Of a DNA stretch of 64,000 bases, positions 1 through 64,000 are shown one piece after another (positions within the stretch are counted from its first letter, which is position 1; every line of letters begins with the position of its first letter). Source of the stretch: Marinomonas communis (lineage in GTDB: Bacteria; Pseudomonadota; Gammaproteobacteria; Pseudomonadales; Marinomonadaceae); assembly GCF_004363305.1 (NCBI RefSeq), contig NZ_SNZA01000001.1, positions 893,134 to 957,133 of the forward strand, read 5' to 3'. The position numbers and the translations under genes are program-made. The notes beneath the pieces were generated by a model, which was given only the letters and a program-made list of their open reading frames with translations, was not told the origin of the DNA and did not search any database.

Positions 1-10
1 TACTCATGAC

Positions 11-38
11 AAGGCGCTGACTTAAGAAGCGCCTTTTT
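11..38 (+). terminator. Rho-independent terminator of an upstream gene
   Basis: A 7-bp perfect stem (11-17 with 29-35) with an 11-nt loop runs into a T tract. It probably ends a rightward gene lying before the window. Confidence 0.7.
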
Positions 39-182
39 CTATAAAGCTTCGTCCGCATACATAATCTTTACATTCTCGGCTATAACTCCCAATTCATCGC
101 ACGTTTCTTGCGCTTATTGCATGTCTTACCTGTCTATCCTGATTACGTCATTTAGAAAATTAGCGATTAAGGAGAACGAATT

Positions 183-356
183 ATGTTGGGTTGGACATTT
201 CTATTTTTGATTGTTGCGTTATTGGCGGGTGCTCTTGGTTTCACTGGGATTGCAGGGGCAAGTATGGGAATTGCAAAAGTACTGTTCTTTGTCTTCTTAG
301 CATTGATGATAATTTCGGCAGTCCTTCATGTGATTCGAGGCAAAAAACCTCTTTAA
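183..356 (+). CDS. DUF1328 (YtjA/UPF0391-type) small membrane protein
   Basis: This is a 57-residue protein starting [20 protein letters not shown] and ending in a basic RGKKPL tail. Two hydrophobic helices (about residues 3-22 and 30-50) are separated by a Gly/Ala-rich turn, [10 protein letters not shown]. Size and pattern match the DUF1328/YtjA family of short inner-membrane proteins, whose function is unknown. A GGAGA ribosome site at 171-175 sits 7 nt before the ATG and supports the start. The gene stands alone between a terminator upstream and a hairpin downstream. Family assignment is by remembered resemblance; the reading frame, ribosome site and two-helix layout are seen directly. Confidence 0.82.
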
Positions 357-372
357 CCGCTATTCCATTCAT

Positions 373-415
373 AGGCCCACAGGTATTTACCGTGGGCCTC
401 AATCGCCTTATTTTT
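373..415 (+). terminator. Hairpin and T-rich run after the DUF1328 gene
   Basis: An 8-bp perfect stem (373-380 with 392-399) has an 11-nt loop. The T run (408-415) is displaced 8 nt from the stem, so it is a weaker terminator candidate. It separates the DUF1328 gene from the MipA-like gene. Confidence 0.45.
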
Positions 416-484
416 GTCACCTTTTCCAATCAGATAAGACGTACCATGTTTTCTTCGCCCTATCAATGTACCAGAGGATGAAAC

Positions 485-1222
485 ATGAAAGCTTACAAGT
501 ACGTACCATTAATCATTTTGCCATTCGCCTCAAGCACCTATGCCGATGAGCTGAACTCCAGCATCGGTGTTACAGGTATTTGGGCAAAGTCTTATATCGT
601 AGGCGAAGATAACGCCAGCGACCCTTTTCCTTACGTCAATCTGTCCTATGGCATGTTTAGAGCATCCCCACAAGGTATAGGTGTAGAACACGCCATTAGT
701 GACAAAGATAAAGTCAGCCTTCTTGTGAAGCTAAGACGATCCCCACTGGATATTGATGAGAATAGCCAACTTACTGGCCTAAATGAGCGCAAAGATGCCA
801 CGGAATTAGCTCTAGGCTGGTCAACCAAGCTTCAATCTATTGATATTACCTCCTCTTTGGCAGCGGACATCAGTGACAAGCACAATGGCTACGAAGCGAA
901 AATCAAAGCGTCCAAACCGTATAAAACGCAAGTGGGATTGTTCATCCCTTCCCTCGGTTTAGCTTATCAATCAAAAGACCTAGTCAACTATTACCATGGT
1001 ATCAGTGCTAGCGAGTCTGCTCTGTCTGGATACCAAGCCTATGAAGGTGATGGAGGTGTAATTGGTCAAATGGGCATCACACACATTTTCCCTATTTCTG
1101 ATCACTGGAAAACCATTACAAACATTCAACATACCACCTTAGGCGATAACATTAGCGACAGTCCAATTGTTGAGCAATCTAGCTTCTGGGCCGGCATGTT
1201 TTCGGTAGTGTATACATTTTAA
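485..1222 (+). CDS. MipA/OmpV-family outer-membrane protein
   Basis: This 245-residue protein has a signal peptide of about 20 residues (MKAYKYVPLIILPFASSTYA, cleavage before DEL). The mature part has alternating beta-strand character, and the chain ends in VVYTF, a typical outer-membrane C-terminal aromatic. The repeating amphipathic strands, an LGLAYQSKDLVNYYHGIS segment and the overall length match the MipA/OmpV family. Family members act as outer-membrane scaffold or porin-like proteins; MipA itself bridges a murein transglycosylase and PBP1b. A GAGGATGAA element just before the ATG provides a ribosome site. It appears monocistronic. Which OmpV-type role it has cannot be told from sequence. 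Confidence 0.8.
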   Translation: MKAYKYVPLIILPFASSTYADELNSSIGVTGIWAKSYIVGEDNASDPFPYVNLSYGMFRASPQGIGVEHAISDKDKVSLLVKLRRSPLDIDENSQLTGLNERKDATELALGWSTKLQSIDITSSLAADISDKHNGYEAKIKASKPYKTQVGLFIPSLGLAYQSKDLVNYYHGISASESALSGYQAYEGDGGVIGQMGITHIFPISDHWKTITNIQHTTLGDNISDSPIVEQSSFWAGMFSVVYTF

Positions 1223-1291
1223 ACGGATTAAATAGTGTGATACGCCTTAGGTTTGTTTTAGACTGAAAAGGTCATCATTGCGGAGGTGCTT

Positions 1292-1558
1292 ATGAAAAAA
1301 CTAAAGAATGAAGCGCAACTCGTAAAAAAAGCCATTCAAGTAGGTGAATCTTACGCCAAGAACCGTGGCTATGCGGCATTTTCGGCACAGACCTCAGCCA
1401 ATCAAAAAGTGGAGTCTTTATACCGCTTACTGGTACTCGATAAACTGGTGGTCGCACTGCCTCCGGATAAAGAAGACTTGCCTGGAATGAAACACAAACT
1501 GGCTATTTGGATTGATAAAATGCTCCCTGCAGATCATCCATTGAAAGAAGCCAGTTAG
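1292..1558 (+). CDS. DUF5062-like small cytoplasmic protein
   Basis: This 88-residue, lysine-rich, helical protein begins MKKLKNEAQLVKKAIQVGES and has no signal or membrane segment. A GTG six bases upstream is in frame, but it lies inside the strong GGAGGT ribosome site (1282-1287), so the ATG at 1292 is the better start. It resembles short conserved gammaproteobacterial proteins of the DUF5062 type, of unknown function; that link is from memory and only moderately certain. A strong hairpin terminator follows immediately. Confidence 0.65.
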   Translation: MKKLKNEAQLVKKAIQVGESYAKNRGYAAFSAQTSANQKVESLYRLLVLDKLVVALPPDKEDLPGMKHKLAIWIDKMLPADHPLKEAS

Positions 1559-1570
1559 CACTGAGCTAAA

Positions 1571-1614
1571 AAAAGGGCAATTTGATTCCAAGCAAGGTTT
1601 CAAATGGCCCTTTT
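1571..1614. terminator. Bidirectional terminator between convergent genes
   Basis: A long stem (about 15 bp, 1571-1585 with 1600-1614, one mismatch) is flanked by A-rich sequence on the left and T-rich on the right. It lies between the converging DUF5062-like and ArsA-like genes and can serve both. Confidence 0.75.
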
Positions 1615-1641
1615 AAATTTCTAACGAAAAAAAACTCTGAA

Positions 1642-2649
1642 CTACAAGCCAGATTGATCCAACAACACTGCCGTTTGTTGCAAAGCACCGATACCATGAA
1701 TATCCGTTGGCATTAACGGCATTCTAAACTGTGCTTGGTCAGCGAAAATACGATCGATATCGTTTAAGTAACGCTTTTCTTGCTCGCGACGCTGTGCTAA
1801 AAACTCGCCATCTGCATTGTCTGGCAATACTCGATTAACGACCAAACCGTGTAACGGTAACGCTTCGTCCTTAAGAGATTTCACCGCACGTTCAGTTTCT
1901 AGAATAGGTAATTTTTCTGGCGTTAACACGAACAGCAAACCTGTGTTTTCAGCGTCTTGAAAACGACGGCGACTACGTTGAAACAAGCGTTGACGCTCAA
2001 GTAAGGTTTCTGTGATTTCCTGTGTTCGGCTGTCCATACCGTCGGTTGCATGTTTGCTCGGATCCGCCATTGGGTTCGCAATGTCTTTTCCCGCTTTTGC
2101 CGTTAAATGGTCCAACACACCAGCGAGCTTTTCTGACTTCGCCTGCTGGCTAAGCATACCTTGAGTCCAAGCCGCCATTGCCTCAGGGAGACTTAACAAA
2201 CGAAGTGTATGCCCTGTGGGGGCAGTATCGAAAATCACTAAGTCATATTGATCTTCAGCGTCTTCAATAAGCCGGCATATACGCTCTAACAAGGCCGCTT
2301 CCTGTGCACCTGGTGATTGCTCTGTCAAACGCATTTGACGCTCAATCTCAGGGTACATTTCTGGGCGTGTGAAGCGTTTCATATCTTTCGTCACACGCTC
2401 GATATGCGCCATAACCTCTTTGTCAGGGTCAATCTCTAGCGCATGAACACCCGCGCACACCGCGGCACCTTGGTCACCAATCTCCCAATCAAACGCATCG
2501 CCTAAGCTATGAGCTGGATCGGTTGACACCACTAACACACGTTTACCCCGGCGAGACGCCAATAACGCCAGCGAAGCAGAAATGGTGGTTTTGCCCACTC
2601 CTCCTTTACCACCCACCAAAATTAAACGCTTATCTGTAATGCACGACAT
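1642..2649 (-). CDS. ArsA/GET3-family ATPase
   Basis: This 335-residue soluble ATPase has a deviant Walker A motif near the N-terminus (LVGGKGGVGKTTISASLA) and the family signature DTAPTGHTLRLLSLPEAM in the middle. One copy of the nucleotide domain places it with single-domain ArsA/GET3 proteins rather than the duplicated plasmid ArsA. Family members power arsenite export or chaperone membrane proteins. No arsenite pump or ArsR lies nearby. The frame is open another 41 codons upstream, but that part overlaps the YbdD-like gene, so the start at MSCITDKRL (2649) is chosen. It lies 28 nt after ybdD and probably shares the cstA transcript. Client or substrate is unknown. Confidence 0.82.
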   Translation of the reverse strand: MSCITDKRLILVGGKGGVGKTTISASLALLASRRGKRVLVVSTDPAHSLGDAFDWEIGDQGAAVCAGVHALEIDPDKEVMAHIERVTKDMKRFTRPEMYPEIERQMRLTEQSPGAQEAALLERICRLIEDAEDQYDLVIFDTAPTGHTLRLLSLPEAMAAWTQGMLSQQAKSEKLAGVLDHLTAKAGKDIANPMADPSKHATDGMDSRTQEITETLLERQRLFQRSRRRFQDAENTGLLFVLTPEKLPILETERAVKSLKDEALPLHGLVVNRVLPDNADGEFLAQRREQEKRYLNDIDRIFADQAQFRMPLMPTDIHGIGALQQTAVLLDQSGL

Positions 2650-2677
2650 CGACTTCAACCTACAATGACTTGGTTTA

Positions 2678-2950
2678 TTAACAACAACGAAAATGATCCA
2701 GCGGCGAATGCTCCATTCCCATACGCTTATGCCAGTCATGGAAACGTTCGAGCAACAAGGGTTGTAATTCAAGCGTGTAATAGGCGGCCGGATTTGGCAC
2801 GCCCATCAACTCAGAAAACACCAACATCATAAACAAGTCGTCTTCGTCACGCTTTGCCCGAGCAATCGCGGAGCGGTATGGCGCGTTGTAAGCTTCTTCT
2901 AGCATACGCGAGGCTTTACCAGCCCACTGACGAACAGATTTAATCTTCAT
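2678..2950 (-). CDS. YbdD/YjiX-family protein (DUF466)
   Basis: This 90-residue protein starts MKIKSVRQWAGKASRMLEEA and contains the conserved-looking YEAY/YRSAIARAKRDEDD, GVPNPAAYYTLEL and HDWHKRMG segments of the YbdD/YjiX family. In enterobacteria these small proteins are encoded directly after cstA or btsT and are linked to pyruvate or peptide uptake. The same layout is seen here: it starts 3 nt after the cstA stop. It is a rather longer version than the roughly 65-residue E. coli proteins. No signal peptide is visible. Role in the transporter is inferred from synteny. Confidence 0.85.
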   Translation of the reverse strand: MKIKSVRQWAGKASRMLEEAYNAPYRSAIARAKRDEDDLFMMLVFSELMGVPNPAAYYTLELQPLLLERFHDWHKRMGMEHSPLDHFRCC

Positions 2951-2952
2951 GA

Positions 2953-4614
2953 TTAAGCATTCTCTTTACGAACACGAACCATGGTGGCCGCTGCTTCTAG
3001 AGCAATACAAATCGCCGCCACCAAGATTACCCCATCAAGGCCAAATAAGAACCAGTTCTCGTCGTTATAGAAACCTTTTAGCTGGATAAGCAATGCAAAA
3101 ATGGTCATAACTAGTAAGAACACCAATGGGATCAAGGTGTAATACGAAGGACGCTTAAGGCGAATCAACATCACAGTGATCACCATCAGCGTTAGACCTG
3201 CTAATAATTGGTTAGTGGTACCAAATAAAGGCCAAATCAACATACCGCCAGAACCATCGGCACCTGCGCCGAAGGCCAACAACATGCAAGTACCCACAGC
3301 TAACAGCGTCGCTGGCGCAGCTTTTTGTAGCCACTTCAGGTTATAGATTTCACCCCACTCTTGGAAAATATAGCGCTGAAGGCGAATACCTGTATCCATG
3401 GTAGTACCAGCAAACAACACTGCCATAACCGTTAACAGGGTTTGCGCAATGGTGTTATCCAACCCAATACCATTCGTTAAAATATTCGCGCCACCACTTA
3501 CAAATGCCGCCACGCCACCTTGACCAAATGAGCTGTAAACCGCTTGCCAATCAGCCAATGTGGCAAAACCAGCCGTCACGGCGATGATAGTTGCAAGAGA
3601 TAAAGACCCCTCACCAATCGCACCAAAATAACCAACAAAACGAATATCGGTTTCTTTCTCAATCTGCTTAGAGGTCGTACCAGAAGAGACCAAACCGTGG
3701 AAACCTGAAATCGCGCCACACGCAATCGTCACAAACAAAAGTGGTACTAAGGACGGCGTGCCTTCAGGGGTTTCCATATTAAACGCAGGCGCGACTAACT
3801 CAGGACCAGAAATCACGACTGCGGCATACATTAAAATCAAACCGATAAACAGTTGTAGACCGTTAATATAATCTCGAGGTTGCAGTAACATCCAAACAGG
3901 CAAAAGTGATGCAATCGCAGCGTAGATGAACAGCAACACAATCCAGCTGGCTTTGTCAGATAGTCCAAGGATAGCGTCTGGCATGACAATAGGGAGAGAT
4001 GGCCCAGCCCAAATCAACGCGTACAAAGCCACCACGCCTAAAACTGATACCATACCTAACCCAATCATGCGGCGGAAAATCAATTGCCCAATGATCAAGG
4101 CGACAAAAATAGCGCCCCAAACGGGAACAACAGAGCTAGGAAACTTCACTAGAAGATTTGAGATTGCCGTGGCAAAAACAGCGTTTACCATCAACAACAC
4201 TAAGAAAATCACGATCATGAACAAGCTTCGTGCTCGCTTACCGATGACATCTTCGGTTAGTGCACCAATCGACTTAGCTTTGTTGCGGTTACTGGCCCAA
4301 ATTGCACCGGCATCATGAACACCGGCAAAGAAAATAGTGCCAAAAACCACCCATAAAAAAGCTGGTACCCAGCCCCAAATCACCGCAATAGCGGGACCGA
4401 TGATCGGCGCAGCACCAGCAACAGAAGTAAAGTGATGCCCCCAAAGGACATATTTATTGGTAGGTACGAAATCGACACCGTCCTCAAATTCATGGGCAGG
4501 TGTGCGGAAGTTAGGGTCAAGCTTGAATATTTTTTCGGCTATGAATTTTGAATAAAATGCATAGCCCAAAAACATAGCAACTAAGCCCATTACCATTAAG
4601 ATAACAGCGTTCAT
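2953..4614 (-). CDS. cstA: CstA-family carbon-starvation / pyruvate-type transporter
   Basis: This 553-residue, very hydrophobic protein has about 14-16 predicted membrane segments. It begins MNAVILMVMGLVAMFLGYAF and carries the CstA-family stretches GHHFTSVAGAAPIIGPAIA, HDAGAIWASNRNKAKS and FHGLVSSGTTSKQIEKE. E. coli CstA and BtsT take up pyruvate (and possibly peptides) during starvation; this one is shorter than the roughly 700-residue E. coli proteins, as in many marine bacteria. It is the first gene of a leftward cstA-ybdD-arsA-like unit. A GAGAGG ribosome site precedes the ATG. Exact substrate is not readable from sequence, so the symbol names the family. Confidence 0.88.
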   Translation of the reverse strand: MNAVILMVMGLVAMFLGYAFYSKFIAEKIFKLDPNFRTPAHEFEDGVDFVPTNKYVLWGHHFTSVAGAAPIIGPAIAVIWGWVPAFLWVVFGTIFFAGVHDAGAIWASNRNKAKSIGALTEDVIGKRARSLFMIVIFLVLLMVNAVFATAISNLLVKFPSSVVPVWGAIFVALIIGQLIFRRMIGLGMVSVLGVVALYALIWAGPSLPIVMPDAILGLSDKASWIVLLFIYAAIASLLPVWMLLQPRDYINGLQLFIGLILMYAAVVISGPELVAPAFNMETPEGTPSLVPLLFVTIACGAISGFHGLVSSGTTSKQIEKETDIRFVGYFGAIGEGSLSLATIIAVTAGFATLADWQAVYSSFGQGGVAAFVSGGANILTNGIGLDNTIAQTLLTVMAVLFAGTTMDTGIRLQRYIFQEWGEIYNLKWLQKAAPATLLAVGTCMLLAFGAGADGSGGMLIWPLFGTTNQLLAGLTLMVITVMLIRLKRPSYYTLIPLVFLLVMTIFALLIQLKGFYNDENWFLFGLDGVILVAAICIALEAAATMVRVRKENA

Positions 4615-4801
4615 AGGGAGCCTCTCGAAGGGATTTTATTATTGTTACGGTTTGTAACCGCGCGCAATATTAATCCGGCTTCAGTAAGCATCCCTATTCG
4701 ACTAAGGTCGTAAAAACGGGACTATGAACTTTAGTTTCTAAAGTTTCCGTATTTAGTAAACAATTCTTACCAAATAGATTCTAAAAGCACTTCAGAAATA
4801 C
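4615..4801 (-). promoter_or_regulatory. cstA upstream region with inverted repeats
   Basis: This 187-nt gap between rhlE and cstA (both leftward) must hold the cstA promoter. It contains a perfect 8-bp inverted repeat with a 3-nt spacer (AACTTTAG 4727-4734, CTAAAGTT 4738-4745) and overlapping shorter repeats around 4644-4660 (GTTAC...GTAAC and CGGTT...AACCG). No T tract follows either, so operators are more likely than terminators. The binding protein is unknown. Confidence 0.4.
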
Positions 4802-6307
4802 TTAGGCATCACTCTTTGGCGTACTTGGGCGAACACGCTTACGCGGTGCACGACTTGGTTTCGCGGGATTCTCAGTTGCTTTATTTGCTTGCCCTGAACG
4901 ATGATTTTTCGGCTTAGCTTGGTTTGAATTGCCACCATTAGCGCTTGGTCGAGTACCCGAGCGACGAGGTTTTGAATCACGTCCTTCTGCTCCGCCTTCA
5001 CTACGATTACGTGGGTTAGGCTTACGCTGAGAAGGCTTGTTTGAACGCGGCTTCGCACTGCCTTCTTTTGCTGACGCTGCAGGCTGTTGAGTTTGATCCG
5101 TCTTTGGCTTCTTAGGCTTTTTCGGTTTCTTAGGCTTAATAGGACGAGTATCCAATTTTGAGGCCTGCAAAGGAGCGCTTGGTGGGAATTCAGCGCTTAC
5201 TTGGCGTTCAATCAATTCACCAATCACGCGTTCAATAGCAAACAACTCTTTGATATCTTCTTCCGTTACAAACGATACCGCGTGACCTGTTTCACCTGCT
5301 CGACCAGTACGGCCAATGCGGTGTACGTAGTCTTCCGGCACTTTTGGCAAGTCAAAGTTCACCACATAAGGCAGCTGGCTAATATCAATACCACGAGCTG
5401 CAATATCCGTTGCCACCAACACTTGCACCGCGCCTGATTTGAAATCGGCCAAGGCTTTGGTACGAGCGTTTTGGCTCTTGTCTCCATGGATCGCCGCAGC
5501 GGTGATGTCTTTAGCATTCAACATACGTGCGATGCGATTCGCGCCGTGTTTTGTTTTCGAGAACACTAGAACCTGACGCCAGCCTTCTTGTTTCACAAGG
5601 TGAATCAAAAGCTTAGTCTTATTTGGCTTGTCCACTTCAAAAACGGTATGGCTGATCGTTGCAGCTTTTGTGTTAGCTGGTGACACTGAAACTTCTTCTG
5701 GGTCATTAACAAAACGCTCTGCGAGCTCTTTGATCGGATCCGAGAAGGTTGCCGAGAACAACAAGGTTTGACGCTTTTTCGGAATCAGAGCCACGATCTT
5801 TTTCAAATCATGAATAAAGCCCATATCCAACATACGGTCAGCTTCATCCAAAACCAGAATTTCCAAACGGTCTAACTTAATCGCATTCTGCTGAAACAAA
5901 TCCAACAAACGCCCAGGTGTTGCCACCAACACATCCGCGCCACCACGAAGCTTCTGCATCTGCGGATTAATCTTTACACCGCCGTACACCACCGCACTTT
6001 TAAGCGGCAAGTGCTTGCTGTATAGCGAAACGTTATCCGCGACTTGCTGAGCCAACTCACGGGTGGGAGTCAGCACAAGAGCACGTACTTGGTTGTTACG
6101 CGCCCCTTGACCCGCTAATAAATTTTGCAGCATCGGCAAGGTAAAGCCCGCCGTTTTACCTGTCCCCGTTTGCGCCGCTGCCATCAAATCCTTACCAGAC
6201 AACACCACCGGAATGGCCTGTTGTTGAATTGGACTTGGAGAAGTGTAGCCCTTCTCTTCCAAGGCTTTCAAAATGCGCGCGTCTAATCCAAGGGATTCAA
6301 AATTCAT
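4802..6307 (-). CDS. rhlE: DEAD-box ATP-dependent RNA helicase RhlE
   Basis: This 501-residue protein has all DEAD-box motifs in order: Q motif (FESLGL...[11 protein letters not shown]), [38 protein letters not shown], and [10 protein letters not shown]. After about residue 380 comes a low-complexity basic tail with [12 protein letters not shown] and Arg/Ser/Asn-rich stretches. This is typical of RhlE, which remodels RNA during ribosome assembly and mRNA decay. A TTG four codons earlier is in frame, but [13 protein letters not shown] matches the family start. It is monocistronic in appearance, with 187 nt to the next leftward gene. Confidence 0.9.
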
Positions 6308-6512
6308 TAGGGTTCTCAATTGGGTGATACAAAGGCGCGAAGCTTAACCTTTGTAGGGGGAATTTGCGAGCTTAACCCAACCTCCTTATCCCTCATCATT
6401 AAGCCTGTTAACACAGCTGTTGTAGAAACAAAGGATTTCGAATGCAACCGTATCAAGGTAGACTCATGTATATAGACGATCTCATTAAGTAGAAAAAGGA
6501 CTTTAGGACATA
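6308..6512. other. Divergent intergenic region between rhlE and hsdR
   Basis: About 200 nt separate the divergent rhlE and hsdR start codons, so both promoters should lie here. A TATATA element near 6468-6473 is a possible -10 box for hsdR, but no convincing -35 box pairs with it. No small gene or strong hairpin was seen. Confidence 0.35.
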
Positions 6513-9500
6513 ATGGCAGCGGCTCACTCTAACTTTTCTTTCCTAAAAGGTCATAACGATTTTCTGTTCGCCATTGCTCACGCGGCAGAGAAGAACTATC
6601 CCGATGATCCGAACACTACTCTCGTAAAACTAAGAATCTTTGGTGAGTATGTCGCGAACCATCTAGGAAAACTGCTGAATATTGAGCCACAAGAAACCCA
6701 GTTCAAATTACTCGAAGCCATCCAGCGCAAAACCAACGTCGATCAAACCATCCTCGATGTGTTTCATAATCTTCGCCGTATCGGCAACGACGCCGTACAT
6801 AAGTATCACGACGATCTAAGCGACGCAGAAATGTGTTTACGCTTAGCCTTTCGACTGGCTCTTTGGTACTACCGCCTTATTAGCCAAGATAAGGATTTCA
6901 CTGCACCGCTGTTTCAACTGCCCAGCAAGCAAACGGATCAAGACACTCAAGCCTACGAGCAAGAACTCGCACAGCTAAAACAAGCACTCGCCGAGGCGGA
7001 GCGTGCGGCACAACAAAACGATCAAGCCAGCCAAACCGAAATAGACGCTCAACAGCAAGAATTAGCCGAGCTAAAAGGCCGCCTGTCTGTATTTGAAAGT
7101 AAAGAGCAAGAAACCCAAGCGCAAAGCGACGCTCGTATTGCCGCTCTAGAAGCACAGCTCAAAGCCAAAGAGGCAGAGCTAGCGAAGCTAAGCGAAACGG
7201 ATCGCCAAGTATTTCATAAAACAGCTCTTAACCAAGCCAATCGCAACAAGCTGGATTTAAGCGAAGCAGAAACGCGCTACTTAATTGATGAACAGCTGCG
7301 TCTCGCAGGCTGGGAAGCCGACACGCAAAAGCTCACCTACAGTCAAGGCGCACGCCCTCAGATTGGCCGTAATATGGCCATCGCCGAATGGCCCACCGGT
7401 CTCGACGAAACGGGGCTTTCTAATACAGGTAAGGGCTTTGCTGACTATGTGCTGTTTATTGGCATAAAACCGGTTGGCGTTGTCGAAGCCAAACGCTATA
7501 ACATCGATGTGGAAAGCAAACTTAACGAAGCCTACCGCTACAGCCGCACCTTTGACTCATTGGCCTATCAAGCGGAGCTTGAACAACGAGCTGCCAACGA
7601 TGAAGATCTCATGGCAAAAGTCGGCGAGCTAAAAATCAATCAGTATCAGGCCAACGGCTTTCACATCCCGTTTTGTTTTTCGGCCAATGGCCGCAGCTAC
7701 AGCGCAGCCATGAAAAGCAAAAGCGGCATTTGGTATCGCGATACACGCATTGATACCAACCAGCCAGACGCGCTGCCCCAGTGGTTCACACCTGAGGAAT
7801 TACAGAGCAAGCTGGCGCAATCAATCGGCCAACGTAATCAGTGGTTTGCTAGTCACCCCGATATGAGTGATCTGGGCTTGCGTTACTACCAAGAAGACGC
7901 AGTACGCGCCGTGGAACAAGCCGTTGTCTCCGGTCAACGTAGTGCCCTACTCGCCATGGCGACCGGCACGGGCAAAACCCGAACCGCTATTGCCATTATG
8001 TACCGCATGATTCAATCCCAGCGTTTCAAGCGTGTATTGTTTTTAGTGGACCGCCGTTCTTTAGGTAACCAAGCGGTGGGCTCCTTTGACGACACCCGTA
8101 TTCAAAGCCAATCCTTTAACAGCATCTTTAATATAAAAGGGCTGACAGATCGCTTCCCCGAAGACAGCACCAAAATTCATGTGGCTACGGTGCAATCCTT
8201 GGTAAAACGCGTACTACAAAGCGATGAATTTATTCCTGTTGGTTTGTACGATGCCATCATCGTCGACGAAGCGCACCGTGGTTATATTCTCGATAAAGAA
8301 CAAAGCGAGGGCGAGCTGGAGTTCCGTGATCAGCGTGAATACATGTCCGCCTATCGTCGTGTCATCGACCAGTTCGATGCTTTTAAATTGGCCCTGACTG
8401 CCACGCCAGCCCTGCATACGACACAGATTTTTGGTCATTCGATTTATAAATATTCTTACCGTACCGCGGTGATCGATGGTTACCTGAATGACTACCAGCC
8501 ACCGATCAAGATCAACACCGAGCTTAACTCACAAGACGTGGTGTTTGCCAAAGGCGAGCAAGTGGAGCGATTGGAAGTATCTGGGCAATTAGTACCGGAT
8601 ACTCTAGAAGACGAACAGCATTTTGATGTAGAAAAGTTCAACAAAACCATCATCTTGCCCAACTTCACCAAAGCCATTTGTGGCGAGCTGACCAACTGGC
8701 TCGACCCTACCAGCCAACAGAAAACCTTAATCTTCTGCGTTAACAACGAGCATGCAGACGCGGTTGTTGGCGCCTTACGGGACGCGTTTTTAAACTCTGG
8801 TAACCCGAAATACGCGCAGCTTGAATACGACGCGATCATGAAGATCACCAGTAATGCGGACAAAGACGCCAACAAAGTTCAAAGCCTGATTACCCGCTTT
8901 GAAAAAGAGCGTTTGCCCAACATCGTCGTCACGGTGGATCTCTTAACCACCGGCATCGATATTCCGAGCATTTGTAACTTGGTCTTTATGCGCAAAGTTC
9001 GCAGCCGCATTTTGTATGAGCAAATGAAAGGTCGCGCCACCCGCCTATGCCCTGAAGTGGGCAAAACCAGTTTCCGTATTTTTGATGCCGTGGATGTGTT
9101 TTCGACCCTAGAGTCCGTCGATACCATGAAAGCAGTCGTGGTGCGCCCCAATGTCACTTTACCCACTCTGGTGACTGAAATCAGCGATGACAAAACCTAC
9201 GAAGTCATCGAAAGCAACGGTCAATCCTTCGCGGACAACAGCCACGAACAACTGGTATCAAAATTACAGCGTGTGATCACCCAAGCGACTTACCAAAAAG
9301 ACCGTAGCCGTGAGGTAGAGCAACAAGTACAACACTTGGACGAGCGTCTAAAAAATGTCGCTGACTGCACCTTCGCGCAGTTTGCCAATACGATCAAAAC
9401 CCAAGGGCCACGCCAAGCGGCTCAGTACTTCGCACAACTGCCCAACTTTATTGAGCAAATCGACGAGCTTAAGCGCACCATCAACAGCCTACGCGAGCGC

Positions 9501-10073
9501 CCTATTTTTAGCGATATCGAAGATAAAGTGATTGGTGTCGAAACCCTCTATGGTGACTACAACCAGCCCGATGATTTCTTAAATGCCTTTGATCGACTGG
9601 TCACCGACAACGTCAACCAACTGGCGGCGCTCGATGCAGTGGTTAATCGCCCGCGGGATCTCACCCGCAAAGGACTGGTCGAGCTGCAAGAATGGTTCGA
9701 TGCCAAGCACTTTGATGAATCCGCGCTACAAACCGCTTGGAAGCAGAAAACCAACCAAGACATTGCCGCCAAGCTCGTCGGGCATATTCGCCGTGCCAGC
9801 ATGAGAAACCCACAGCTGTTGCCCTTTGATGAACGGGTCGATCATGCGCTGGAGAAAATCAAAACCGAGCAAGACTGGAATACCGTGCAGATCAAATGGC
9901 TTGACCGCCTCGCCAGCTCTATTAAAGACAAAGTCGTACTCGACGACGATGTTTACAAAATCGGCAACTACAAGCGCGAGGGTGGCAAGCGCAAGCTACA
10001 AGACGCCTTAAACAACGAACTGGACGTGATTTTGCAAAAATTTAACGAGTACATCTGGGACGACCTCGCTTAG
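6513..10073 (+). CDS. hsdR: Type IA restriction enzyme, R subunit (EcoKI-like HsdR)
   Basis: This 1186-residue motor and nuclease subunit cleaves DNA far from its site after ATP-driven translocation. The first ~130 residues form a DUF4145-type helical domain and read like EcoKI HsdR (NFSFLKGHNDFLFAIAHAAE). A Gln/Glu/Ala-rich coiled coil follows (~145-235). The PD-(D/E)XK-type nuclease site is visible as ADYVLF...VVEAKR (~310-328). The SF2 motor has MATGTGKTRTA (~480-490), DEAHRGY (~585) and TATPA (~632). It ends with the EcoEI/EcoKI C-terminal helical domain. Length matches EcoKI HsdR (~1170). A terminator separates it from hsdM. GC content is visibly above the flanks, which suggests transfer. 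Confidence 0.95.
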   Translation: MAAAHSNFSFLKGHNDFLFAIAHAAEKNYPDDPNTTLVKLRIFGEYVANHLGKLLNIEPQETQFKLLEAIQRKTNVDQTILDVFHNLRRIGNDAVHKYHDDLSDAEMCLRLAFRLALWYYRLISQDKDFTAPLFQLPSKQTDQDTQAYEQELAQLKQALAEAERAAQQNDQASQTEIDAQQQELAELKGRLSVFESKEQETQAQSDARIAALEAQLKAKEAELAKLSETDRQVFHKTALNQANRNKLDLSEAETRYLIDEQLRLAGWEADTQKLTYSQGARPQIGRNMAIAEWPTGLDETGLSNTGKGFADYVLFIGIKPVGVVEAKRYNIDVESKLNEAYRYSRTFDSLAYQAELEQRAANDEDLMAKVGELKINQYQANGFHIPFCFSANGRSYSAAMKSKSGIWYRDTRIDTNQPDALPQWFTPEELQSKLAQSIGQRNQWFASHPDMSDLGLRYYQEDAVRAVEQAVVSGQRSALLAMATGTGKTRTAIAIMYRMIQSQRFKRVLFLVDRRSLGNQAVGSFDDTRIQSQSFNSIFNIKGLTDRFPEDSTKIHVATVQSLVKRVLQSDEFIPVGLYDAIIVDEAHRGYILDKEQSEGELEFRDQREYMSAYRRVIDQFDAFKLALTATPALHTTQIFGHSIYKYSYRTAVIDGYLNDYQPPIKINTELNSQDVVFAKGEQVERLEVSGQLVPDTLEDEQHFDVEKFNKTIILPNFTKAICGELTNWLDPTSQQKTLIFCVNNEHADAVVGALRDAFLNSGNPKYAQLEYDAIMKITSNADKDANKVQSLITRFEKERLPNIVVTVDLLTTGIDIPSICNLVFMRKVRSRILYEQMKGRATRLCPEVGKTSFRIFDAVDVFSTLESVDTMKAVVVRPNVTLPTLVTEISDDKTYEVIESNGQSFADNSHEQLVSKLQRVITQATYQKDRSREVEQQVQHLDERLKNVADCTFAQFANTIKTQGPRQAAQYFAQLPNFIEQIDELKRTINSLRERPIFSDIEDKVIGVETLYGDYNQPDDFLNAFDRLVTDNVNQLAALDAVVNRPRDLTRKGLVELQEWFDAKHFDESALQTAWKQKTNQDIAAKLVGHIRRASMRNPQLLPFDERVDHALEKIKTEQDWNTVQIKWLDRLASSIKDKVVLDDDVYKIGNYKREGGKRKLQDALNNELDVILQKFNEYIWDDLA

Positions 10074-10104
10074 CTCGGTATCATGCGCACCAACTTTTAC
10101 ATGG

Positions 10105-10146
10105 ATGCGTCCTAGCCTGTCATACTGCTAGGGCGTATTGTCTTTT
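10105..10146 (+). terminator. Terminator between hsdR and hsdM
   Basis: A 12-bp stem (10105-10116 with 10127-10138, two G-T wobbles) has a 10-nt loop and is followed by a T-rich run. It lies between hsdR and hsdM, so the subunits are probably transcribed separately, as E. coli hsdR and hsdMS are. Any hsdM promoter must lie inside or next to the hairpin. Confidence 0.65.
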
Positions 10147-10173
10147 ATATCGTGTTATCAACAGAGAAACTTT

Positions 10174-11808
10174 ATGAACAACAATGAGCTGGTCGCCAAA
10201 CTCTGGAAGCTGTGCGACAACCTTCGCGACGGCGGTGTGTCTTACCAAAACTACGTCAACGAACTGGCCTCTTTGCTGTTTTTAAAAATGTGCGAGCAAA
10301 CTGGCCAAGATGCAGACTTATTGCCCGAAGGCTACCGTTGGCAGGATCTAAAAAGCAAAGTCGGCATCGAGCAGCACAGCTTTTATAAAACCCTGTTAAA
10401 CAAACTCGACGGTGATCATCACGCCATCGTGCAAGCAATCTTCTTGAACGTCACCACTACCATTACTCAGCCTGCCCAGTTGACCGAGCTGATCGACAGC
10501 ATGGATAAGCTCGACTGGTACGACAACGACGGTACGGGTAAAGCCCGTGATGACTTCGGTGATATGTACGAAGGTCTATTGCAGAAAAACGCCAACGAGA
10601 CCAAATCCGGTGCGGGGCAATACTTCACGCCACGTCCGTTAATCAGCGCCATCGTTGAACTGATAAAACCGCAACCGCGAGAGATTATCCAAGATCCAGC
10701 GGCGGGCACTGCTGGCTTCTTGATCGAAGCCGACAAATACATCAAAGCGCACACCAATAACCTTGAAGACTTACCGGACGACATGCAGGCATTTCAAATG
10801 GAGCGCGCCTTTGTCGGTCTTGAGTTGGTGCCTGAAACCCGCCGCCTTGCCCTAATGAACTGTCTGCTACACGATATCGAAGGCGACAGCGAACACGGCG
10901 CGATTCGCCTTGGTAACACGCTCGGTGCCGATGGCGCCAGTATTCCGAAAGCCCATGTCGTGCTGTCTAACCCGCCGTTTGGCAGCGCTTCCAGCACTAA
11001 TATTACCCGTAAATTTGTACATCAGACCGGTAATAAACAGCTGTGCTTTATGCAGCATATTATCGACACCCTAGAGCCCGGTGGCCGTGCCGCGGTGGTG
11101 ATCCCTGACAATGTCTTGTTTGAAGGTGGCAAAGGCACCGACATTCGTCGCGATCTAATGAATAAGTGCAACCTGCATACGATTCTGCGTTTGCCGACGG
11201 GCATTTTCTACGCCGCGGGTGTGAAAACCAATGTGCTGTTTTTCCAAAAAGGCACGCCAGATAATCCGCATCAAGATACGAACTGCACCCAAGCCACGTG
11301 GGTCTACGATATGCGCACCAATATGCAAACCTTTGGTAAACGCCGCATGCTCTCCGACGCGCACTTTGATGGCTTTATCGCCGCCTATGGCGAAGATGCC
11401 AATGGCCAATCCCCTCGGGTTGAAGGCGTGTACCAACAACTGGGCGAAATCGACGGTCTCTCTACTGAAGAAGGCGACGACACCGCCCGCTGGCGCGTCT
11501 TTAGCCGTGACTATATCCGCGAACAAAAAGGCGACAGCTTAGACATCACATGGCTCAAAGACCTCGAAGCCAGCAGCGCCGAAAATCTCCCTGAGCCGGA
11601 TGTGCTAGCTGGCGAAGCCATGGCCGAACTGACCGAAGCCATGGGCGAGCTGTACCAACTGATGCAAGCCCTCGGTGCCGACGACGAAGCCCAAGCGCAA
11701 AAGCAACTGCTGGAACAAGCCTTTGGCTTGGAAGAAAAAGCCGTCGAAGCTGCGCCAGAACAAAGCGAACCAAAAGGCCAAGGTGAGTTATTGGGAGGCC
11801 AAGCGTGA
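10174..11808 (+). CDS. hsdM: Type IA DNA adenine methyltransferase (HsdM)
   Basis: This 544-residue N6-adenine methyltransferase modifies the recognition site and forms the core of the M2S1 enzyme. It starts MNNNELVAKLWKLCDNLRDG, nearly the EcoKI HsdM start. The SAM-binding motif DPAAGTAGFLIEA begins near residue 174, and the catalytic NPPF motif lies near 266-269 (SNPPFGS). The adjacent GQYFTPRPLI segment is also typical. The frame is open 12 codons upstream (TTG), but homology and the missing ribosome site there favour ATG 10174. The C-terminus (~480-544) is Ala/Glu/Gln-rich. The stop overlaps the hsdS start by 4 nt, which implies translational coupling. Confidence 0.95.
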   Translation: MNNNELVAKLWKLCDNLRDGGVSYQNYVNELASLLFLKMCEQTGQDADLLPEGYRWQDLKSKVGIEQHSFYKTLLNKLDGDHHAIVQAIFLNVTTTITQPAQLTELIDSMDKLDWYDNDGTGKARDDFGDMYEGLLQKNANETKSGAGQYFTPRPLISAIVELIKPQPREIIQDPAAGTAGFLIEADKYIKAHTNNLEDLPDDMQAFQMERAFVGLELVPETRRLALMNCLLHDIEGDSEHGAIRLGNTLGADGASIPKAHVVLSNPPFGSASSTNITRKFVHQTGNKQLCFMQHIIDTLEPGGRAAVVIPDNVLFEGGKGTDIRRDLMNKCNLHTILRLPTGIFYAAGVKTNVLFFQKGTPDNPHQDTNCTQATWVYDMRTNMQTFGKRRMLSDAHFDGFIAAYGEDANGQSPRVEGVYQQLGEIDGLSTEEGDDTARWRVFSRDYIREQKGDSLDITWLKDLEASSAENLPEPDVLAGEAMAELTEAMGELYQLMQALGADDEAQAQKQLLEQAFGLEEKAVEAAPEQSEPKGQGELLGGQA

Positions 11809-13202
11809 GCGAATTACCAAAGGGGTGGGTTGAGACAACGATTGGCTCTCTTATTTTGAACATGATTGGGGGAGCAAGCCCCAAAAAAGAAAACTATTCC
11901 ACATCGGGTACTCTAGCTTTGAATAAGGGTGATATAAAAGAGAATGGAATAATTAAGGTCAAAGAGCATGCTAATTACTTACCCCAAGAGTTTGTAGAAA
12001 AACATGCATCAAAAAAAGTCACAAAAGGTGCTATTTTAGTAACTCTTCGGGACTTGTCACAGAAAGCTGACTTTTTAGGGTTAATTTCGACTTACCGTGG
12101 AATAGATGATGCACTAATTACTCAAGGGATGTATGCCTTGAATACGAGCGAAATTATACTTAATGATTTGCTTGTTCTTTATTCAAATACAGCTTTTTAT
12201 CGTTCGTATGTTAAACAACAAAAAGTAGGTGCGACTCAAGTTCATTTACGAAATGAACAGTTCCTTAATATTCCTTTTCCTTTAGCCCCCCTAGCCGAGC
12301 AAAGACGTATCGTCGAAAAGCTAGATCAAGTCTTGGCGCAGGTGGACACCATCAAAACCCGCCTCGACGGAATCCCCACCATCCTCAAACGCTTCCGCCA
12401 ATCCGTCCTCGCCGCCGCCGTGAGTGGGCAATTGACTGGGGGGTGGAGAGAGAGTAACAAGCTACCTTTACCTCAAGACATAAAATTAGGTCAGATAATT
12501 TGTGAAGGTCCGCAAAATGGGTTGTATAAAGCACAAAGCTTTTATGGTGAAGGTGTTCGTATTATTCGAATTGATGGCTTTTATGATGGTGAAATTGTTG
12601 ACTGGAGTAAAGTGAAAAGACTTTCCTTAGAAGACTCTGAGTATTTCAGATGGAAATTAGAAACCGGTGACATTTTAGTCAACAGGGTGAATAGTATTGA
12701 GTATTTGGGTAAGTCTGCAATAGTTCGTGAACTGCCTGAGCCAACTGTTTTTGAAAGCAATATTATGAAGTTTAAGGTTAATCCTGATACAGCAAATCCT
12801 GAGTACATAGTTAGATTTCTATGCAGCTCAACAGGACTTTCTGAATTACGAAGCAATGCCAAACTTGCGGTAAACCAAGCAAGCATAAATCAGCAAGATA
12901 TTAAAAACTGCTCGATATATTTACCTGCGCTTCAAGAACAAACCGAAATCGTCCGCTTAGTAGATCAGTACTTTGCCTTTGCCGATACCATCGAAGCCCA
13001 AGTGCAAAAAGCCCAACAGCGGGTCGATAAACTTACCCAATCCATCTTAGCCAAGGCGTTTCGTGGCAAGTTAGTGCCACAAGACCCAAATGACGAGCCC
13101 GCCGACGAACTGCTCAAGCGCATCGCTACCGCCCGCGCCGAGGCCGAAGCGTTAGCTAAAGCCGCGAAGAAGGCCACGAAAAAGACCAGCAAAAAAGCGT
13201 AA
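11805..13202 (+). CDS. hsdS: Type I specificity subunit (HsdS)
   Basis: This 465-residue subunit chooses the DNA target through two target-recognition domains (TRDs). It starts at a GTG overlapping the hsdM stop. TRD1 covers about residues 5-160 and ends in PLAPLAEQRRIVEKLDQVLA, the central conserved helix region. TRD2 covers ~215-375, followed by a second conserved helix region (ALQEQTEIVRLVDQYFAFAD). The C-terminus is a lysine-rich tail, ATKKTSKKA. Both TRDs are clearly AT-richer than the conserved helices, the mosaic expected when TRDs are swapped between strains. The bipartite target cannot be read from sequence. Confidence 0.94.
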   Translation: MSELPKGWVETTIGSLILNMIGGASPKKENYSTSGTLALNKGDIKENGIIKVKEHANYLPQEFVEKHASKKVTKGAILVTLRDLSQKADFLGLISTYRGIDDALITQGMYALNTSEIILNDLLVLYSNTAFYRSYVKQQKVGATQVHLRNEQFLNIPFPLAPLAEQRRIVEKLDQVLAQVDTIKTRLDGIPTILKRFRQSVLAAAVSGQLTGGWRESNKLPLPQDIKLGQIICEGPQNGLYKAQSFYGEGVRIIRIDGFYDGEIVDWSKVKRLSLEDSEYFRWKLETGDILVNRVNSIEYLGKSAIVRELPEPTVFESNIMKFKVNPDTANPEYIVRFLCSSTGLSELRSNAKLAVNQASINQQDIKNCSIYLPALQEQTEIVRLVDQYFAFADTIEAQVQKAQQRVDKLTQSILAKAFRGKLVPQDPNDEPADELLKRIATARAEAEALAKAAKKATKKTSKKA

Positions 13203-13235
13203 CATCAGAATAAAGAAGATAAGGAATATCGAGAA

Positions 13236-16200
13236 GTGAGTACCCAGCAAGACAGCCCTTCGGTGACCCAGAACTGGTTAACCTATTGGCGTAACTCCTT
13301 GGCGGACGCAGAAAGTGGTAAAGGTGCGCTTAATGCCGATGATTTAAAAACATTAAGTGTGGTCGGTCTTGAGACTTTTAAAGCTGGGGGCTTACCTACT
13401 CATTCAACGCAATTGGCCGAGTTGTTTGAGGATGAAGAGGCCGACACGCAACTGGTGCAAGTGCTGTACCGTCCGATGATGCATAAGGTGCGGCTGCAAC
13501 ACGGTAAGAAAAAGTCAGCGTTATACCCTGATTATGTGGCGCCCTTGCTGTGTCGTCTGTGGGTCAGTCGTAGCGGACGGTTTGTACCTGCGGCCTACCC
13601 TGTTATTCCGCGAGATCTCTTAAGCCCACTTCCTGAGGACAGCTTTACCCTACTCGCCGTTGCAGATCAAGACACCTTTTTAACCAAGCGAGAGCCGAAA
13701 TACTGGTCTTACGATGAAGCATTGACGGTATTGGAAGATGAAGACAGCGAGTTTTGGGAGGATTATTGTGCCGTTGCCCGTGAGCTTGTGGCGCTTTGTG
13801 ATCGAAGCGCCTTAAAAGAAGATTTCGAGGCGCAAGAGAGCGGCTACCTTATCAAAGTCGATGCTCAGCTAGGTGCCTCAGTGCATATTGTTGGGCTGTA
13901 TGATTGGTTGTCGCAAACAAAAGACGCTCTGCCGTTACTCACTCAGTACGCCCATACGACACCTGCGCCACGCTTACCTTGCGTAACCAGCGAGCAAAGT
14001 TTTGAGCGTCGCCTTGGTCATGGCAGCACCCAATATCCTTTGGCACCTGCCCAGCGGGATGCATTGGGGCAAGCGATGACCATGAATGAAGGGGAAATCT
14101 TGGCCGTCAATGGGCCGCCAGGAACAGGGAAAACCACCTTCGTATTGTCATTAGTGGCGTCCTATTGGGTGGAAGCGGCGCTGGCCGAGTCAGAGCCACC
14201 ACTGATTGTCGCCGCCTCAACCAATAACCAAGCGGTGACCAATGTTTTGGAAGCGTTTGAAAAAGGCTTCGAAGTTACGGATGACCCCTTTGGCAGCCGC
14301 TGGCTCTCTAAATTAACCAGTTATGGCGGCTACTTTCCCGCGCGAAGCCGAGAGTCAGAGGCCGCCAAGCAGTATCAAACCGCCAGCTTTTATAAAGAGA
14401 TCGAGCACCCCGAGGCGATCAAACAAGCGGAAGCTGACTTTTTAGCAAACGCTCGTTTGGCGTTTACTGATGACAGCTTAATGAGTGTCCCTAAGGTAAG
14501 AGAATGTCTGCATGATGCGCTACTCACAACGCAACAATCCATCAACCAAACCTTAGCTGCTTGGCAAACCTACAGCCATGCCGAAGACGCTTGGTTTGCT
14601 GTTGCCGATGACCCAGAGGTCTGGTTATCCCAACAACTTACCGAATTAGAGGCATTGCACGCCCAAGAATCGGTCATCAAACAGGACTTGAAACAATGGC
14701 GTCAGTTTTGTGCCGATGAATCATGGTGGTTATCGCTGTTTGGCTTTTTACCTGCTGTGTCACGCAAGCGCCAGCTCCGCCGCGAGCTGTTTATTGAAGC
14801 GCATATCAGTGACAAGGGGCGGGATATCTTTCGTGCGTCAGGCCGTGACTCTATTGAACAGGCATTAAAGCAGTGGCTTGGCAGCCATGAACAAACACGC
14901 CACGCCCATGAAGATGACATTGCGCGTTTACATGAATTAAAAGCACAATATGAAACAGCAAAAGAAGCGTTTGCAACAAACTGGTCAGACTTAAACACGG
15001 AACAGCTAATCCCCTGCTCTTTCGACGAGTTAGATGGCGCACTGGACATCACATTACGCTTCAAGCTGTTTCAACTTACCACGCATTATTGGGAAGCACG
15101 CTGGCTCGAAGATTGTACCGAGACGGCGCTGCACAAAAGCCTGCAGCAACAAGCGAAGACAGGCAAAGAAAAGACAGGGTTAAAAGCTGTTCGTCCGCGC
15201 TGGCGACGCCGTATGAAATTAACACCCTGTGTGGTTTCTACACTCTATGCGTTACCCAGCCATATGACCTATCAGGTGTTTGAAGGGGATAATAACTTTC
15301 GCACTGAATACTTAGCGCAGGAAATCGATTTATTGATCATTGATGAAGCTGGACAGGTGGCACCAGAAGTGGCTGGGGCGTCGATAAGTTTGGCAAAACG
15401 TGCAGTGATGATTGGCGATGTATCACAGATTAAACCAGTGGTGGGTGTCGCGCCGTCTGTAAATTTAGGGAATTTATTGACCAATCAGTTGATTGCTTCA
15501 AATGAAGACTACGAGGCTGTCATAAATTCTGGTCATTCTGTAGTGGGTGGTAGTGCGATGCACGTGGCACAAACTGCTAGCCGATACCACTATTTGCCGA
15601 AAGCTGAGCCGGGCATGTATTTGCGCGAACATCGCCGTTGTTTAGAACCCATTATCTCGTTCTGTAACGACCTGTGTTATCAAGGGTTACTGCAGCCGTT
15701 AAGAAGTACGCAGGCGGTTGATTCATCTATACCACCGTTTGCCTATGTACATGTGGATGGCCGATCAGAGCGTCCACCATCTGGTAGTCGTATCAATGAG
15801 CTGGAAGCCATCACCATTGCCGAATGGCTTCTCAACGAGCGAGAACGTCTTGAAAGCGCTCATAACTTGCCTTTAGCCAAAATTGTCGGCATCGTTTCGC
15901 CATTTAAAGCGCAAGCAGAACTGATCAAAACAAAGTGCCAAGAGCTGGGAATAGAAGTCGGTAACCAAACCGATCAAATAACCGTTGGTACAGTCCATGC
16001 TCTACAAGGTGCAGAGCGTCCAGTTGTGCTTTTTTCTACCGTGTACTCACGCCATTCAGACGGGCCATTTCTTGATCAAGACTTGTCTATTTTAAATGTT
16101 GCAGTATCGAGAGCCAAAGATAGCTTTATCGTATTTGGCGATATGGAAGTGATTACCAATGCGGCAATAGGTACCCCAAGAGCGCTATTAGCAAACTATT

Positions 16201-16760
16201 TGTTAAAAGACGATGCCAACCAACTGATGTTTCGTGTCACTCAAGCACGGCCAGATCTACTAAAACTCTGCCCACACCCCAAGACACTAAATAACTCGGA
16301 AGAGCATGATCAATGGTTAAAAGATGTATTACAGCACGCTAAAAAGCAGGTAGTGATAGTGTCACCTTGGTTGTCTTATACCAAGCTTAAAGAACATGGG
16401 TTTATAGAAGCGTTTTCTGTTGCAATGCAACGTGGCGTTGAGGTCATCCTCTACACAGACCATAGGTTTAATACCTATTTAGACAAAGATGAAAATGCCA
16501 AGAAAGCCCGTCAGTTTGATCAAGATTGTCATGAGCTAAGACACCAAGGCGTCATTGTCAAAGTCGTTAATAAAGTACACAGCAAACTGGTGATGGGCGA
16601 TGAAACTTTTTTATGTGTTGGTTCCTATAACTGGGCCAGCGCCTCAAGAGATGGAGACTATAAACACATGGAGACGTCATTAGCGTATACAAACAGCCAC
16701 TTAAAAGAGGAGATATCGACTCAAATTGAGTATCTAGAGAACAAGGTTCGACAGGATTAA
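13236..16760 (+). CDS. SF1 (Dna2/Upf1-like) helicase fused to a phospholipase-D-type nuclease
   Basis: This 1174-residue protein starts at GTG, 33 nt after hsdS. The N-terminal ~270 residues are not recognised. Walker A (NGPPGTGKTTF) lies near 291-301 and the Walker B-like LLIIDEAGQVAPEV near 697-710; the ~400 residues between them hold an unusually long helical insertion. Later SF1 motifs include LREHRR, GIVSPFKAQ, TVHALQGAERPVV and LNVAVSRAKD. The last ~150 residues form a PLD-like domain with one HKD motif (HSKLVMGD, then GSYNW) near 1114-1130. Single-HKD nucleases usually work as dimers. Position behind hsdRMS suggests a phage-defence or DNA-processing effector; that role is inferred. Confidence 0.85.
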   Translation: MSTQQDSPSVTQNWLTYWRNSLADAESGKGALNADDLKTLSVVGLETFKAGGLPTHSTQLAELFEDEEADTQLVQVLYRPMMHKVRLQHGKKKSALYPDYVAPLLCRLWVSRSGRFVPAAYPVIPRDLLSPLPEDSFTLLAVADQDTFLTKREPKYWSYDEALTVLEDEDSEFWEDYCAVARELVALCDRSALKEDFEAQESGYLIKVDAQLGASVHIVGLYDWLSQTKDALPLLTQYAHTTPAPRLPCVTSEQSFERRLGHGSTQYPLAPAQRDALGQAMTMNEGEILAVNGPPGTGKTTFVLSLVASYWVEAALAESEPPLIVAASTNNQAVTNVLEAFEKGFEVTDDPFGSRWLSKLTSYGGYFPARSRESEAAKQYQTASFYKEIEHPEAIKQAEADFLANARLAFTDDSLMSVPKVRECLHDALLTTQQSINQTLAAWQTYSHAEDAWFAVADDPEVWLSQQLTELEALHAQESVIKQDLKQWRQFCADESWWLSLFGFLPAVSRKRQLRRELFIEAHISDKGRDIFRASGRDSIEQALKQWLGSHEQTRHAHEDDIARLHELKAQYETAKEAFATNWSDLNTEQLIPCSFDELDGALDITLRFKLFQLTTHYWEARWLEDCTETALHKSLQQQAKTGKEKTGLKAVRPRWRRRMKLTPCVVSTLYALPSHMTYQVFEGDNNFRTEYLAQEIDLLIIDEAGQVAPEVAGASISLAKRAVMIGDVSQIKPVVGVAPSVNLGNLLTNQLIASNEDYEAVINSGHSVVGGSAMHVAQTASRYHYLPKAEPGMYLREHRRCLEPIISFCNDLCYQGLLQPLRSTQAVDSSIPPFAYVHVDGRSERPPSGSRINELEAITIAEWLLNERERLESAHNLPLAKIVGIVSPFKAQAELIKTKCQELGIEVGNQTDQITVGTVHALQGAERPVVLFSTVYSRHSDGPFLDQDLSILNVAVSRAKDSFIVFGDMEVITNAAIGTPRALLANYLLKDDANQLMFRVTQARPDLLKLCPHPKTLNNSEEHDQWLKDVLQHAKKQVVIVSPWLSYTKLKEHGFIEAFSVAMQRGVEVILYTDHRFNTYLDKDENAKKARQFDQDCHELRHQGVIVKVVNKVHSKLVMGDETFLCVGSYNWASASRDGDYKHMETSLAYTNSHLKEEISTQIEYLENKVRQD

Positions 16761-16829
16761 AAAGTGAATTAGGTCAAGCCATTGATACCTTGGACTAATT
16801 CAAAAATGGAATTTAATAGAGATATATTT

Positions 16830-17432
16830 ATGTCATCGATGATGAAAAACATACTTGCTTACGCGGATCTTTTCCTGGGTTACCTCACGTCAGTCCTGAT
16901 GCGAGTGCTCTTATATGGACTGACCGCAATATTCACGCTTGCAGCGATACTTGTTGTACTGATTGGCCCATTTGAGGGACGCTTTGATTTAAACGAACTG
17001 GATAATTTGGAACTCGTGGTACAAATTGTGTTTGTTTTAATCACCGTTCGTTTCTTTAAACGTAGCAAATCGGAAGGCATAGCTTTCTGGCCATGTTTAA
17101 AATCTTACTGTTTCATATCCACTTTTTTGAGCATTCTATTTCTAGCTGCCATAGCTTTAGCTTTTTTGATGCTCCTCAAGCAAGAAGGTGAGATTGGTCG
17201 AAGTGACTTATATAGGCTTCCAGATTTTAAATATTTTTTATTCAGTGGCCTTTATCTTTTGGTATTACATGCTTTTACGCCTTTACCAAAGTTAAACCTG
17301 ATTAAAAAGACCGTTAAAAAACAAGATTCAGAAAATAACGATTCAGATTGGCTAGAGTCAGATCACGCTAATTTCTTCGCCGACAGCGCAGGCAATACTC
17401 GTACAAATTCAATGGACTCGGGCAATAGTTAA
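16830..17432 (+). CDS. Four-helix membrane protein of unknown function
   Basis: This ~200-residue protein has four hydrophobic segments, seen around VLLYGLTAIFTLAAILVVLIG, LVVQIVFVLITVRFF, FLSILFLAAIALAFLMLL and YFLFSGLYLLVLHAF. The C-terminal ~45 residues are hydrophilic and Asp/Ser/Asn-rich. In-frame starts exist at TTG 16782 and ATG 16806; ATG 16830 is preferred for the nearby AGAGA element, with low certainty. No family is recognised. Base use is AT-richer than the hsd genes. It lies 13 nt before the Rap1a-like gene, so the two probably share a transcript. Confidence 0.6.
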   Translation: MSSMMKNILAYADLFLGYLTSVLMRVLLYGLTAIFTLAAILVVLIGPFEGRFDLNELDNLELVVQIVFVLITVRFFKRSKSEGIAFWPCLKSYCFISTFLSILFLAAIALAFLMLLKQEGEIGRSDLYRLPDFKYFLFSGLYLLVLHAFTPLPKLNLIKKTVKKQDSENNDSDWLESDHANFFADSAGNTRTNSMDSGNS

Positions 17433-17445
17433 AAAGGATTTTAAA

Positions 17446-17823
17446 ATGTTAACACGCACGCGAATTTTATGGCTTGTTCTATCTTTGGTATTGAGTGGCA
17501 ATGCTCTTGCGCGAAACGATATTCCTCTAGAAAATGGTGCAGATTTTTTGATAGATGCTTGCCGTGAAGTAGTGGACATCTATGATGCAAGAGGCAAGGA
17601 AAAACTTCTGGCCGCTCAGCGTACATCACTGGCCGAAGGGATCCGAACGGGCTACTGCTTAGGTGTCATCGTGCAATACCGTAAAAATGCCGGATATTGT
17701 CGTTATTCAAAGCGAAATGTTTTGGAAATGGCGCAAGCCATAGCCAACAACAATTTAACTGTCTCACAACTGCGCAGAACCTCATCGTCGGACCTTTTAG
17801 AGGAAGCCTACTGTGGACTCTAG
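17446..17823 (+). CDS. Secreted Rap1a/Tai-like small protein
   Basis: This 125-residue protein has a signal peptide (MLTRTRILWLVLSLVLSGNALA) and four cysteines: one in DACREV, one in GYCLGVI, one in GYCRY and one in AYCGL. The GYCxG motif, paired Cys pattern and length resemble the Rap1a/Tai fold, best known as periplasmic immunity proteins against type VI secretion amidases. Many Rap1a-like proteins occur outside such loci, and no type VI genes are visible here, so immunity is not assumed. AAAGGA precedes the ATG. Its last 11 nt overlap the next gene, suggesting coupled translation. Confidence 0.6.
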   Translation: MLTRTRILWLVLSLVLSGNALARNDIPLENGADFLIDACREVVDIYDARGKEKLLAAQRTSLAEGIRTGYCLGVIVQYRKNAGYCRYSKRNVLEMAQAIANNNLTVSQLRRTSSSDLLEEAYCGL

Positions 17824-18481
17824 ATACTATAGTATTCCAGACGCGCTGAGGCTTCTGTTTGGCTCAGATATTCTGAGCCAAACACCCTCATTGAGAAATA
17901 AAGCTAACTCTTTTTTGCGCAACGATCTTTTAACCTTTAAAGAGGAATTGATTGTTCATAAGAAGAGCAAGTTAATTCCTGAAACAGAGCTAAATACCTT
18001 GTTCAATGCCATGCTATTGAGCTCTATTTTCGCTGACCCAAAGGAAGTGAAATCAATTTTCTGCGAGCCAGATAAGCGTCAGCAATGCACTGAGATAGTC
18101 ACAGCCATGTTCACCCGCCAGCACTCGCTCGCGGGGATTGCGCTTTCAAGTCAGAACACATCTGAGTTTGTGGCCTGTCTTGAGGGCGACTTTGATCTCA
18201 GAGCTGCACGTTTACCCAATCCATTTAAAACCTTGCCGCAGGCATCGCTTGGCAGCAATACATCACTGCTACGAGTGCTACTGGCTCAAGCCGCGGCGCT
18301 GGAGCCGATGGACAGTATTTTGATGAAGTACTTAGATGGCGAATGGTTGGAAGCAAAACGCTTAATCAATCAGTTAGACATGACTGCGCCAGGTGTGGCG
18401 GAGCTAAAGACAGAAATCGATCGTAAAATCCGTGACGCTGAAGAGGTCGACGACCTACTCGACTTTATGCTCAAGCTCTAA
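17813..18481 (+). CDS. Unknown helical protein overlapping the Rap1a-like gene
   Basis: This 222-residue, mostly helical, soluble protein starts at GTG inside the end of the preceding gene (11-nt overlap). No signal peptide or membrane segment is seen. Four cysteines occur (FCEP, QCTE and others), and the C-terminus is acidic-helical (RDAEEVDDLLDFMLKL). The stretch LLRVLLAQAAALEPMD followed by YLDGEWLEAKRLI faintly recalls HDOD-type helical bundles, but this is too weak to call. Overlap with a secreted-protein gene suggests a paired function. Confidence 0.6.
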   Translation: MDSRYYSIPDALRLLFGSDILSQTPSLRNKANSFLRNDLLTFKEELIVHKKSKLIPETELNTLFNAMLLSSIFADPKEVKSIFCEPDKRQQCTEIVTAMFTRQHSLAGIALSSQNTSEFVACLEGDFDLRAARLPNPFKTLPQASLGSNTSLLRVLLAQAAALEPMDSILMKYLDGEWLEAKRLINQLDMTAPGVAELKTEIDRKIRDAEEVDDLLDFMLKL

Positions 18482-18572
18482 TCGCTTAAAAAGATAATTT
18501 TTTAGAAAAACGCTATGTTGTGCAATGCACAAGTTGAATCTAGATCTCGTCAACAACGAACGGAGATTCAAC

Positions 18573-19133
18573 ATGACTACATTAACTTCAGCAACATCGA
18601 CTATTCAAAACCAATTCGAACAGAAACCGTTCACACCGGTATCAGATTTAAATACAGCGGATGGTATTAATAGGTCAGTGCATGCGATTAATTTTGAGAA
18701 GCTCAAATGGAAGCTTACCCAGTCAGCCGAGGCAACTTGGAGCAATGAAATGTGTGACTTTGCAGAGTTAGAGTACAAGAAGTTTCTAACATTGAAGCTT
18801 CTCTACCCAAAAGTCTCTTTTGTACCAAGTAAGATCGTGGATAAGTTTTGGCACGAGCATATATTAGATACAAAATCTTATGCCGAAGACTGTATGACAC
18901 TATTTGGCTCGTTTCTTCACCATTATCCGTATTTTGGTATTTATGGTGATGATGATCAGCAAGCCTTACAGGCTGCTTTTGATAAGACGATTAAGTTGTA
19001 CGAAGCTCACTTTGGGCCATATCCAACCGAGGAGCTTTTTGGGTCCCAGAGTGTAAATGCAGCAAGATGTGCAGATCACGCCTGCCATGTTCCAAGTACT
19101 TGCGCATGCCGTGTCCCAGGTGCGTGCAAATAG
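18573..19133 (+). CDS. Glycine-rich-domain-like (DUF1399-type) protein with Cys-rich tail
   Basis: This 186-residue protein contains the signature VDKFWHEHILDTKSYAEDC followed by LFGSFLHHYPYFG, typical of bacterial proteins related to the N-terminal region of glycine-rich-domain (GRDP/DUF1399) proteins. The last ~22 residues are unusual: five cysteines arranged as two C-[HR]-V-P-x-x-C motifs (CHVPSTC and CRVPGAC). A longer frame from 18525 exists, but ATG 18573 has a good GGAGA ribosome site. The gene has its own 91-nt upstream gap and a strong hairpin downstream. Function is unknown; the tail could bind metal, form disulfides, or be a modified peptide. Confidence 0.65.
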   Translation: MTTLTSATSTIQNQFEQKPFTPVSDLNTADGINRSVHAINFEKLKWKLTQSAEATWSNEMCDFAELEYKKFLTLKLLYPKVSFVPSKIVDKFWHEHILDTKSYAEDCMTLFGSFLHHYPYFGIYGDDDQQALQAAFDKTIKLYEAHFGPYPTEELFGSQSVNAARCADHACHVPSTCACRVPGACK

Positions 19134-19144
19134 GCTGAAGCCAT

Positions 19145-19183
19145 TTTAGACAGCACCATATTATTGAGCGGGTGCTGTCTAAA
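19145..19183 (+). terminator. Strong hairpin ending the accessory island
   Basis: A 13-bp perfect stem (19145-19157 with 19171-19183) with a 13-nt loop follows the Cys-tailed gene. No immediate T run follows, so termination could need Rho or the stem may act in both directions. Confidence 0.6.
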
Positions 19184-19346
19184 CCGATGTTATTTTCTAA
19201 ACCTCGACAAACACTTTATTTAGCGAATTGAATAGTAGCTATAAGATCACCATTTATAGCGCTATACTCGTTTCTCCAGTTGCAAAAATGAACTATCAGT
19301 GCATCTCTAAACCGGCTTACAGACAGTATTTTTAAGGCTTTATCTA

Positions 19347-21035
19347 TTGTCATCAATATCTCAACACAAACGTTTATCGAGCCGATACTTACTTTTGTCT
19401 CTAGTTGTGGCATTGGTTCCATTATTTATATTTGCCGGTCTTTATGATCGATACTTTGACCAGCTAGTTTCAAAAATTACAGATGGGCGAATCAATACTC
19501 AAGTTGCCGCGGTTCAAAATGAGTTTCGCGTTCATCTAAGAGAGCGCTTGTATCAACTTGATGTACTTGCGGATGAGCTTGATTCTCCCGAAATTTTTCA
19601 AAAAGATGGTAAACAAAATCTTCCTGAGGAACTGGAAGCGCTTTTGCGGTTACAGACTGACCTTAATAATGTTTACGGTATTGCCTTTTTTGATGCTGAA
19701 AAGCAGTTTCTTTGGAGTTTCCCTGAGTACGCCTATTCACCGGACAGGTATCACGCAGTTCAGCCTTACAAAACACAGTTTGAACAGGCGGATATTTTAG
19801 GGCCGGAAGAGTTTACCTTTGATCGACCAAGCTCTGTCCTACTTGTTAAACCAATTATCGGTTTATCCGGTAATAACAAAGCGCCCTATTTAGGGCTTAT
19901 TCTGCGTTTCAACTCGTTAGCAGCAATCCCAAAATCGTTGGGCACGGATGGGATTTTTACTCCTTATTTAGGCGTGCCAGGTAACCGCATCTTTGACATC
20001 GTAGGTCAGCCAGTTCAGAGCATAGACCAATACGCTCAAACGTTTGACTTGTTCCCAGGCTGGTCTATCAAGCTTAAACAAAACGAAGTGCTTGCTGCAC
20101 CGCCTAGCGCAACCCTTAGATATTGGTTGATTGGCTTGGTGATATTAACAGCAGCTTGCCTTCTACTTGTTCATTGGTTTATTTCCAAACGCTTGAATCG
20201 TCAATTAGACACGCTGATTGTGGGTATTGAACGAGTTGCTTCAGGAGATCTCAAATCTCCAGTACCAACTCAGCCGGGCACAGAGCTTGATCGACTAACG
20301 ATTGCGATTGAGAAAATGCGTTCTCAACTTAATCAAGTGATTCAATCAAATGTTGAAATGGAAAGGCGAGCCTCTCTCGGGAATCTAGCAGCAGGGCTGG
20401 CTCATGATATCCGCAACCCGCTTAACATCGTTGGGATCACGACCAAAGCATTATTAAAAAGAGAGCTTAATGATGAAAAAAAAGAAATGCTCTCTATGGT
20501 CAAGGATGAACTTGGACGGGTAAATCGAGTGATTGACAACTTATTAAACTTTGCTCGACCAACGCCTCCTAAACAAGAAGTTGTAATATTGGCTGAGGAG
20601 CTTCAGCTGGTTTCGAACCTTTTAAACGCAACAGTACACAAACATAAGGCTAACTTGCGCATAGAGTGTGACGCGACATTAGAACTGTTAGCAGACCCTA
20701 CTCACTTGCATCAGGTATTAATAAACCTTGTCTTAAATGCTATCCAGTCTTTTAATGGTCAGGGCGGTAACGTGACCATTAATGCCAAACGTGAGCCTGA
20801 AGAGTTGGTCATCGCCGTTATTGATAATGGTCCGGGTATAGACTCGTCACATCTTGAGCGGATTTTCGAACCCTTTTACACCACGAAATCCACCGGCACA
20901 GGTCTTGGTTTAGCCATTTGTCAGGCTCTTATTCAAGCCAACCATGGACGGATGGAGATTCACTCTACCAGTGAAGGCACCACTGTATGTTTAAAATTCC
21001 CAATACAAGCAAAGTTAGACGATACTTATGAGTAA
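19347..21035 (+). CDS. Membrane sensor histidine kinase (NtrB-like output)
   Basis: This 562-residue kinase has a membrane segment near residues 13-31, a ~230-residue periplasmic sensor, a second membrane segment (~257-280) and a HAMP-like linker. The phosphoacceptor motif is LAGLAHDIRNPLN with His about residue 353. The ATPase lobe has VLNLVLNAIQ, DNGPGI and GTGLGLAI. The start is a TTG; no other plausible start is in reach, and a TAAGG element lies ~11 nt before it. It overlaps the regulator by 8 nt. Presumably it reads ligand through the binding protein encoded two genes downstream and phosphorylates the sigma-54-type regulator; that wiring is inferred from order. Confidence 0.88.
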   Translation: MSSISQHKRLSSRYLLLSLVVALVPLFIFAGLYDRYFDQLVSKITDGRINTQVAAVQNEFRVHLRERLYQLDVLADELDSPEIFQKDGKQNLPEELEALLRLQTDLNNVYGIAFFDAEKQFLWSFPEYAYSPDRYHAVQPYKTQFEQADILGPEEFTFDRPSSVLLVKPIIGLSGNNKAPYLGLILRFNSLAAIPKSLGTDGIFTPYLGVPGNRIFDIVGQPVQSIDQYAQTFDLFPGWSIKLKQNEVLAAPPSATLRYWLIGLVILTAACLLLVHWFISKRLNRQLDTLIVGIERVASGDLKSPVPTQPGTELDRLTIAIEKMRSQLNQVIQSNVEMERRASLGNLAAGLAHDIRNPLNIVGITTKALLKRELNDEKKEMLSMVKDELGRVNRVIDNLLNFARPTPPKQEVVILAEELQLVSNLLNATVHKHKANLRIECDATLELLADPTHLHQVLINLVLNAIQSFNGQGGNVTINAKREPEELVIAVIDNGPGIDSSHLERIFEPFYTTKSTGTGLGLAICQALIQANHGRMEIHSTSEGTTVCLKFPIQAKLDDTYE

Positions 21036-22374
21036 CCTAAGCGTTTTGGTCATTGATGATGAACAGAATTTAGTACGAAGTATTAAGTTCTCTTTGAATA
21101 ATCAAGATATTGAACTCTCAGCCGCTTTTACAGGGCAAGAAGGGATAACCGCATTTGAGCAATTAAACCCCGACTTAATTCTGCTCGATTTAGGCTTACC
21201 AGATATGTCTGGGCTTGAGGTATTAAGCCATTTAAGACAGCTTTCTCCAACAACGCCCGTGATCATGATCTCTGCTCATGGTGATACTAGAACAGCAGTT
21301 AAAGCTGTCAAAGAAGGCGCTGTGGACTACATTACTAAACCCTTTGATGTAGATGAGCTTGAACTGCTGATGCTCAGAACCGCTGAGCAGCAAAGAGCCA
21401 CCAAAGAACTCGCCTTTCTTAGAAATAAAGATGATCTAAACAATCAGATCATTGGCCAGTCGACGAAAACTAACCTGCTTAAGAAAATGATCACTCAGGT
21501 TGCCAACAGTGCCGCCAGAACTATTTTAATTCAAGGCCCATCTGGGACTGGAAAAAGCATGGTAGCAAAGAGTATCCATAATCAGCGTTTTAGCAATGCT
21601 CCTTTTATCGAAGTCAATTGTGCTGCATTGCCTGAACACTTGATTGAAGCGGAACTTTTTGGCGCAGAAAAAGGTGCTTATACCGGGGCAACATCTACAC
21701 GTGATGGCCTCATTGCGCTGGCAGATGGTGGTACGTTATTTTTAGATGAAATTGGCGAAATGCCGCTTAATATTCAAGCAAAGCTACTGACGTTTTTAGA
21801 ACAAAGAACCTTTCGTCCTGTTGGAGCAGGAAAAGAGCGAAAGTCGAATACAGTCATCATTGCAGCAACGAATCAGAACCTTGCTGAACAAGTATCAGAA
21901 GGTCGTTTTAGACAAGACCTATTTTATCGGCTGAATGTAGTACCTGTTGAAATTCCGGCGTTGCAAGAACGCGCCACGGACATTCCAATCCTTGTTGAAC
22001 ATTTCTCTAGCCTCATGGCTCAAAATGAAAGCTGCCAACCAGTGATCATGACACCGGAAGTCATGATGTCATTACAACAGTATGCTTGGCCCGGAAATAT
22101 TAGGGAACTAAAGAACCTAATCGAGCGATTAACGATCTTGTACCCAGGTGAACACATAACTTGTTCGTTATTACCTAACGAAATCCTACCGAAAACTCCA
22201 ACATTGCATTCACCGCAAACAAGTTACGATGAGCAGGTTGAGTCAAAAGAAAAGGAAGTCATTTTACAGGCGCTCAGTTCGACTCAAGGAAAAAAAGGCT
22301 TAGCGGCTGAGAAGCTCGGCATTTCAAGACATGCCTTAAAAAGGCGGATGCAACGCTTAAATTTAGACCTTTAA
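21028..22374 (+). CDS. Sigma-54-dependent response regulator (NtrC family)
   Basis: This 448-residue regulator has a receiver domain with phosphoacceptor Asp near residue 54 (LILLDLGLPD) and a switch Lys in YITKPFD. The AAA+ domain has a Walker A motif (GPSGTGKSM), ELFGAEKG and the sigma-54 contact loop as GAYTGA (~216-221), a Tyr variant of GAFTGA. It ends with a Fis-type helix-turn-helix (GLAAEKLGISRHALKRRMQ). It is translationally coupled to the kinase. A canonical sigma-54 promoter with two upstream palindromes lies 1.4 kb downstream, before the dehydrogenase genes, and is its likely target. Confidence 0.92.
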   Translation: MSNLSVLVIDDEQNLVRSIKFSLNNQDIELSAAFTGQEGITAFEQLNPDLILLDLGLPDMSGLEVLSHLRQLSPTTPVIMISAHGDTRTAVKAVKEGAVDYITKPFDVDELELLMLRTAEQQRATKELAFLRNKDDLNNQIIGQSTKTNLLKKMITQVANSAARTILIQGPSGTGKSMVAKSIHNQRFSNAPFIEVNCAALPEHLIEAELFGAEKGAYTGATSTRDGLIALADGGTLFLDEIGEMPLNIQAKLLTFLEQRTFRPVGAGKERKSNTVIIAATNQNLAEQVSEGRFRQDLFYRLNVVPVEIPALQERATDIPILVEHFSSLMAQNESCQPVIMTPEVMMSLQQYAWPGNIRELKNLIERLTILYPGEHITCSLLPNEILPKTPTLHSPQTSYDEQVESKEKEVILQALSSTQGKKGLAAEKLGISRHALKRRMQRLNLDL

Positions 22375-22385
22375 CTGAATGTACT

Positions 22386-23657
22386 ATGCAAAATAAAAAT
22401 AAATTTAAACTTCGTATTAACAATACGCTTTGTCTATTAATGGCTTGCTTACTTTCGCAAAGCACCCTTGCAGAAACAAGGTTAGGTTCTGCCGATGAAT
22501 ACGCGACCAAAGTAGGCTGTTTATTTCCTATGACAGGTCGTGGCGGCCTTTATGGACACGATAGTTTGATTGGTATTCAAATCGCTTTGGAAAAGATCGC
22601 CTCTTCCCCGCGTTATCCAGAACTTCAGGTATTAATTGAAGATTCACGTTCGAAAGCGTCTCGAGCGACTCGTATTGCGCGAACGTTTGCCCAAGAGGAA
22701 GGCGCTCGTTTCTTATGTGGCGTCGTTAACTCTTCTGTTGCGATACAGGTCGCGCAAGTAGCGAGCCAAGAGGAAGTGTTTTTTATTGGAACTGATCATG
22801 CTTCATCACGCTTAACAGAGCCATTAACCAATCCTTATTACTTTCGGCTCAGTAATAACACCAAACAAAGCATGCTAGCGGGTGCTAAATACATTAAGGA
22901 GCATCTACTCCCTAAGACGAATAACCGCCCTATTCGTATTTCCTACATAGCGCCAGATTACGAATACGGTTACTCCGTCTGGCAGGACCTCACCAGCGCT
23001 TTGGACGAATTAAACGTACCGTATCAAATCGTAACGACATTATGGCCTCGATTGTACGAAGCAAATTATTCACCTTTTATACGAGCTTTAATGGAGCAAC
23101 CGACAGATCTTATTGTTAACTCTATGTGGGGAGGTGACCTCGTTGCCTTTATTCAACAGGCAAAAAGTACTCCCCTGTTTGATCATTCTGCGTTCGCAAA
23201 CTTTGATACGGGGGGGAATTACGAAGTCCTTGCCGCATTGGGCGACGACATGCCAGATGGTTTGATCATGTCCTCCCGACATCACACCAATTGGCCAAGA
23301 ACAGAACTAAACCACTGGTTTGTTGAACGATTTAAAGCGATAAGCGGTCGCTATCCTTCTTATGCCGCGGAAGGCGCCTACTCGGGGCTAATGGCCATTG
23401 CGGAATCCCTTGCGATTGCCGGAACCAATGCCAGTAACGATACAATAAGAAAGACTCTGGAGCAGCTTGTACTCCATCTGCCGGAGGACCCCATTGGTTA
23501 CTCATCTTTTATGGATGAGCGAACACACCAAATTCAGCAAGTCATTGCGATAGGCACAACTCAAGCTAATTCAAATCAGCTCCCAGCCAAAAAACTGCTT
23601 GGCGATTGGGTTGTCTATTATCCTAGTCGCTTCAGCCCATTTAAAAATAAAGAATAA
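22386..23657 (+). CDS. Periplasmic ligand-binding protein, branched-chain amino-acid/amide type
   Basis: This 423-residue protein has a signal peptide (ending LLSQSTLA) and a type-I periplasmic binding fold of the LivJ/AmiC (Peripla_BP_6) class: CLFPMTGRGGLYGHDSLIGI at the start, GVVNSSVAIQVAQVA and YEYGYSVWQD in the middle. No ABC permease or ATPase genes follow, so it probably delivers ligand to the adjacent kinase rather than to a transporter. It begins 11 nt after the regulator stop and should be co-transcribed. The conserved FxGTDHASSRLTE segment lies in the pocket region, but the ligand cannot be read. Confidence 0.82.
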   Translation: MQNKNKFKLRINNTLCLLMACLLSQSTLAETRLGSADEYATKVGCLFPMTGRGGLYGHDSLIGIQIALEKIASSPRYPELQVLIEDSRSKASRATRIARTFAQEEGARFLCGVVNSSVAIQVAQVASQEEVFFIGTDHASSRLTEPLTNPYYFRLSNNTKQSMLAGAKYIKEHLLPKTNNRPIRISYIAPDYEYGYSVWQDLTSALDELNVPYQIVTTLWPRLYEANYSPFIRALMEQPTDLIVNSMWGGDLVAFIQQAKSTPLFDHSAFANFDTGGNYEVLAALGDDMPDGLIMSSRHHTNWPRTELNHWFVERFKAISGRYPSYAAEGAYSGLMAIAESLAIAGTNASNDTIRKTLEQLVLHLPEDPIGYSSFMDERTHQIQQVIAIGTTQANSNQLPAKKLLGDWVVYYPSRFSPFKNKE

Positions 23658-23664
23658 AACCAGC

Positions 23665-23728
23665 GAGCGGAATCCGCTCACAATTTCATGTTAATCATGA
23701 GCGGATTCCGCTCATGATTAACATGAAA
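23665..23728 (+). promoter_or_regulatory. Paired palindromes, probable upstream activator sites
   Basis: Two near-identical 15-bp palindromes occur: GAGCGGAATCCGCTC (23665-23679) and GAGCGGATTCCGCTC (23699-23713 core). The second is the centre of a perfect 45-nt palindrome with 22-bp arms and a 1-nt centre (23684-23728). Centres are 34 bp apart, about three helical turns, and lie about 141 and 107 bp before the predicted sigma-54 start site. This is the geometry of NtrC-type enhancer sites. A terminator role for the preceding gene is possible, but no T tract follows. Confidence 0.7.
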
Positions 23729-23786
23729 CACCATATAAAAATAATTTTTCCCTTTAATATCAATGCAGTAACAAAACTTACAAAAC

Positions 23787-23802
23787 TGGCACCACCTTTG
23801 CT
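23787..23802 (+). promoter_or_regulatory. Sigma-54 (-24/-12) promoter
   Basis: TGGCAC (23787-23792), a 5-nt spacer and TTGCT (23798-23802) match the consensus exactly, including invariant GG and GC. Transcription should start near 23813. Downstream are the GabD-like and iron-alcohol-dehydrogenase genes; upstream are activator-like palindromes and a sigma-54-type regulator gene. Confidence 0.88.
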
Positions 23803-23825
23803 ATCTCACCTTTAGTACTGCGATC

Positions 23826-23894
23826 AGTGCGCTCATTTAAGATAAATCAACATTCATAGTACTGCTCAATCGTGAATGTTGACTGAAGCGCACT
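23826..23894 (+). promoter_or_regulatory. Nested stem-loop in the 5' leader
   Basis: In the predicted ~160-nt leader, an outer 8-bp stem (23826-23833 with 23887-23894) encloses an inner 10-bp perfect stem (23847-23856 with 23873-23882). A further GGCAAA...TTTGCC pair spans 23906-23940. The nested design suggests an RNA control element or stability structure; no known riboswitch class is recognised. Confidence 0.45.
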
Positions 23895-23971
23895 AGCAGT
23901 CGTTTGGCAAAATTAAGACTTGTTTATCACTTGCTTTGCCTACGAATCATAAAAATAAAGGTGTTATAACT

Positions 23972-25414
23972 ATGTATCTACATGATGCGTCTCTATTAAA
24001 AGAACGCTGCCTAGTAAACGGCCAATGGGTTTCCGCAGCGGATAATAAAACCATCCCTGTCACCAACCCTGCTAATGGCGAAATCATTGCTCATATCCCT
24101 CACCTAAGCGCAGACGAAGTGCCTTCGGTTATCGAAGCGTCACAAGAGGCTCAAAAAAAATGGGCGGCTATGGCAGCAAAAGAACGCTCAAAAATCCTGC
24201 GTCGCTGGTTTGATCTCATCATCGAAAATACCGATGACTTGGCAATGATCATGACCTCTGAACAAGGCAAACCGTTAACGGAAGCCAAAGGTGAAATTGG
24301 CTATGCCGCTTCTTTCGTTGAATGGTTTGCAGAAGAAGCGAAACGCGTTTACGGTGACACAATCCCTGCCCCGGTGACAAATCAACGCTTAACTGTTATC
24401 CGACAGCCTATTGGTGTGACAGCCGCGATTACTCCTTGGAACTTCCCGGCAGCGATGATTACTCGTAAAGCGGCCCCAGCGCTGGCAGCAGGCTGCTCTA
24501 TGATTGTTCGCCCAGCCGACTTAACGCCTCTGACTGCTTTAGCACTTGCTGAATTGGCACAAAGAGCAGGCATTCCAGATGGCGTTTTCCAAGTGATTAC
24601 CGGCTCAGCTAGCAAACTTGGCAAAGTCTTAACAGATAGCAATGTGGTGACCAAACTTTCGTTCACTGGTTCAACAGAAGTGGGTCGTTTATTGATGGCT
24701 CAATGTGCGGACACCATTAAGAAGGTTTCCCTAGAGTTGGGTGGTAACGCGCCGTTTATTGTGTTTGACGATGCGGACCTTGATAAAGCTGTCGAAGGCG
24801 CTATGGCGTCTAAGTACCGTAATGCTGGACAAACCTGTGTGTGCGCAAACCGCATTTTAGTTCAACGCGGTGTTTACGATGCCTTTATTGCCAAACTTCA
24901 AGAGAAAGTGGCAGCACTGAAAATTGGTCATGGCATTGAAGATGGTGTCCAAATCGGACCGATGATTGAAGAAAAAGCCATCACCAAAGTAGAAGAGCAC
25001 ATTCAGGACGCGGTTTCTAAAGGTGCGAAGTTGATCCATGGTGGCGAGCGTCTAGGCGGTTTATTCCTTCAACCTTCGATCTTGGTGGATGTCACCAGCG
25101 ATATGAAAGTGGCGCAAGAAGAAACCTTCGGCCCGATGGCCCCAATCTTTCCATTTGATACAGAAGAACAAGCTGTTGCCATGGCAAACGACACCATATT
25201 TGGTTTAGCCGCTTACTTCTTTACTAAAGATCATGCGCGTAGTGTGCGCGTTTCTGAAGCCTTAGAGTACGGCATGGTAGGTCACAACACTGGGCTTATT
25301 TCCAACGAAGTTGCACCGTTTGGTGGTGTTAAACAGTCAGGCCTAGGACGTGAAGGCTCTAAGTACGGTATCGAAGAGTACTTGGAACTGAAATACATCT
25401 GCAGCGCTCTTTAA
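23972..25414 (+). CDS. NAD(P)-dependent succinate-semialdehyde dehydrogenase family (GabD-like)
   Basis: This 480-residue aldehyde dehydrogenase tracks E. coli GabD (482 residues) from end to end, with GVTAAITPWNFPAAMITRKA and KVSLELGGNAPFIVFDDADL. General base Glu is near 255 and catalytic Cys near 289 (GQTCVCANR). The start at 23972 has an AAGGTG ribosome site; the frame's earlier 12 codons lack one. One oddity stands out: the conserved Lys-Pro of the cofactor site is Arg-Pro here (IVRPADLTP, Arg near 180). It probably oxidises succinic or a related semialdehyde made by the following alcohol dehydrogenase. First gene behind the sigma-54 promoter. Confidence 0.88.
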   Translation: MYLHDASLLKERCLVNGQWVSAADNKTIPVTNPANGEIIAHIPHLSADEVPSVIEASQEAQKKWAAMAAKERSKILRRWFDLIIENTDDLAMIMTSEQGKPLTEAKGEIGYAASFVEWFAEEAKRVYGDTIPAPVTNQRLTVIRQPIGVTAAITPWNFPAAMITRKAAPALAAGCSMIVRPADLTPLTALALAELAQRAGIPDGVFQVITGSASKLGKVLTDSNVVTKLSFTGSTEVGRLLMAQCADTIKKVSLELGGNAPFIVFDDADLDKAVEGAMASKYRNAGQTCVCANRILVQRGVYDAFIAKLQEKVAALKIGHGIEDGVQIGPMIEEKAITKVEEHIQDAVSKGAKLIHGGERLGGLFLQPSILVDVTSDMKVAQEETFGPMAPIFPFDTEEQAVAMANDTIFGLAAYFFTKDHARSVRVSEALEYGMVGHNTGLISNEVAPFGGVKQSGLGREGSKYGIEEYLELKYICSAL

Positions 25415-25429
25415 CACGAGGAAGTCATT

Positions 25430-26596
25430 ATGTCTCAAGGTATCAAACCCTTTTCTTTTAATACTCCAGGCTCCATGCATGTTGAATGGGGCGGAGCCAA
25501 ACGTCTTGGTGAACTAGCGTCCGAATGGTTCCAAGAACGTAACGTTCTGCTTGTAACGGATAAGTTCCTGAGTGAAAGCGGTCTGTTGAACGAAACTAAA
25601 GCCTCTTTAGAAGCTCAAGGTTTCAGTATTTCCATTTTCGATGACGTAGTGGCGGATCCACCAGAACACGTCTTAATGGCCTGCGTAGATTTTGCAAAAG
25701 CCAATCAGACTGATTTGGTGATTGGCTTGGGCGGCGGCTCACCAATGGATATCGCTAAACTAGTGGCCGTTATGCTGACATCAGAGCAGCCATTGTCTGA
25801 GCTATATGGGATTGGCAAAGTACAGGGCAAGCGCGCACCGTTACTTCAAATTCCAACCACAGCAGGAACCGGTTCTGAAGTTACCAACATCACCATTTTA
25901 ACAACAGGTGAAACTACCAAGATGGGTGTGGTTTCTAAGCAGTTGTACGCAGATTATGTCTTACTAGATGCTGAGTTAACCATTGGTTTACCTTCCCTAC
26001 CGACCGCTGCAACGGGCATTGATGCCATGGTTCACGCGATTGAAGCGTACACGTCGGTACACCTAAAGAACCCTCTTTCTGATGTGCTGGCAAAAGAAGC
26101 ATTACGTTTGCTTAGCAAAAACTTGCTGACCGCTTGCCAAGAAGGCACTAACCGCGCAGCACGTGAAGCCATGCTATTGGGTGCCAACTTAGCAGGCCAA
26201 GCTTTTTCAAATAGCCCAGTCGCAGCCGTGCACGCTTTAGCTTACCCATTAGGTGGTCACTACCATTTACCGCATGGTTTAACCAATGCACTGATGCTAG
26301 GCCCTGTGCTTCGCTACAACATGAAAGAAGCTGCATCGCTTTACGCTGAGCTTGCTGACGTAGTACTGGATTCCCCTGAAGGAAACGAAAACAGTCGAGC
26401 AGAGCAATTCGTAGCCTTTATGCAAAACCTAATGAATGAGTCTGGCGCGCCACAACGACTACGTGATGTTGGGGTCACTGAAGAGAGCCTTCCAACACTC
26501 GCCAAAGATGCCATGCTGCAAACCCGTTTGCTTGGTAATAACCCTGTTCCAGTGACTGAAAGCGATGCCCTAAAACTGTATCAAGAAGCTTTTTAA
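25430..26596 (+). CDS. Iron-containing (group III) alcohol dehydrogenase
   Basis: This 388-residue enzyme has the nucleotide loop GGGSPMD and TTAGTGSEVT. Metal ligands fall at Asp ~198 and His ~202 (GIDAMVHAIEAYTS), His ~268 and His ~282 (VHALAYPLGGHYHLPHG), matching the family spacing. It starts 15 nt after the GabD-like gene with a GAGGAAG ribosome site. The family includes 4-hydroxybutyrate dehydrogenases; paired with a succinate-semialdehyde-type dehydrogenase, as in the Agrobacterium blc operon, this suggests hydroxyacid to semialdehyde to diacid oxidation. Substrate is inferred, not seen. Confidence 0.88.
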   Translation: MSQGIKPFSFNTPGSMHVEWGGAKRLGELASEWFQERNVLLVTDKFLSESGLLNETKASLEAQGFSISIFDDVVADPPEHVLMACVDFAKANQTDLVIGLGGGSPMDIAKLVAVMLTSEQPLSELYGIGKVQGKRAPLLQIPTTAGTGSEVTNITILTTGETTKMGVVSKQLYADYVLLDAELTIGLPSLPTAATGIDAMVHAIEAYTSVHLKNPLSDVLAKEALRLLSKNLLTACQEGTNRAAREAMLLGANLAGQAFSNSPVAAVHALAYPLGGHYHLPHGLTNALMLGPVLRYNMKEAASLYAELADVVLDSPEGNENSRAEQFVAFMQNLMNESGAPQRLRDVGVTEESLPTLAKDAMLQTRLLGNNPVPVTESDALKLYQEAF

Positions 26597-26643
26597 TTCA
26601 CTGAAACAATGTTCGTTTCTGCAATAAAAACGTGTAGCAACGC

Positions 26644-26666
26644 CCCTGCACCCCCTGGTTGCAGGG
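26644..26666 (+). other. Intercistronic hairpin
   Basis: A 7-bp GC-rich stem (26644-26650 with 26660-26666, 9-nt loop) lies in the 105-nt gap between the alcohol dehydrogenase and the permease. There is no T run. It may lower downstream expression or mark an mRNA processing point. Confidence 0.4.
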
Positions 26667-26701
26667 AACTTGAATTATTACAAAAATAATAGGAAATCAT
26701 C

Positions 26702-28069
26702 ATGAGTAAAGAACGTATTGATGGCCAAGAAACACCCTTTTGGTCTATGGGCCCTTTTAAGGTCCGCCTCCCGTTTGTCCACTACCGCATAGAATGGCCT
26801 GATTACTTCCAAGGCCTGCTTATGTGTGCAGTCGACCTTGCTGCCATCCCATTAATGACCGAGTTACTAGGCATGCCATTTGAAGTGGCCTTAGCGGTTG
26901 TTATGTTAAACGGCCTTTTCTACTTGTTACACCACTTGTTAGGTGACCCTGTTGTTCCTGGCTGGATTACTCCTGCAATTCCGCTATTGATGGCATACTG
27001 TACAACCTTCCCTGAAGGGCCTGAACGGATCCATGCCTTAATATCCTTCCAGCTCTTGCTCGGGATATTCTCGATATTTATCGGGGCATCTGGACTGGCT
27101 CACAAGGTGGTTTCGTTAATCCCCCAAGCCATCAAATCTGGGGTCATTATTGGTGCCGGCATTGCAGCAGTCATGGCTGTATTCAAAGTAGACGGCCGTT
27201 TTGATACTTACCCAATCACCATCACTCTTGCAGTGGGCATTGCGTTTTATGTGATTTTCTCGCGCCACTTTGCGCATTTAAAACAGAACAACGCTTTCTT
27301 TAACGTGATTGGTAAATTAGGTGTTTTCCCGATTGTTGCCTTAGCCATTGTTATTGCCCCTACCGTTGGCGAAACATCATGGCCAGACATCCAATGGGGC
27401 TTTTCTTCGCCTGATTTCGTTACACTTTGGAACGAGTACACTGTGTTTGGCCTTGGGATGCCGCCCTTAATGATGTTTTTAACTGCAATTCCTACGGTGT
27501 TAGCAGCTTATATTGTTCTATTCGGAGATGTATTACAAAGTCGAGCTATCTTGGAAGAAGCTGACCAAATTCGCAAAGACGAAAAAATTGACTATGATCC
27601 AGACCGCGCGCACATGATTTTTGGTGCACGTAACTCTGCCATGTCAATTTTAGGCCCTGATGTTGCTATGTGTGGTCCACTTTGGGCGGCGATGCACGTC
27701 GTGATCGTCGAGCGTTTCAGCCAAGGTAAGAAAGCCATGAAGTCCATCTTTGGTGGTGCTGGCTCTTTCCGTTGGGGTACTAATACGGGCTTGCTTTTCA
27801 TGCCAATCGTAACCCTAGTGCAACCAATTCTAGGGGTTGCGCTGGCACTAACGCTACTGATTCAAGGCTACGTATCGGTTCGAATCGGGGTAATGGAAGC
27901 ACGCTCACAACGAGACCTTGGTATTGCCGGTATTGTCGCGGCCGTTCTTGCCACACGAGGTGCCACATGGGCCTTTGCTGTCGGTGTTGTGCTTTGTATT
28001 TTGGTCTACGGACGTGATTTCTTCAAAGGCGAGAAAGACAAGACCTTTGTGAAAGACCAAGCTCAATAA
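26702..28069 (+). CDS. Multi-pass membrane permease, SLC23/DUF3360-like
   Basis: This 455-residue protein has roughly 12-14 hydrophobic segments and a soluble N-terminus (KVRLPFVHYRIEWPDYFQG) that recalls DUF3360-type membrane proteins. The core repeats (GVIIGAGIAAVMAVFKVDG, LGPDVAMCGPLWAAMH, FGGAGSFRWGTNTG) suggest a UapA/SLC23-SLC26-like fold used for nucleobases, organic anions or sulfate. It has an AGGAAA ribosome site and ends in a strong terminator, so it closes the sigma-54 operon. It probably imports the dehydrogenases' substrate. Family and substrate are uncertain; membrane nature is clear. Confidence 0.65.
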   Translation: MSKERIDGQETPFWSMGPFKVRLPFVHYRIEWPDYFQGLLMCAVDLAAIPLMTELLGMPFEVALAVVMLNGLFYLLHHLLGDPVVPGWITPAIPLLMAYCTTFPEGPERIHALISFQLLLGIFSIFIGASGLAHKVVSLIPQAIKSGVIIGAGIAAVMAVFKVDGRFDTYPITITLAVGIAFYVIFSRHFAHLKQNNAFFNVIGKLGVFPIVALAIVIAPTVGETSWPDIQWGFSSPDFVTLWNEYTVFGLGMPPLMMFLTAIPTVLAAYIVLFGDVLQSRAILEEADQIRKDEKIDYDPDRAHMIFGARNSAMSILGPDVAMCGPLWAAMHVVIVERFSQGKKAMKSIFGGAGSFRWGTNTGLLFMPIVTLVQPILGVALALTLLIQGYVSVRIGVMEARSQRDLGIAGIVAAVLATRGATWAFAVGVVLCILVYGRDFFKGEKDKTFVKDQAQ

Positions 28070-28111
28070 AGCTCCTAGCGCTATCGCGTTTAGGAAAAAT
28101 GCTAAAGATAA

Positions 28112-28147
28112 AAAATGCCCCAAGTGTTTCATCACTTGGGGCATTTT
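28112..28147. terminator. Bidirectional terminator
   Basis: A perfect 15-bp stem (28112-28126 with 28133-28147) with a 6-nt loop has A4 on the left and T4 on the right. It lies between the permease and the converging TRAP permease gene and can end both operons. Confidence 0.85.
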
Positions 28148-28169
28148 GTTATCACAATTTAATAGAACA

Positions 28170-30104
28170 CTAAGCAGACAGTAACCTTATTTTCTTACAT
28201 TGCGCCCCTAGATAGACGCCTAAGGCAATCAACAGTCCCATCCCAAACACTCTTAGAGTGATGACATTTGTGCTGAAGTCTGCAGCAGCTTCTGGCCAGG
28301 CAATTAGCAGCGCAGCCACGATAAAACCGCCTCGTTGAACCATGGTTAAATGGGTTCCTAGCCAACCAGAGAAGCCAATACTCATGGAAATGGTTGCTAG
28401 AGTGGCTAAAAAGATCGCCATGGTAATACTCAGTGAGTCACCAATCAGCAAAACCCCCGGCATGGTAACAAATAAGAACGGCACCAATAGTTTAACGAAG
28501 CCTAAGCGCATGGATTCTATTGCCGTCTCGTTAGCGTCCGCGCCAGAGATTGTCGCTGCCGCATAGGCTGCCAACGCGACAGGTGGTGTGATCGCTGAGA
28601 CCAGACCGAAGTAGAAAATAAACATATGCGCCGACAAGGTTTCCATTCCTAACTGCGTCATGGCTGGTGCGACTAAAACCGCCAGCAATAGATACGCTGC
28701 AGAGGTCGGTAGCCCCATACCAAGAATAAACGACGCCAACGCCGTCAGCAGTAATACGCCCCAAAGATTGCCATCGCCAAGCTCAATGATAAGGCCTGAC
28801 ACCATCAACCCCATACCCGTCAAGTTCAGGACACCAATCACTACCCCCGCTGAAGCCACCGCAGCGACAATTGGCAAGGTATTTAACAGAGTCTCTTTAC
28901 AAGATTGGATCAAGTCTACCCAATTAATTCGAGTAGATGCTTTCCAAGGCGAAATTAACAGTCCCACCACAATTCCAAGCACTGCCGCTTGTGTTGGCGA
29001 TTTGCCCGCAATCATCAGTCCCACCAAGGCGATTAAAGGCAACAACAGATAACTTTTAGCTTTTAGGGTCTCCATGAGCAAGCGCAGTCCCGCTTCATTG
29101 TCACGCTCAAGACCTAAACGCCCGGCTTCCAAACGAACAGAGATCATTAACGCCAAAATATACAGAAGAGCCGGCACCAGAGCCGCCAGAGCCACTTCTG
29201 CATAAGGGATACCGATCATTTCGGCCATCAAAAATGCTGCAGCCCCCATAACAGGTGGCATAATTTGTCCTGCAGAGGACGCCGCTGCTTCAATGGCTCC
29301 CGCAAGTTTCGGGCTGTAACCCACTCGCTTCATCAGTGGAATGGTGAATGTTCCCGTAGTCACTACGTTCGCTACCGCACTACCATTCAAAGACCCTAAG
29401 AGAGCACTCGATAATGCCGCCGACAACCCCGGTCCACCTTGAACACGGCCCGTTAACCCGCGTGCGATATCGACAAAAACTTCTCCGGTGCCAATCTTTG
29501 TCAAAATGGCACCAAACAACCCAAATAAGAAGATGTATTCAACCGCGACCCCCATAGGCACGCCGTAAACGCCCTCTGTTGATAACAACAAGGTTGACGT
29601 TAGGCGATTCAAGTCATAACCGCCGTGTCCATATTGCCCCGGTATTAAATAGCCAAAATGGGCATACAAAAACGCCAATGCCATCAAAACAACTAATGCC
29701 CAACCTACGGCAATTCGGACAAAGATGAACACGATCACAGCCAATGCTATAAATACCCATGTATCCGTAGGTATCGACATCGCGCCGCGCATGATGATGT
29801 CAATGTAAGAGTTCCAAAGATATGGGCCCGGTATCAAGGCGACCAATGCCAGTGCGTAAAAGACGACGCGTACGATTGGTGTTTTATAGCGTGATCCGTA
29901 CAACATCATCGCCGAGCAGGCGACCAATGAAAAAAACGATGAGCGTAAAAGTAAGGCAGTAATGCCTCCGTAATAGGCACCATAGATCACTAAACCTGCG
30001 ATACCGATAGCCAGAATACTGAATAGAAAAGAGACGGATAACTGCTCCTTGCGTCCAAGATGATCAGACGTAAGGAGCAGACTTTTGAGGCTTGTCTGCT
30101 CCAT
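28170..30104 (-). CDS. TRAP transporter fused permease (DctQM), TAXI type
   Basis: This 644-residue protein has about 16 membrane segments. The N-terminal third corresponds to the small DctQ subunit and the rest to DctM (FGAILTKIGTGEVFVDIARGLTGRVQGGPGLSAALSSALLGS region, then PPVMGAAAFLMAEMIG and GMGLPTSAAYLL). Fused QM permeases are the norm for TRAP systems with TAXI-type binding proteins, and one precedes it by 17 nt. TRAP systems are sodium-driven importers of small organic acids. A GGAGTCC element lies just before the ATG. Substrate is unknown. Confidence 0.9.
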   Translation of the reverse strand: MEQTSLKSLLLTSDHLGRKEQLSVSFLFSILAIGIAGLVIYGAYYGGITALLLRSSFFSLVACSAMMLYGSRYKTPIVRVVFYALALVALIPGPYLWNSYIDIIMRGAMSIPTDTWVFIALAVIVFIFVRIAVGWALVVLMALAFLYAHFGYLIPGQYGHGGYDLNRLTSTLLLSTEGVYGVPMGVAVEYIFLFGLFGAILTKIGTGEVFVDIARGLTGRVQGGPGLSAALSSALLGSLNGSAVANVVTTGTFTIPLMKRVGYSPKLAGAIEAAASSAGQIMPPVMGAAAFLMAEMIGIPYAEVALAALVPALLYILALMISVRLEAGRLGLERDNEAGLRLLMETLKAKSYLLLPLIALVGLMIAGKSPTQAAVLGIVVGLLISPWKASTRINWVDLIQSCKETLLNTLPIVAAVASAGVVIGVLNLTGMGLMVSGLIIELGDGNLWGVLLLTALASFILGMGLPTSAAYLLLAVLVAPAMTQLGMETLSAHMFIFYFGLVSAITPPVALAAYAAATISGADANETAIESMRLGFVKLLVPFLFVTMPGVLLIGDSLSITMAIFLATLATISMSIGFSGWLGTHLTMVQRGGFIVAALLIAWPEAAADFSTNVITLRVFGMGLLIALGVYLGAQCKKIRLLSA

Positions 30105-30121
30105 AGTGGACTCCTAATTAA

Positions 30122-31057
30122 TTACTGACTGGCTTCGTCGTAAAATGCTTTCGCGCCAGGGTGTAATGCAACCGGAGTATTCGGGGCACTGCTCAATTGA
30201 ATGTTTTTCGCCTGTGGGTGAACTTGGCTTAATTCATCTAGGTTAGAAAAAATCGCCTTGGTGATGTTATAAACTTTCGTTTGATCGTTTTTACCGCTGG
30301 TAAAGAGAATCGCAGGATCGTTGATCACCGTGACCGGTGCCGCAACATCTGGATACGTGCCTGACGCTAGCTGCGTCACTTGATAGAAAGGATATTTTTT
30401 GATCATGCTGTCGAGCTTCTCTACATCCGCAGACAGCAGTTTCATATCTGTTTGAGAGTCTAAGTCAATCAGTGATGAAGTGGGTGCACCTGCCAAGACA
30501 ACCGTTGCATCCACTTGTCCGTTAACAAGCGCTTTAACCCCTTCGGTGTAAGACAAAAAGCGTGGCGTAATGTCGCCAAACACACCATATTCTTCCAGTA
30601 GACGTGTCGCGATGACAGCAGCGTTACTTCCCGGAGGCCCCATGCTCACACGTTTGCCTTTCAAGTCATTGAAGCCATTTACGCCTGAACCATCTAACGT
30701 CGCCACCTGTAATACTGCAGGGTATAAGTAGGCAATCCCAGCAACGTCTAGCGCTCCGGTATTTTTAAAAGGGCCTTCGCCATTCTTCGCTTCAAATAAA
30801 GTTGAAGAGGAAGATAGACCTAACGTCATTTGGCCAGCTGCAACACGGTGATTATTTTCTACCGATGCGCCTGTCACTTCAGCTCGGGCAGTCGTGTCAT
30901 CCAAATGCTTGTTTAATGTTTCAGCTACCCCGGCGCCAATGACATAAAATAAACCGCCCGTGCCACCGGTACCGATGGAAATACGTTCAGCCGCCATAGT
31001 TAAAGAGCTTGCAAACGTGGCTGCAAATGCTGAGGCAAGAAGAAATTTCTTATTCAT
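30122..31057 (-). CDS. TAXI-family TRAP solute-binding protein
   Basis: This 311-residue protein has a signal peptide (MNKKFLLASAFAATFASSLTMAA) followed by the TAXI signature region ISIGTGGTGGLFYVIGAGVA. Downstream are DLKGKRVSMGPPGSNAAV and a C-terminal HPGAKAFYDEA. An ATG four codons upstream exists, but GGAGA sits ideally before 31057. It should hand an organic anion, often glutamate or 2-oxoglutarate in characterised relatives, to the fused permease. A tandem 11-bp repeat lies 86-107 bp upstream, a likely site for the adjacent OmpR-type regulator. Confidence 0.9.
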   Translation of the reverse strand: MNKKFLLASAFAATFASSLTMAAERISIGTGGTGGLFYVIGAGVAETLNKHLDDTTARAEVTGASVENNHRVAAGQMTLGLSSSSTLFEAKNGEGPFKNTGALDVAGIAYLYPAVLQVATLDGSGVNGFNDLKGKRVSMGPPGSNAAVIATRLLEEYGVFGDITPRFLSYTEGVKALVNGQVDATVVLAGAPTSSLIDLDSQTDMKLLSADVEKLDSMIKKYPFYQVTQLASGTYPDVAAPVTVINDPAILFTSGKNDQTKVYNITKAIFSNLDELSQVHPQAKNIQLSSAPNTPVALHPGAKAFYDEASQ

Positions 31058-31142
31058 GGTTGTCTCCATTTAACGATTATTTTTGTTATACAAATGGTGG
31101 TAAACGATCATTCATTCGCTTACTCGACGCTAAATTTATAAG

Positions 31143-31164
31143 ACGAACCTTTCACGAACCTTTC
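31143..31164 (-). promoter_or_regulatory. Tandem 11-bp repeats, probable OmpR-family operator
   Basis: GAAAGGTTCGT occurs twice head-to-tail without spacer (leftward reading). An 11-bp period is the usual spacing for OmpR/PhoB-type dimers. A TATAAA element (31136-31141) follows 1-2 nt later, so the repeats would overlap the -35 position of a promoter for the TAXI-TRAP genes, fitting direct activation. Confidence 0.65.
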
Positions 31165-31193
31165 ATGGGATTCATAAGAAAGCATCGATCACA

Positions 31194-32261
31194 TTATGGC
31201 GCTGTGCGCATTGCATGACGCCATTCTTCCAATAATAGGGCGCGTTTTGCTTGATCCGTTTGCACTAATAAAGGCAAACCAAATACGATGGGGCGAAAGA
31301 TGCCATGGGGTTTACGGCGTATTTCTAAAAGGCTGTTTGGTCCCACAGCGTTTTCAGATAACGGAATCAAGCTTGATGCTTGTGCCAAGACTGTTTGCCC
31401 ATCATCCGACAATAAAAAATCGATAAAGCTTTGTGCTTGTTGAAGGTTCTTGGCTTCACGAAAAATAAAAGCCGTTCGCATCACTGCTGACGTGTAATCG
31501 GTCGGCATGACTGTTTTGATCCAAGGGTAAGTCTGACTCCACTCAAACGCATAGGACCCCAGTACGTTATAGGCAATAAAAATTTCGCCCCTTAATAAGG
31601 CCTGTAGCATGGCTGAACTATTGGGGTAAAGCTGTGCGTGGTGTGATCCAAAGGCTTCGAGTAAACGCCCATAAGTACGCGACTGCTGAGAGTCATGGAA
31701 CCATGTTAAGTAGCCAAGCCCTACGGTTTCGATATCACTAAGGCCAATTTTCCCTTGCACTAATGGACTTTGCTCACGAATCAAAGAAAGTAGCGCCTCC
31801 CTACTCTCCGGCATAGCACGATGTCCCAAGATGTCCTGATTAATCACCATGACAATGGGTTCAAAGGTAAATCCAAACGCTTCATCGCGCCACTTTGCCC
31901 AATTTGGCAACGCATCCGTCACCTCTGATTGATAGGGCTTAGCATAGCCATCGTTAACCAGCTTAAATTGCAAATCCATCGCTGGACTCATTAAGACATC
32001 TGGCTTTTTATCCGCTGGCCGCAAACTTAAAACTCGATTAAAAAGCTCCAGTGAACTGTGCTCAACGTACACAATCGTTATCTCAGGAAATTGCGCTTGA
32101 TAAGCCTTTAAAAGTGGCTCAATCGCGTCAAAGTTAGCCGCCCCCCAAATGTTCAACTCAACTGGGTTACTCTCTTCGGATGGCAACGTATTCGATTGTT
32201 CAGCGTTTGCGATAGGACACAAACTAACCAGTAGCAATAAGCTTAATAGCAATGGCTTCAT
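31194..32261 (-). CDS. Periplasmic binding protein of a three-component sensor
   Basis: This 355-residue protein has a signal peptide (MKPLLLSLLLLVSLCPIANA) and a type-II binding fold of the iron/spermidine-like SBP class: LNIWGAANFDAIEPLLKAYQ, PDVLMSPAMDLQFKLVNDGY and IDFLLSDDGQTVLAQASSLIP. No ABC permease is nearby. Its start overlaps the kinase stop (ATGA), so the three genes are translationally linked. Such proteins commonly act as ligand presenters for TctE-type kinases; here this is inferred from arrangement. The ligand may be the TAXI substrate. Confidence 0.82.
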   Translation of the reverse strand: MKPLLLSLLLLVSLCPIANAEQSNTLPSEESNPVELNIWGAANFDAIEPLLKAYQAQFPEITIVYVEHSSLELFNRVLSLRPADKKPDVLMSPAMDLQFKLVNDGYAKPYQSEVTDALPNWAKWRDEAFGFTFEPIVMVINQDILGHRAMPESREALLSLIREQSPLVQGKIGLSDIETVGLGYLTWFHDSQQSRTYGRLLEAFGSHHAQLYPNSSAMLQALLRGEIFIAYNVLGSYAFEWSQTYPWIKTVMPTDYTSAVMRTAFIFREAKNLQQAQSFIDFLLSDDGQTVLAQASSLIPLSENAVGPNSLLEIRRKPHGIFRPIVFGLPLLVQTDQAKRALLLEEWRHAMRTAP

Positions 32262-33667
32262 ACTGTTTCACCATTGGCTTCGAAAAGCACTTCGATTAGC
32301 AGGCCATGGGGTTGATTATCCGCTAACATCAAACGCGCTCCATGGTGTTCAGCCACTTCCTTAGCAATACTTAACCCTATCCCTGTACCGACGGTGTGAT
32401 TGTGTTTGCTGCGATAAAAGCGCTCAAAGACATGCTGCTTGTCTTCATCTGAAATGCCATTTCCGTGATCGGCAACGGTGAGACAAAGAAGCTCTTGTTC
32501 ACGATATAAATTCACCTGCACAACACTTTGCTTAGGGCTGTATTTCACGGCATTTTCAATGATATTGCGTAACATCTGCGTTAAAGCCACGTCATCCCCT
32601 AAACATGAAGCGGAAATCTGCCCTAAATATTCAATCTCAACCTCAGACTCCAGAGCCCAAACCACTAAACTACGACACACATCTTTGGTCAGAACATCCA
32701 GCTGTACTGGATGGAAAGCTTGGCTTCTCATACGATGGGTTAATGTTGCTTCCTCTAGTAGATGATTAACGGTATCTGTCAGAAGCTCACTGCTTTTAAT
32801 GATGTCTCGCAGCTGTTGTTGACGCTTGAACTCGTCCTGTTCTACTAACGCATTTTGTGCCTGAAGATTGACACCAGCGAGCGGTGTTCTAAGCTGATGG
32901 GCGGCCTCTGAAGTAAAGCGTTTCAGCCGCTCTAAGGTCATATTTAATTGCGACATAAAGAAATTGACCGTCTCCAGTAACGGACGAATCTCACTGGGCA
33001 CATCCGTATTGAGTGGGGTTAATTCCGTCGAAGAGCGCTGTTCAATGGCTCGCCTCAATGACTTTAAAGGCCTTAATACACGCCAAATGCCAAACATCAA
33101 CAACCCCAACGTGATGCAAAAAAAGGTAATCAGGAACTGTATTACTAAGCCCCCCATTTCATCCGCCAGCTGTTTTCTTGCCAAGATTGTTTGACCTATG
33201 GTGACATGCACTACTTCGCTGTTGTCTGATTCAATTAAGCGCTTGGTTAGGGTAATAAAACGCACATCCTCGCCTCGATAAACGCTATCAAAGTAGACCG
33301 GTTCAGCTGAGTTTTCTTGCGAGGATCTATCCTTCTTCACTGCATGAGAAGCATTGGGTAAATCCTCATAGCCTGTGAGCAAAATTCCCTTTTCTGAAGT
33401 AACGGAATAATAGGCTCGATCCTCTGGCGCCAAGGCTAGGGTTTCAAATGCAGAAACAGGTAAGTCGACCATCACTTTGTGATCAAGCAAGTTAATATTT
33501 TCTGCAATTTGAAGAGCAGCTCCATGAATAAGCCGATCGTAGGAGAGCTTTGCAGCACGATTGGCATACAGATCAGCCGTCCATATGGCCACACCATTTA
33601 TCACCGTCAGAACGATTAACGTCATAATCAATAACTGGCGTCGAATAGAGCTCGTCTTTGCCCTCAT
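32258..33667 (-). CDS. TctE-type sensor histidine kinase
   Basis: This 469-residue kinase has a membrane segment near residues 13-31, a ~130-residue periplasmic domain of the 2CSK_N kind (YDRLIHGAALQIAENINLLD, YYSVTSEKGILLTGYEDLP), and a second membrane segment near 175-195. The phosphoacceptor is in FTSEAAHQLRTPLAG. The ATPase lobe has NIIENAVKYS, DHGNGI and GTGIGLSIA. It overlaps both neighbours by 4 nt. TctE partners regulate tricarboxylate-type uptake; here the divergent target is probably the adjacent TAXI-TRAP operon. Confidence 0.9.
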   Translation of the reverse strand: MRAKTSSIRRQLLIMTLIVLTVINGVAIWTADLYANRAAKLSYDRLIHGAALQIAENINLLDHKVMVDLPVSAFETLALAPEDRAYYSVTSEKGILLTGYEDLPNASHAVKKDRSSQENSAEPVYFDSVYRGEDVRFITLTKRLIESDNSEVVHVTIGQTILARKQLADEMGGLVIQFLITFFCITLGLLMFGIWRVLRPLKSLRRAIEQRSSTELTPLNTDVPSEIRPLLETVNFFMSQLNMTLERLKRFTSEAAHQLRTPLAGVNLQAQNALVEQDEFKRQQQLRDIIKSSELLTDTVNHLLEEATLTHRMRSQAFHPVQLDVLTKDVCRSLVVWALESEVEIEYLGQISASCLGDDVALTQMLRNIIENAVKYSPKQSVVQVNLYREQELLCLTVADHGNGISDEDKQHVFERFYRSKHNHTVGTGIGLSIAKEVAEHHGARLMLADNQPHGLLIEVLFEANGETV

Positions 33668-34344
33668 TCTGAAGCGCCTGATTGCTCTTCCAGCAAATAG
33701 CCAAGCCCACGAATGGTTCGAATATGTAACGCTGAGTGCGCCAAGGTTTTTCTCAGCCGCGCGACGTATATCTCGATTACATTTGGACCTGGTGCTTCAT
33801 CAAACCCATAAATATGATCCATTAAAACGTCTTTACTCAGCACTTGCTTTGGCTGAGTCATAAAGATTTCTAACAGCCTAAACTCCCTTTGTTTCAGCTC
33901 TACTGCTTGGTTATCGACTTCTACTGAGCAGGTTCGTAGATTGAGACTAACATTGGCAAACTCTATCGTTTCCTGGGCCTGACCCTGACTGCGTCGCAGG
34001 ATAGCTCGAATACGTGCTTCTAATTCACCAAAGTCAAAAGGCTTAGTAATGTAATCATCCGCCCCCAGATCTAATAACTTGATTCGCTCTTCGACCTGAT
34101 CAATCGCCGTAATGATCAACACAGGCGAAGTGGTTTTAGACTCTCTTAATGATTGTAATATTGAAGCACCATGGGCATCAGGTAGGTTTAAATCTAACAA
34201 AATCAGATCGTAGTTTTGCTGGCGAAGCATTAGACGCGCCTGCTTGCCAGTGAGTGCAAGATCAACTCCATGACCGATGTTTTTAATCCGATGTGAAATG
34301 GCCTCACTTAAGACCGAGTCATCCTCTATAACAAGTATTCGCAT
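33664..34344 (-). CDS. OmpR-family response regulator (TctD-like)
   Basis: This 226-residue regulator begins MRILVIEDDSVLSEAISHRI. The receiver has acidic residues EDD, phospho-Asp in LILLDLNLPDAHG and Lys in YITKPFDFGELEARI. A winged-helix domain follows (LKQREFRLLEIFMTQPKQVLSKD, VYVARLRKTL-like EIYVARLRKTL, IRTIRGLGYLL). The open frame extends 27 codons upstream, but homology fixes the start at 34344. It is the first gene of a regulator-kinase-binding-protein operon. Tandem 11-bp repeats before the TAXI gene are its likely target. Confidence 0.92.
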   Translation of the reverse strand: MRILVIEDDSVLSEAISHRIKNIGHGVDLALTGKQARLMLRQQNYDLILLDLNLPDAHGASILQSLRESKTTSPVLIITAIDQVEERIKLLDLGADDYITKPFDFGELEARIRAILRRSQGQAQETIEFANVSLNLRTCSVEVDNQAVELKQREFRLLEIFMTQPKQVLSKDVLMDHIYGFDEAPGPNVIEIYVARLRKTLAHSALHIRTIRGLGYLLEEQSGASE

Positions 34345-34879
34345 GCTTAATTTTCTTTTTATGGTTAGCAAGAGAAGTGAAATTACGCCGTAGCCTTTGC
34401 CTAACCTACAACGTTGTAAATGCATTTAGCAAATTCAAAAGATAAAGCCATCATTGAATAATATGGAATTTGAAAGGCTAGCTGTTAGGCTATGCGGGTC
34501 ACTTGATATTGAGCTTTACTCAATATCAAAATATCATTGCTAATACTGTATACACTATGAATTGAGCGTTTCTAAGCTTATGGTACCACTTTGGATATAT
34601 CAGTTCCGCCTCTAAGGGCACTAGGCAATCATATGCGACATATGCAATTTAATTTTTCAAATCACTACAAGAGCTCCATTTAGACACTCTAATAACGTTA
34701 TTCAAATAAGCACGCATAACTATTGACTATTCTTGCAAGGGTGTTCATCCCTTTTTCCACACTCATTATTCGGGGAGGAAGCTGGGCGGTTACTCAAGCC
34801 CATTTGAGTTGAGAAAAACAAATTTCTTTTTGTGAAATCTGCACTAAGACTTAGTAAGGGACGAACAAAACAGGTACCT
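34345..34879. other. 535-nt intergenic region with palindromes
   Basis: This gap lies between the regulator start and the end of the amidohydrolase operon. It holds a 12-bp perfect palindrome TACAACGTTGTA (34407-34418), 63 nt before the regulator and possibly its operator. An 11-bp inverted repeat with a 5-nt spacer lies at 34503-34529 (TTGATATTGAG...CTCAATATCAA). A small hairpin (34792-34797 with 34804-34809) followed leftward by T-poor sequence, and a weak ACAAA/TTTGT stem with Ts near 34817-34833, might end the amidohydrolase operon. No credible small gene was found. Confidence 0.4.
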
Positions 34880-35905
34880 TTAACGTTCAGAGAAAGCCTT
34901 TAAAACTGCACCGAGGTTATCCCCTAAAACTGGCGAAATATAGCCTCCTTCTTGGACGATCAATGTTGGCAAGCCCAAGTCATCTACTCGCTTACCTATT
35001 TCTGCAAACCCCTCAGTCGTAATCCCCAATACTGCAAAAGGATCCTTTTCTGAAGCATCCAATCCTAATGCCAAAATAATGGCATCTGGAGCATAAGACT
35101 GAATCTGCTCTAGCGCTTGCTCTAGGACTGGCAGGTAATCTTTGTCGGTCGTGCCTTCTGGTACGGGATAGTTCAGATTGAACCCATAACCACTACCTTC
35201 ACCTCGCTCATGAGCATAGCCCCAGTAATGTGGGTAGCAATTTGCAGGATCTGCATGAATAGAAACCGTCAAGACATCACGACGATTCCAAAATACCGCT
35301 TGCGTGCCATTACCATGATGTAAATCTACATCTAAAATCGCTACGCGCGGATACGTTTCCAGTAAACGTTCAGCGGCAATAGCCGAGTTATTTAAGAAAC
35401 AGAATCCCGCGCCACCGTCAGGGTAAGCATGATGCCCTGGTGGTCGACAAACCGCATAAGCTGTTTTTGTCGTACCTTTTGCAATACTGTCCGCCGCACT
35501 AATCGCTGTCTGGGCCGATGCATAAACCCCCGACCAAGTACCCGGCCCTACTGGGCACGAGGTATCCATCAGGTGCCAGCCAACTTGGCCAACAACATCG
35601 CTAGGATAACTGGCGCTATACCTAACAGGGTGACTCTTAGGAATAATCTCTTCACTCGCATCCGGCAACTTTTTCCATTTCGGATAAATCGTCTGCAGGA
35701 AAGTTAGGTAATCTGGCGAATGGACTTTACTGATAAACGAAAAACCGTGGTCTTGAGTCTCTTCTATTTCAATGCCGAGTTCTGACAGTACATTACGAAA
35801 AATATCGCCTCGCTCAGGTACCTCACGAGCAGCAATCGGTTTACCATTTTTCATATAAAACTTAGGAAAGTGCTGGCTCTGATCTTGGTGATAAAATGCT
35901 TTCAT
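34880..35905 (-). CDS. Acetylpolyamine amidohydrolase-like (class II deacetylase fold)
   Basis: This 341-residue zinc hydrolase matches the length of bacterial acetylpolyamine amidohydrolases. Catalytic and metal residues appear in CRPPGHHAYPDGGAGFC, ILDVDLHHGNGTQ and LGLDASEKDP. An N-terminal insertion (~residues 15-30) resembles the loop that narrows the pocket in the Mycoplana enzyme. The SFPV-like SHPVRYSASYPSDVVGQVGWHL region is also typical. It should remove acetyl or other acyl groups from small amines such as N-acetylputrescine. An AAGGAG ribosome site precedes the ATG. It is the last gene of the ABC-importer operon. Confidence 0.85.
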   Translation of the reverse strand: MKAFYHQDQSQHFPKFYMKNGKPIAAREVPERGDIFRNVLSELGIEIEETQDHGFSFISKVHSPDYLTFLQTIYPKWKKLPDASEEIIPKSHPVRYSASYPSDVVGQVGWHLMDTSCPVGPGTWSGVYASAQTAISAADSIAKGTTKTAYAVCRPPGHHAYPDGGAGFCFLNNSAIAAERLLETYPRVAILDVDLHHGNGTQAVFWNRRDVLTVSIHADPANCYPHYWGYAHERGEGSGYGFNLNYPVPEGTTDKDYLPVLEQALEQIQSYAPDAIILALGLDASEKDPFAVLGITTEGFAEIGKRVDDLGLPTLIVQEGGYISPVLGDNLGAVLKAFSER

Positions 35906-35933
35906 CCGGTACTCCTTGATGAGTGTCAGCGCT

Positions 35934-37184
35934 CTAGTTAGCAGCGCGAAGAATAGTATTCAGCAACACATTACAGCCCTTTTCTAATTGCTCTGGGCTG
36001 GTGTATTCACATTCGTTATGGCTGAGTCCCTTTTCTGATGGCACAAATATCATCGCGGTGGGCGCCACTCGACTGACATAGACCGCATCGTGTCCTGCAC
36101 CACTCACCATGGAGTGAGGAGAAATCTCGGGATAAGAAATTTCACAGGCAGCCTGAATATTCGCCAAACAGTCTTTGTCGAATGGACATGGTGGTAGTGA
36201 CCAAGTTTCTTTGATAGTCACGTCTAAATTCAATTGAAAAGCCAATTGATGAATGCTTTCAAACGCTTTGGTTTGCAGTTCCTGCAATGCGTCACCACTA
36301 GCTTCGCGTAAATCTAACGAGAAATGGACTTCTCCTGGAGAAACATTAGTGGAGGCGTTAGGGATGCTTAACTCGCCAATGGTACAGCGACTATTTATGC
36401 CATTCTGCTCTGTCAGTTCAGTGAGGCGAGTGATCATTCTTGCTGTACCAACCAGGGCGTCATTACGTAAACCCATAGGGCTTGGACCTGCGTGACACGA
36501 AGTACCTTTGACTTGTACTTGGTACCATTTCATACCCAACACGCCTGTAACAATACCTAGATCAACACTTTTGTCTTCAAGCACAGGACCTTGTTCGATG
36601 TGTAGCTCGTAATACTGGTGAATATCGGAAAAGCCATCACTCATAACTTTGCTGTAGCCTAGGCGATCTAATTCATCACCAAAGCGAATGCCTTCGACAT
36701 CTTTTGTATTTAATACCTCAGCTAATTTAAACACTCCCGCAAAGGCCCCAGAACCCAACATAGCAGGCTTAAAGCGGGCGCCCTCCTCGTTCGTCCACAC
36801 AGCCACTTCAATCGGCCGAAGCGTTCGAATATTCTGGTCATGCAGGCTTCGCAACACTTCTAAGCCAGCCAAACAACCGTAGATGCCATCAAACTTACCG
36901 CCTGTTGGTTGGGTATCTAAGTGGCTACCAGTAACAATGGGGGCTAACTGGTTATCTCTTCCTTCAACGCGAAGGAAGAGATTACCTGCAGGGTCAATGC
37001 GAGATGTTGCGCCCACTTCTTTAGCCCATTCGATGAACAAATCACGCGCGGCTTTGTCTTTATCGGTTAATGCTAAACGATGGCAGCCACCGACTTTACT
37101 GTCCTTGGCATCGGTATGACCAATTTGCCCCATTGCCATAATAGAGTCCCACAGTCGACTCCCGTTACATTGCTCTACTTTCAT
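35934..37184 (-). CDS. M20-family carbamoylase / allantoate-amidohydrolase-type enzyme
   Basis: This 416-residue metal hydrolase of the N-carbamoyl-amino-acid, allantoate and beta-ureidopropionate class has metal-site motifs GSHLDTQPTGGKFDG, NEEGARF and HIEQGP, and a C-terminal SGAGHDAVY. The dimerisation domain sits between ~210 and 325. It hydrolyses carbamoyl or amide bonds on small molecules. An AGGGAGA ribosome site precedes the ATG, 11 nt after the dehydrogenase stop. Which family reaction it catalyses cannot be decided from sequence; context with an importer and an amide hydrolase favours nitrogen scavenging. Confidence 0.85.
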   Translation of the reverse strand: MKVEQCNGSRLWDSIMAMGQIGHTDAKDSKVGGCHRLALTDKDKAARDLFIEWAKEVGATSRIDPAGNLFLRVEGRDNQLAPIVTGSHLDTQPTGGKFDGIYGCLAGLEVLRSLHDQNIRTLRPIEVAVWTNEEGARFKPAMLGSGAFAGVFKLAEVLNTKDVEGIRFGDELDRLGYSKVMSDGFSDIHQYYELHIEQGPVLEDKSVDLGIVTGVLGMKWYQVQVKGTSCHAGPSPMGLRNDALVGTARMITRLTELTEQNGINSRCTIGELSIPNASTNVSPGEVHFSLDLREASGDALQELQTKAFESIHQLAFQLNLDVTIKETWSLPPCPFDKDCLANIQAACEISYPEISPHSMVSGAGHDAVYVSRVAPTAMIFVPSEKGLSHNECEYTSPEQLEKGCNVLLNTILRAAN

Positions 37185-37195
37185 ATTAATTCTCC

Positions 37196-38134
37196 CTAAT
37201 ATCCCGTACTTCTTGGCACTTCATTCTGCAAACGTTGCCCATCGATATAACGGAGATATTCATTAGTAATGTTTTTTACGGCCGCAATAGGACGCACATC
37301 GCTGGCATCATGGGGCGTAATAATGAGGTTAGGATGTTCCCAAAGAGAACTGGTGATCGGTAATGGCTCCTGTGCAAACACATCCAGTGAAGCACCACTT
37401 ATTAAGCCCATTTGCAACGCTTGTATTAAGTCAGACTCCACCAGATGGCCGCCTCGCCCAAGGTGAACGAGATAGCCATTAGGTTTAAGCTTTTGAAAAG
37501 TTTTAAGGTTAAGAATTCCGTGTGTTTCGTCGGTCAATGGCAACACGCAAATCAGTACTTCGGTTCTAGATAAAAATGCTGACAACTCCTCTGAGCCACA
37601 AAACACAGAGATATTAGAGTCTTTCAAAGGCTTATTAGTTTTCCGCCATCCTGCTACAGAAAAACCTAAGTGATCTAGGTCTTTGGCGATTCGTTCGCCC
37701 ATAAAACCCATCCCCAAAACACCAACTGACACTTCAGATGGAGCTCGCATAGGTTGACGTTGCCAGACTTTGTTTGCCTGCTGCTCGCGATACAAAGGGA
37801 AATTACGTTGATGATTGAGCACATGCCATATGGCGAATGTGCTCATGATAGCAGCCTGTTGATCATCTCGGTTGCGGCAGACTTTGACATGTTCAGGTAG
37901 ACTTGGGCAGGCCAAAATACTGTCAACCCCAGCAGCGACAGAAGCCACGACTTTGATATTTGGGTATCGCTCAAAGAAATCATCTTCAGGGAACCACAAT
38001 AAAGCGAAAGTGATGCTAAGCGGATCATGAACTTCATGACTTAGAAATACCTTAAGTTCATTTTGCTGCGCTGCAAAACACTCTGCATAGGGCGTCATAT
38101 CGAGGTAACTACTGTGTAAAATGCCACACTCCAT
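37196..38134 (-). CDS. D-2-hydroxyacid dehydrogenase, GhrA-like
   Basis: This 312-residue oxidoreductase matches glyoxylate/hydroxypyruvate reductase A. The nucleotide motif is GVLGMGFMGERIAKDL (~138-152). The active-site Arg lies in LGRGGHLVESDL, and the acid-base pair is contributed by FAQEPLP and a His in TPHDASD. The N-terminus (FALLWFPEDDFFERYPNIKVVASVAAGVDS) is characteristic. Its ATG shares one base with the ATPase stop (TAATG), implying coupled translation. It may reduce glyoxylate released by the upstream hydrolases or oxidise a hydroxyacid; direction is unknown. Confidence 0.85.
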   Translation of the reverse strand: MECGILHSSYLDMTPYAECFAAQQNELKVFLSHEVHDPLSITFALLWFPEDDFFERYPNIKVVASVAAGVDSILACPSLPEHVKVCRNRDDQQAAIMSTFAIWHVLNHQRNFPLYREQQANKVWQRQPMRAPSEVSVGVLGMGFMGERIAKDLDHLGFSVAGWRKTNKPLKDSNISVFCGSEELSAFLSRTEVLICVLPLTDETHGILNLKTFQKLKPNGYLVHLGRGGHLVESDLIQALQMGLISGASLDVFAQEPLPITSSLWEHPNLIITPHDASDVRPIAAVKNITNEYLRYIDGQRLQNEVPRSTGY

Positions 38135-39783
38135 TACGCATACGCCTTTTCTAATGTTTTAGCATGCCCAGTAGTTTTGCCTGAGCGCCAGTCAGCCCCT
38201 GGAATTGAAGCTATTAGGCTTTTGGTGTAATCGTGACGCGGTTGTTCAAATACTTGTTTGGTGACTCCCGCTTCAACAATGCGGCCTTTTTGCATCACAA
38301 TCACGCGATCACACACTTGCGCCGCTACACGAAGGTCGTGGACCACAAAGAGAACAGCGAGATTGAGGCGCTGCTTTAACTGCTCAATAAGATCCAAGAT
38401 CTGCGCTTGTACTGATACATCCAGGGCGGAAATCGCCTCATCAGCTACCAAGATCTCTGGATCATGGGCTAACGCTCGGGCAATACCGACACGTTGACGC
38501 TGACCGCCTGAAAACTCGTGCGGATAACGGTCAAGTGCCGTAGCAGGCAGCTCAACCAAGGCCAAGAGCTCTGCTGCCTTTTGCATGGCTTGGGCCACAG
38601 GCATACCTTGAGCAATAGGGCCATCAGCAATGATTTGACCTATGGTCTTACGAGGATTCAGCGACGCAAATGGATCTTGAAACACCATTTGAATACGCTT
38701 TCTAAAGGGCGCTAGTGCTTTTGCATCAAGTGCTTGAATAGGATCATCACCTAATAAAATCTCACCACTGTCCGATTCCAATAATCGAACGACGCAACGA
38801 CTTACAGTCGATTTTCCCGATCCTGATTCACCAACTAATCCAAGTGTTTCGCCACGATGAAGTTCGAATGAAACGTCATCTGCCGCTTTTACAATCCTTG
38901 GTTTAGAAAACCAACCGCCACCAGTACTATAGGTCTTACATAACTGATTGACCGTTAATACCGGAGCAGATTCAGCTAACAATGGGCGCTCAGGAGCAAC
39001 AAGCGGTGGCACTGCGGAGATCAATTTCTTGGTATAGCTATGTTGTGGATTGTTTAGAACCGCTTCACGTTCTCCCAACTCGACCATTTGTCCTTTTTCC
39101 ATCACCACAACACGATCAGCAATCTCTGCAACAACACCAAAATCGTGGGTAATAAACATCACCGCAGTGTTATGCTTTTCTTGCAGCTCTTTGATCAGTT
39201 TTAAAATTTGTGCTTGGGTGGTGACATCCAAAGCCGTTGTCGGCTCATCTGCGATTAAGATTGAAGGCTCTAATGCCAAAGCCATTGCAATCATGACACG
39301 CTGACGCTGACCACCCGATAACTGGTGCGGGTAAGCGCTCATCATTTTCTCTGGATCCGGTAAGCCAACGTCTTTTAAGAGTGATAAGGTACGCTCGTGA
39401 CGCTGCTTTTTACTTAACTCAGTATGAATTAAAAAAACTTCACCAATCTGATCCGCCACTCGCATCAATGGGTTCAACGCGGTCATTGGTTCTTGAAAAA
39501 TCATACTGATGCGATTCCCACGAATTTTCCGAGCACGATGCTCTTCTAATGACACCAAATCGTAACCATCAAAAGTGATCGCCCCTGTTTCCACTTGAAT
39601 GGCTTTTGGGAGTAGACCCATGATGGCATTGGCAGTCATGGACTTACCCGAACCAGACTCACCGACCACACATAGAATCTCACCTGGCATTAACTCGTAA
39701 TTCACATTTGTGATAGCAAACTCACGATCTGCACCTTTGGGTAAACGAATACTTAAATTTTCAACTTTTAGTAGTGGCTTCAT
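38134..39783 (-). CDS. Fused oligopeptide-type ABC ATPase (DppD-DppF)
   Basis: This 549-residue protein carries two full ATP-binding domains. Domain 1 has GESGSGKSM (~40), LSGGQRQRVMIAMAL and ILIADEPTTALD. Domain 2 has GESGSGKST (~315), FSGGQRQRVGIARAL and ILVADEAISALD, in which the usual catalytic Glu-Pro is Glu-Ala. Such fusions replace the separate DppD and DppF subunits. It lies 1 nt from the DppC-like gene and overlaps the dehydrogenase gene by 1 nt. It powers import of the ligand bound by the adjacent binding protein. Confidence 0.93.
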   Translation of the reverse strand: MKPLLKVENLSIRLPKGADREFAITNVNYELMPGEILCVVGESGSGKSMTANAIMGLLPKAIQVETGAITFDGYDLVSLEEHRARKIRGNRISMIFQEPMTALNPLMRVADQIGEVFLIHTELSKKQRHERTLSLLKDVGLPDPEKMMSAYPHQLSGGQRQRVMIAMALALEPSILIADEPTTALDVTTQAQILKLIKELQEKHNTAVMFITHDFGVVAEIADRVVVMEKGQMVELGEREAVLNNPQHSYTKKLISAVPPLVAPERPLLAESAPVLTVNQLCKTYSTGGGWFSKPRIVKAADDVSFELHRGETLGLVGESGSGKSTVSRCVVRLLESDSGEILLGDDPIQALDAKALAPFRKRIQMVFQDPFASLNPRKTIGQIIADGPIAQGMPVAQAMQKAAELLALVELPATALDRYPHEFSGGQRQRVGIARALAHDPEILVADEAISALDVSVQAQILDLIEQLKQRLNLAVLFVVHDLRVAAQVCDRVIVMQKGRIVEAGVTKQVFEQPRHDYTKSLIASIPGADWRSGKTTGHAKTLEKAYA

Positions 39784-39784
39784 A

Positions 39785-40624
39785 TTAATGCTCCCGTTTA
39801 CCGGACAGTTTTGGGTTTAAGGCCTCATTTAAGCCTTCACCTAAAAGGTTCAGCGCTAATACCGTGACAGCAATTGCTACACCGGGGATAAAGCTCAACC
39901 ACCATGCTTGGCGAATCACTGTTTTCGCTGCACCAATCATGTAACCCCACGACATGATTTCTGGGTCTCCCAGCCCTAAAAAGGACAGAGATGACTCTAG
40001 AAGAATCGCTGTCGCCACCATTAAAGAAGCCAGCACAATAATTGGCGACAGACTGTTTGGAAGGATTTCTTTTAAAATGATATTACGATGGGATTGACCA
40101 TTGAGTTTCGCTGCTAGCACATACTCTTGATTTCGAAGTGCTAAGAACTCACCACGCACCAATCGAGCCACTGGCGGCCAACTCACGATGGCTATGGCAC
40201 CTGTGATCGAATAAACACTTGGTTCAAAGATAGCGACTAAGACAACTGCCAACGCAAAACTTGGTACCGTTTGAAACACTTCGGTAAAACGCATTAGGAT
40301 TTCATCGACCCAACCACCGAAATACCCCGCATAAGCACCTAGTGGAATGCCGATAAGCAAAGCAATAACGGTCGACACTAAGCCCACTAACAGAGAAATA
40401 CGCGCACCGTAAATCAGCCCCGCCAGTACATCACGCCCTAGAGTATCGGTACCGAGTAAGAAACGATCGTTAGCAAACGGAGGAATAAACGGACGCTGTA
40501 CCATCTTCCACGGACTGCCGTCGTATAACATTGGGCCAAAAATCGCGATGAGGCTCAGTAACAACAGCACAGCAAAACCAAACATAGCTACTTTATTTTG
40601 AGTTAATGCTCTAATTACGTTCAT
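39785..40624 (-). CDS. Oligopeptide-type ABC permease (DppC-like)
   Basis: This 279-residue inner-membrane subunit has about six helices and begins with the family-typical VAMFGFAVLLLLSLIAIFGP. LGTDTLGRDVLAGLIYGARISL is the conserved DppC segment, and the ATPase-coupling EAA-like loop is around EYVLAAKLNGQSHRNIILKE. It overlaps the DppB-like gene by 4 nt (ATGA). It pairs with that subunit to form the channel. Confidence 0.92.
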   Translation of the reverse strand: MNVIRALTQNKVAMFGFAVLLLLSLIAIFGPMLYDGSPWKMVQRPFIPPFANDRFLLGTDTLGRDVLAGLIYGARISLLVGLVSTVIALLIGIPLGAYAGYFGGWVDEILMRFTEVFQTVPSFALAVVLVAIFEPSVYSITGAIAIVSWPPVARLVRGEFLALRNQEYVLAAKLNGQSHRNIILKEILPNSLSPIIVLASLMVATAILLESSLSFLGLGDPEIMSWGYMIGAAKTVIRQAWWLSFIPGVAIAVTVLALNLLGEGLNEALNPKLSGKREH

Positions 40625-41604
40625 TTTGATAGCTCGATTCGTGGATCAACTACGCAGTAGATAACGTCAGTGATCAGGTTAAAGAGAACCACCATGGCAG
40701 AGGAAATAAAAAACACGCCCAGTAGCAAGTTGTAATCACGCTGGAATAAAGCCTCGAACATCAAGCGACCGATACCAGGCCAAGCGAACACGGTCTCAGT
40801 GAGCACCGCGCCACCAATTAATTGGCCAGCTTGAAGCCCTGCTAGTGTCACCACTGGCAGTAAGGCATTGCGTAATACATGGCGATAAGTCACACGATTC
40901 GGTGTCATACCTTTCGCAATGGCGGTTTTCACAAAATCCATACGCGTGGTTTCGATCATTGAAGCACGAGTCATACGTGCATACACCGCGGTAAAAAACA
41001 GCCCTAAAGTGGCCGCAGGAAGAATCAAATGGGTCATAATATCGATAAATCGATCGAAACCCGTCAGATTTGCGCCAACGGTTTCCATACCAAAACTCGG
41101 TAGCCAATTGAGATAAACCGAGAAAAATAGTGCTGCCATCATGGCAAGCCAAAACAAAGGCGTTGCGTAAAAGATCAAGGCTGCAACGGTAATGAAGGAA
41201 TCAGCCCATTGTTTATGCTTTTGTGCGGCCACCACTCCTGCCAATACACCGATCAACAACGACAATAAAAATGCCGCCCCAGTGAGTAACAGGGTTGCAG
41301 GCATACGATCCATAATCAGGTCAAAAACCGGCATCTGCTGACGATAAGTGATACCCATATCGAACTGCACCAAATTGCTGATATAGACCCATAGCTGGTA
41401 ATACAAAGGCTGATCCAAACCAAATTGCTCGCGCAACTGTTGTAAAAAAAGCTCATCGGTTGCCCCTGCCTCCCCTGCCATGACCTTGGCTGGATCTCCC
41501 GGAGCTGCCCGGATTAAAAAGAAGTTGAAGACTGCAATGACCAACAGAACGATCGCGCCCTTTATCAGTCGCCCACCTATGTACATGAGAGTCTGTATAC
41601 TCAT
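40621..41604 (-). CDS. Oligopeptide-type ABC permease (DppB-like)
   Basis: This 327-residue permease begins with one helix (GAIVLLVIAVFNFFLIRAAPGD) and the conserved PGDPAKVMAG segment. About six helices and the coupling loop DFVKTAIAKGMTPNRVTYRHVLRNALLP follow. The end GVFFISSAMVVLFNLITDVIYCVVDPRI is typical. It starts 54 nt after the binding-protein stop and overlaps the next gene. Confidence 0.92.
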   Translation of the reverse strand: MSIQTLMYIGGRLIKGAIVLLVIAVFNFFLIRAAPGDPAKVMAGEAGATDELFLQQLREQFGLDQPLYYQLWVYISNLVQFDMGITYRQQMPVFDLIMDRMPATLLLTGAAFLLSLLIGVLAGVVAAQKHKQWADSFITVAALIFYATPLFWLAMMAALFFSVYLNWLPSFGMETVGANLTGFDRFIDIMTHLILPAATLGLFFTAVYARMTRASMIETTRMDFVKTAIAKGMTPNRVTYRHVLRNALLPVVTLAGLQAGQLIGGAVLTETVFAWPGIGRLMFEALFQRDYNLLLGVFFISSAMVVLFNLITDVIYCVVDPRIELSK

Positions 41605-41658
41605 CGTTTCACCCCACCGTTAAAACTGAGGGAAGCAATAGCCTCCCTCATGTTTGTC

Positions 41659-43206
41659 TTACTGTTTAATCCAAGCCGTACCAAATGCATCGTTAATACC
41701 AATGCCTGAGTCGATTAGGTTTTGGACTTTGCAGTTGTAGATGGTTGGAAATTCAAGCTCCATTAACCATGCCACAGGCACGTCTTCGACCAGCTTATTT
41801 TGGATCTTGCTGTACAGTTCTTGGCGCTTTTCATCAGGAAACGCAGTCGCCGCTGCATCGAACCACTGATCGATTTCAGCATTGCTGTAACCTTCGGCAT
41901 TATTCCAAGGGGAGCCTTTTGCAATATTGCTAGAGATGTAGTTTCGCGCCACACCTAAAGCGGGGTCGCCATATTGATAGAGGTAAGTGAAAGAAATGTC
42001 GTAGTCCCAGTCAGAGACTTTTTGGTTCCAACCTGCGACATCGGTAGACTCGATCTTGGCATTAATGCCCACTTCTTCGAGGTTTTGTTTGATGACTTCA
42101 GTCCAGCGTTGCCAGGTTTCTCCGTATGGCATCGGTAAGATACGCACAGGCTCTCCGTTATAACCCATAGCTTTTAACAGCTGTTTCGCTTTGTCTGGGT
42201 TGTATTCGTAGGCAGGCAAGTCAGCGTCGTAAAATTTTGTCTTCGATCCAACAGGACTGTTGGCTACTTTACCGTAGCCGTTCCACAGTACATCTTTGGC
42301 AAATTCTCGATCCATGGCATACATAACAGCCTGACGGAAACGAACGTCTGCTGTCGGTCCTTGTCGATTATTCAACCAAAGCCACGCATGAGGTGAGAAA
42401 AACTCCCAACCATCTGTCGTCACACAGGTATTATCAAGCTCGGTTAGGCGCGGCACGTCAAAATTTTCTACTGAGCCTCCTGGCAGTACATCTATCTTAC
42501 CAGTTTCAAACGCCACCGCTCGCGAAGCGGCATCAGGAATCACATGCCAATAAACATCATCCAAATGTGGCAGACCTTGAACATGGTAGTTTTCATTTTT
42601 TTCAAGATGGATATAGGAACCCTTTTGCCACTCAGCAAATTTGAACGGTCCAGTGCCGATTGGATGATGGTTCGCAGGGTTAGTTTTGTAATCTGTGCCT
42701 TCGTAAATATGTTTTGGCAGCATAGGTGTTGTGCCGACTTCAAACAAACGAATGAATGGGCCAAAGGATTCTTTTAATTGAAACACCACCGTATAGTCGT
42801 CAGTGGCTTCTATGCTCTCCACATGAGCAAGAGAAGTACGTAAGCGAGCATTTGTTTCACGTAAAAGCTTATCGATCGAAAATACAACATCTGCAGAAGT
42901 GAAAGGCTGGCCATCATGCCAAGTGACACCCTCTTTAAGATGGAAGGTCCACGTTTTACCATCATCCGAACTTTCCCAAGAAGTCGCTAACAGCGGATGA
43001 GGATTTAAGTCCTGATCGTAGCGCATTAACCCTTCAAAAATATTGCCACCAACCTGCTGCGTCGTAGCATTTGAATACATACCTATCATCAAGCTTGGTG
43101 GTTCAGGCTGTACAACAACATTGATTGTGCCACCCTCTTCAGCAGCATAAATAGGTGTTATTAGCGGAACGCAGGCAACAAGAGCCCCCATGAAGATCTT
43201 TTTCAT
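41659..43206 (-). CDS. Peptide/opine-type ABC substrate-binding protein (DppA/SBP_bac_5 class)
   Basis: This 515-residue secreted protein has a signal peptide ending near ITPIYA. Features of family 5 binding proteins are present: NVVVQPEPPSLMIGMYSNATT, LATSWESSDDGKTWTFHLKEGVTWHDGQPFTSADVVFS, GTGPFKF and RFRQAVMYAMDR. These bind di- or oligopeptides, opines, nickel chelates or related amides. A GAGGAAA ribosome site precedes the ATG. It is highly expressed-looking as the second gene of the operon. The ligand is unknown; neighbours suggest an acylated or carbamoylated amine. Confidence 0.9.
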   Translation of the reverse strand: MKKIFMGALVACVPLITPIYAAEEGGTINVVVQPEPPSLMIGMYSNATTQQVGGNIFEGLMRYDQDLNPHPLLATSWESSDDGKTWTFHLKEGVTWHDGQPFTSADVVFSIDKLLRETNARLRTSLAHVESIEATDDYTVVFQLKESFGPFIRLFEVGTTPMLPKHIYEGTDYKTNPANHHPIGTGPFKFAEWQKGSYIHLEKNENYHVQGLPHLDDVYWHVIPDAASRAVAFETGKIDVLPGGSVENFDVPRLTELDNTCVTTDGWEFFSPHAWLWLNNRQGPTADVRFRQAVMYAMDREFAKDVLWNGYGKVANSPVGSKTKFYDADLPAYEYNPDKAKQLLKAMGYNGEPVRILPMPYGETWQRWTEVIKQNLEEVGINAKIESTDVAGWNQKVSDWDYDISFTYLYQYGDPALGVARNYISSNIAKGSPWNNAEGYSNAEIDQWFDAAATAFPDEKRQELYSKIQNKLVEDVPVAWLMELEFPTIYNCKVQNLIDSGIGINDAFGTAWIKQ

Positions 43207-43282
43207 GTCATTTTCCTCGGTTCAAAGGTTTTTAATGGTTATTTAAGTGTTCTTTTGTGATCTGTTGACTAACAGTGAGACA

Positions 43283-43299
43283 AGTAGCACAAGGCTACT
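43283..43299 (-). other. Small hairpin over the aldolase stop codon
   Basis: A 6-bp inverted repeat (43283-43288 with 43294-43299, 5-nt loop) overlaps the stop codon of the class II aldolase gene in front of the 88-nt gap to the binding-protein gene. It may stabilise an mRNA end or tune expression. Confidence 0.3.
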
Positions 43300-44086
43300 C
43301 TTTATAAGTGGGAGAGACTTTTTCAAGTAGGCGCAGATAGGCCAACCATTCAGCATGAAAGCCACCGCGCTGACTAATCTCCGCAAAATGCTTATATTGT
43401 TGGTAGGTTAATTCGCAGACATCACTATCAATCGGCTGTACCGGTTGCCCACTTGCCAACACTGACATTTGCACCTTACATACGCGCTCTAGGTTGTACA
43501 TTAGAGTAAAGGCTTCACCGACATTTTCACCCATAGTCATTAGACCATGGTTATCAAGAATCAGAGTCTTATTTTCTGGGCCAACGTCTTTGACTAAACG
43601 CTCGCGTTCTTCGAGATTTAACGCAATACCTTCGTATTTATGGCGCGAAACACCATGATAGAACTGAAGTGCCCATTGATTTAGTGGAAGGATGCCTGTT
43701 TGCATTGAAGAAACAGCCACACCTGCAACAGTATGGGTATGAAGGGCGCACTTCACATCATGTCGGGCACCATGAATAGCGGAATGAATAGTAAAACCTG
43801 CTGGGTTAGCGCCCATATCACATGGGTCATCAATAATGGTTCCATCCAGATCAATTGTTACCAACTCACTAGCTTTCACTTCACCGAAGCGTGTTCCATA
43901 TGGGTTAATCAAGAAATGCTCATTATCACCCGGTACACGTGCAGAGATGTGAGTATAAATACTGTCACTCATTTGAAAGTGTTCTATCAGATGATACGCT
44001 GCGGCTAAATCCACCCGCACACGCTCTTGTTCCGATAAATTTGGGTAGGTATCTCTTACAAAATCGTAATCAGTTTGACTGCTCAT
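43295..44086 (-). CDS. Class II aldolase/adducin-family protein
   Basis: This 263-residue protein has the zinc-site motif of class II aldolases: HTHTVAGVAVSS (two His) plus a later His in LILDNHGLMTMGE. The DSIYTHISARVPG and FLINPYGTRFGEV segments match the adducin-like subgroup, whose members decarboxylate, cleave or isomerise small hydroxy compounds. It is the first gene of the leftward operon, 342 nt after the LysR gene. No aldolase substrate can be deduced; products could feed the GhrA-like dehydrogenase. Confidence 0.88.
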   Translation of the reverse strand: MSSQTDYDFVRDTYPNLSEQERVRVDLAAAYHLIEHFQMSDSIYTHISARVPGDNEHFLINPYGTRFGEVKASELVTIDLDGTIIDDPCDMGANPAGFTIHSAIHGARHDVKCALHTHTVAGVAVSSMQTGILPLNQWALQFYHGVSRHKYEGIALNLEERERLVKDVGPENKTLILDNHGLMTMGENVGEAFTLMYNLERVCKVQMSVLASGQPVQPIDSDVCELTYQQYKHFAEISQRGGFHAEWLAYLRLLEKVSPTYKE

Positions 44087-44428
44087 TGCTCTGCCCTTTT
44101 GTGTCCTACATTTTTCATCTTTTGATTTTGATCATCCAGATCCACATCTCAAATGACCATAATTAGATTCTTGTTGAAAAAATAGGCGAGCACAATCGAA
44201 TTAAATTTGCACAATTGTTAAATTTTTTTTGACAATTAATCCAAAAAAAAGCCGATTGATGAATTTTTTAATCGAAAACCTTAATAATCCCCCCTCAGTA
44301 CATCAAGCAAATTACACGCCAATAAAGCAAGATCAAATCTAGTGCAAACTTTCAAATCATGCCTATAAAAATGGCATACACTAATTCATCACCTAGATAT
44401 GCACCAATATATACCATCATCTTAGATA
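44087..44428 (-). promoter_or_regulatory. AT-rich operon promoter region with LysR-type motif
   Basis: This 342-nt gap upstream of the aldolase operon is strongly AT-rich. A dyad AAATTT-N11-AAATTT (44203-44225) encloses ACAATTGT (44211-44218), matching the loose T-N11-A format of LysR sites. A second CAATT element lies at 44233-44237. No gene was found. A promoter must lie here but no clear -35/-10 pair is evident. Confidence 0.4.
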
Positions 44429-45334
44429 TCAACGACGATCGTACCGAGCTTGTACATCTGAGATCAAACTCTCAAGCCATGCAATAAACGCAGAGACTTC
44501 AGGCCTCTCAACCTTCTCTGGCGAACTCACTAAATAATAGGCTCTAGGTGACTCAATGCTTTTCTCAAAAGGCCTAATCAGTAATCCTTTATCTAAGGCA
44601 TCACCACTGACCATATTGTCACCTATCGCAATCCCCTGCCCAGAAATAGCTGCAGACTGAGCAAAGTTTGCATCAGAGAAAATGATTCCACCTTCAAGCT
44701 GAGTGTTGTTCACGCCATTAGCCGCTAACCAAACACGCCAATCAGTTTGGTTAACTAGATGTAATAAAGGCAAATTTACTAAGTTAGCGGGATGCCCCAC
44801 CCCACCATGTTTCTTAAGAAAATTGGGGCTACAGACCGGAAATAAGCGGATGGTAATGAGTTGCCTGACATACTTATCAGGCCAGTTACCGTTTCCGTAA
44901 GCAATGTATAGATCTATCTCATCATTCGACGTATCGTCCGGCACCACTGGAGAAGAAATATGTAAAGTTAGCTTGGGATAGATCGAGGTGAATTCTGCTA
45001 AATGATGGCACAGCCAATAGTTCGCTAAACCAGGGGCACAACTTACTGTTAATTTGCCGGTTACTTCATGGCCATTATTCTCACGAGCTGCCTCAGTAAG
45101 AATAGATAAAGCACGCTTGGACTCGACTGCATAGCGTTCTCCTTTCTGGGTTAACAGAATGCCTCGACCGCTCTTTTGAGTAAGAGCAAAGCCAACGACT
45201 TCTTCCAACATTTGGATTTGATGACTGACGGCACTTCGCGTCAGGTTTAGCTCTTGCGCTGCAGACGATATGCTCCCTAGCCGAGATACCGCTTCTAACG
45301 CGCGCAATGACATTATCGAAGGAAGTCGCTTCAC
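44429..45334 (-). CDS. LysR-family regulator, GcvA-like
   Basis: This 301-residue regulator starts at GTG (MKRLPSIMSLRALEAVSRLG); the length of this N-terminus fits GcvA/AmpR-type members. The winged helix-turn-helix is at ~17-45 (GSISSAAQELNLTRSAVSHQIQMLEE). The effector domain follows (LTVSCAPGLANYWLCHHLAEF). AGAGAG precedes the start. It lies directly upstream of the aldolase-importer operon and reads the same way, so it is the probable regulator. Confidence 0.9.
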   Translation of the reverse strand: MKRLPSIMSLRALEAVSRLGSISSAAQELNLTRSAVSHQIQMLEEVVGFALTQKSGRGILLTQKGERYAVESKRALSILTEAARENNGHEVTGKLTVSCAPGLANYWLCHHLAEFTSIYPKLTLHISSPVVPDDTSNDEIDLYIAYGNGNWPDKYVRQLITIRLFPVCSPNFLKKHGGVGHPANLVNLPLLHLVNQTDWRVWLAANGVNNTQLEGGIIFSDANFAQSAAISGQGIAIGDNMVSGDALDKGLLIRPFEKSIESPRAYYLVSSPEKVERPEVSAFIAWLESLISDVQARYDRR

Positions 45335-45572
45335 TTTACTCTCTTCTGCTTGCTTATACTGATTAACAACCTAAACATAAAAGCAATGTAAAACAACACA
45401 TAACATTATTTCTAAATTTTTTAACGTATCTAAGACGATCGTTATCTCTAGATAAATCGATTTTAGCCAGCTAATGAAACAGATTGCTCAGTTGCTATAG
45501 CTGTATTCCCACCTGAACGCATAAACCTTACGAGTCATTACGCTAAGCTAAACCTACTCTTACTTTGCCATA
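45335..45572. other. Intergenic region upstream of the LysR gene
   Basis: This 238-nt gap holds the likely LysR promoter. An AACGATCGTT-type palindrome (acgatcgt near 45436-45443) is a possible autoregulatory site. No other structure or gene is seen before the tRNA terminator. Confidence 0.35.
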
Positions 45573-45598
45573 CAAAAAAACTCTGGAGTATAAGTCTT
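45573..45598 (-). terminator. Distal terminator of the tRNA cluster
   Basis: Read leftward, AAGACTT pairs with GAGTTTT (two G-T wobbles) and is followed by a T run. It is the diverged relative of the AAGACTT...AAGTCTT hairpins found between tRNA copies. Confidence 0.55.
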
Positions 45599-45602
45599 GA
45601 TT

Positions 45603-45685
45603 TGGTTGCGGGAGCCCCTGTTTAAATTTAGGGAGCGAACCGACGACCTTCGGGTTATGACCGAACGATGTAAGGTTGGAAATTC
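45603..45685 (-). pseudogene. Decayed tRNA-fMet copy A
   Basis: The 3' acceptor strand and CCA (45603-45616), anticodon arm with CAT and part of the variable region remain. The T arm is replaced by a longer CCCTGTTTAAATTTAGGG-like segment, and the whole 5' acceptor and D arm are lost. It cannot fold as tRNA. Confidence 0.8.
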
Positions 45686-45720
45686 ACTGCTAGAAAGACT
45701 TTGGAGTGTTAGTCTTAAAT

Positions 45721-45800
45721 TGGTTGCGGGAGCCCCTGTTTAAATTTAGAGAGCGAACCGACGACCTTCAGGATATGAGCGAACTATGTAAAATTGCAGA
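45721..45800 (-). pseudogene. Decayed tRNA-fMet copy B
   Basis: This copy has the same T-arm replacement as copy A plus more point changes (the anticodon-arm GGGTTAT is now GGATAT). The 5' half is unrecognisable. Copies A and B therefore derive from one already damaged unit. Confidence 0.8.
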
Positions 45801-45807
45801 TTTAATG

Positions 45808-45835
45808 CTAAGAAAGACTTTGGAGTGTAAGTCTT
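45808..45835 (-). terminator. Terminator-like hairpin behind the last intact tRNA
   Basis: A 7-bp perfect stem AAGACTT/AAGTCTT (45814-45820 with 45829-45835) is followed leftward by TTTCTT. It lies just after intact copy C and before the decayed copies. A related 6-bp hairpin lies at 45695-45716. Confidence 0.55.
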
Positions 45836-45839
45836 GAGT

Positions 45840-45916
<77 letters not shown>

Positions 45917-45962
45917 CCTGAAAAAGCCAAAGAATATGACTTTTGAATTGTAATCTTTGAAC

Positions 45963-46039
<77 letters not shown>

Positions 46040-46084
46040 CCTGACAGTCAAAGATAACTGATTGTAGAATGTGAATCTTAGAAT

Positions 46085-46161
<77 letters not shown>

Positions 46162-46223
46162 CCATTCAGTCTAGTGACTGTCTAAGATTTCATTCAAGTG
46201 ATTATGGTAGCTGTAAAACTAAA

Positions 46224-46300
<77 letters not shown>

Positions 46301-46411
46301 CCTTATTTAGTTTTAACTAATCACTTTCGGTGTGCATTTTAGAAATGTAAACACCTGTCAAGAATGTGTTCCGCTTTAAGTTCTAAAGCTTCCCGTCTCA
46401 ACGAGGTGCGC

Positions 46412-46440
46412 ATATTAGAGATGTTTTTATGTTTGGTCAA
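46412..46440 (-). promoter_or_regulatory. Sigma-70 promoter for the tRNA cluster
   Basis: Leftward, TTGACC (46435-46440), a 17-nt spacer and TAATAT (46412-46417) form a near-consensus promoter, with a GC-rich discriminator typical of stable-RNA genes. A second TTGACA lies at 46356-46361 with a TAAAAT 14 nt on, possibly an additional weaker promoter. The -35 overlaps the stop of the preceding gene. Confidence 0.7.
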
Positions 46441-47327
46441 CCCCTAAGTTTAAAATCTTTTAATTCTAAACGCTCTGGGTAACCGAAAGATGAACAGTAA
46501 CAACGAAGACCGGAGCGGTCCGACTGGATGCTACGTGAGTAGAGAGAAATCATTTCACGGGCATTTTGAGACATTTCTTGCCAGTTTTTCAGAAAGTTAA
46601 TGTAGGGTATCTGTTGGATAGAGTTAACAACCCAACCATTTTCCCCTTCAATAATCCCGTAACGCCTACCCTGTTTTGAAATAAGCATAACAGGCATCCC
46701 ATACGCATTAGCAACATCCACTAAATTGATATCTGTTTGCAATTCTTCCGAAACAATCAAAAGCCCACACTCATGCACTAGATACTGACTTGGTGGCAAA
46801 AACTCTTGTAACGAGCCAACTTCTAGATCTATTTGATTGAGACGCGCATGCTGAACAATTGACTCCGCTAGCGGGTCTTCAGAGAAGCTTAAAAGTTTGG
46901 CCGATGCTGAAGAAAAATATCTTGGAAAAAGGTAGTCCTCTTCTCTAGTACCATCACCCCAATTGTCTTCTTTATGCATGTACCTCGCTATTCGCTTAAT
47001 AGCTGATGAAACCTCTGATTTATCTAACCAGTCGGGTAACTTGTTGGTATGTAATTTGCAACGCAATGCAGGACTGATAAGTGAAGCAAGCGAATTCGCC
47101 TTCGAACCAAACGTAATTAGATGAAGCGGTGACTCTTTATGCACTATGTCCAATAGCGCTTTCATGCTAGGTTTTATTTGATTGGTTGCAGACTCAATGA
47201 CGTCATTGATCGACACGACCTTGAATGTAAGGGAAAACCTTTCAAGCTCATGGCAAAACTCTTCAATGAAAAGTGCAAGCACTTTATTTTCATGTCGAGC
47301 ATCCCAAACAATCAACGCATCAGACAT
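46437..47327 (-). CDS. Unknown protein with glycosyltransferase-like C-terminus
   Basis: This 296-residue soluble protein has an AGGAAGA ribosome site. The C-terminal ~70 residues (MPVMLISKQGRRYGIIEGENGWVVNS pattern, then NWQEMSQNAREMISLYSRS) resemble the sugar-nucleotide-binding half of GT4-type glycosyltransferases. The N-terminal half shows alternating strands and helices but no clear donor-site motif. It is shorter than normal GT4 enzymes (~350-400), so it could be a divergent or degenerate member. It sits directly before the tRNA cluster, whose promoter begins in its stop codon. Confidence 0.55.
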   Translation of the reverse strand: MSDALIVWDARHENKVLALFIEEFCHELERFSLTFKVVSINDVIESATNQIKPSMKALLDIVHKESPLHLITFGSKANSLASLISPALRCKLHTNKLPDWLDKSEVSSAIKRIARYMHKEDNWGDGTREEDYLFPRYFSSASAKLLSFSEDPLAESIVQHARLNQIDLEVGSLQEFLPPSQYLVHECGLLIVSEELQTDINLVDVANAYGMPVMLISKQGRRYGIIEGENGWVVNSIQQIPYINFLKNWQEMSQNAREMISLYSRSIQSDRSGLRCYCSSFGYPERLELKDFKLRG

Positions 47328-47480
47328 ATTGAATCTTCCTCTGATTAAGACTCGTTAATTCTATGTCAGTGCTGCTTTAACACCACTATTACATGGTGTT
47401 TTTTTGCATCAATGCGTAAATATACGTTAATTTTGTACACTTATTAGCCAGAAAAAATCATTTAAAACAGGTATAGTAAA

Positions 47481-48140
47481 ATGAAAGAAAATACATCTAA
47501 CTTATTGAAAAAATGCGAAATACCTGAAAAAGAAAATGCATTAAAGGGGAGAAGTGAACCACTATTCATAGAAGACACAAATGCAGTTACAAAAGATAAC
47601 ATTAAGCGCGCTCCTAAAAGTAACGAAAAAGAGGTTATTTTAGCTTTAGGCTGCTTCTGGGGGGCTGAACGCAAGTTCTGGAACACGCCTGGCGTTACGG
47701 TAACCGCTGTTGGTTATGCAGGCGGTTATACGCCTAACCCTACCTACGAAGAAGTGTGTACAGGGCAAACAGGACATACAGAAGTGGTCAGGGTGATTTT
47801 CGATACCAATCAAACCACTCTAGAAGAAGTATTAAAGGTCTTCTGGGAAAATCACGATCCTACCCAGGGTATGCGCCAAGGCAATGATATTGGTAGCCAG
47901 TACCGTTCTGCCATCTACGCATTGAACGAAGAAGATTTGGCCTTCGCTAAAGCCAGTAAAGAAAAGTTTGAACGACGCCTGCTAGCCAGCGGTTTTGGCA
48001 TGATCACAACCGAGATCGAACTATTGGATACGTTTTATTATGCCGAGACCTACCATCAGCAATATCTGCACAAGAATCCAAATGGCTACTGTGGCCTCGG
48101 TGGTACAGGCGTTTCATGCCCAATTGGCTTAACGGTTTAA
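47481..48140 (+). CDS. msrA: Peptide-methionine (S)-S-oxide reductase
   Basis: This 219-residue enzyme repairs oxidised methionine using the catalytic motif [11 protein letters not shown] (Cys near residue 58). The conserved [34 protein letters not shown] and [14 protein letters not shown] segments are all present, and recycling cysteines lie near the C-terminus ([11 protein letters not shown]). The first ~50 residues are a lysine-rich extension, somewhat longer than the enterobacterial start; an internal start cannot be excluded. It precedes the GlcG/HbpS gene by 11 nt and probably shares its transcript. Confidence 0.93.
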
Positions 48141-48151
48141 TAGGATTAACA

Positions 48152-48571
48152 ATGTCTGAAACAATACAAATCAGCTCCATCTCTCTTGAAACGGCACAGA
48201 AAATGGCAAATGCAGCACTTGCCTACGCCAGCAGTAAGAACTTCAAGATGAATATTGTTGTTTGTGATCACGCGGGGCACCCGCTTGTTACCTTAAGAAT
48301 GCCTGGCGCGCCTTTACCAGCGTACGATTTTGCTCAACGAAAAGCCGCCACAGCGGCTTACTATGGTATCCCGACAGCAGATTGGAAGGAGAAACTCGAG
48401 TCACGACCTATCGTGATGACAGGCCTAGCTAACCATGACAATGTGGCGATGTTTGGCGGTGGGCAACCTATTATTCTTAACGGTCAAGTTGTTGGTGGCA
48501 TCGGGGTTGCGGGCGGTAACGTTGTACAAGATGACGAATGCGCATTGGCTGGCTTTAGCGTTCTCTCTTAA
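48152..48571 (+). CDS. GlcG/HbpS-family protein (DUF336)
   Basis: This 139-residue protein begins MSETIQISSISLETAQKMAN; a longer frame overlaps msrA and is not preferred. Family features include AALAYASSKNFKMNIVVCDHAGHPLV, the central ADFAQRKAATAA-like DFAQRKAATAAYYG and the Gly-rich end GGGQPIILNGQVVGGIGVAGG. Members bind haem or small ligands and may aid redox sensing. An AGGAT site precedes the ATG. Co-transcription with msrA suggests an oxidative-stress setting, but the function is not established. Confidence 0.85.
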   Translation: MSETIQISSISLETAQKMANAALAYASSKNFKMNIVVCDHAGHPLVTLRMPGAPLPAYDFAQRKAATAAYYGIPTADWKEKLESRPIVMTGLANHDNVAMFGGGQPIILNGQVVGGIGVAGGNVVQDDECALAGFSVLS

Positions 48572-48572
48572 C

Positions 48573-48612
48573 AAGAAACCGAGAAGTGCCTATGCACTTC
48601 TCGGTTTCTTTT
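48573..48612 (+). terminator. Terminator after msrA operon
   Basis: A perfect 17-bp stem (48573-48589 with 48594-48610) with a 4-nt loop ends in a TTCTTTT run. It lies between the msrA operon and the converging recD gene. Confidence 0.88.
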
Positions 48613-48634
48613 CGCCAATGATCAAGCTGATCAC

Positions 48635-50680
48635 TTAACTGATATAGAGACTTAGACCGCTTGTTCGCTCTACTTTCCTATTCATGGCTTCTTCGAGCAC
48701 TTTCTCCCCCCCAGAAATCAGGGTGAAATGCTTTTTAGAGCGAGTAATGCCCGTATAGATCAGCTCTTTGGTCAAAATAGGTGAGCTCTGGCTTGGTAAC
48801 AGCATAGCAGTGTGATGGAACTCTGACCCTTGAGACTTGTGTACCGTCATAGCAAACACTGTCTCAACGCTCTGCAAGCGGCTTGGCAACACCCAGCGCA
48901 CGCCCCCTTTGCCATCTGAAAAGACAACGCGCTGTTTCAACTCACCATTCACTGGATAGCGTAAGCTAATACCAATATCACCATTCATCAGGTCAACACT
49001 GTAATCATTTTGTGTCACCATGACAGGACGACCTAGATACCACAGACTATCGATGTTCATAAGCTTCTTATCAGAAACTAACAAACGCTCAATCTGGTCA
49101 TTCATACCTTCAAGCCCCCAGTCGCCTTTACGCAGTGCAACCAGTAACTGAAAATTCGTATGAGCCTGTAAAACCTTTTTTCCCCATTGGTCGAAAGCCT
49201 TTGCATCAAGATTTTGTGGCATTTGTGCCACCACATCCAAATAATGACCGTAACCAAATGTGATCAGTTTTTTAAAATCTGCTTCCAGAACTGAATCAGA
49301 GTGTTGGGGCTGTGTTAACAAGCGCAACACAGGCACGCCATTCACAGCATCTTTTTCTGCGAAGATGTCTTTTAGCTCATCCATTTTCGGGGCTTCAAGA
49401 TAGTTGTCACGCTCTTCATTTACCAAGCTTGCCAAACGGTGAATCACCCCACCCTCAAGGAATCGGTAACTTTTGCGCAGCATACAAACCGCCTGATTGA
49501 GCATCGAGCCCTGTTCATCACGATAATCATCGCTCATCTCTTCACCACAGACGTTTTTAATCCACTCCATGGTGTCGGGCGTGTAATGCCCTTCGAGTGC
49601 ACCGCGGCAAAGGTCTCCTAACACGTAACCCGCCTCAACTGAGGCAAGCTGGTCTTTATCGCCTAGTAGAATTACTCGAGTCGTCGGTTCAATGCCTTCA
49701 AATAGGCTCGCCATCATTTCAATATCGATCATGGAAGCTTCATCGACCACGACAATATCGGCCACTAATGGATTTGCTTTGTTATGCATAAACTGTCGAC
49801 TATTGGGTTTAGGCTTAAGCAAACGGTGCAACGTCATAACCTGCGTTGGGATGACGGCTTTTAAGTCTTCCGGTTGAATATTTTCAAGCTCTGGCAGTTG
49901 CAATCGTTGTAAGTTATCAGCAATGGACTCATTCAACCGCGCTGCGGCTTTACCTGTCGGTGCAGCTAGACGGATCGCAAGCGGCGGAAGCGCCTGCTTT
50001 AGACGCTCAGCTTGCAAAAGGGCCAGTAATTTTAAGACGGTGGTAGTCTTACCGGTTCCTGGACCACCAGTAATGATAGAAAAGTGGTTACTGGCTGCAA
50101 TGCCACAGGCGATACGCTGCCAATCCGTATCCGTCACAAACTCTTTATTACCGTCAAATAAGTCTGCCAGCAGACTTCGAATATCGCTGTCATCGATTTG
50201 GCTAGAAGACATTAAACGCGCACGTATCGCTTTTACAATGATATCTTCGGCCTGCCAATAGCGACGTAAATACAACAGCGCCGAGCCATTGTTTTCGACC
50301 AATACCAACGGAGAATTTGGATCACCTTCCACCGTACCCGATGCATCCGTTACCGCAACGGCGGGACACCCCTTGATGACTTCGATCCAAGCTTGCAATG
50401 ATAAACCATTGATCCACTCAAGCATTTGCACACGTGCAACTTGCTGTGCTTCGTCATCACCCTCGTCCATGCTAAACAACGCTTCTGGTGTGTTTATCAC
50501 ATCCTCTAGGTTGATACAGACCTGACCCAATGCCACGCTGTGACTGGTGAGCATGATCGCTAACAGGGCTTCATCGGAGACATTCTGAGTTTGCTCTTGG
50601 GTAAACTTCACCAATGCATAATCAACGTATCGAATTAAGCCCGCGTCCACCCAAGATTTCATAAGATTCACATTAGACAT
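48635..50680 (-). CDS. recD: Exodeoxyribonuclease V alpha subunit (RecD)
   Basis: This 681-residue SF1B 5'-3' helicase is longer than E. coli RecD (608). Walker A is GGPGTGKTTT (near residue 200), motif II is VDEASMID, and the end has AMTVHKSQGSEF and YTGITRSKKHF. The start at ATG 50680 has a perfect AGGAGG site; its first 8 nt overlap the recB stop. RecD speeds up the enzyme and enforces Chi-dependent switching. Last gene of the leftward recC-recB-recD operon. Confidence 0.94.
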   Translation of the reverse strand: MSNVNLMKSWVDAGLIRYVDYALVKFTQEQTQNVSDEALLAIMLTSHSVALGQVCINLEDVINTPEALFSMDEGDDEAQQVARVQMLEWINGLSLQAWIEVIKGCPAVAVTDASGTVEGDPNSPLVLVENNGSALLYLRRYWQAEDIIVKAIRARLMSSSQIDDSDIRSLLADLFDGNKEFVTDTDWQRIACGIAASNHFSIITGGPGTGKTTTVLKLLALLQAERLKQALPPLAIRLAAPTGKAAARLNESIADNLQRLQLPELENIQPEDLKAVIPTQVMTLHRLLKPKPNSRQFMHNKANPLVADIVVVDEASMIDIEMMASLFEGIEPTTRVILLGDKDQLASVEAGYVLGDLCRGALEGHYTPDTMEWIKNVCGEEMSDDYRDEQGSMLNQAVCMLRKSYRFLEGGVIHRLASLVNEERDNYLEAPKMDELKDIFAEKDAVNGVPVLRLLTQPQHSDSVLEADFKKLITFGYGHYLDVVAQMPQNLDAKAFDQWGKKVLQAHTNFQLLVALRKGDWGLEGMNDQIERLLVSDKKLMNIDSLWYLGRPVMVTQNDYSVDLMNGDIGISLRYPVNGELKQRVVFSDGKGGVRWVLPSRLQSVETVFAMTVHKSQGSEFHHTAMLLPSQSSPILTKELIYTGITRSKKHFTLISGGEKVLEEAMNRKVERTSGLSLYIS

Positions 50681-53600
50681 GGTCAACCTCCTGTACGCCT
50701 GCGAAAAGCTGGTCTAACGCTTCAATCAGCACTTTTGGCGGTTTGTCCATCACAAGCCCCTGAGTCTCTGGGTTTTCATAGCCACGCAAGAAGAAGTAAA
50801 TCGCGCCCCCGACATGCTCATCGTATGAGTAATTCGGAATACGCTCTTTCAAGTGACGGTGTAAGGCCACTAGATACAGCACGTACTGCAAGTCATAACG
50901 CTTTTTCAATAAGGCTTCTTGTAAGGCATCCGCATGATAATCTTCATCGCTACTACCCAAGAAATTACTCTTCCAGTCGATCACGAAGTACTGACCACCG
51001 ATGTTGGCTACCAGGTCGATAAAGCCTTTGAACATGCCTTGCAAGGCTTGGAAACTCGCCATCGGACGCTCTTTTCCTTGCCAAGTATGACAACGCACTA
51101 ATTCATCCATTCGCATGGTGTTCACTTGGTTGGCCGCAAACATAAACTCAAGCTCAACCGCAATGTGCTTCGGCGATAAATCCATTAGTCGAAGTTTGTG
51201 CTCCGATTTTTGGGTCAATGTAGAAAGATCAAACGACGTCGATAAAAAGTCTTTTAGCCAATCCGATAAGCCTAGTGCAAACTCATCCAAGTTACGCTTA
51301 CGACAGCGGCTGTATAGCGCTTCTAAGCGTGTATCGTCATCTGCGACAGCTGCGGAGAAACCTAGCAACCGTTGACCTTCTGGTGTTTCAAAACGTTGCT
51401 CAGCAGCCCATTCGATTAATCCGTGTAAAAACGTTCCCATAAAACTACCACGAGGCAATCGGTGCATCAGCTTCAACGCTTTACCACTTGCATTGGATTC
51501 GTTTTGCTCTGTGTCATCGTCACTGATTTGCTCATCGATCGCTTTTTCGGCTTCGGTACTCTGCGGGAATACCGGCTCACTTTTTGCCCCGTATTGAATA
51601 GACGAATAACTGGCGATCCACCAAGGCTCGATCCCTAAATCTTCCACACGGCGTGCATCTCGAGGCGTTAAATCTTCAGAAGGCTTATAAGCCTCTACCT
51701 CTTCTTTTGGCTCGGCTACGGTAAAGACTTCTTCCATTCCAATGTACTGTTGTAAAACCGAACCACTGCTACGCCCAACCAACGCATGGCCCGCTGAAAT
51801 AAGTTCTGGCTCAGGGTTCTCTTTGGTGCCTTTGGGGTCTTCTATTCCAACCCATTGCGCACATACTGCACGGGTCATAGCGACGTAGATTTTACGTACA
51901 TCTTCCGCCAGACGTTCAAAATCAGCTTGCTTTACTTCATCTGCTTCAGGGGTAAAGGTTAAACGTAGCTCACCGTCCATATGATGATATTCAATCGGCA
52001 AATCAGAGCTTTTCACAGGACGTACATAATCCAAGTAAGGCAGCATCACGACTGGGTATTGCAGGCCTTTGGATTTGTGGACGGTGACCACTTGCACCAA
52101 GTCCGCATCGCTCTCTAAGCGCTGTTGGCGACTTTCTTCGCCAGACGCTTCGTTGGTAATGCATTGCTCTAGATGATGAATCAGCGCTTGTTGCCCCTGC
52201 ACCACTTCTGAAGCTTGCTGTAGCAATTCAGTAATATGGAATAAATCCGTGATTGAACGCTCGCCATTGGCGTCATTTAAGTAACGACTGGTTACCTTTT
52301 GCTCGGTAAAGAAGCGATGCAACGTCGCCATCACGCCAAACGATAACCAATGGTGATGCAGGCTTCTGAACTGCTCAATAAAACTTTCCCAGAATACTTC
52401 GTCGTGGTTCAAACGATCCAATTCATAAAGGCTCATGCCCATCAAACGGCTACCCAGAGCAATGCGCAGATGATAGCTGTTATAAGGCTCCGCCATCGCT
52501 CGTAGTACTCGCAGAATATCCTGTGCTTCTTCGGTTTCAAAAACGTCGTTTGAGTCAGATAAGTACACGCTGGAAACATTTAGCTCAAACAACGCGCGGC
52601 GGATCTGTCGCGCTTGATTACCGCTGTTTACCAACACAGCAAAGTCTTTCGGTAAAAGCTTGCGCTCGCCCTCACCAAGATTGATCTTGGCTCGCCCCGC
52701 CTCTGAGAGATTTAAAAGATGTGTGATTTCCTTCGCCGTAACCTCTGCGCGGTCCCACTTTTTATCTTTCTCGTCTTCGTTGCCTTCATCAATTTCTAGA
52801 TTCCAAACCTGCTGTGGCGGCACTACTTCACCGTCCACTAACAAGGCAATCGGCTTACCCTCTTTACCCGATTTCACAGGTAAAAATGGAATCGGGTTAA
52901 TCCCCTTGTCTTTGAATAAAAATGCACCTTGGGCCTGGTTATGTTGATCAGCGAACTCAAAGTATTTATTTACGCGGTGGACTAGCTCTGACGCTGAGCG
53001 GAAGTTATGCGTTAGCGTATATTGGCGATCGCCAGTATCTTCTTTCGCCGCTAAATAGGTGAAAATATCCGCTCCACGAAAGCGGTAGATCGCCTGTTTC
53101 GGATCACCGATCATAAAGAAGCCAGTATCAGGGTGCGGCTCAGAGACATTGTAAATGGTGTTAAAGATTCGATATTGAACAGGGTCGGTGTCTTGGAACT
53201 CATCTACCAAAGCCACTGGAAACTGCTTACGAATCACTTCGGCTAAACGCTCGCCACCCTCGCCCTGTAACGCTTGATCGAGCTTGATCAACAAATCGTT
53301 TTGGCTCAACGCACCGATCTGTAGCTTTTCGTCTTCGACGCGCTTAGCGATCCAATGACTTGAATGGCTGATAAGAAATTGATCTGGTGTAATCAGCTTT
53401 TCGATTGCTTCTTGAAGATCGCTTAAAACCCTTGCAGCACCTAGATCAATTGGAATAACGGATGTTGTCCAGAAATCACGGTCGACCAAAGCAATCTTTG
53501 CAAAGCTCTTACCGCTAAACAGCTTTTGTAGAATAGAAAGAGATTCACCGGCAGAACTCGCCCACTCAGCTAAACCATCAAAGATCGATGCTCGATGCTT

Positions 53601-54401
53601 CGCATTAAGCGAAGTCGCTTTAAAGAGTTTTTGCTTCGCGGCGTCTTCAAAGCCTTTTTGCAACACAGGCAAAGCATCGCGTACCTTTGATTTCAGCTCA
53701 TTTACATTGGCTTCGCGGTCTTTCGCAATCTCTACAAGCTGCTCACTGATGTTATCCGGTACCTTTGCAATCGCATCAACTTTGTAGATCACACGGCTTA
53801 CTGTGCTGTATAGATCTGCCGGGGATTTGAAACAACCCAGTACTTGGCGCAATTCTGGTTCATCTAGGGTGAAAACCATTTCACGCCAGTAATCTTCGCA
53901 AGCTTGTAACACCATTGGCTTTTCATTTTCGATCAACGTTTGCGAGAAACTTAAACCGCTGTAGAACGCATGCTCTGATAGAATTCGACTACACCACGAG
54001 TGAATGGTAGACACAGCGGCCTCGTCCATCCATTCTGCAGCCACATCAAGGCGACGTGCCGCTGAATTCAGGTTTTGCTCCTGCTCGACTTCGTTACGAA
54101 GTTTAATCAGCGCATCGTCTTTTGATTCCATATCACCACGAAAAAACGCTGCGGCTTCGACCAATCGAGCACGAATACGATCTCGCAGCTCACGTGTCGC
54201 CGCTTTGGTGAAGGTCACAACGAGAATATTGGGCGGCAGCAAGTAATCTGAAAAGCTGTTTTCACCGCCATGCTTTAGCACTAAGCGCAAATACAACAAC
54301 GCCAAAGTGTAGGTTTTACCTGTGCCGGCACTGGCTTCGATCAGTGCTGACCCCGTCAGCGGGAAGGTCAAAGCATTCAATTGTTTGGTGTTATCGCTCA
54401 T
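50673..54401 (-). CDS. recB: Exodeoxyribonuclease V beta subunit (RecB)
   Basis: This 1242-residue SF1A 3'-5' helicase-nuclease has Walker A IEASAGTGKTYTL near residue 20, ILVVTFTKAATRELRDRI, VDEFQDTDPVQYRIF, and TVHKSKGLQYPVV. The C-terminal nuclease domain has conserved acids with YFVIDWKSNFLG. A GGAGGA site before ATG 54401 fixes the start; the 13-codon upstream extension is rejected. It overlaps recC by 4 nt (ATGA). With RecC and RecD it repairs double-strand breaks and degrades linear phage DNA. Confidence 0.95.
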   Translation of the reverse strand: MSDNTKQLNALTFPLTGSALIEASAGTGKTYTLALLYLRLVLKHGGENSFSDYLLPPNILVVTFTKAATRELRDRIRARLVEAAAFFRGDMESKDDALIKLRNEVEQEQNLNSAARRLDVAAEWMDEAAVSTIHSWCSRILSEHAFYSGLSFSQTLIENEKPMVLQACEDYWREMVFTLDEPELRQVLGCFKSPADLYSTVSRVIYKVDAIAKVPDNISEQLVEIAKDREANVNELKSKVRDALPVLQKGFEDAAKQKLFKATSLNAKHRASIFDGLAEWASSAGESLSILQKLFSGKSFAKIALVDRDFWTTSVIPIDLGAARVLSDLQEAIEKLITPDQFLISHSSHWIAKRVEDEKLQIGALSQNDLLIKLDQALQGEGGERLAEVIRKQFPVALVDEFQDTDPVQYRIFNTIYNVSEPHPDTGFFMIGDPKQAIYRFRGADIFTYLAAKEDTGDRQYTLTHNFRSASELVHRVNKYFEFADQHNQAQGAFLFKDKGINPIPFLPVKSGKEGKPIALLVDGEVVPPQQVWNLEIDEGNEDEKDKKWDRAEVTAKEITHLLNLSEAGRAKINLGEGERKLLPKDFAVLVNSGNQARQIRRALFELNVSSVYLSDSNDVFETEEAQDILRVLRAMAEPYNSYHLRIALGSRLMGMSLYELDRLNHDEVFWESFIEQFRSLHHHWLSFGVMATLHRFFTEQKVTSRYLNDANGERSITDLFHITELLQQASEVVQGQQALIHHLEQCITNEASGEESRQQRLESDADLVQVVTVHKSKGLQYPVVMLPYLDYVRPVKSSDLPIEYHHMDGELRLTFTPEADEVKQADFERLAEDVRKIYVAMTRAVCAQWVGIEDPKGTKENPEPELISAGHALVGRSSGSVLQQYIGMEEVFTVAEPKEEVEAYKPSEDLTPRDARRVEDLGIEPWWIASYSSIQYGAKSEPVFPQSTEAEKAIDEQISDDDTEQNESNASGKALKLMHRLPRGSFMGTFLHGLIEWAAEQRFETPEGQRLLGFSAAVADDDTRLEALYSRCRKRNLDEFALGLSDWLKDFLSTSFDLSTLTQKSEHKLRLMDLSPKHIAVELEFMFAANQVNTMRMDELVRCHTWQGKERPMASFQALQGMFKGFIDLVANIGGQYFVIDWKSNFLGSSDEDYHADALQEALLKKRYDLQYVLYLVALHRHLKERIPNYSYDEHVGGAIYFFLRGYENPETQGLVMDKPPKVLIEALDQLFAGVQEVDHV

Positions 54402-57400
54402 GCTTTTTCCTCCTGCAAACAATTTAACATCGGCTGGCATAACTCTGGGATCAGGGCTTCAAATTGTGTTACTTGCGCTTCTGACAACGGCGCTTGGAAA
54501 TGCTGCCGAGCATAGTGGCTAGTGGAACTGGTGAGATCACTGTTGAAATAGGCTTCTGCCATACGATCTAAATCAGACTTTTTCGAGCGACCTTTATTCA
54601 AATAAGCCATCGCCCCATTCACACCAAAACACAGCGGCGCTTTCATGGCTTTCTGCCAAGTCGCAACTAACACACCTAAATACTCCTCGGCGTCTTTTTG
54701 AGTCAGTGCTTTGAATTTCATGTCGCCGTTAGGAGATAGGATTTGCGTTTGTACATTGCCTTGGTGAGCAACGTTTGCCACCACGTGTTTTACCCAGCCC
54801 AACACTAAGTTCGACCAACGCACCTTACTACCAGTATCATTTTTGGTAATTGGGCGTGGGAGCTCTTCTTCGGAGATTTTAGCCTCACCATAGACATTGG
54901 AGGTTTGCAAAATAAACTGGGTCAAATTGCCGTTACCCGAAAGGTATAAACGCTCTAAATCGTCTGCAAACACCAGACCGGATTTTTCATCCATCACCCG
55001 CTCAAATTGACGTAATGTATCTGGCTTCACATTTAAAACCTCAACATGGTGACGCCACGAGAAATACAAGGCTTTAACTTTGGTTGGGAACAGCTTGTCG
55101 CGGCGGACCTCAGAAAACGCACCCGCTTGAAGCTCACCTGCTGCCACATGACGCTGAAGTTCTTGTTCAACTCGGTCATCCCACTCGGATTCTGACGGGT
55201 TAAAACGCTTGGCGTATTGCAAAATAGTGTCGTGCACCTGCCATTCGTCCAGCCCATTACTAACGAAGTTCTCCACCACCTTGGTTTCTTCAATTTCACT
55301 CGGACGGTGAATGTCTAAGCGCTGTGCATACAGAGCGTCTACTGGTGAACGCAGCAACGCTGTGAGCTTACGAACATCAAGCGGTGCATCCGATTGCCAA
55401 TCCGGCAGAGGTTGATCTTGCCCTAACGTCACTTTGTTATCGTGTTCCCACTCTTTTTGGTAGGTAAAAAGTGGCGAGCCTTCAACAAAATATTGGCGGC
55501 TGAATGGCTGCATTGGGAAATCGTTTGTTAGACTTTTCAGTAAGTCTTTATTAGTCCATGCCTTGCCAATGTAATCACGTAACTGGCCAACTAGCACCGA
55601 AGGGGGCTGCTCGGTATTGTCTTTGGCACTGCGACCCTGCCAGCTGATCACAAGCTTATCTCGGGCCGACAATACCGCCTCTAGAAATAAGTAACGAGCA
55701 TCTTCACGGCGAGAACGGTCACCAGGTCGATAGTCACCCACCATCAAGTCAAAATCCATAGGCGTGCTGACTTGCGGGTAATCACCATCGTTCATGCCAA
55801 TCAAATACACCTGTTTGAATGGGATCGCGCGCATTGGCATTAAAGTGGCAAAGTTCACCGAGCCAGATAAGAAGCGCTGACTTAACGACGGCTCATCCAT
55901 TTGCCCTAAGAGAGTTTCTTGCACCACCTCGATGGCAACACACTCTTCATCAACGCCCGAACCACGAACGGTTTCTTCAAGGAGTTCAATCTGATCTTCA
56001 ATCCGAGTAATTACTCGGCGCTCATGGTCGTTACTTGGCTCAAAGAATGTCTGCAAACAGCTTTGCAGTGCCTGACTCCAATCTAACAGTGGCTTAGGCT
56101 CATTAAAGCTTTGCCAAACTGTTTGCACATCGTCAACTAAACGATGCATTTGACCGAGCAAACGCGCTTCTAGACCGCCTATATCGCCATAGGGCAAAAC
56201 GTCTTGCCAGATTTCACCGTTGCCAACGCTATAGCCCAGCAGCATCCGTTTCAAACCAAACATCCAAGTGTTTTGCTCAGAAGGATACGTCAGCCCCAGC
56301 CCTTTGCGTTGCTCTTGATTCAGCCCCCAGCGAATATTGGCCTGCTCGATCCAGCTTTTCAGCGTCACCACATCGCCTTCGGTCATGCCATATCGTTTAC
56401 GTAGTGCCGGAATATCCAATAAGGACAATAAGTCGGTTGCTTCAAAGCGCGAACGTGAAATGGATAACAGGGACTCAAACGCCGCTACAATAGGATGCTG
56501 CTGCCGAGCACTTTGATCGGCAACATGAAATGGGATAAAACGTTCGTCGGCATGTTCTCCATATTTAGTAAAACGTCCAAAGACAGCTTCGATATGCGGC
56601 ACATAAACATTGATATCAGGAGCCATGATCAAGATATCACGAGGCTCTAATGGCTCACCTTTTTGCTTTGCTTGCTCGAACTCATTAAGCAAAGCATCGT
56701 GCAACACTTCGATCTCTCGTTGACGACTGTGGGTTTCCACAAAACGAATACTTTGGTCATGCTCTAGATCTACATGACGGGCCAGCGCTTTGCTGTCTTC
56801 AATGCTGCGTAAGTTGAAAATATCATCTTGTAACTGCTGCAACATAGTCTCCACTCCCGGAGACTCAAACAAGTCGATTTTGCTGTCAACAAAGAAGGTT
56901 TGGTATTGGTCTGGCTGGTCTTTTTCATCGAGCGAGTGCAGATAATCACGCCCTAGTTTGCCCCAAGAAGCCAGCAATGGATTGCCATACAAATGCACAT
57001 CATCAAGAGAAATATCTTTGCCATTTCGGCCATCTTTTACCGGGCGACGAGACTTTGCTTGGCGCAACAATTGTCGCCCTTCGATTAAGTCTCCCCAGTA
57101 AAATTCACTTGGGTTCATGGTGAATAACAAGATCTGCGTAAATGGCGCAATGGCGTGAAAGACTTCTAAAATTTGGTTAGGCAATGACGAAATACCAAAC
57201 ACCACTATACGGCGCGGCAAGCCTTCCATAGAGGTTTGCTTGCGACAATATTCGATAAAGTCTTGGTGGATTTGCGAACGGTTAACGATTTGACGTTTGC
57301 CCTCTGCAAACTGCGGATCTTGCTCTACGTCTTGTACCAAATAACGCCAAAGCATCGGTTGCCACAACTGATCATCAGGTACAGATTTGGATTGGCTATT

Positions 57401-57931
57401 GGCAGGCTCGTCACGCTTTGGCAAGACATCTAAATTATCCTGCCACGCTTGCAACCAGTCCGCACGGTAGACTTGGTATTGGTCAAACAACTTGGCAATA
57501 CGCTCCGCTAATACATAACGGCGATGCTCTTCGTTTTTACCCGTAGCGATAAAGTGAATCAGTGAATCGTAGTGCCCATTTTGATTGATACTGCTTAAGT
57601 CTTTTAACAGGCGGAATAAACGCCATGTCATCGGCTTCATATCAAATGGAGACTGAGTATCTAACTCCCAAAACGCCGCACGATATGCTTCCCAGATAAA
57701 ACGTCCTGGTAAAGAGACATCAATCGAGGTCGCAATACCCACACCGCCATCGTGCTCATCTTGAGCCAGCGCCTGCTGCAACCACTGAGCAATGCCATTA
57801 CTCTGCACCAGAAATTTATCTGTCTCCAATGGCTCCAGCGGATAACGTTTGACCCACTCCACCAACACATCTTTCAACGATTCAAGACGATTGCCCTGAA
57901 TGACCATCAATCCTGTCGGCCAACTGCTCAC
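54398..57931 (-). CDS. recC: Exodeoxyribonuclease V gamma subunit (RecC)
   Basis: This ~1177-residue subunit holds the complex together and reads Chi. Recognisable stretches are FLVQSNGIAQWLQQALAQ, GRFIWEAYRAAFWEL, RIVVFGISSLPNQILEVF, LFTMNPSEFYWGD and VYLIGMNDGDYPQ. The start is uncertain: GTG 57931 has an AAAGGGG site at good spacing and is used here, while ATG 57907 fits the homologous N-terminus but has a cramped site. It is first in the recC-recB-recD operon. The enterobacterial thyA-ptrA-recBCD neighbourhood is absent. Confidence 0.92.
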   Translation of the reverse strand: MSSWPTGLMVIQGNRLESLKDVLVEWVKRYPLEPLETDKFLVQSNGIAQWLQQALAQDEHDGGVGIATSIDVSLPGRFIWEAYRAAFWELDTQSPFDMKPMTWRLFRLLKDLSSINQNGHYDSLIHFIATGKNEEHRRYVLAERIAKLFDQYQVYRADWLQAWQDNLDVLPKRDEPANSQSKSVPDDQLWQPMLWRYLVQDVEQDPQFAEGKRQIVNRSQIHQDFIEYCRKQTSMEGLPRRIVVFGISSLPNQILEVFHAIAPFTQILLFTMNPSEFYWGDLIEGRQLLRQAKSRRPVKDGRNGKDISLDDVHLYGNPLLASWGKLGRDYLHSLDEKDQPDQYQTFFVDSKIDLFESPGVETMLQQLQDDIFNLRSIEDSKALARHVDLEHDQSIRFVETHSRQREIEVLHDALLNEFEQAKQKGEPLEPRDILIMAPDINVYVPHIEAVFGRFTKYGEHADERFIPFHVADQSARQQHPIVAAFESLLSISRSRFEATDLLSLLDIPALRKRYGMTEGDVVTLKSWIEQANIRWGLNQEQRKGLGLTYPSEQNTWMFGLKRMLLGYSVGNGEIWQDVLPYGDIGGLEARLLGQMHRLVDDVQTVWQSFNEPKPLLDWSQALQSCLQTFFEPSNDHERRVITRIEDQIELLEETVRGSGVDEECVAIEVVQETLLGQMDEPSLSQRFLSGSVNFATLMPMRAIPFKQVYLIGMNDGDYPQVSTPMDFDLMVGDYRPGDRSRREDARYLFLEAVLSARDKLVISWQGRSAKDNTEQPPSVLVGQLRDYIGKAWTNKDLLKSLTNDFPMQPFSRQYFVEGSPLFTYQKEWEHDNKVTLGQDQPLPDWQSDAPLDVRKLTALLRSPVDALYAQRLDIHRPSEIEETKVVENFVSNGLDEWQVHDTILQYAKRFNPSESEWDDRVEQELQRHVAAGELQAGAFSEVRRDKLFPTKVKALYFSWRHHVEVLNVKPDTLRQFERVMDEKSGLVFADDLERLYLSGNGNLTQFILQTSNVYGEAKISEEELPRPITKNDTGSKVRWSNLVLGWVKHVVANVAHQGNVQTQILSPNGDMKFKALTQKDAEEYLGVLVATWQKAMKAPLCFGVNGAMAYLNKGRSKKSDLDRMAEAYFNSDLTSSTSHYARQHFQAPLSEAQVTQFEALIPELCQPMLNCLQEEKA

Positions 57932-58025
57932 ATCATGCCCCTTTCGCCCAATACTCAAATTAGGTCTATGGTACACCAAAGTCACGACAGATAATGACGC
58001 AAGCAAACGCTTGTTTTAAAAATAA

Positions 58026-58051
58026 AAAAGCCAGCTCGAAAGCTGGCTTTT
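58026..58051 (-). terminator. Terminator of the adhesin gene
   Basis: An 11-bp stem (58026-58036 with 58041-58051) with a 4-nt loop is followed leftward by a long T run. It ends the large adhesin gene. Confidence 0.88.
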
Positions 58052-58068
58052 GAAAGAGCACTTAACCA

Positions 58069-61000
58069 TTAACCATCTGGGTTAATTGTGTACTCTTGGT
58101 TATTGAATACTACAGTGATCTCATTACTACTATTCAAGTTAGAGTCAGTGCCAAAGGTCGCAATCTCGACATTTTCGCCATTTTCACCTTTCATCGAAAG
58201 TGAGCCTGAACCATCCTCGTTCTTAGTAAGCGATAACCCATCTAGCAAACTCTGAACTTCGTTTTGATCATTCGAATCCAACAAATCCGAAATATCAATC
58301 GCATCTTCTGATGCATCGAAATCTTGAATAGTATCAACGGATGTATCATCAAGAACGAAGATATCTGAGCCAGAACCACCAATTAGTGTATCGACTGCAG
58401 TGTCATGACCACCAAATAGAACATCATCTCCAGCATTACCTATTAAAGTATTCGCTTCTGAGGTTCCTTCTAGGTAGTCATCACCACGGGTGCCAACAAC
58501 ACCATTATCATCAGAGGTACTCGCTAAATCATCATTGATGCCATTGGTATTAATTTCAGCAATAACATTAATGTCGGTTTCTTTAGAAATGACAGTGATA
58601 TCATCAACCAGCACGTCACCGCTCACTTCTACATTGATAGTGTAGACTCCATTCACACTATCAATAACGTCATTACCGTACTGAACAACCGCATCATCAG
58701 GTAAATTGGTTAGATCGATACTTGCAACAGCTTCTCCATTTTGAAGATCAGATACATCAACAGCAACGCTGTAGTAGTTTATTCCTGTTGCAGCACTGAT
58801 ATCGAACATATTACCTTTAACAACAATGCCTTCTTTGGTGATGACATTATCAAATTCAGATAAGTAACTTTGCAACTGAGTGTTAGCAAAGTATTCATCA
58901 GCAGTATAGAACCCTAAGTAAATAGAATCAGTTTCACTATCAGGATGCTCTGCAGCATCAATAAACCTATTTATCACGCCCATAGCAAACAATGCGTCAT
59001 TGCCAGAACCAAGACTCAACATATTGCCTTGAATTGCTCCGTCCACACGAACCAAATCGTCTCCAGAACCGGTTGCGATCTTACCGTTTAAATCACCTTT
59101 AAGATAAACAGAATCAGTTCCACTTCCGGTCTGAATTAAGCCACTACTGTTTAGATTGCCACCGACTAATACGGAATCATTACCAGCCCCTGTATTGATG
59201 TTACCATCAACATTACCTGTTACTTGAACAAGGTCATCACTTGTTGCTGATCTACCATCTGCATTAATACCTGTATTAATGCTGCCAGTAGAATTAACTG
59301 TTCCTTCAACCAATACCTGATCATTCCCATAACCAGTAATTAACTTGGCATCAACATTTCCATTAACAACAACTGAATCATCTCGGTTTGTTGTTCCTCT
59401 AGACTCATACCAACCTGCACCCAAGCCAAATAAGCCTCCATTATCCCAAGACCAATAAGTAGTATTAGTGTTGGTATCAGCGGTTATCGTTCCAAAAATC
59501 CAATTGCTGTCATCAAGTCTATTATCATCAATGTGGCCATAGTCTGAATTACTTGATGCTACAGTATGTTTAAACGAGGCTGTATCAAAGCCATCCCACA
59601 GACCAGTATTCTCTTGGTTAACCAAGTCTACAGATACATCTACAGTTGCTGTATGAGCAACAGAAACCGTTACTGCATTCACCGCTGTTGACGAACCGTC
59701 CGTTGACGTAGCCGAAACATTGAAGTCAAAGTCACCAAGGCTATTTGGCACACTCAAAACAGCAACATCAATATCACCTTCAGAAAGGACGTATTCGCCT
59801 GAGCTATTTTTAGAAAATTCAATGCCACTTTCATTTACCAATCGAACGCCTGCAGGTAAACCCGAAACAGAGAATGATAAAGATTCACTTCCATCAATAT
59901 CTTTTTCCGTACCCTCTATAACCAGCGGATACAAAGTAACGTCACTCGCATTAGCCAACTCAACTTTGATATTAGTGATATCAACAGTTTCGGTCGACTG
60001 TGTACTGTCTACAGCAAAACCAACGACTATCTCACCATTTGCATCCAATGTTGCGGTATAAGAATAGGATTCATTAAGTGTAGAGCCATCATGCGACTTA
60101 TCATATGTGTTTGTTGCAAGCAGACCACCATTAGCACTGATCTTAAATGTATCAGCCCTAGAACCAGAGGAAGATAAATCCCAAGTACCGCTTATCGCTG
60201 CATCAAATGTAATAGTCACTGTTTGGCCAGCAAATTCAGGGCCAAAGCTTAATACCCTTGTAGCTGATTCAACTGTGAAATCGGTTGTATCATTGATTAT
60301 GTCGCTACCGATACTACCCAAATTACAAATCTCATCAGCAACAAATGATAACGCTTCACCACTTGTAGCAATACCTAGCTTAGCACTTAACCCAGGTAGA
60401 TCCGCAACGGCTTCAACATTTACGGTTGCAACCGCAGTGTCTGTATTGCCAGCCTCATCAACTACGTCATAAGAAATCTCTACCGTACCACTGAAATCTT
60501 GATAAGGCGTGAATGAAATAGTGCCATCACTATTCAAAATAGCCGTACCTTTACTTGGGTCAACTGACACGCTCCCTTCTACAACAGTGGTTGCTTCAAG
60601 CTCATTCTCAAGCACATTAATAACAACCGTTGTGTCCTCTAGAGTAGAAACCACTTCACCCTGCGCCTCGATGGTTAAATCAGGCAAATTCAGAGCAATT
60701 GTTGTCAAAGCACTATCACCATCCGCATCTGTGACAATCAAACCAATATTTAAGGCTGATTGCAGACCGTTAATAGCTTGATATTGGAAGAACTCCCACT
60801 GGCCAGTCGCCGCAGTTAATTGCACCTCAAAAATAGCATTTCCACTTGAATCACTTGCGAGCAGGCGATTTCCGTCATTGAGAATTTCTACTGTTCCAAC
60901 AACACCCAGACTTGATAAAAGACCGTTCACTTCAAGTACTACATCTGAAGCAAACAACACCGTTCCGTAGCCATCTGCACCAATATTTCCGATTGAGCCT

Positions 61001-64000
61001 GACGCCTCTGCAATTACATTATCGGTTGAAGCCCCGACAAAAGTGATCGAACTAATAGAAAAATCACTGTTGTCCCAAGATGAGCTTGTATTACCGTTTC
61101 CACCGGCTTCAAAGACAATTGTATCGAAGCCACCACTGGTTACAGTGACACTAGAGTCAACAATTCCAGAGCTCTGATCAGAACGGATAGTTTGGCTATC
61201 GACCAGAATACCGTCACGGTAAAAATTCAGTACCGCAACCTCCAACTCCGAGCCTGTACCGCCAAAGAACCATGTGAAATTGACCTCAGCACCATAAGCA
61301 ACCTTACCATCAGCAAGGGATACAATTAATTGCTCAGACTGCTCACTACCATTCGTAACACGATAGTCAACTTCACCTCTGTTTCGATCAAAATCTCCAG
61401 CACTGTTAACACCGATACCATAGTCATACTGATAAACATTTGAACTGATAAGATCTGCAGAATGAGCATCTGCAAAGCCCATCGCAGTAACCAGTACAGC
61501 TCCATTATTAAAGGTCATTGAAGATTGATTACCATGATGTCCAACGAAATTAACAGTCTCAGTAAATGCCGTTATATTTGTCGTTAGCGATACATCAGCT
61601 TCAATAACCGCAATACTTGGTGCATCATCTTCAATAGACACATTAATAACTTCAGTAACGCTATCTTGCGTCGAAGAATCTGTGAGAGTAATACCAAAGT
61701 TAATGTTTAAAGTATTTTCCTCAGAGGTTAAAGGAAGCAATGGCGCGGCATGATCTACTGCTTCAAATAATGTCACGGTATATGACGCTTCGCCATTCAC
61801 TATATCGCTAAGCGAAATACGAATAACTTCAGAATCTCCAGCTTTACCGACGATATCATTTCCGTCAAATTGCCACTCAACCTCAACACCACCTGATGTC
61901 AGTTCTGTCGTTGGTAATACCAAAGCCAACCCTAAACTATCTGGCGATTCACCCGTTACAGAGAATGTATCAGTGAACACCTTAGAGTTTGTAGTATCTG
62001 TATGACCAAATGAATCCTGAATACCACCATCAAGCCCCTCTTCTGAAACGGCTGCATTTAAAGTGATATTAGTTATAGCAGGCTCATCAATCACCTCATT
62101 TACTACCACGGTAATTGACTTGGTAGCCGACTCAGTATCACCATTCGATGCTTCAATCGAGGTGGCTTCAAAGTCAAGTATGAACTGACCTACATAGTCA
62201 GATGGAGGCGTGACGCTTAAGTTTGTAAAGTCAAAGTCTGTTACATTAAACGGCTGATTATCAGCTGTTAGCGTGACTGTATTTGAACCATCCGTTAATA
62301 CCGTACCCTCTGGAGCCCCAGAGACGGTAACAGAAGCAATTGACTCAGACCCGTCCGTATCTTGAAGTGACACCGTAAACTTCTCAAGTTCAATAGATGA
62401 GTTCTCACAACCCTCGTTCTCCCCAAAGACAACGTAATGACCGTTAAATAGGACAACATTTGCATCAAGCTCAAGAACTACCTCAGCAGATGGATATAAA
62501 TCGAAGTTGATAGAATTTATTTCTAAAGCAGCACCGCCATCAACTGACAGAAATACTGAGTAATTCCCTGGACCATTCTCATTATGATGGGCTATTTCAA
62601 TTGGGTAATACCCAGACTGAGTAACCGTAATAGAGCCATCTATGCTGTTATTAGGTGCCCCACCATTCCATTGGGCGTCAGCAACAATATCCGCACCAAC
62701 TTTTACGTAGAAGCCATCATCCGCTGCTCCAGAGAAAGAGTATTCAGAGCCTGCTTCTAAATATATATAACCCGTAATCGTAGACAACGTTCCTTGGACA
62801 ACATCTTGCTGTGCTACTACTGCATCAACATCAACTTCAGTCGTTACAGCAATGGCGGATTGAACAGCAACGAGCGCAGATAACTGCAGAGCATTTAGGC
62901 CATTACCGTAATTATAGTCTCCAGCAGTTACATTACTCCAAGTAGATAAAGTTAGCCCTTCTGTACCCGAAGTTGAATCAACTTCCTCAAAAACTGGTGC
63001 ATCAGCAATAGCTTCGACATCAATATCAAGAGTAGAACTTGCTGAAGTATTGGTCGTATAAGTAATTGTTGGCACTTCCCCAGACCAATGAGTCGTCGGT
63101 GTAAATGAATATGAACCATCCTCATTTAGCTGAACTGTACCTACGGATTCACCATCTTGAGTAATCACAGCTTCATCGCCGGCATTATAAATAACGGAGC
63201 TTCCTTCAATACTAAAGGAAACAACTTTTGCTCCAACTTGATTATCGTTAGCGAGCACTCCGGCCTCAGCATTAACAGTGAAAGCGACATCTTCAAAACC
63301 ATCATAGAAGTCTGCCACTGGCGCACTTTCGTTATCAACGATCGTCGTGCTCGCGCTGTCTGCTGTGTCAGACACGGTCGCATCCGCACCTGCCACACCT
63401 GAGATGCTAACAGTGAAGGATTCTGCTCCTTCGTAGATGCCGTCATCGATGGTCGCGATGTCTAGGTCTGCACTCGTTTGACCCGCTTGGATCGTCACGC
63501 TCGCAACACCTGTGAAGTCTGTGCCGTCTGCCGCCACACCGCTGTAAGTGAAGCTCACGACAACGTCTTCATCCGCCACCTGGTCGATGCTCACGGTGAA
63601 GCCTGCTGTCTCGCCTTCCGTCACGTTGGTTTGGTCCGCCGCGATGCTCACCACTGGCGCACTTTCGTTATCAACGATCGTCGTGCTCGCGCTGTCTGCT
63701 GTGTCAGACACGGTCGCATCCGCACCTGCCACACCTGAGATGCTAACAGTGAAGGATTCTGCTCCTTCGTAGATGCCGTCATCGATGGTCGCGATGTCTA
63801 GGTCTGCACTCGTTTGACCCGCTTGGATCGTCACGCTCGCAACACCTGTGAAGTCTGTGCCGTCTGCCGCCACACCGCTGTAAGTGAAGCTCACGACAAC
63901 GTCTTCATCCGCCACCTGGTCGATGCTCACGGTGAAGCCTGCTGTCTCGCCTTCCGTCACGTTGGTTTGGTCCGCCGCGATGCTCACCACTGGCGATGGT
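58069..64000 (-). CDS. Giant type-1-secreted RTX adhesin, C-terminal part (5' end beyond window)
   Basis: About 1976 residues are visible; the frame stays open past the window edge. In order: two identical 112-residue Calx-beta-like repeats (63321-63992); a VCBS/cadherin-like domain with VLANDNQ; a PA14-like domain (~62530-62780) with AADDGFYVKVG, the Asp-Asp pair of sugar-binding PA14 domains; more Ig-like and T1SS-143-type modules (ending SIEDDAPS); a beta-helix of ~19-residue RTX-like units (58970-59345), such as TGAGNDSVLVGGNL and TGSGDDLVRVDG; canonical GGxGxD repeats (58290-58500); and a C-terminal secretion region. The layout parallels the M. primoryensis ice adhesin. Likely attachment or biofilm protein. 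Confidence 0.88.
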   Translation of the reverse strand, partial: PSPVVSIAADQTNVTEGETAGFTVSIDQVADEDVVVSFTYSGVAADGTDFTGVASVTIQAGQTSADLDIATIDDGIYEGAESFTVSISGVAGADATVSDTADSASTTIVDNESAPVVSIAADQTNVTEGETAGFTVSIDQVADEDVVVSFTYSGVAADGTDFTGVASVTIQAGQTSADLDIATIDDGIYEGAESFTVSISGVAGADATVSDTADSASTTIVDNESAPVADFYDGFEDVAFTVNAEAGVLANDNQVGAKVVSFSIEGSSVIYNAGDEAVITQDGESVGTVQLNEDGSYSFTPTTHWSGEVPTITYTTNTSASSTLDIDVEAIADAPVFEEVDSTSGTEGLTLSTWSNVTAGDYNYGNGLNALQLSALVAVQSAIAVTTEVDVDAVVAQQDVVQGTLSTITGYIYLEAGSEYSFSGAADDGFYVKVGADIVADAQWNGGAPNNSIDGSITVTQSGYYPIEIAHHNENGPGNYSVFLSVDGGAALEINSINFDLYPSAEVVLELDANVVLFNGHYVVFGENEGCENSSIELEKFTVSLQDTDGSESIASVTVSGAPEGTVLTDGSNTVTLTADNQPFNVTDFDFTNLSVTPPSDYVGQFILDFEATSIEASNGDTESATKSITVVVNEVIDEPAITNITLNAAVSEEGLDGGIQDSFGHTDTTNSKVFTDTFSVTGESPDSLGLALVLPTTELTSGGVEVEWQFDGNDIVGKAGDSEVIRISLSDIVNGEASYTVTLFEAVDHAAPLLPLTSEENTLNINFGITLTDSSTQDSVTEVINVSIEDDAPSIAVIEADVSLTTNITAFTETVNFVGHHGNQSSMTFNNGAVLVTAMGFADAHSADLISSNVYQYDYGIGVNSAGDFDRNRGEVDYRVTNGSEQSEQLIVSLADGKVAYGAEVNFTWFFGGTGSELEVAVLNFYRDGILVDSQTIRSDQSSGIVDSSVTVTSGGFDTIVFEAGGNGNTSSSWDNSDFSISSITFVGASTDNVIAEASGSIGNIGADGYGTVLFASDVVLEVNGLLSSLGVVGTVEILNDGNRLLASDSSGNAIFEVQLTAATGQWEFFQYQAINGLQSALNIGLIVTDADGDSALTTIALNLPDLTIEAQGEVVSTLEDTTVVINVLENELEATTVVEGSVSVDPSKGTAILNSDGTISFTPYQDFSGTVEISYDVVDEAGNTDTAVATVNVEAVADLPGLSAKLGIATSGEALSFVADEICNLGSIGSDIINDTTDFTVESATRVLSFGPEFAGQTVTITFDAAISGTWDLSSSGSRADTFKISANGGLLATNTYDKSHDGSTLNESYSYTATLDANGEIVVGFAVDSTQSTETVDITNIKVELANASDVTLYPLVIEGTEKDIDGSESLSFSVSGLPAGVRLVNESGIEFSKNSSGEYVLSEGDIDVAVLSVPNSLGDFDFNVSATSTDGSSTAVNAVTVSVAHTATVDVSVDLVNQENTGLWDGFDTASFKHTVASSNSDYGHIDDNRLDDSNWIFGTITADTNTNTTYWSWDNGGLFGLGAGWYESRGTTNRDDSVVVNGNVDAKLITGYGNDQVLVEGTVNSTGSINTGINADGRSATSDDLVQVTGNVDGNINTGAGNDSVLVGGNLNSSGLIQTGSGTDSVYLKGDLNGKIATGSGDDLVRVDGAIQGNMLSLGSGNDALFAMGVINRFIDAAEHPDSETDSIYLGFYTADEYFANTQLQSYLSEFDNVITKEGIVVKGNMFDISAATGINYYSVAVDVSDLQNGEAVASIDLTNLPDDAVVQYGNDVIDSVNGVYTINVEVSGDVLVDDITVISKETDINVIAEINTNGINDDLASTSDDNGVVGTRGDDYLEGTSEANTLIGNAGDDVLFGGHDTAVDTLIGGSGSDIFVLDDTSVDTIQDFDASEDAIDISDLLDSNDQNEVQSLLDGLSLTKNEDGSGSLSMKGENGENVEIATFGTDSNLNSSNEITVVFNNQEYTINPDG
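63321..63992 (-). repeat. Two perfect 336-nt tandem repeats in the adhesin
   Basis: Copies 63321-63656 and 63657-63992 appear identical base for base and encode one 112-residue Calx-beta-like module each. The junction at 63993 diverges after three bases, so the upstream unit is different or the array ends. The repeats are distinctly GC-richer than the rest of the gene. Confidence 0.92.

Follow-up and report, generated by a model that had tools for sequence, protein, structure and literature searches.

A conserved six-gene cassette with a sigma-54-type promoter in Marinomonas communis, predicted to sense, import and oxidise 4-hydroxybutyrate

The window, i.e., the whole stretch of 64,000 nucleotides of Marinomonas communis DNA that was analysed, contains six genes on one strand, together with two palindromic boxes, a promoter and a terminator:

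19347 to 21035, + strand: sensor histidine kinase (HK), with HAMP, HisKA and HATPase domains
21028 to 22374, + strand: NtrC/AtoC-type response regulator (RR), with Response_reg, Sigma54_activat and HTH_8 domains, D54 and a GAYTGA loop
22386 to 23657, + strand: binding protein (PBP), likely partner of the sensor, with a Peripla_BP_6 domain and an N-terminus that by eye resembles a signal peptide
23664 to 23680, no strand assigned: distal palindromic box CGAGCGGAATCCGCTCA, predicted regulator site, conserved in relatives
23698 to 23714, no strand assigned: proximal palindromic box TGAGCGGATTCCGCTCA, predicted regulator site, with its centre 82 bp from the -24 GG
23787 to 23802, + strand: -24/-12 (sigma-54 type) promoter TGGCACCACCTTTGCT, 11 of 12 positions matching, GG-N10-GC spacing
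23972 to 25414, + strand (open frame from TTG 23936): SSADH-family aldehyde dehydrogenase (ALDH), with Aldedh and TIGR01780 matches
25430 to 26596, + strand: iron-containing alcohol dehydrogenase (Fe-ADH), with an Fe-ADH domain, predicted 4-hydroxybutyrate dehydrogenase
26702 to 28069, + strand: NCS2/NAT-fold permease, predicted 4-hydroxybutyrate carrier from the gene context of its relatives
28112 to 28147, no strand assigned: hairpin terminator at the cassette end, facing convergent TRAP-TAXI transporter genes downstream

A preliminary description of this DNA had listed a kinase, an NtrC-type regulator, a binding protein, two palindromes, a promoter, two dehydrogenases, a permease and a terminator, and all of them are present at these positions. 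The HK and RR genes share 8 nt and the spacing from RR to PBP is 11 nt, so that HK, RR and PBP likely form an operon. Both boxes and the promoter lie in the 278-nt gap between the end of the PBP gene and the first possible start of the ALDH gene. As the start of ALDH, ATG 23972 is likelier than TTG 23936, because it is preceded by AAAGG and because most relatives start there. The binding protein had been called an orphan, in agreement with the absence of ABC genes among the open reading frames of positions 17000-31000.

The promoter's score of 11/12 was reached by 0/300 shuffles of the 278-nt gap, and TGGCACNNNNNTTGC had a single exact occurrence in the window, at the cassette promoter. With one mismatch allowed, the -24/-12 motif occurred 6 times in the window vs. 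6.56 expected, and is therefore not significant window-wide; the motif alone, being at chance frequency, was rejected as evidence. The palindrome GAGCGGAATCCGCTC occupies positions 23665-23679. The window and 13 relatives had two TGAGCGG-N3-CCGCTCA-like boxes in the PBP-ALDH gap (10 to 14 of 14 positions matching), with box centres 32-34 bp apart. Each gap also had a -24/-12 element with 9-11 of 12 positions matching, and the distance from its GG to the nearer box was 80-84 bp. A box pair at that spacing appeared in 0/500 dinucleotide shuffles in 12 regions and in 1/500 in two. The target features of an NtrC-type regulator, upstream sites plus a -24/-12 promoter, were present in 14/14 gaps, as read from sequence only. 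Loss of the palindromes beside homologous promoters had been named beforehand as one observation that would speak against the proposed unit, and they were conserved in all 14 gaps (window plus 13 relatives). The idea of a self-contained sigma-54 sense-and-degrade unit was supported by this retention of operator and promoter in 14/14 intergenic regions and by the one sigma-54 (RpoN) gene found in the host genome.

Exact copies of the 15-mer box occurred at two places in the 3.85-Mb host genome, both in this cassette. Further regulon members are not claimed, as the sole box with one mismatch (C1:616331) had no twin and overlapped an open frame, and boxes with up to 2 mismatches gave 8 matches per strand vs. 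5 for the backward control.

A permease-based scan of genome contigs yielded 37 loci from named genomes, and 13 of them (L001-L011, L013 and L036; Marinomonas, Marinobacterium, Marinobacter and Oceanimonas) had the order HK-RR-PBP-ALDH-ADH-permease on one strand, with neighbour genes in unannotated loci recognised solely by similarity to 15 query proteins. The search for the same gene order that had been proposed was thus positive, and the composition, for which no described counterpart had been known, is not peculiar to this genome. The cassette is real and conserved. The nearest relatives of the permease were Marinomonas proteins (97% identical; 99% to M. ostreistagni), which identifies the host as a Marinomonas. 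The PBP was patchy within the genus, with at least 52% identity in 6/35 genomes, the host among them.

The kinase has an extracytoplasmic domain of about 228 residues between two membrane helices, modelled as helices plus strands; for the fold of this sensor domain, structure matches fell on the cytoplasmic half and there was no PDB sequence at E ≤ 10. The phospho-acceptor H353 was invariant across 14 aligned relatives. The regulator has the NtrC-type architecture (receiver, AAA+ sigma-54 domain and Fis-type HTH), and the cassette regulator and kinase scored under the cut-offs of the AtoC and AtoS models. The PBP gene comes after RR in the window and in 13 relatives.

The ALDH scored 734.7 bits on the SSADH model TIGR01780 (over its cut-off of 646.35) and 792.2 on the GabD equivalog NF008415 (under its cut-off of 828). 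The Fe-ADH scored 225.2 on the 4-hydroxybutyrate dehydrogenase equivalog NF058672 (under its cut-off of 500), and higher than this, yet still sub-cut-off, on the ErcA, SarD and lactaldehyde reductase models. It is predicted to work like a 4-hydroxybutyrate dehydrogenase, and is not filed under that equivalog. Sulfoacetaldehyde or ethanol-type pathways were rejected (SafD, SarD, ErcA and ExaC models all sub-cut-off). The host genome's sole other over-cut-off SSADH adjoins a class-III aminotransferase, so that GABA degradation likely has its own SSADH copy. According to the part of PMC7090098 concerned with it, the P. putida Fe-ADH PP_2049 was required for growth on 4-hydroxybutyrate, and enzyme assays failed.

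The permease has the NAT fold and is assigned to NCS2/NAT on that basis. It matched no Pfam family at E ≤ 0.001 and, in a search up to E 10, only PF16983 (E = 0.16, sub-cut-off), which leaves it outside NCS2/NAT by family model. Its nearest solved relative is 7TAK (40% identical), deposited as 'PurT'. Out of 7997 candidates scored, at least 2062 belong to the permease family at E ≤ 0.001, and no paper naming DUF3360 or PurTCp was found among open-licence PMC papers.

Permease contexts in other genomes were compared across 43 loci (the 37 from the contig scan plus 6 of 8 plasmid matches), many of which are close kin (e.g., six near-identical Peribacillus-group permeases). An Fe-ADH relative was present within the fetched flanks of 39/43 loci and an ALDH relative in 35/43; in L031 the ADH lay about 4 kb off on the opposite strand. 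An Agrobacterium plasmid (L059) had a lactonase, an Fe-ADH, an IclR regulator, an SSADH and the permease grouped, and the best solved match of that regulator was 3mq0, the blcABC repressor BlcR (E = 4.4e-95). Thioclava and Terasakiispira had the order IclR-SSADH-FeADH-permease. A CoA-transferase and a 4-hydroxybutyryl-CoA-dehydratase-family protein accompanied the permease in 3/43 loci (L031, L032 and L061, from Anaerospora, Telmatospirillum and Fusobacterium vincentii, respectively), one of which, L032, also had kinase, regulator and PBP relatives. The Anaerospora dehydratase-family protein, to which the other two copies had 83% and 73% identity, matched 1u8v (E = 3.8e-237). 4-Hydroxybutyrate is the common entry compound of two routes, oxidation to succinate and CoA activation plus dehydration. 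Because the BlcR-like/lactonase/SSADH/Fe-ADH set and the CoA-transferase/dehydratase sets share this compound, the ligand indicated is 4-hydroxybutyrate. Out of the candidates proposed earlier (4-hydroxybutyrate, butanediol and putrescine-derived acids), comparative context thus singled out the first, and butanediol may still act as an upstream feeder.

Other loci did not fit the 4-hydroxybutyrate picture neatly: ALDH relatives were absent nearby in the Brucella loci L014 and L015, and the permease stood alongside a glycyl-radical enzyme in L060 and alongside acyl-CoA genes in L062 and L063 (40%). Four Bacilli loci (L017 and L024-L026) had the permease paired with a 35-36% ALDH, which in L017 was closest to a lactaldehyde dehydrogenase model.

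Three regulator arrangements accompanied the permease. IclR occurred in 3 loci, and the kinase-regulator-PBP set in the window, in the 13 loci of the same gene order and in Telmatospirillum. The third, a single-chain sigma-54 activator, occurred in 17 loci; in L016, L018, L019 and L031 it was scanned with models, and in the rest it was recognised by similarity to the activator of L019. The four scanned activators scored best on PrdR, sub-cut-off. A GG-N10-GC element with at least 9 of 12 positions was present in 32/32 regions with a sigma-54 activator and in 0/10 without one (3 IclR plus 7 with no regulator recognised), the 9-of-12 threshold and the hand-set region ends having been chosen after inspecting the loci. 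This count leaves out L062 and L063, and G028 (L064) and G053 (L080) were judged apart. Promoter class follows activator class across the 42 regions. The promoter scores of L016 and L031 were individually weak (reached by 0.043 and 0.047 of shuffles). On the permease tree (43 rows; L037 left out because its permease was matched in two pieces; long-branch joins unsure), the four regulator labels needed 7 changes vs. 21.3 in shuffles, which indicates a small number of regulator exchanges while the core stayed stable. Telmatospirillum had a single variant box, TGTGCGG-N3-CCGCACA, before the promoter, and no pair.

The transporter was exchanged as well. G028, from the same genus, kept the kinase, the regulator, the PBP, the box pair (33-bp spacing) and a promoter matching at 10/12 positions (TGGTACGAGTTCTGCT). 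Downstream of these came another PBP, Liv-type permeases, an ATPase, an Fe-ADH (53%) and an SSADH (59%), i.e., a Liv-type ABC transporter occupied the place of the window's permease. This exchange suggests an uptake role for the window's permease and a role as sensor partner for the first PBP. G053, from the same order, had the kinase-regulator-PBP set, and neither an ADH nor an SSADH relative adjoined this set; its twin boxes lay about 25 kb off, with TGGCCCCGCATTTGCT downstream of them, ahead of a Liv-type operon that includes a zinc ADH and a cyclase-family hydrolase. The pathway of G053 may differ from that of the window.

The six genes, the boxes and the promoter probably form a conserved unit that senses extracellular 4-hydroxybutyrate and induces its own likely carrier and two dehydrogenases leading to succinate. 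The ligand captured by the exported PBP would be 4-hydroxybutyrate or a precursor of it (e.g., the lactone), and the loaded PBP would dock on the extracytoplasmic domain of the kinase. The kinase would phosphorylate the regulator, which would bind the two boxes and, from 82 bp away, activate sigma-54 polymerase at the -24/-12 element. The dehydrogenases and the permease are likely on one transcript; the permease would import 4-hydroxybutyrate, oxidation by the Fe-ADH would then yield succinate semialdehyde, from which the SSADH-family enzyme would make succinate. The newest part of the finding is the predicted role of the permease as 4-hydroxybutyrate carrier. For the branch at large the case is evenly balanced: the Pfam-less NCS2/NAT-fold proteins of Proteobacteria, Bacillota and Fusobacteriota might be dedicated 4-hydroxybutyrate transporters, with most of their operons controlled through sigma-54 by activators of different architecture, the activator in marine Gammaproteobacteria being a PBP, a kinase and an NtrC-type regulator that read extracellular 4-hydroxybutyrate.

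Anatomy and regulation would be unchanged if 4-hydroxybutyrate were no more than an intermediate and a related compound (another omega-hydroxy acid, 1,4-butanediol or gamma-butyrolactone) acted as signal and growth substrate. Fe-ADHs are promiscuous, the set is accompanied by a lactonase in L059, and in L016 and L080 a cyclase-family hydrolase that looks exported comes next. The window cassette, however, is without a lactonase or diol oxidase and the dehydratase/CoA-transferase loci require the hydroxy acid itself, which makes such a neighbouring compound unlikely. That the permease is a purine carrier present in the cassette by chance is very unlikely, even with an NCS2/NAT fold and a 40%-identical relative deposited as PurT: Fe-ADH relatives (39/43), ALDH relatives (35/43) and dehydratase plus CoA-transferase (3/43) lie near permease loci, no purine gene was found among the annotated neighbours in five annotated plasmid stretches, and an ABC transporter replaces the permease in G028.

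Docking of the PBP on the kinase would be unnecessary if the kinase sensed the ligand directly and the PBP worked in transport, for an ABC system encoded elsewhere. Peripla_BP_6 proteins commonly serve Liv-type transporters, and the kinase has an extracytoplasmic domain of its own, with modelled helices and strands, that could sense the ligand. This division of labour is nevertheless rather unlikely, given that the PBP gene comes after that of the regulator in the window, 13 relatives, G028 and G053 and adjoins it in L032, and that the ABC transporters of G028 and G053 have their own PBP, 27% identical to the sensor-linked one.

The pathway chemistry and the regulatory design predicted for the cassette are already known, from blcABC and from NtrB/NtrC-class systems, respectively. 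In the passages of PMC3907764 and PMC4231840 that describe it, the blcABC pathway leads from 4-hydroxybutyrate through succinate semialdehyde to succinate. The blcABC/BlcR system of Agrobacterium tumefaciens (formerly attKLM/attJ) shares this predicted pathway with the window, including an SSADH and an Fe-ADH, and the blc-like Agrobacterium plasmid set carries the same permease. It differs in having an IclR repressor instead of a membrane two-component system and a sigma-54 promoter, and in having the lactonase BlcC, which is missing among the six products of the window cassette. BlcR is an intracellular repressor and a sensor of 4-hydroxybutyrate. With NtrB/NtrC-class systems such as AtoS/AtoC the window shares the kinase core, the regulator architecture and paired sites about 100 bp upstream of a -24/-12 promoter, and it adds a PBP gene as third member; DctB/DctD is another two-component system of this class with twin upstream sites. 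LuxP/LuxQ and TorT/TorS are cases of kinases that read a periplasmic binding protein; as in the window, where docking is predicted from gene linkage, an exported PBP is encoded with the sensor kinase, whereas the window pairs PBP and kinase with an NtrC-type sigma-54 regulator and a catabolic operon. The name of 7TAK, 'PurT', suggests purines, whereas the gene context of the window suggests 4-hydroxybutyrate. The 4-hydroxybutyryl-CoA dehydratase operons of anaerobes adjoin the same permease family in L031, L032 and L061 and use CoA activation and dehydration, in contrast to oxidation by Fe-ADH and SSADH in the window. The combination of a PBP as third sensory part, a NAT-fold carrier and this gene set was not found in the open-licence PMC papers searched.

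4-Hydroxybutyrate is of interest in medicine, forensics and bioplastics. If correct, the assignment would provide for this compound a predicted carrier, a predicted sensor acting outside the cell and a complete inducible promoter, as well as a testable substrate for a large unnamed permease family. The comparison also shows a single catabolic core connected to three or more regulator types, with the class of promoter tracking that of the activator.

A perfect 45-bp palindrome, with GAGCGGATTCCGCTC as its centre, extends over positions 23684-23728. It was rejected as the operator proper, since the sister locus L001 retains just a 19-bp core. The 45-bp palindrome is a local extension, with the core kept and the flanks differing in two sister sequences; these flank differences would fit a template-switch event.

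In G028, a relative of the same genus, the regulators, boxes and enzymes were as in the window cassette, and the place of the permease was taken by a Liv-type ABC transporter with a binding protein of its own. In G053, a relative of the same order, about 25 kb lay between the kinase, regulator and binding protein set and twin boxes of the cassette kind; these boxes stood upstream of a Liv-type operon containing a zinc alcohol dehydrogenase (ADH). In this genome the regulator may work on a target remote from its own gene.

L064 3134-15218, G028 counterpart of the cassette
L065 10778-15213, G053 kinase, regulator and binding protein
L080 732-7968, G053 twin boxes and Liv-type operon with zinc ADH
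L080 6880-7965, G053 cyclase-family (PF04199) hydrolase
L016 14251-15303, cyclase-family (PF04199) hydrolase

The two PF04199 hydrolases, with signal-like N-termini, were related to each other and adjoined two of the sets; they are possibly periplasmic lactone hydrolases supplying the predicted 4-hydroxybutyrate pathway.

Partners of the permease differed at other loci. A Bacilli subgroup (L017, L024, L025, L026) had the order permease-ALDH-ADH, with ALDH identity of just 35-36% (nearest model for L017, lactaldehyde dehydrogenase) and neither a sigma-54 activator nor a sigma-54 promoter seen at these loci; its substrate is possibly different. Permeases of L062 and L063 (~40% identity) adjoined an acyl-CoA synthetase and acyl-CoA genes; further short acids may be among the substrates of the family at large. 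On a cold-seep Fusobacteria plasmid, permease and Fe-ADH were close to a glycyl-radical enzyme and its activator.

L060 3649-11404, plasmid permease region
window 28170-31069, TRAP-TAXI transporter, convergent with the cassette
window 23684-23728, perfect 45-bp palindrome enclosing the proximal box

The TRAP-TAXI transporter comprised two genes (fused permease, binding subunit), and relatives of both followed the six-gene set in L001 and in none of the 12 remaining six-gene loci. Two sister sequences retained only the core of the 45-bp palindrome, so its right flank looks like a copy rewritten from the left, perhaps by template switching.
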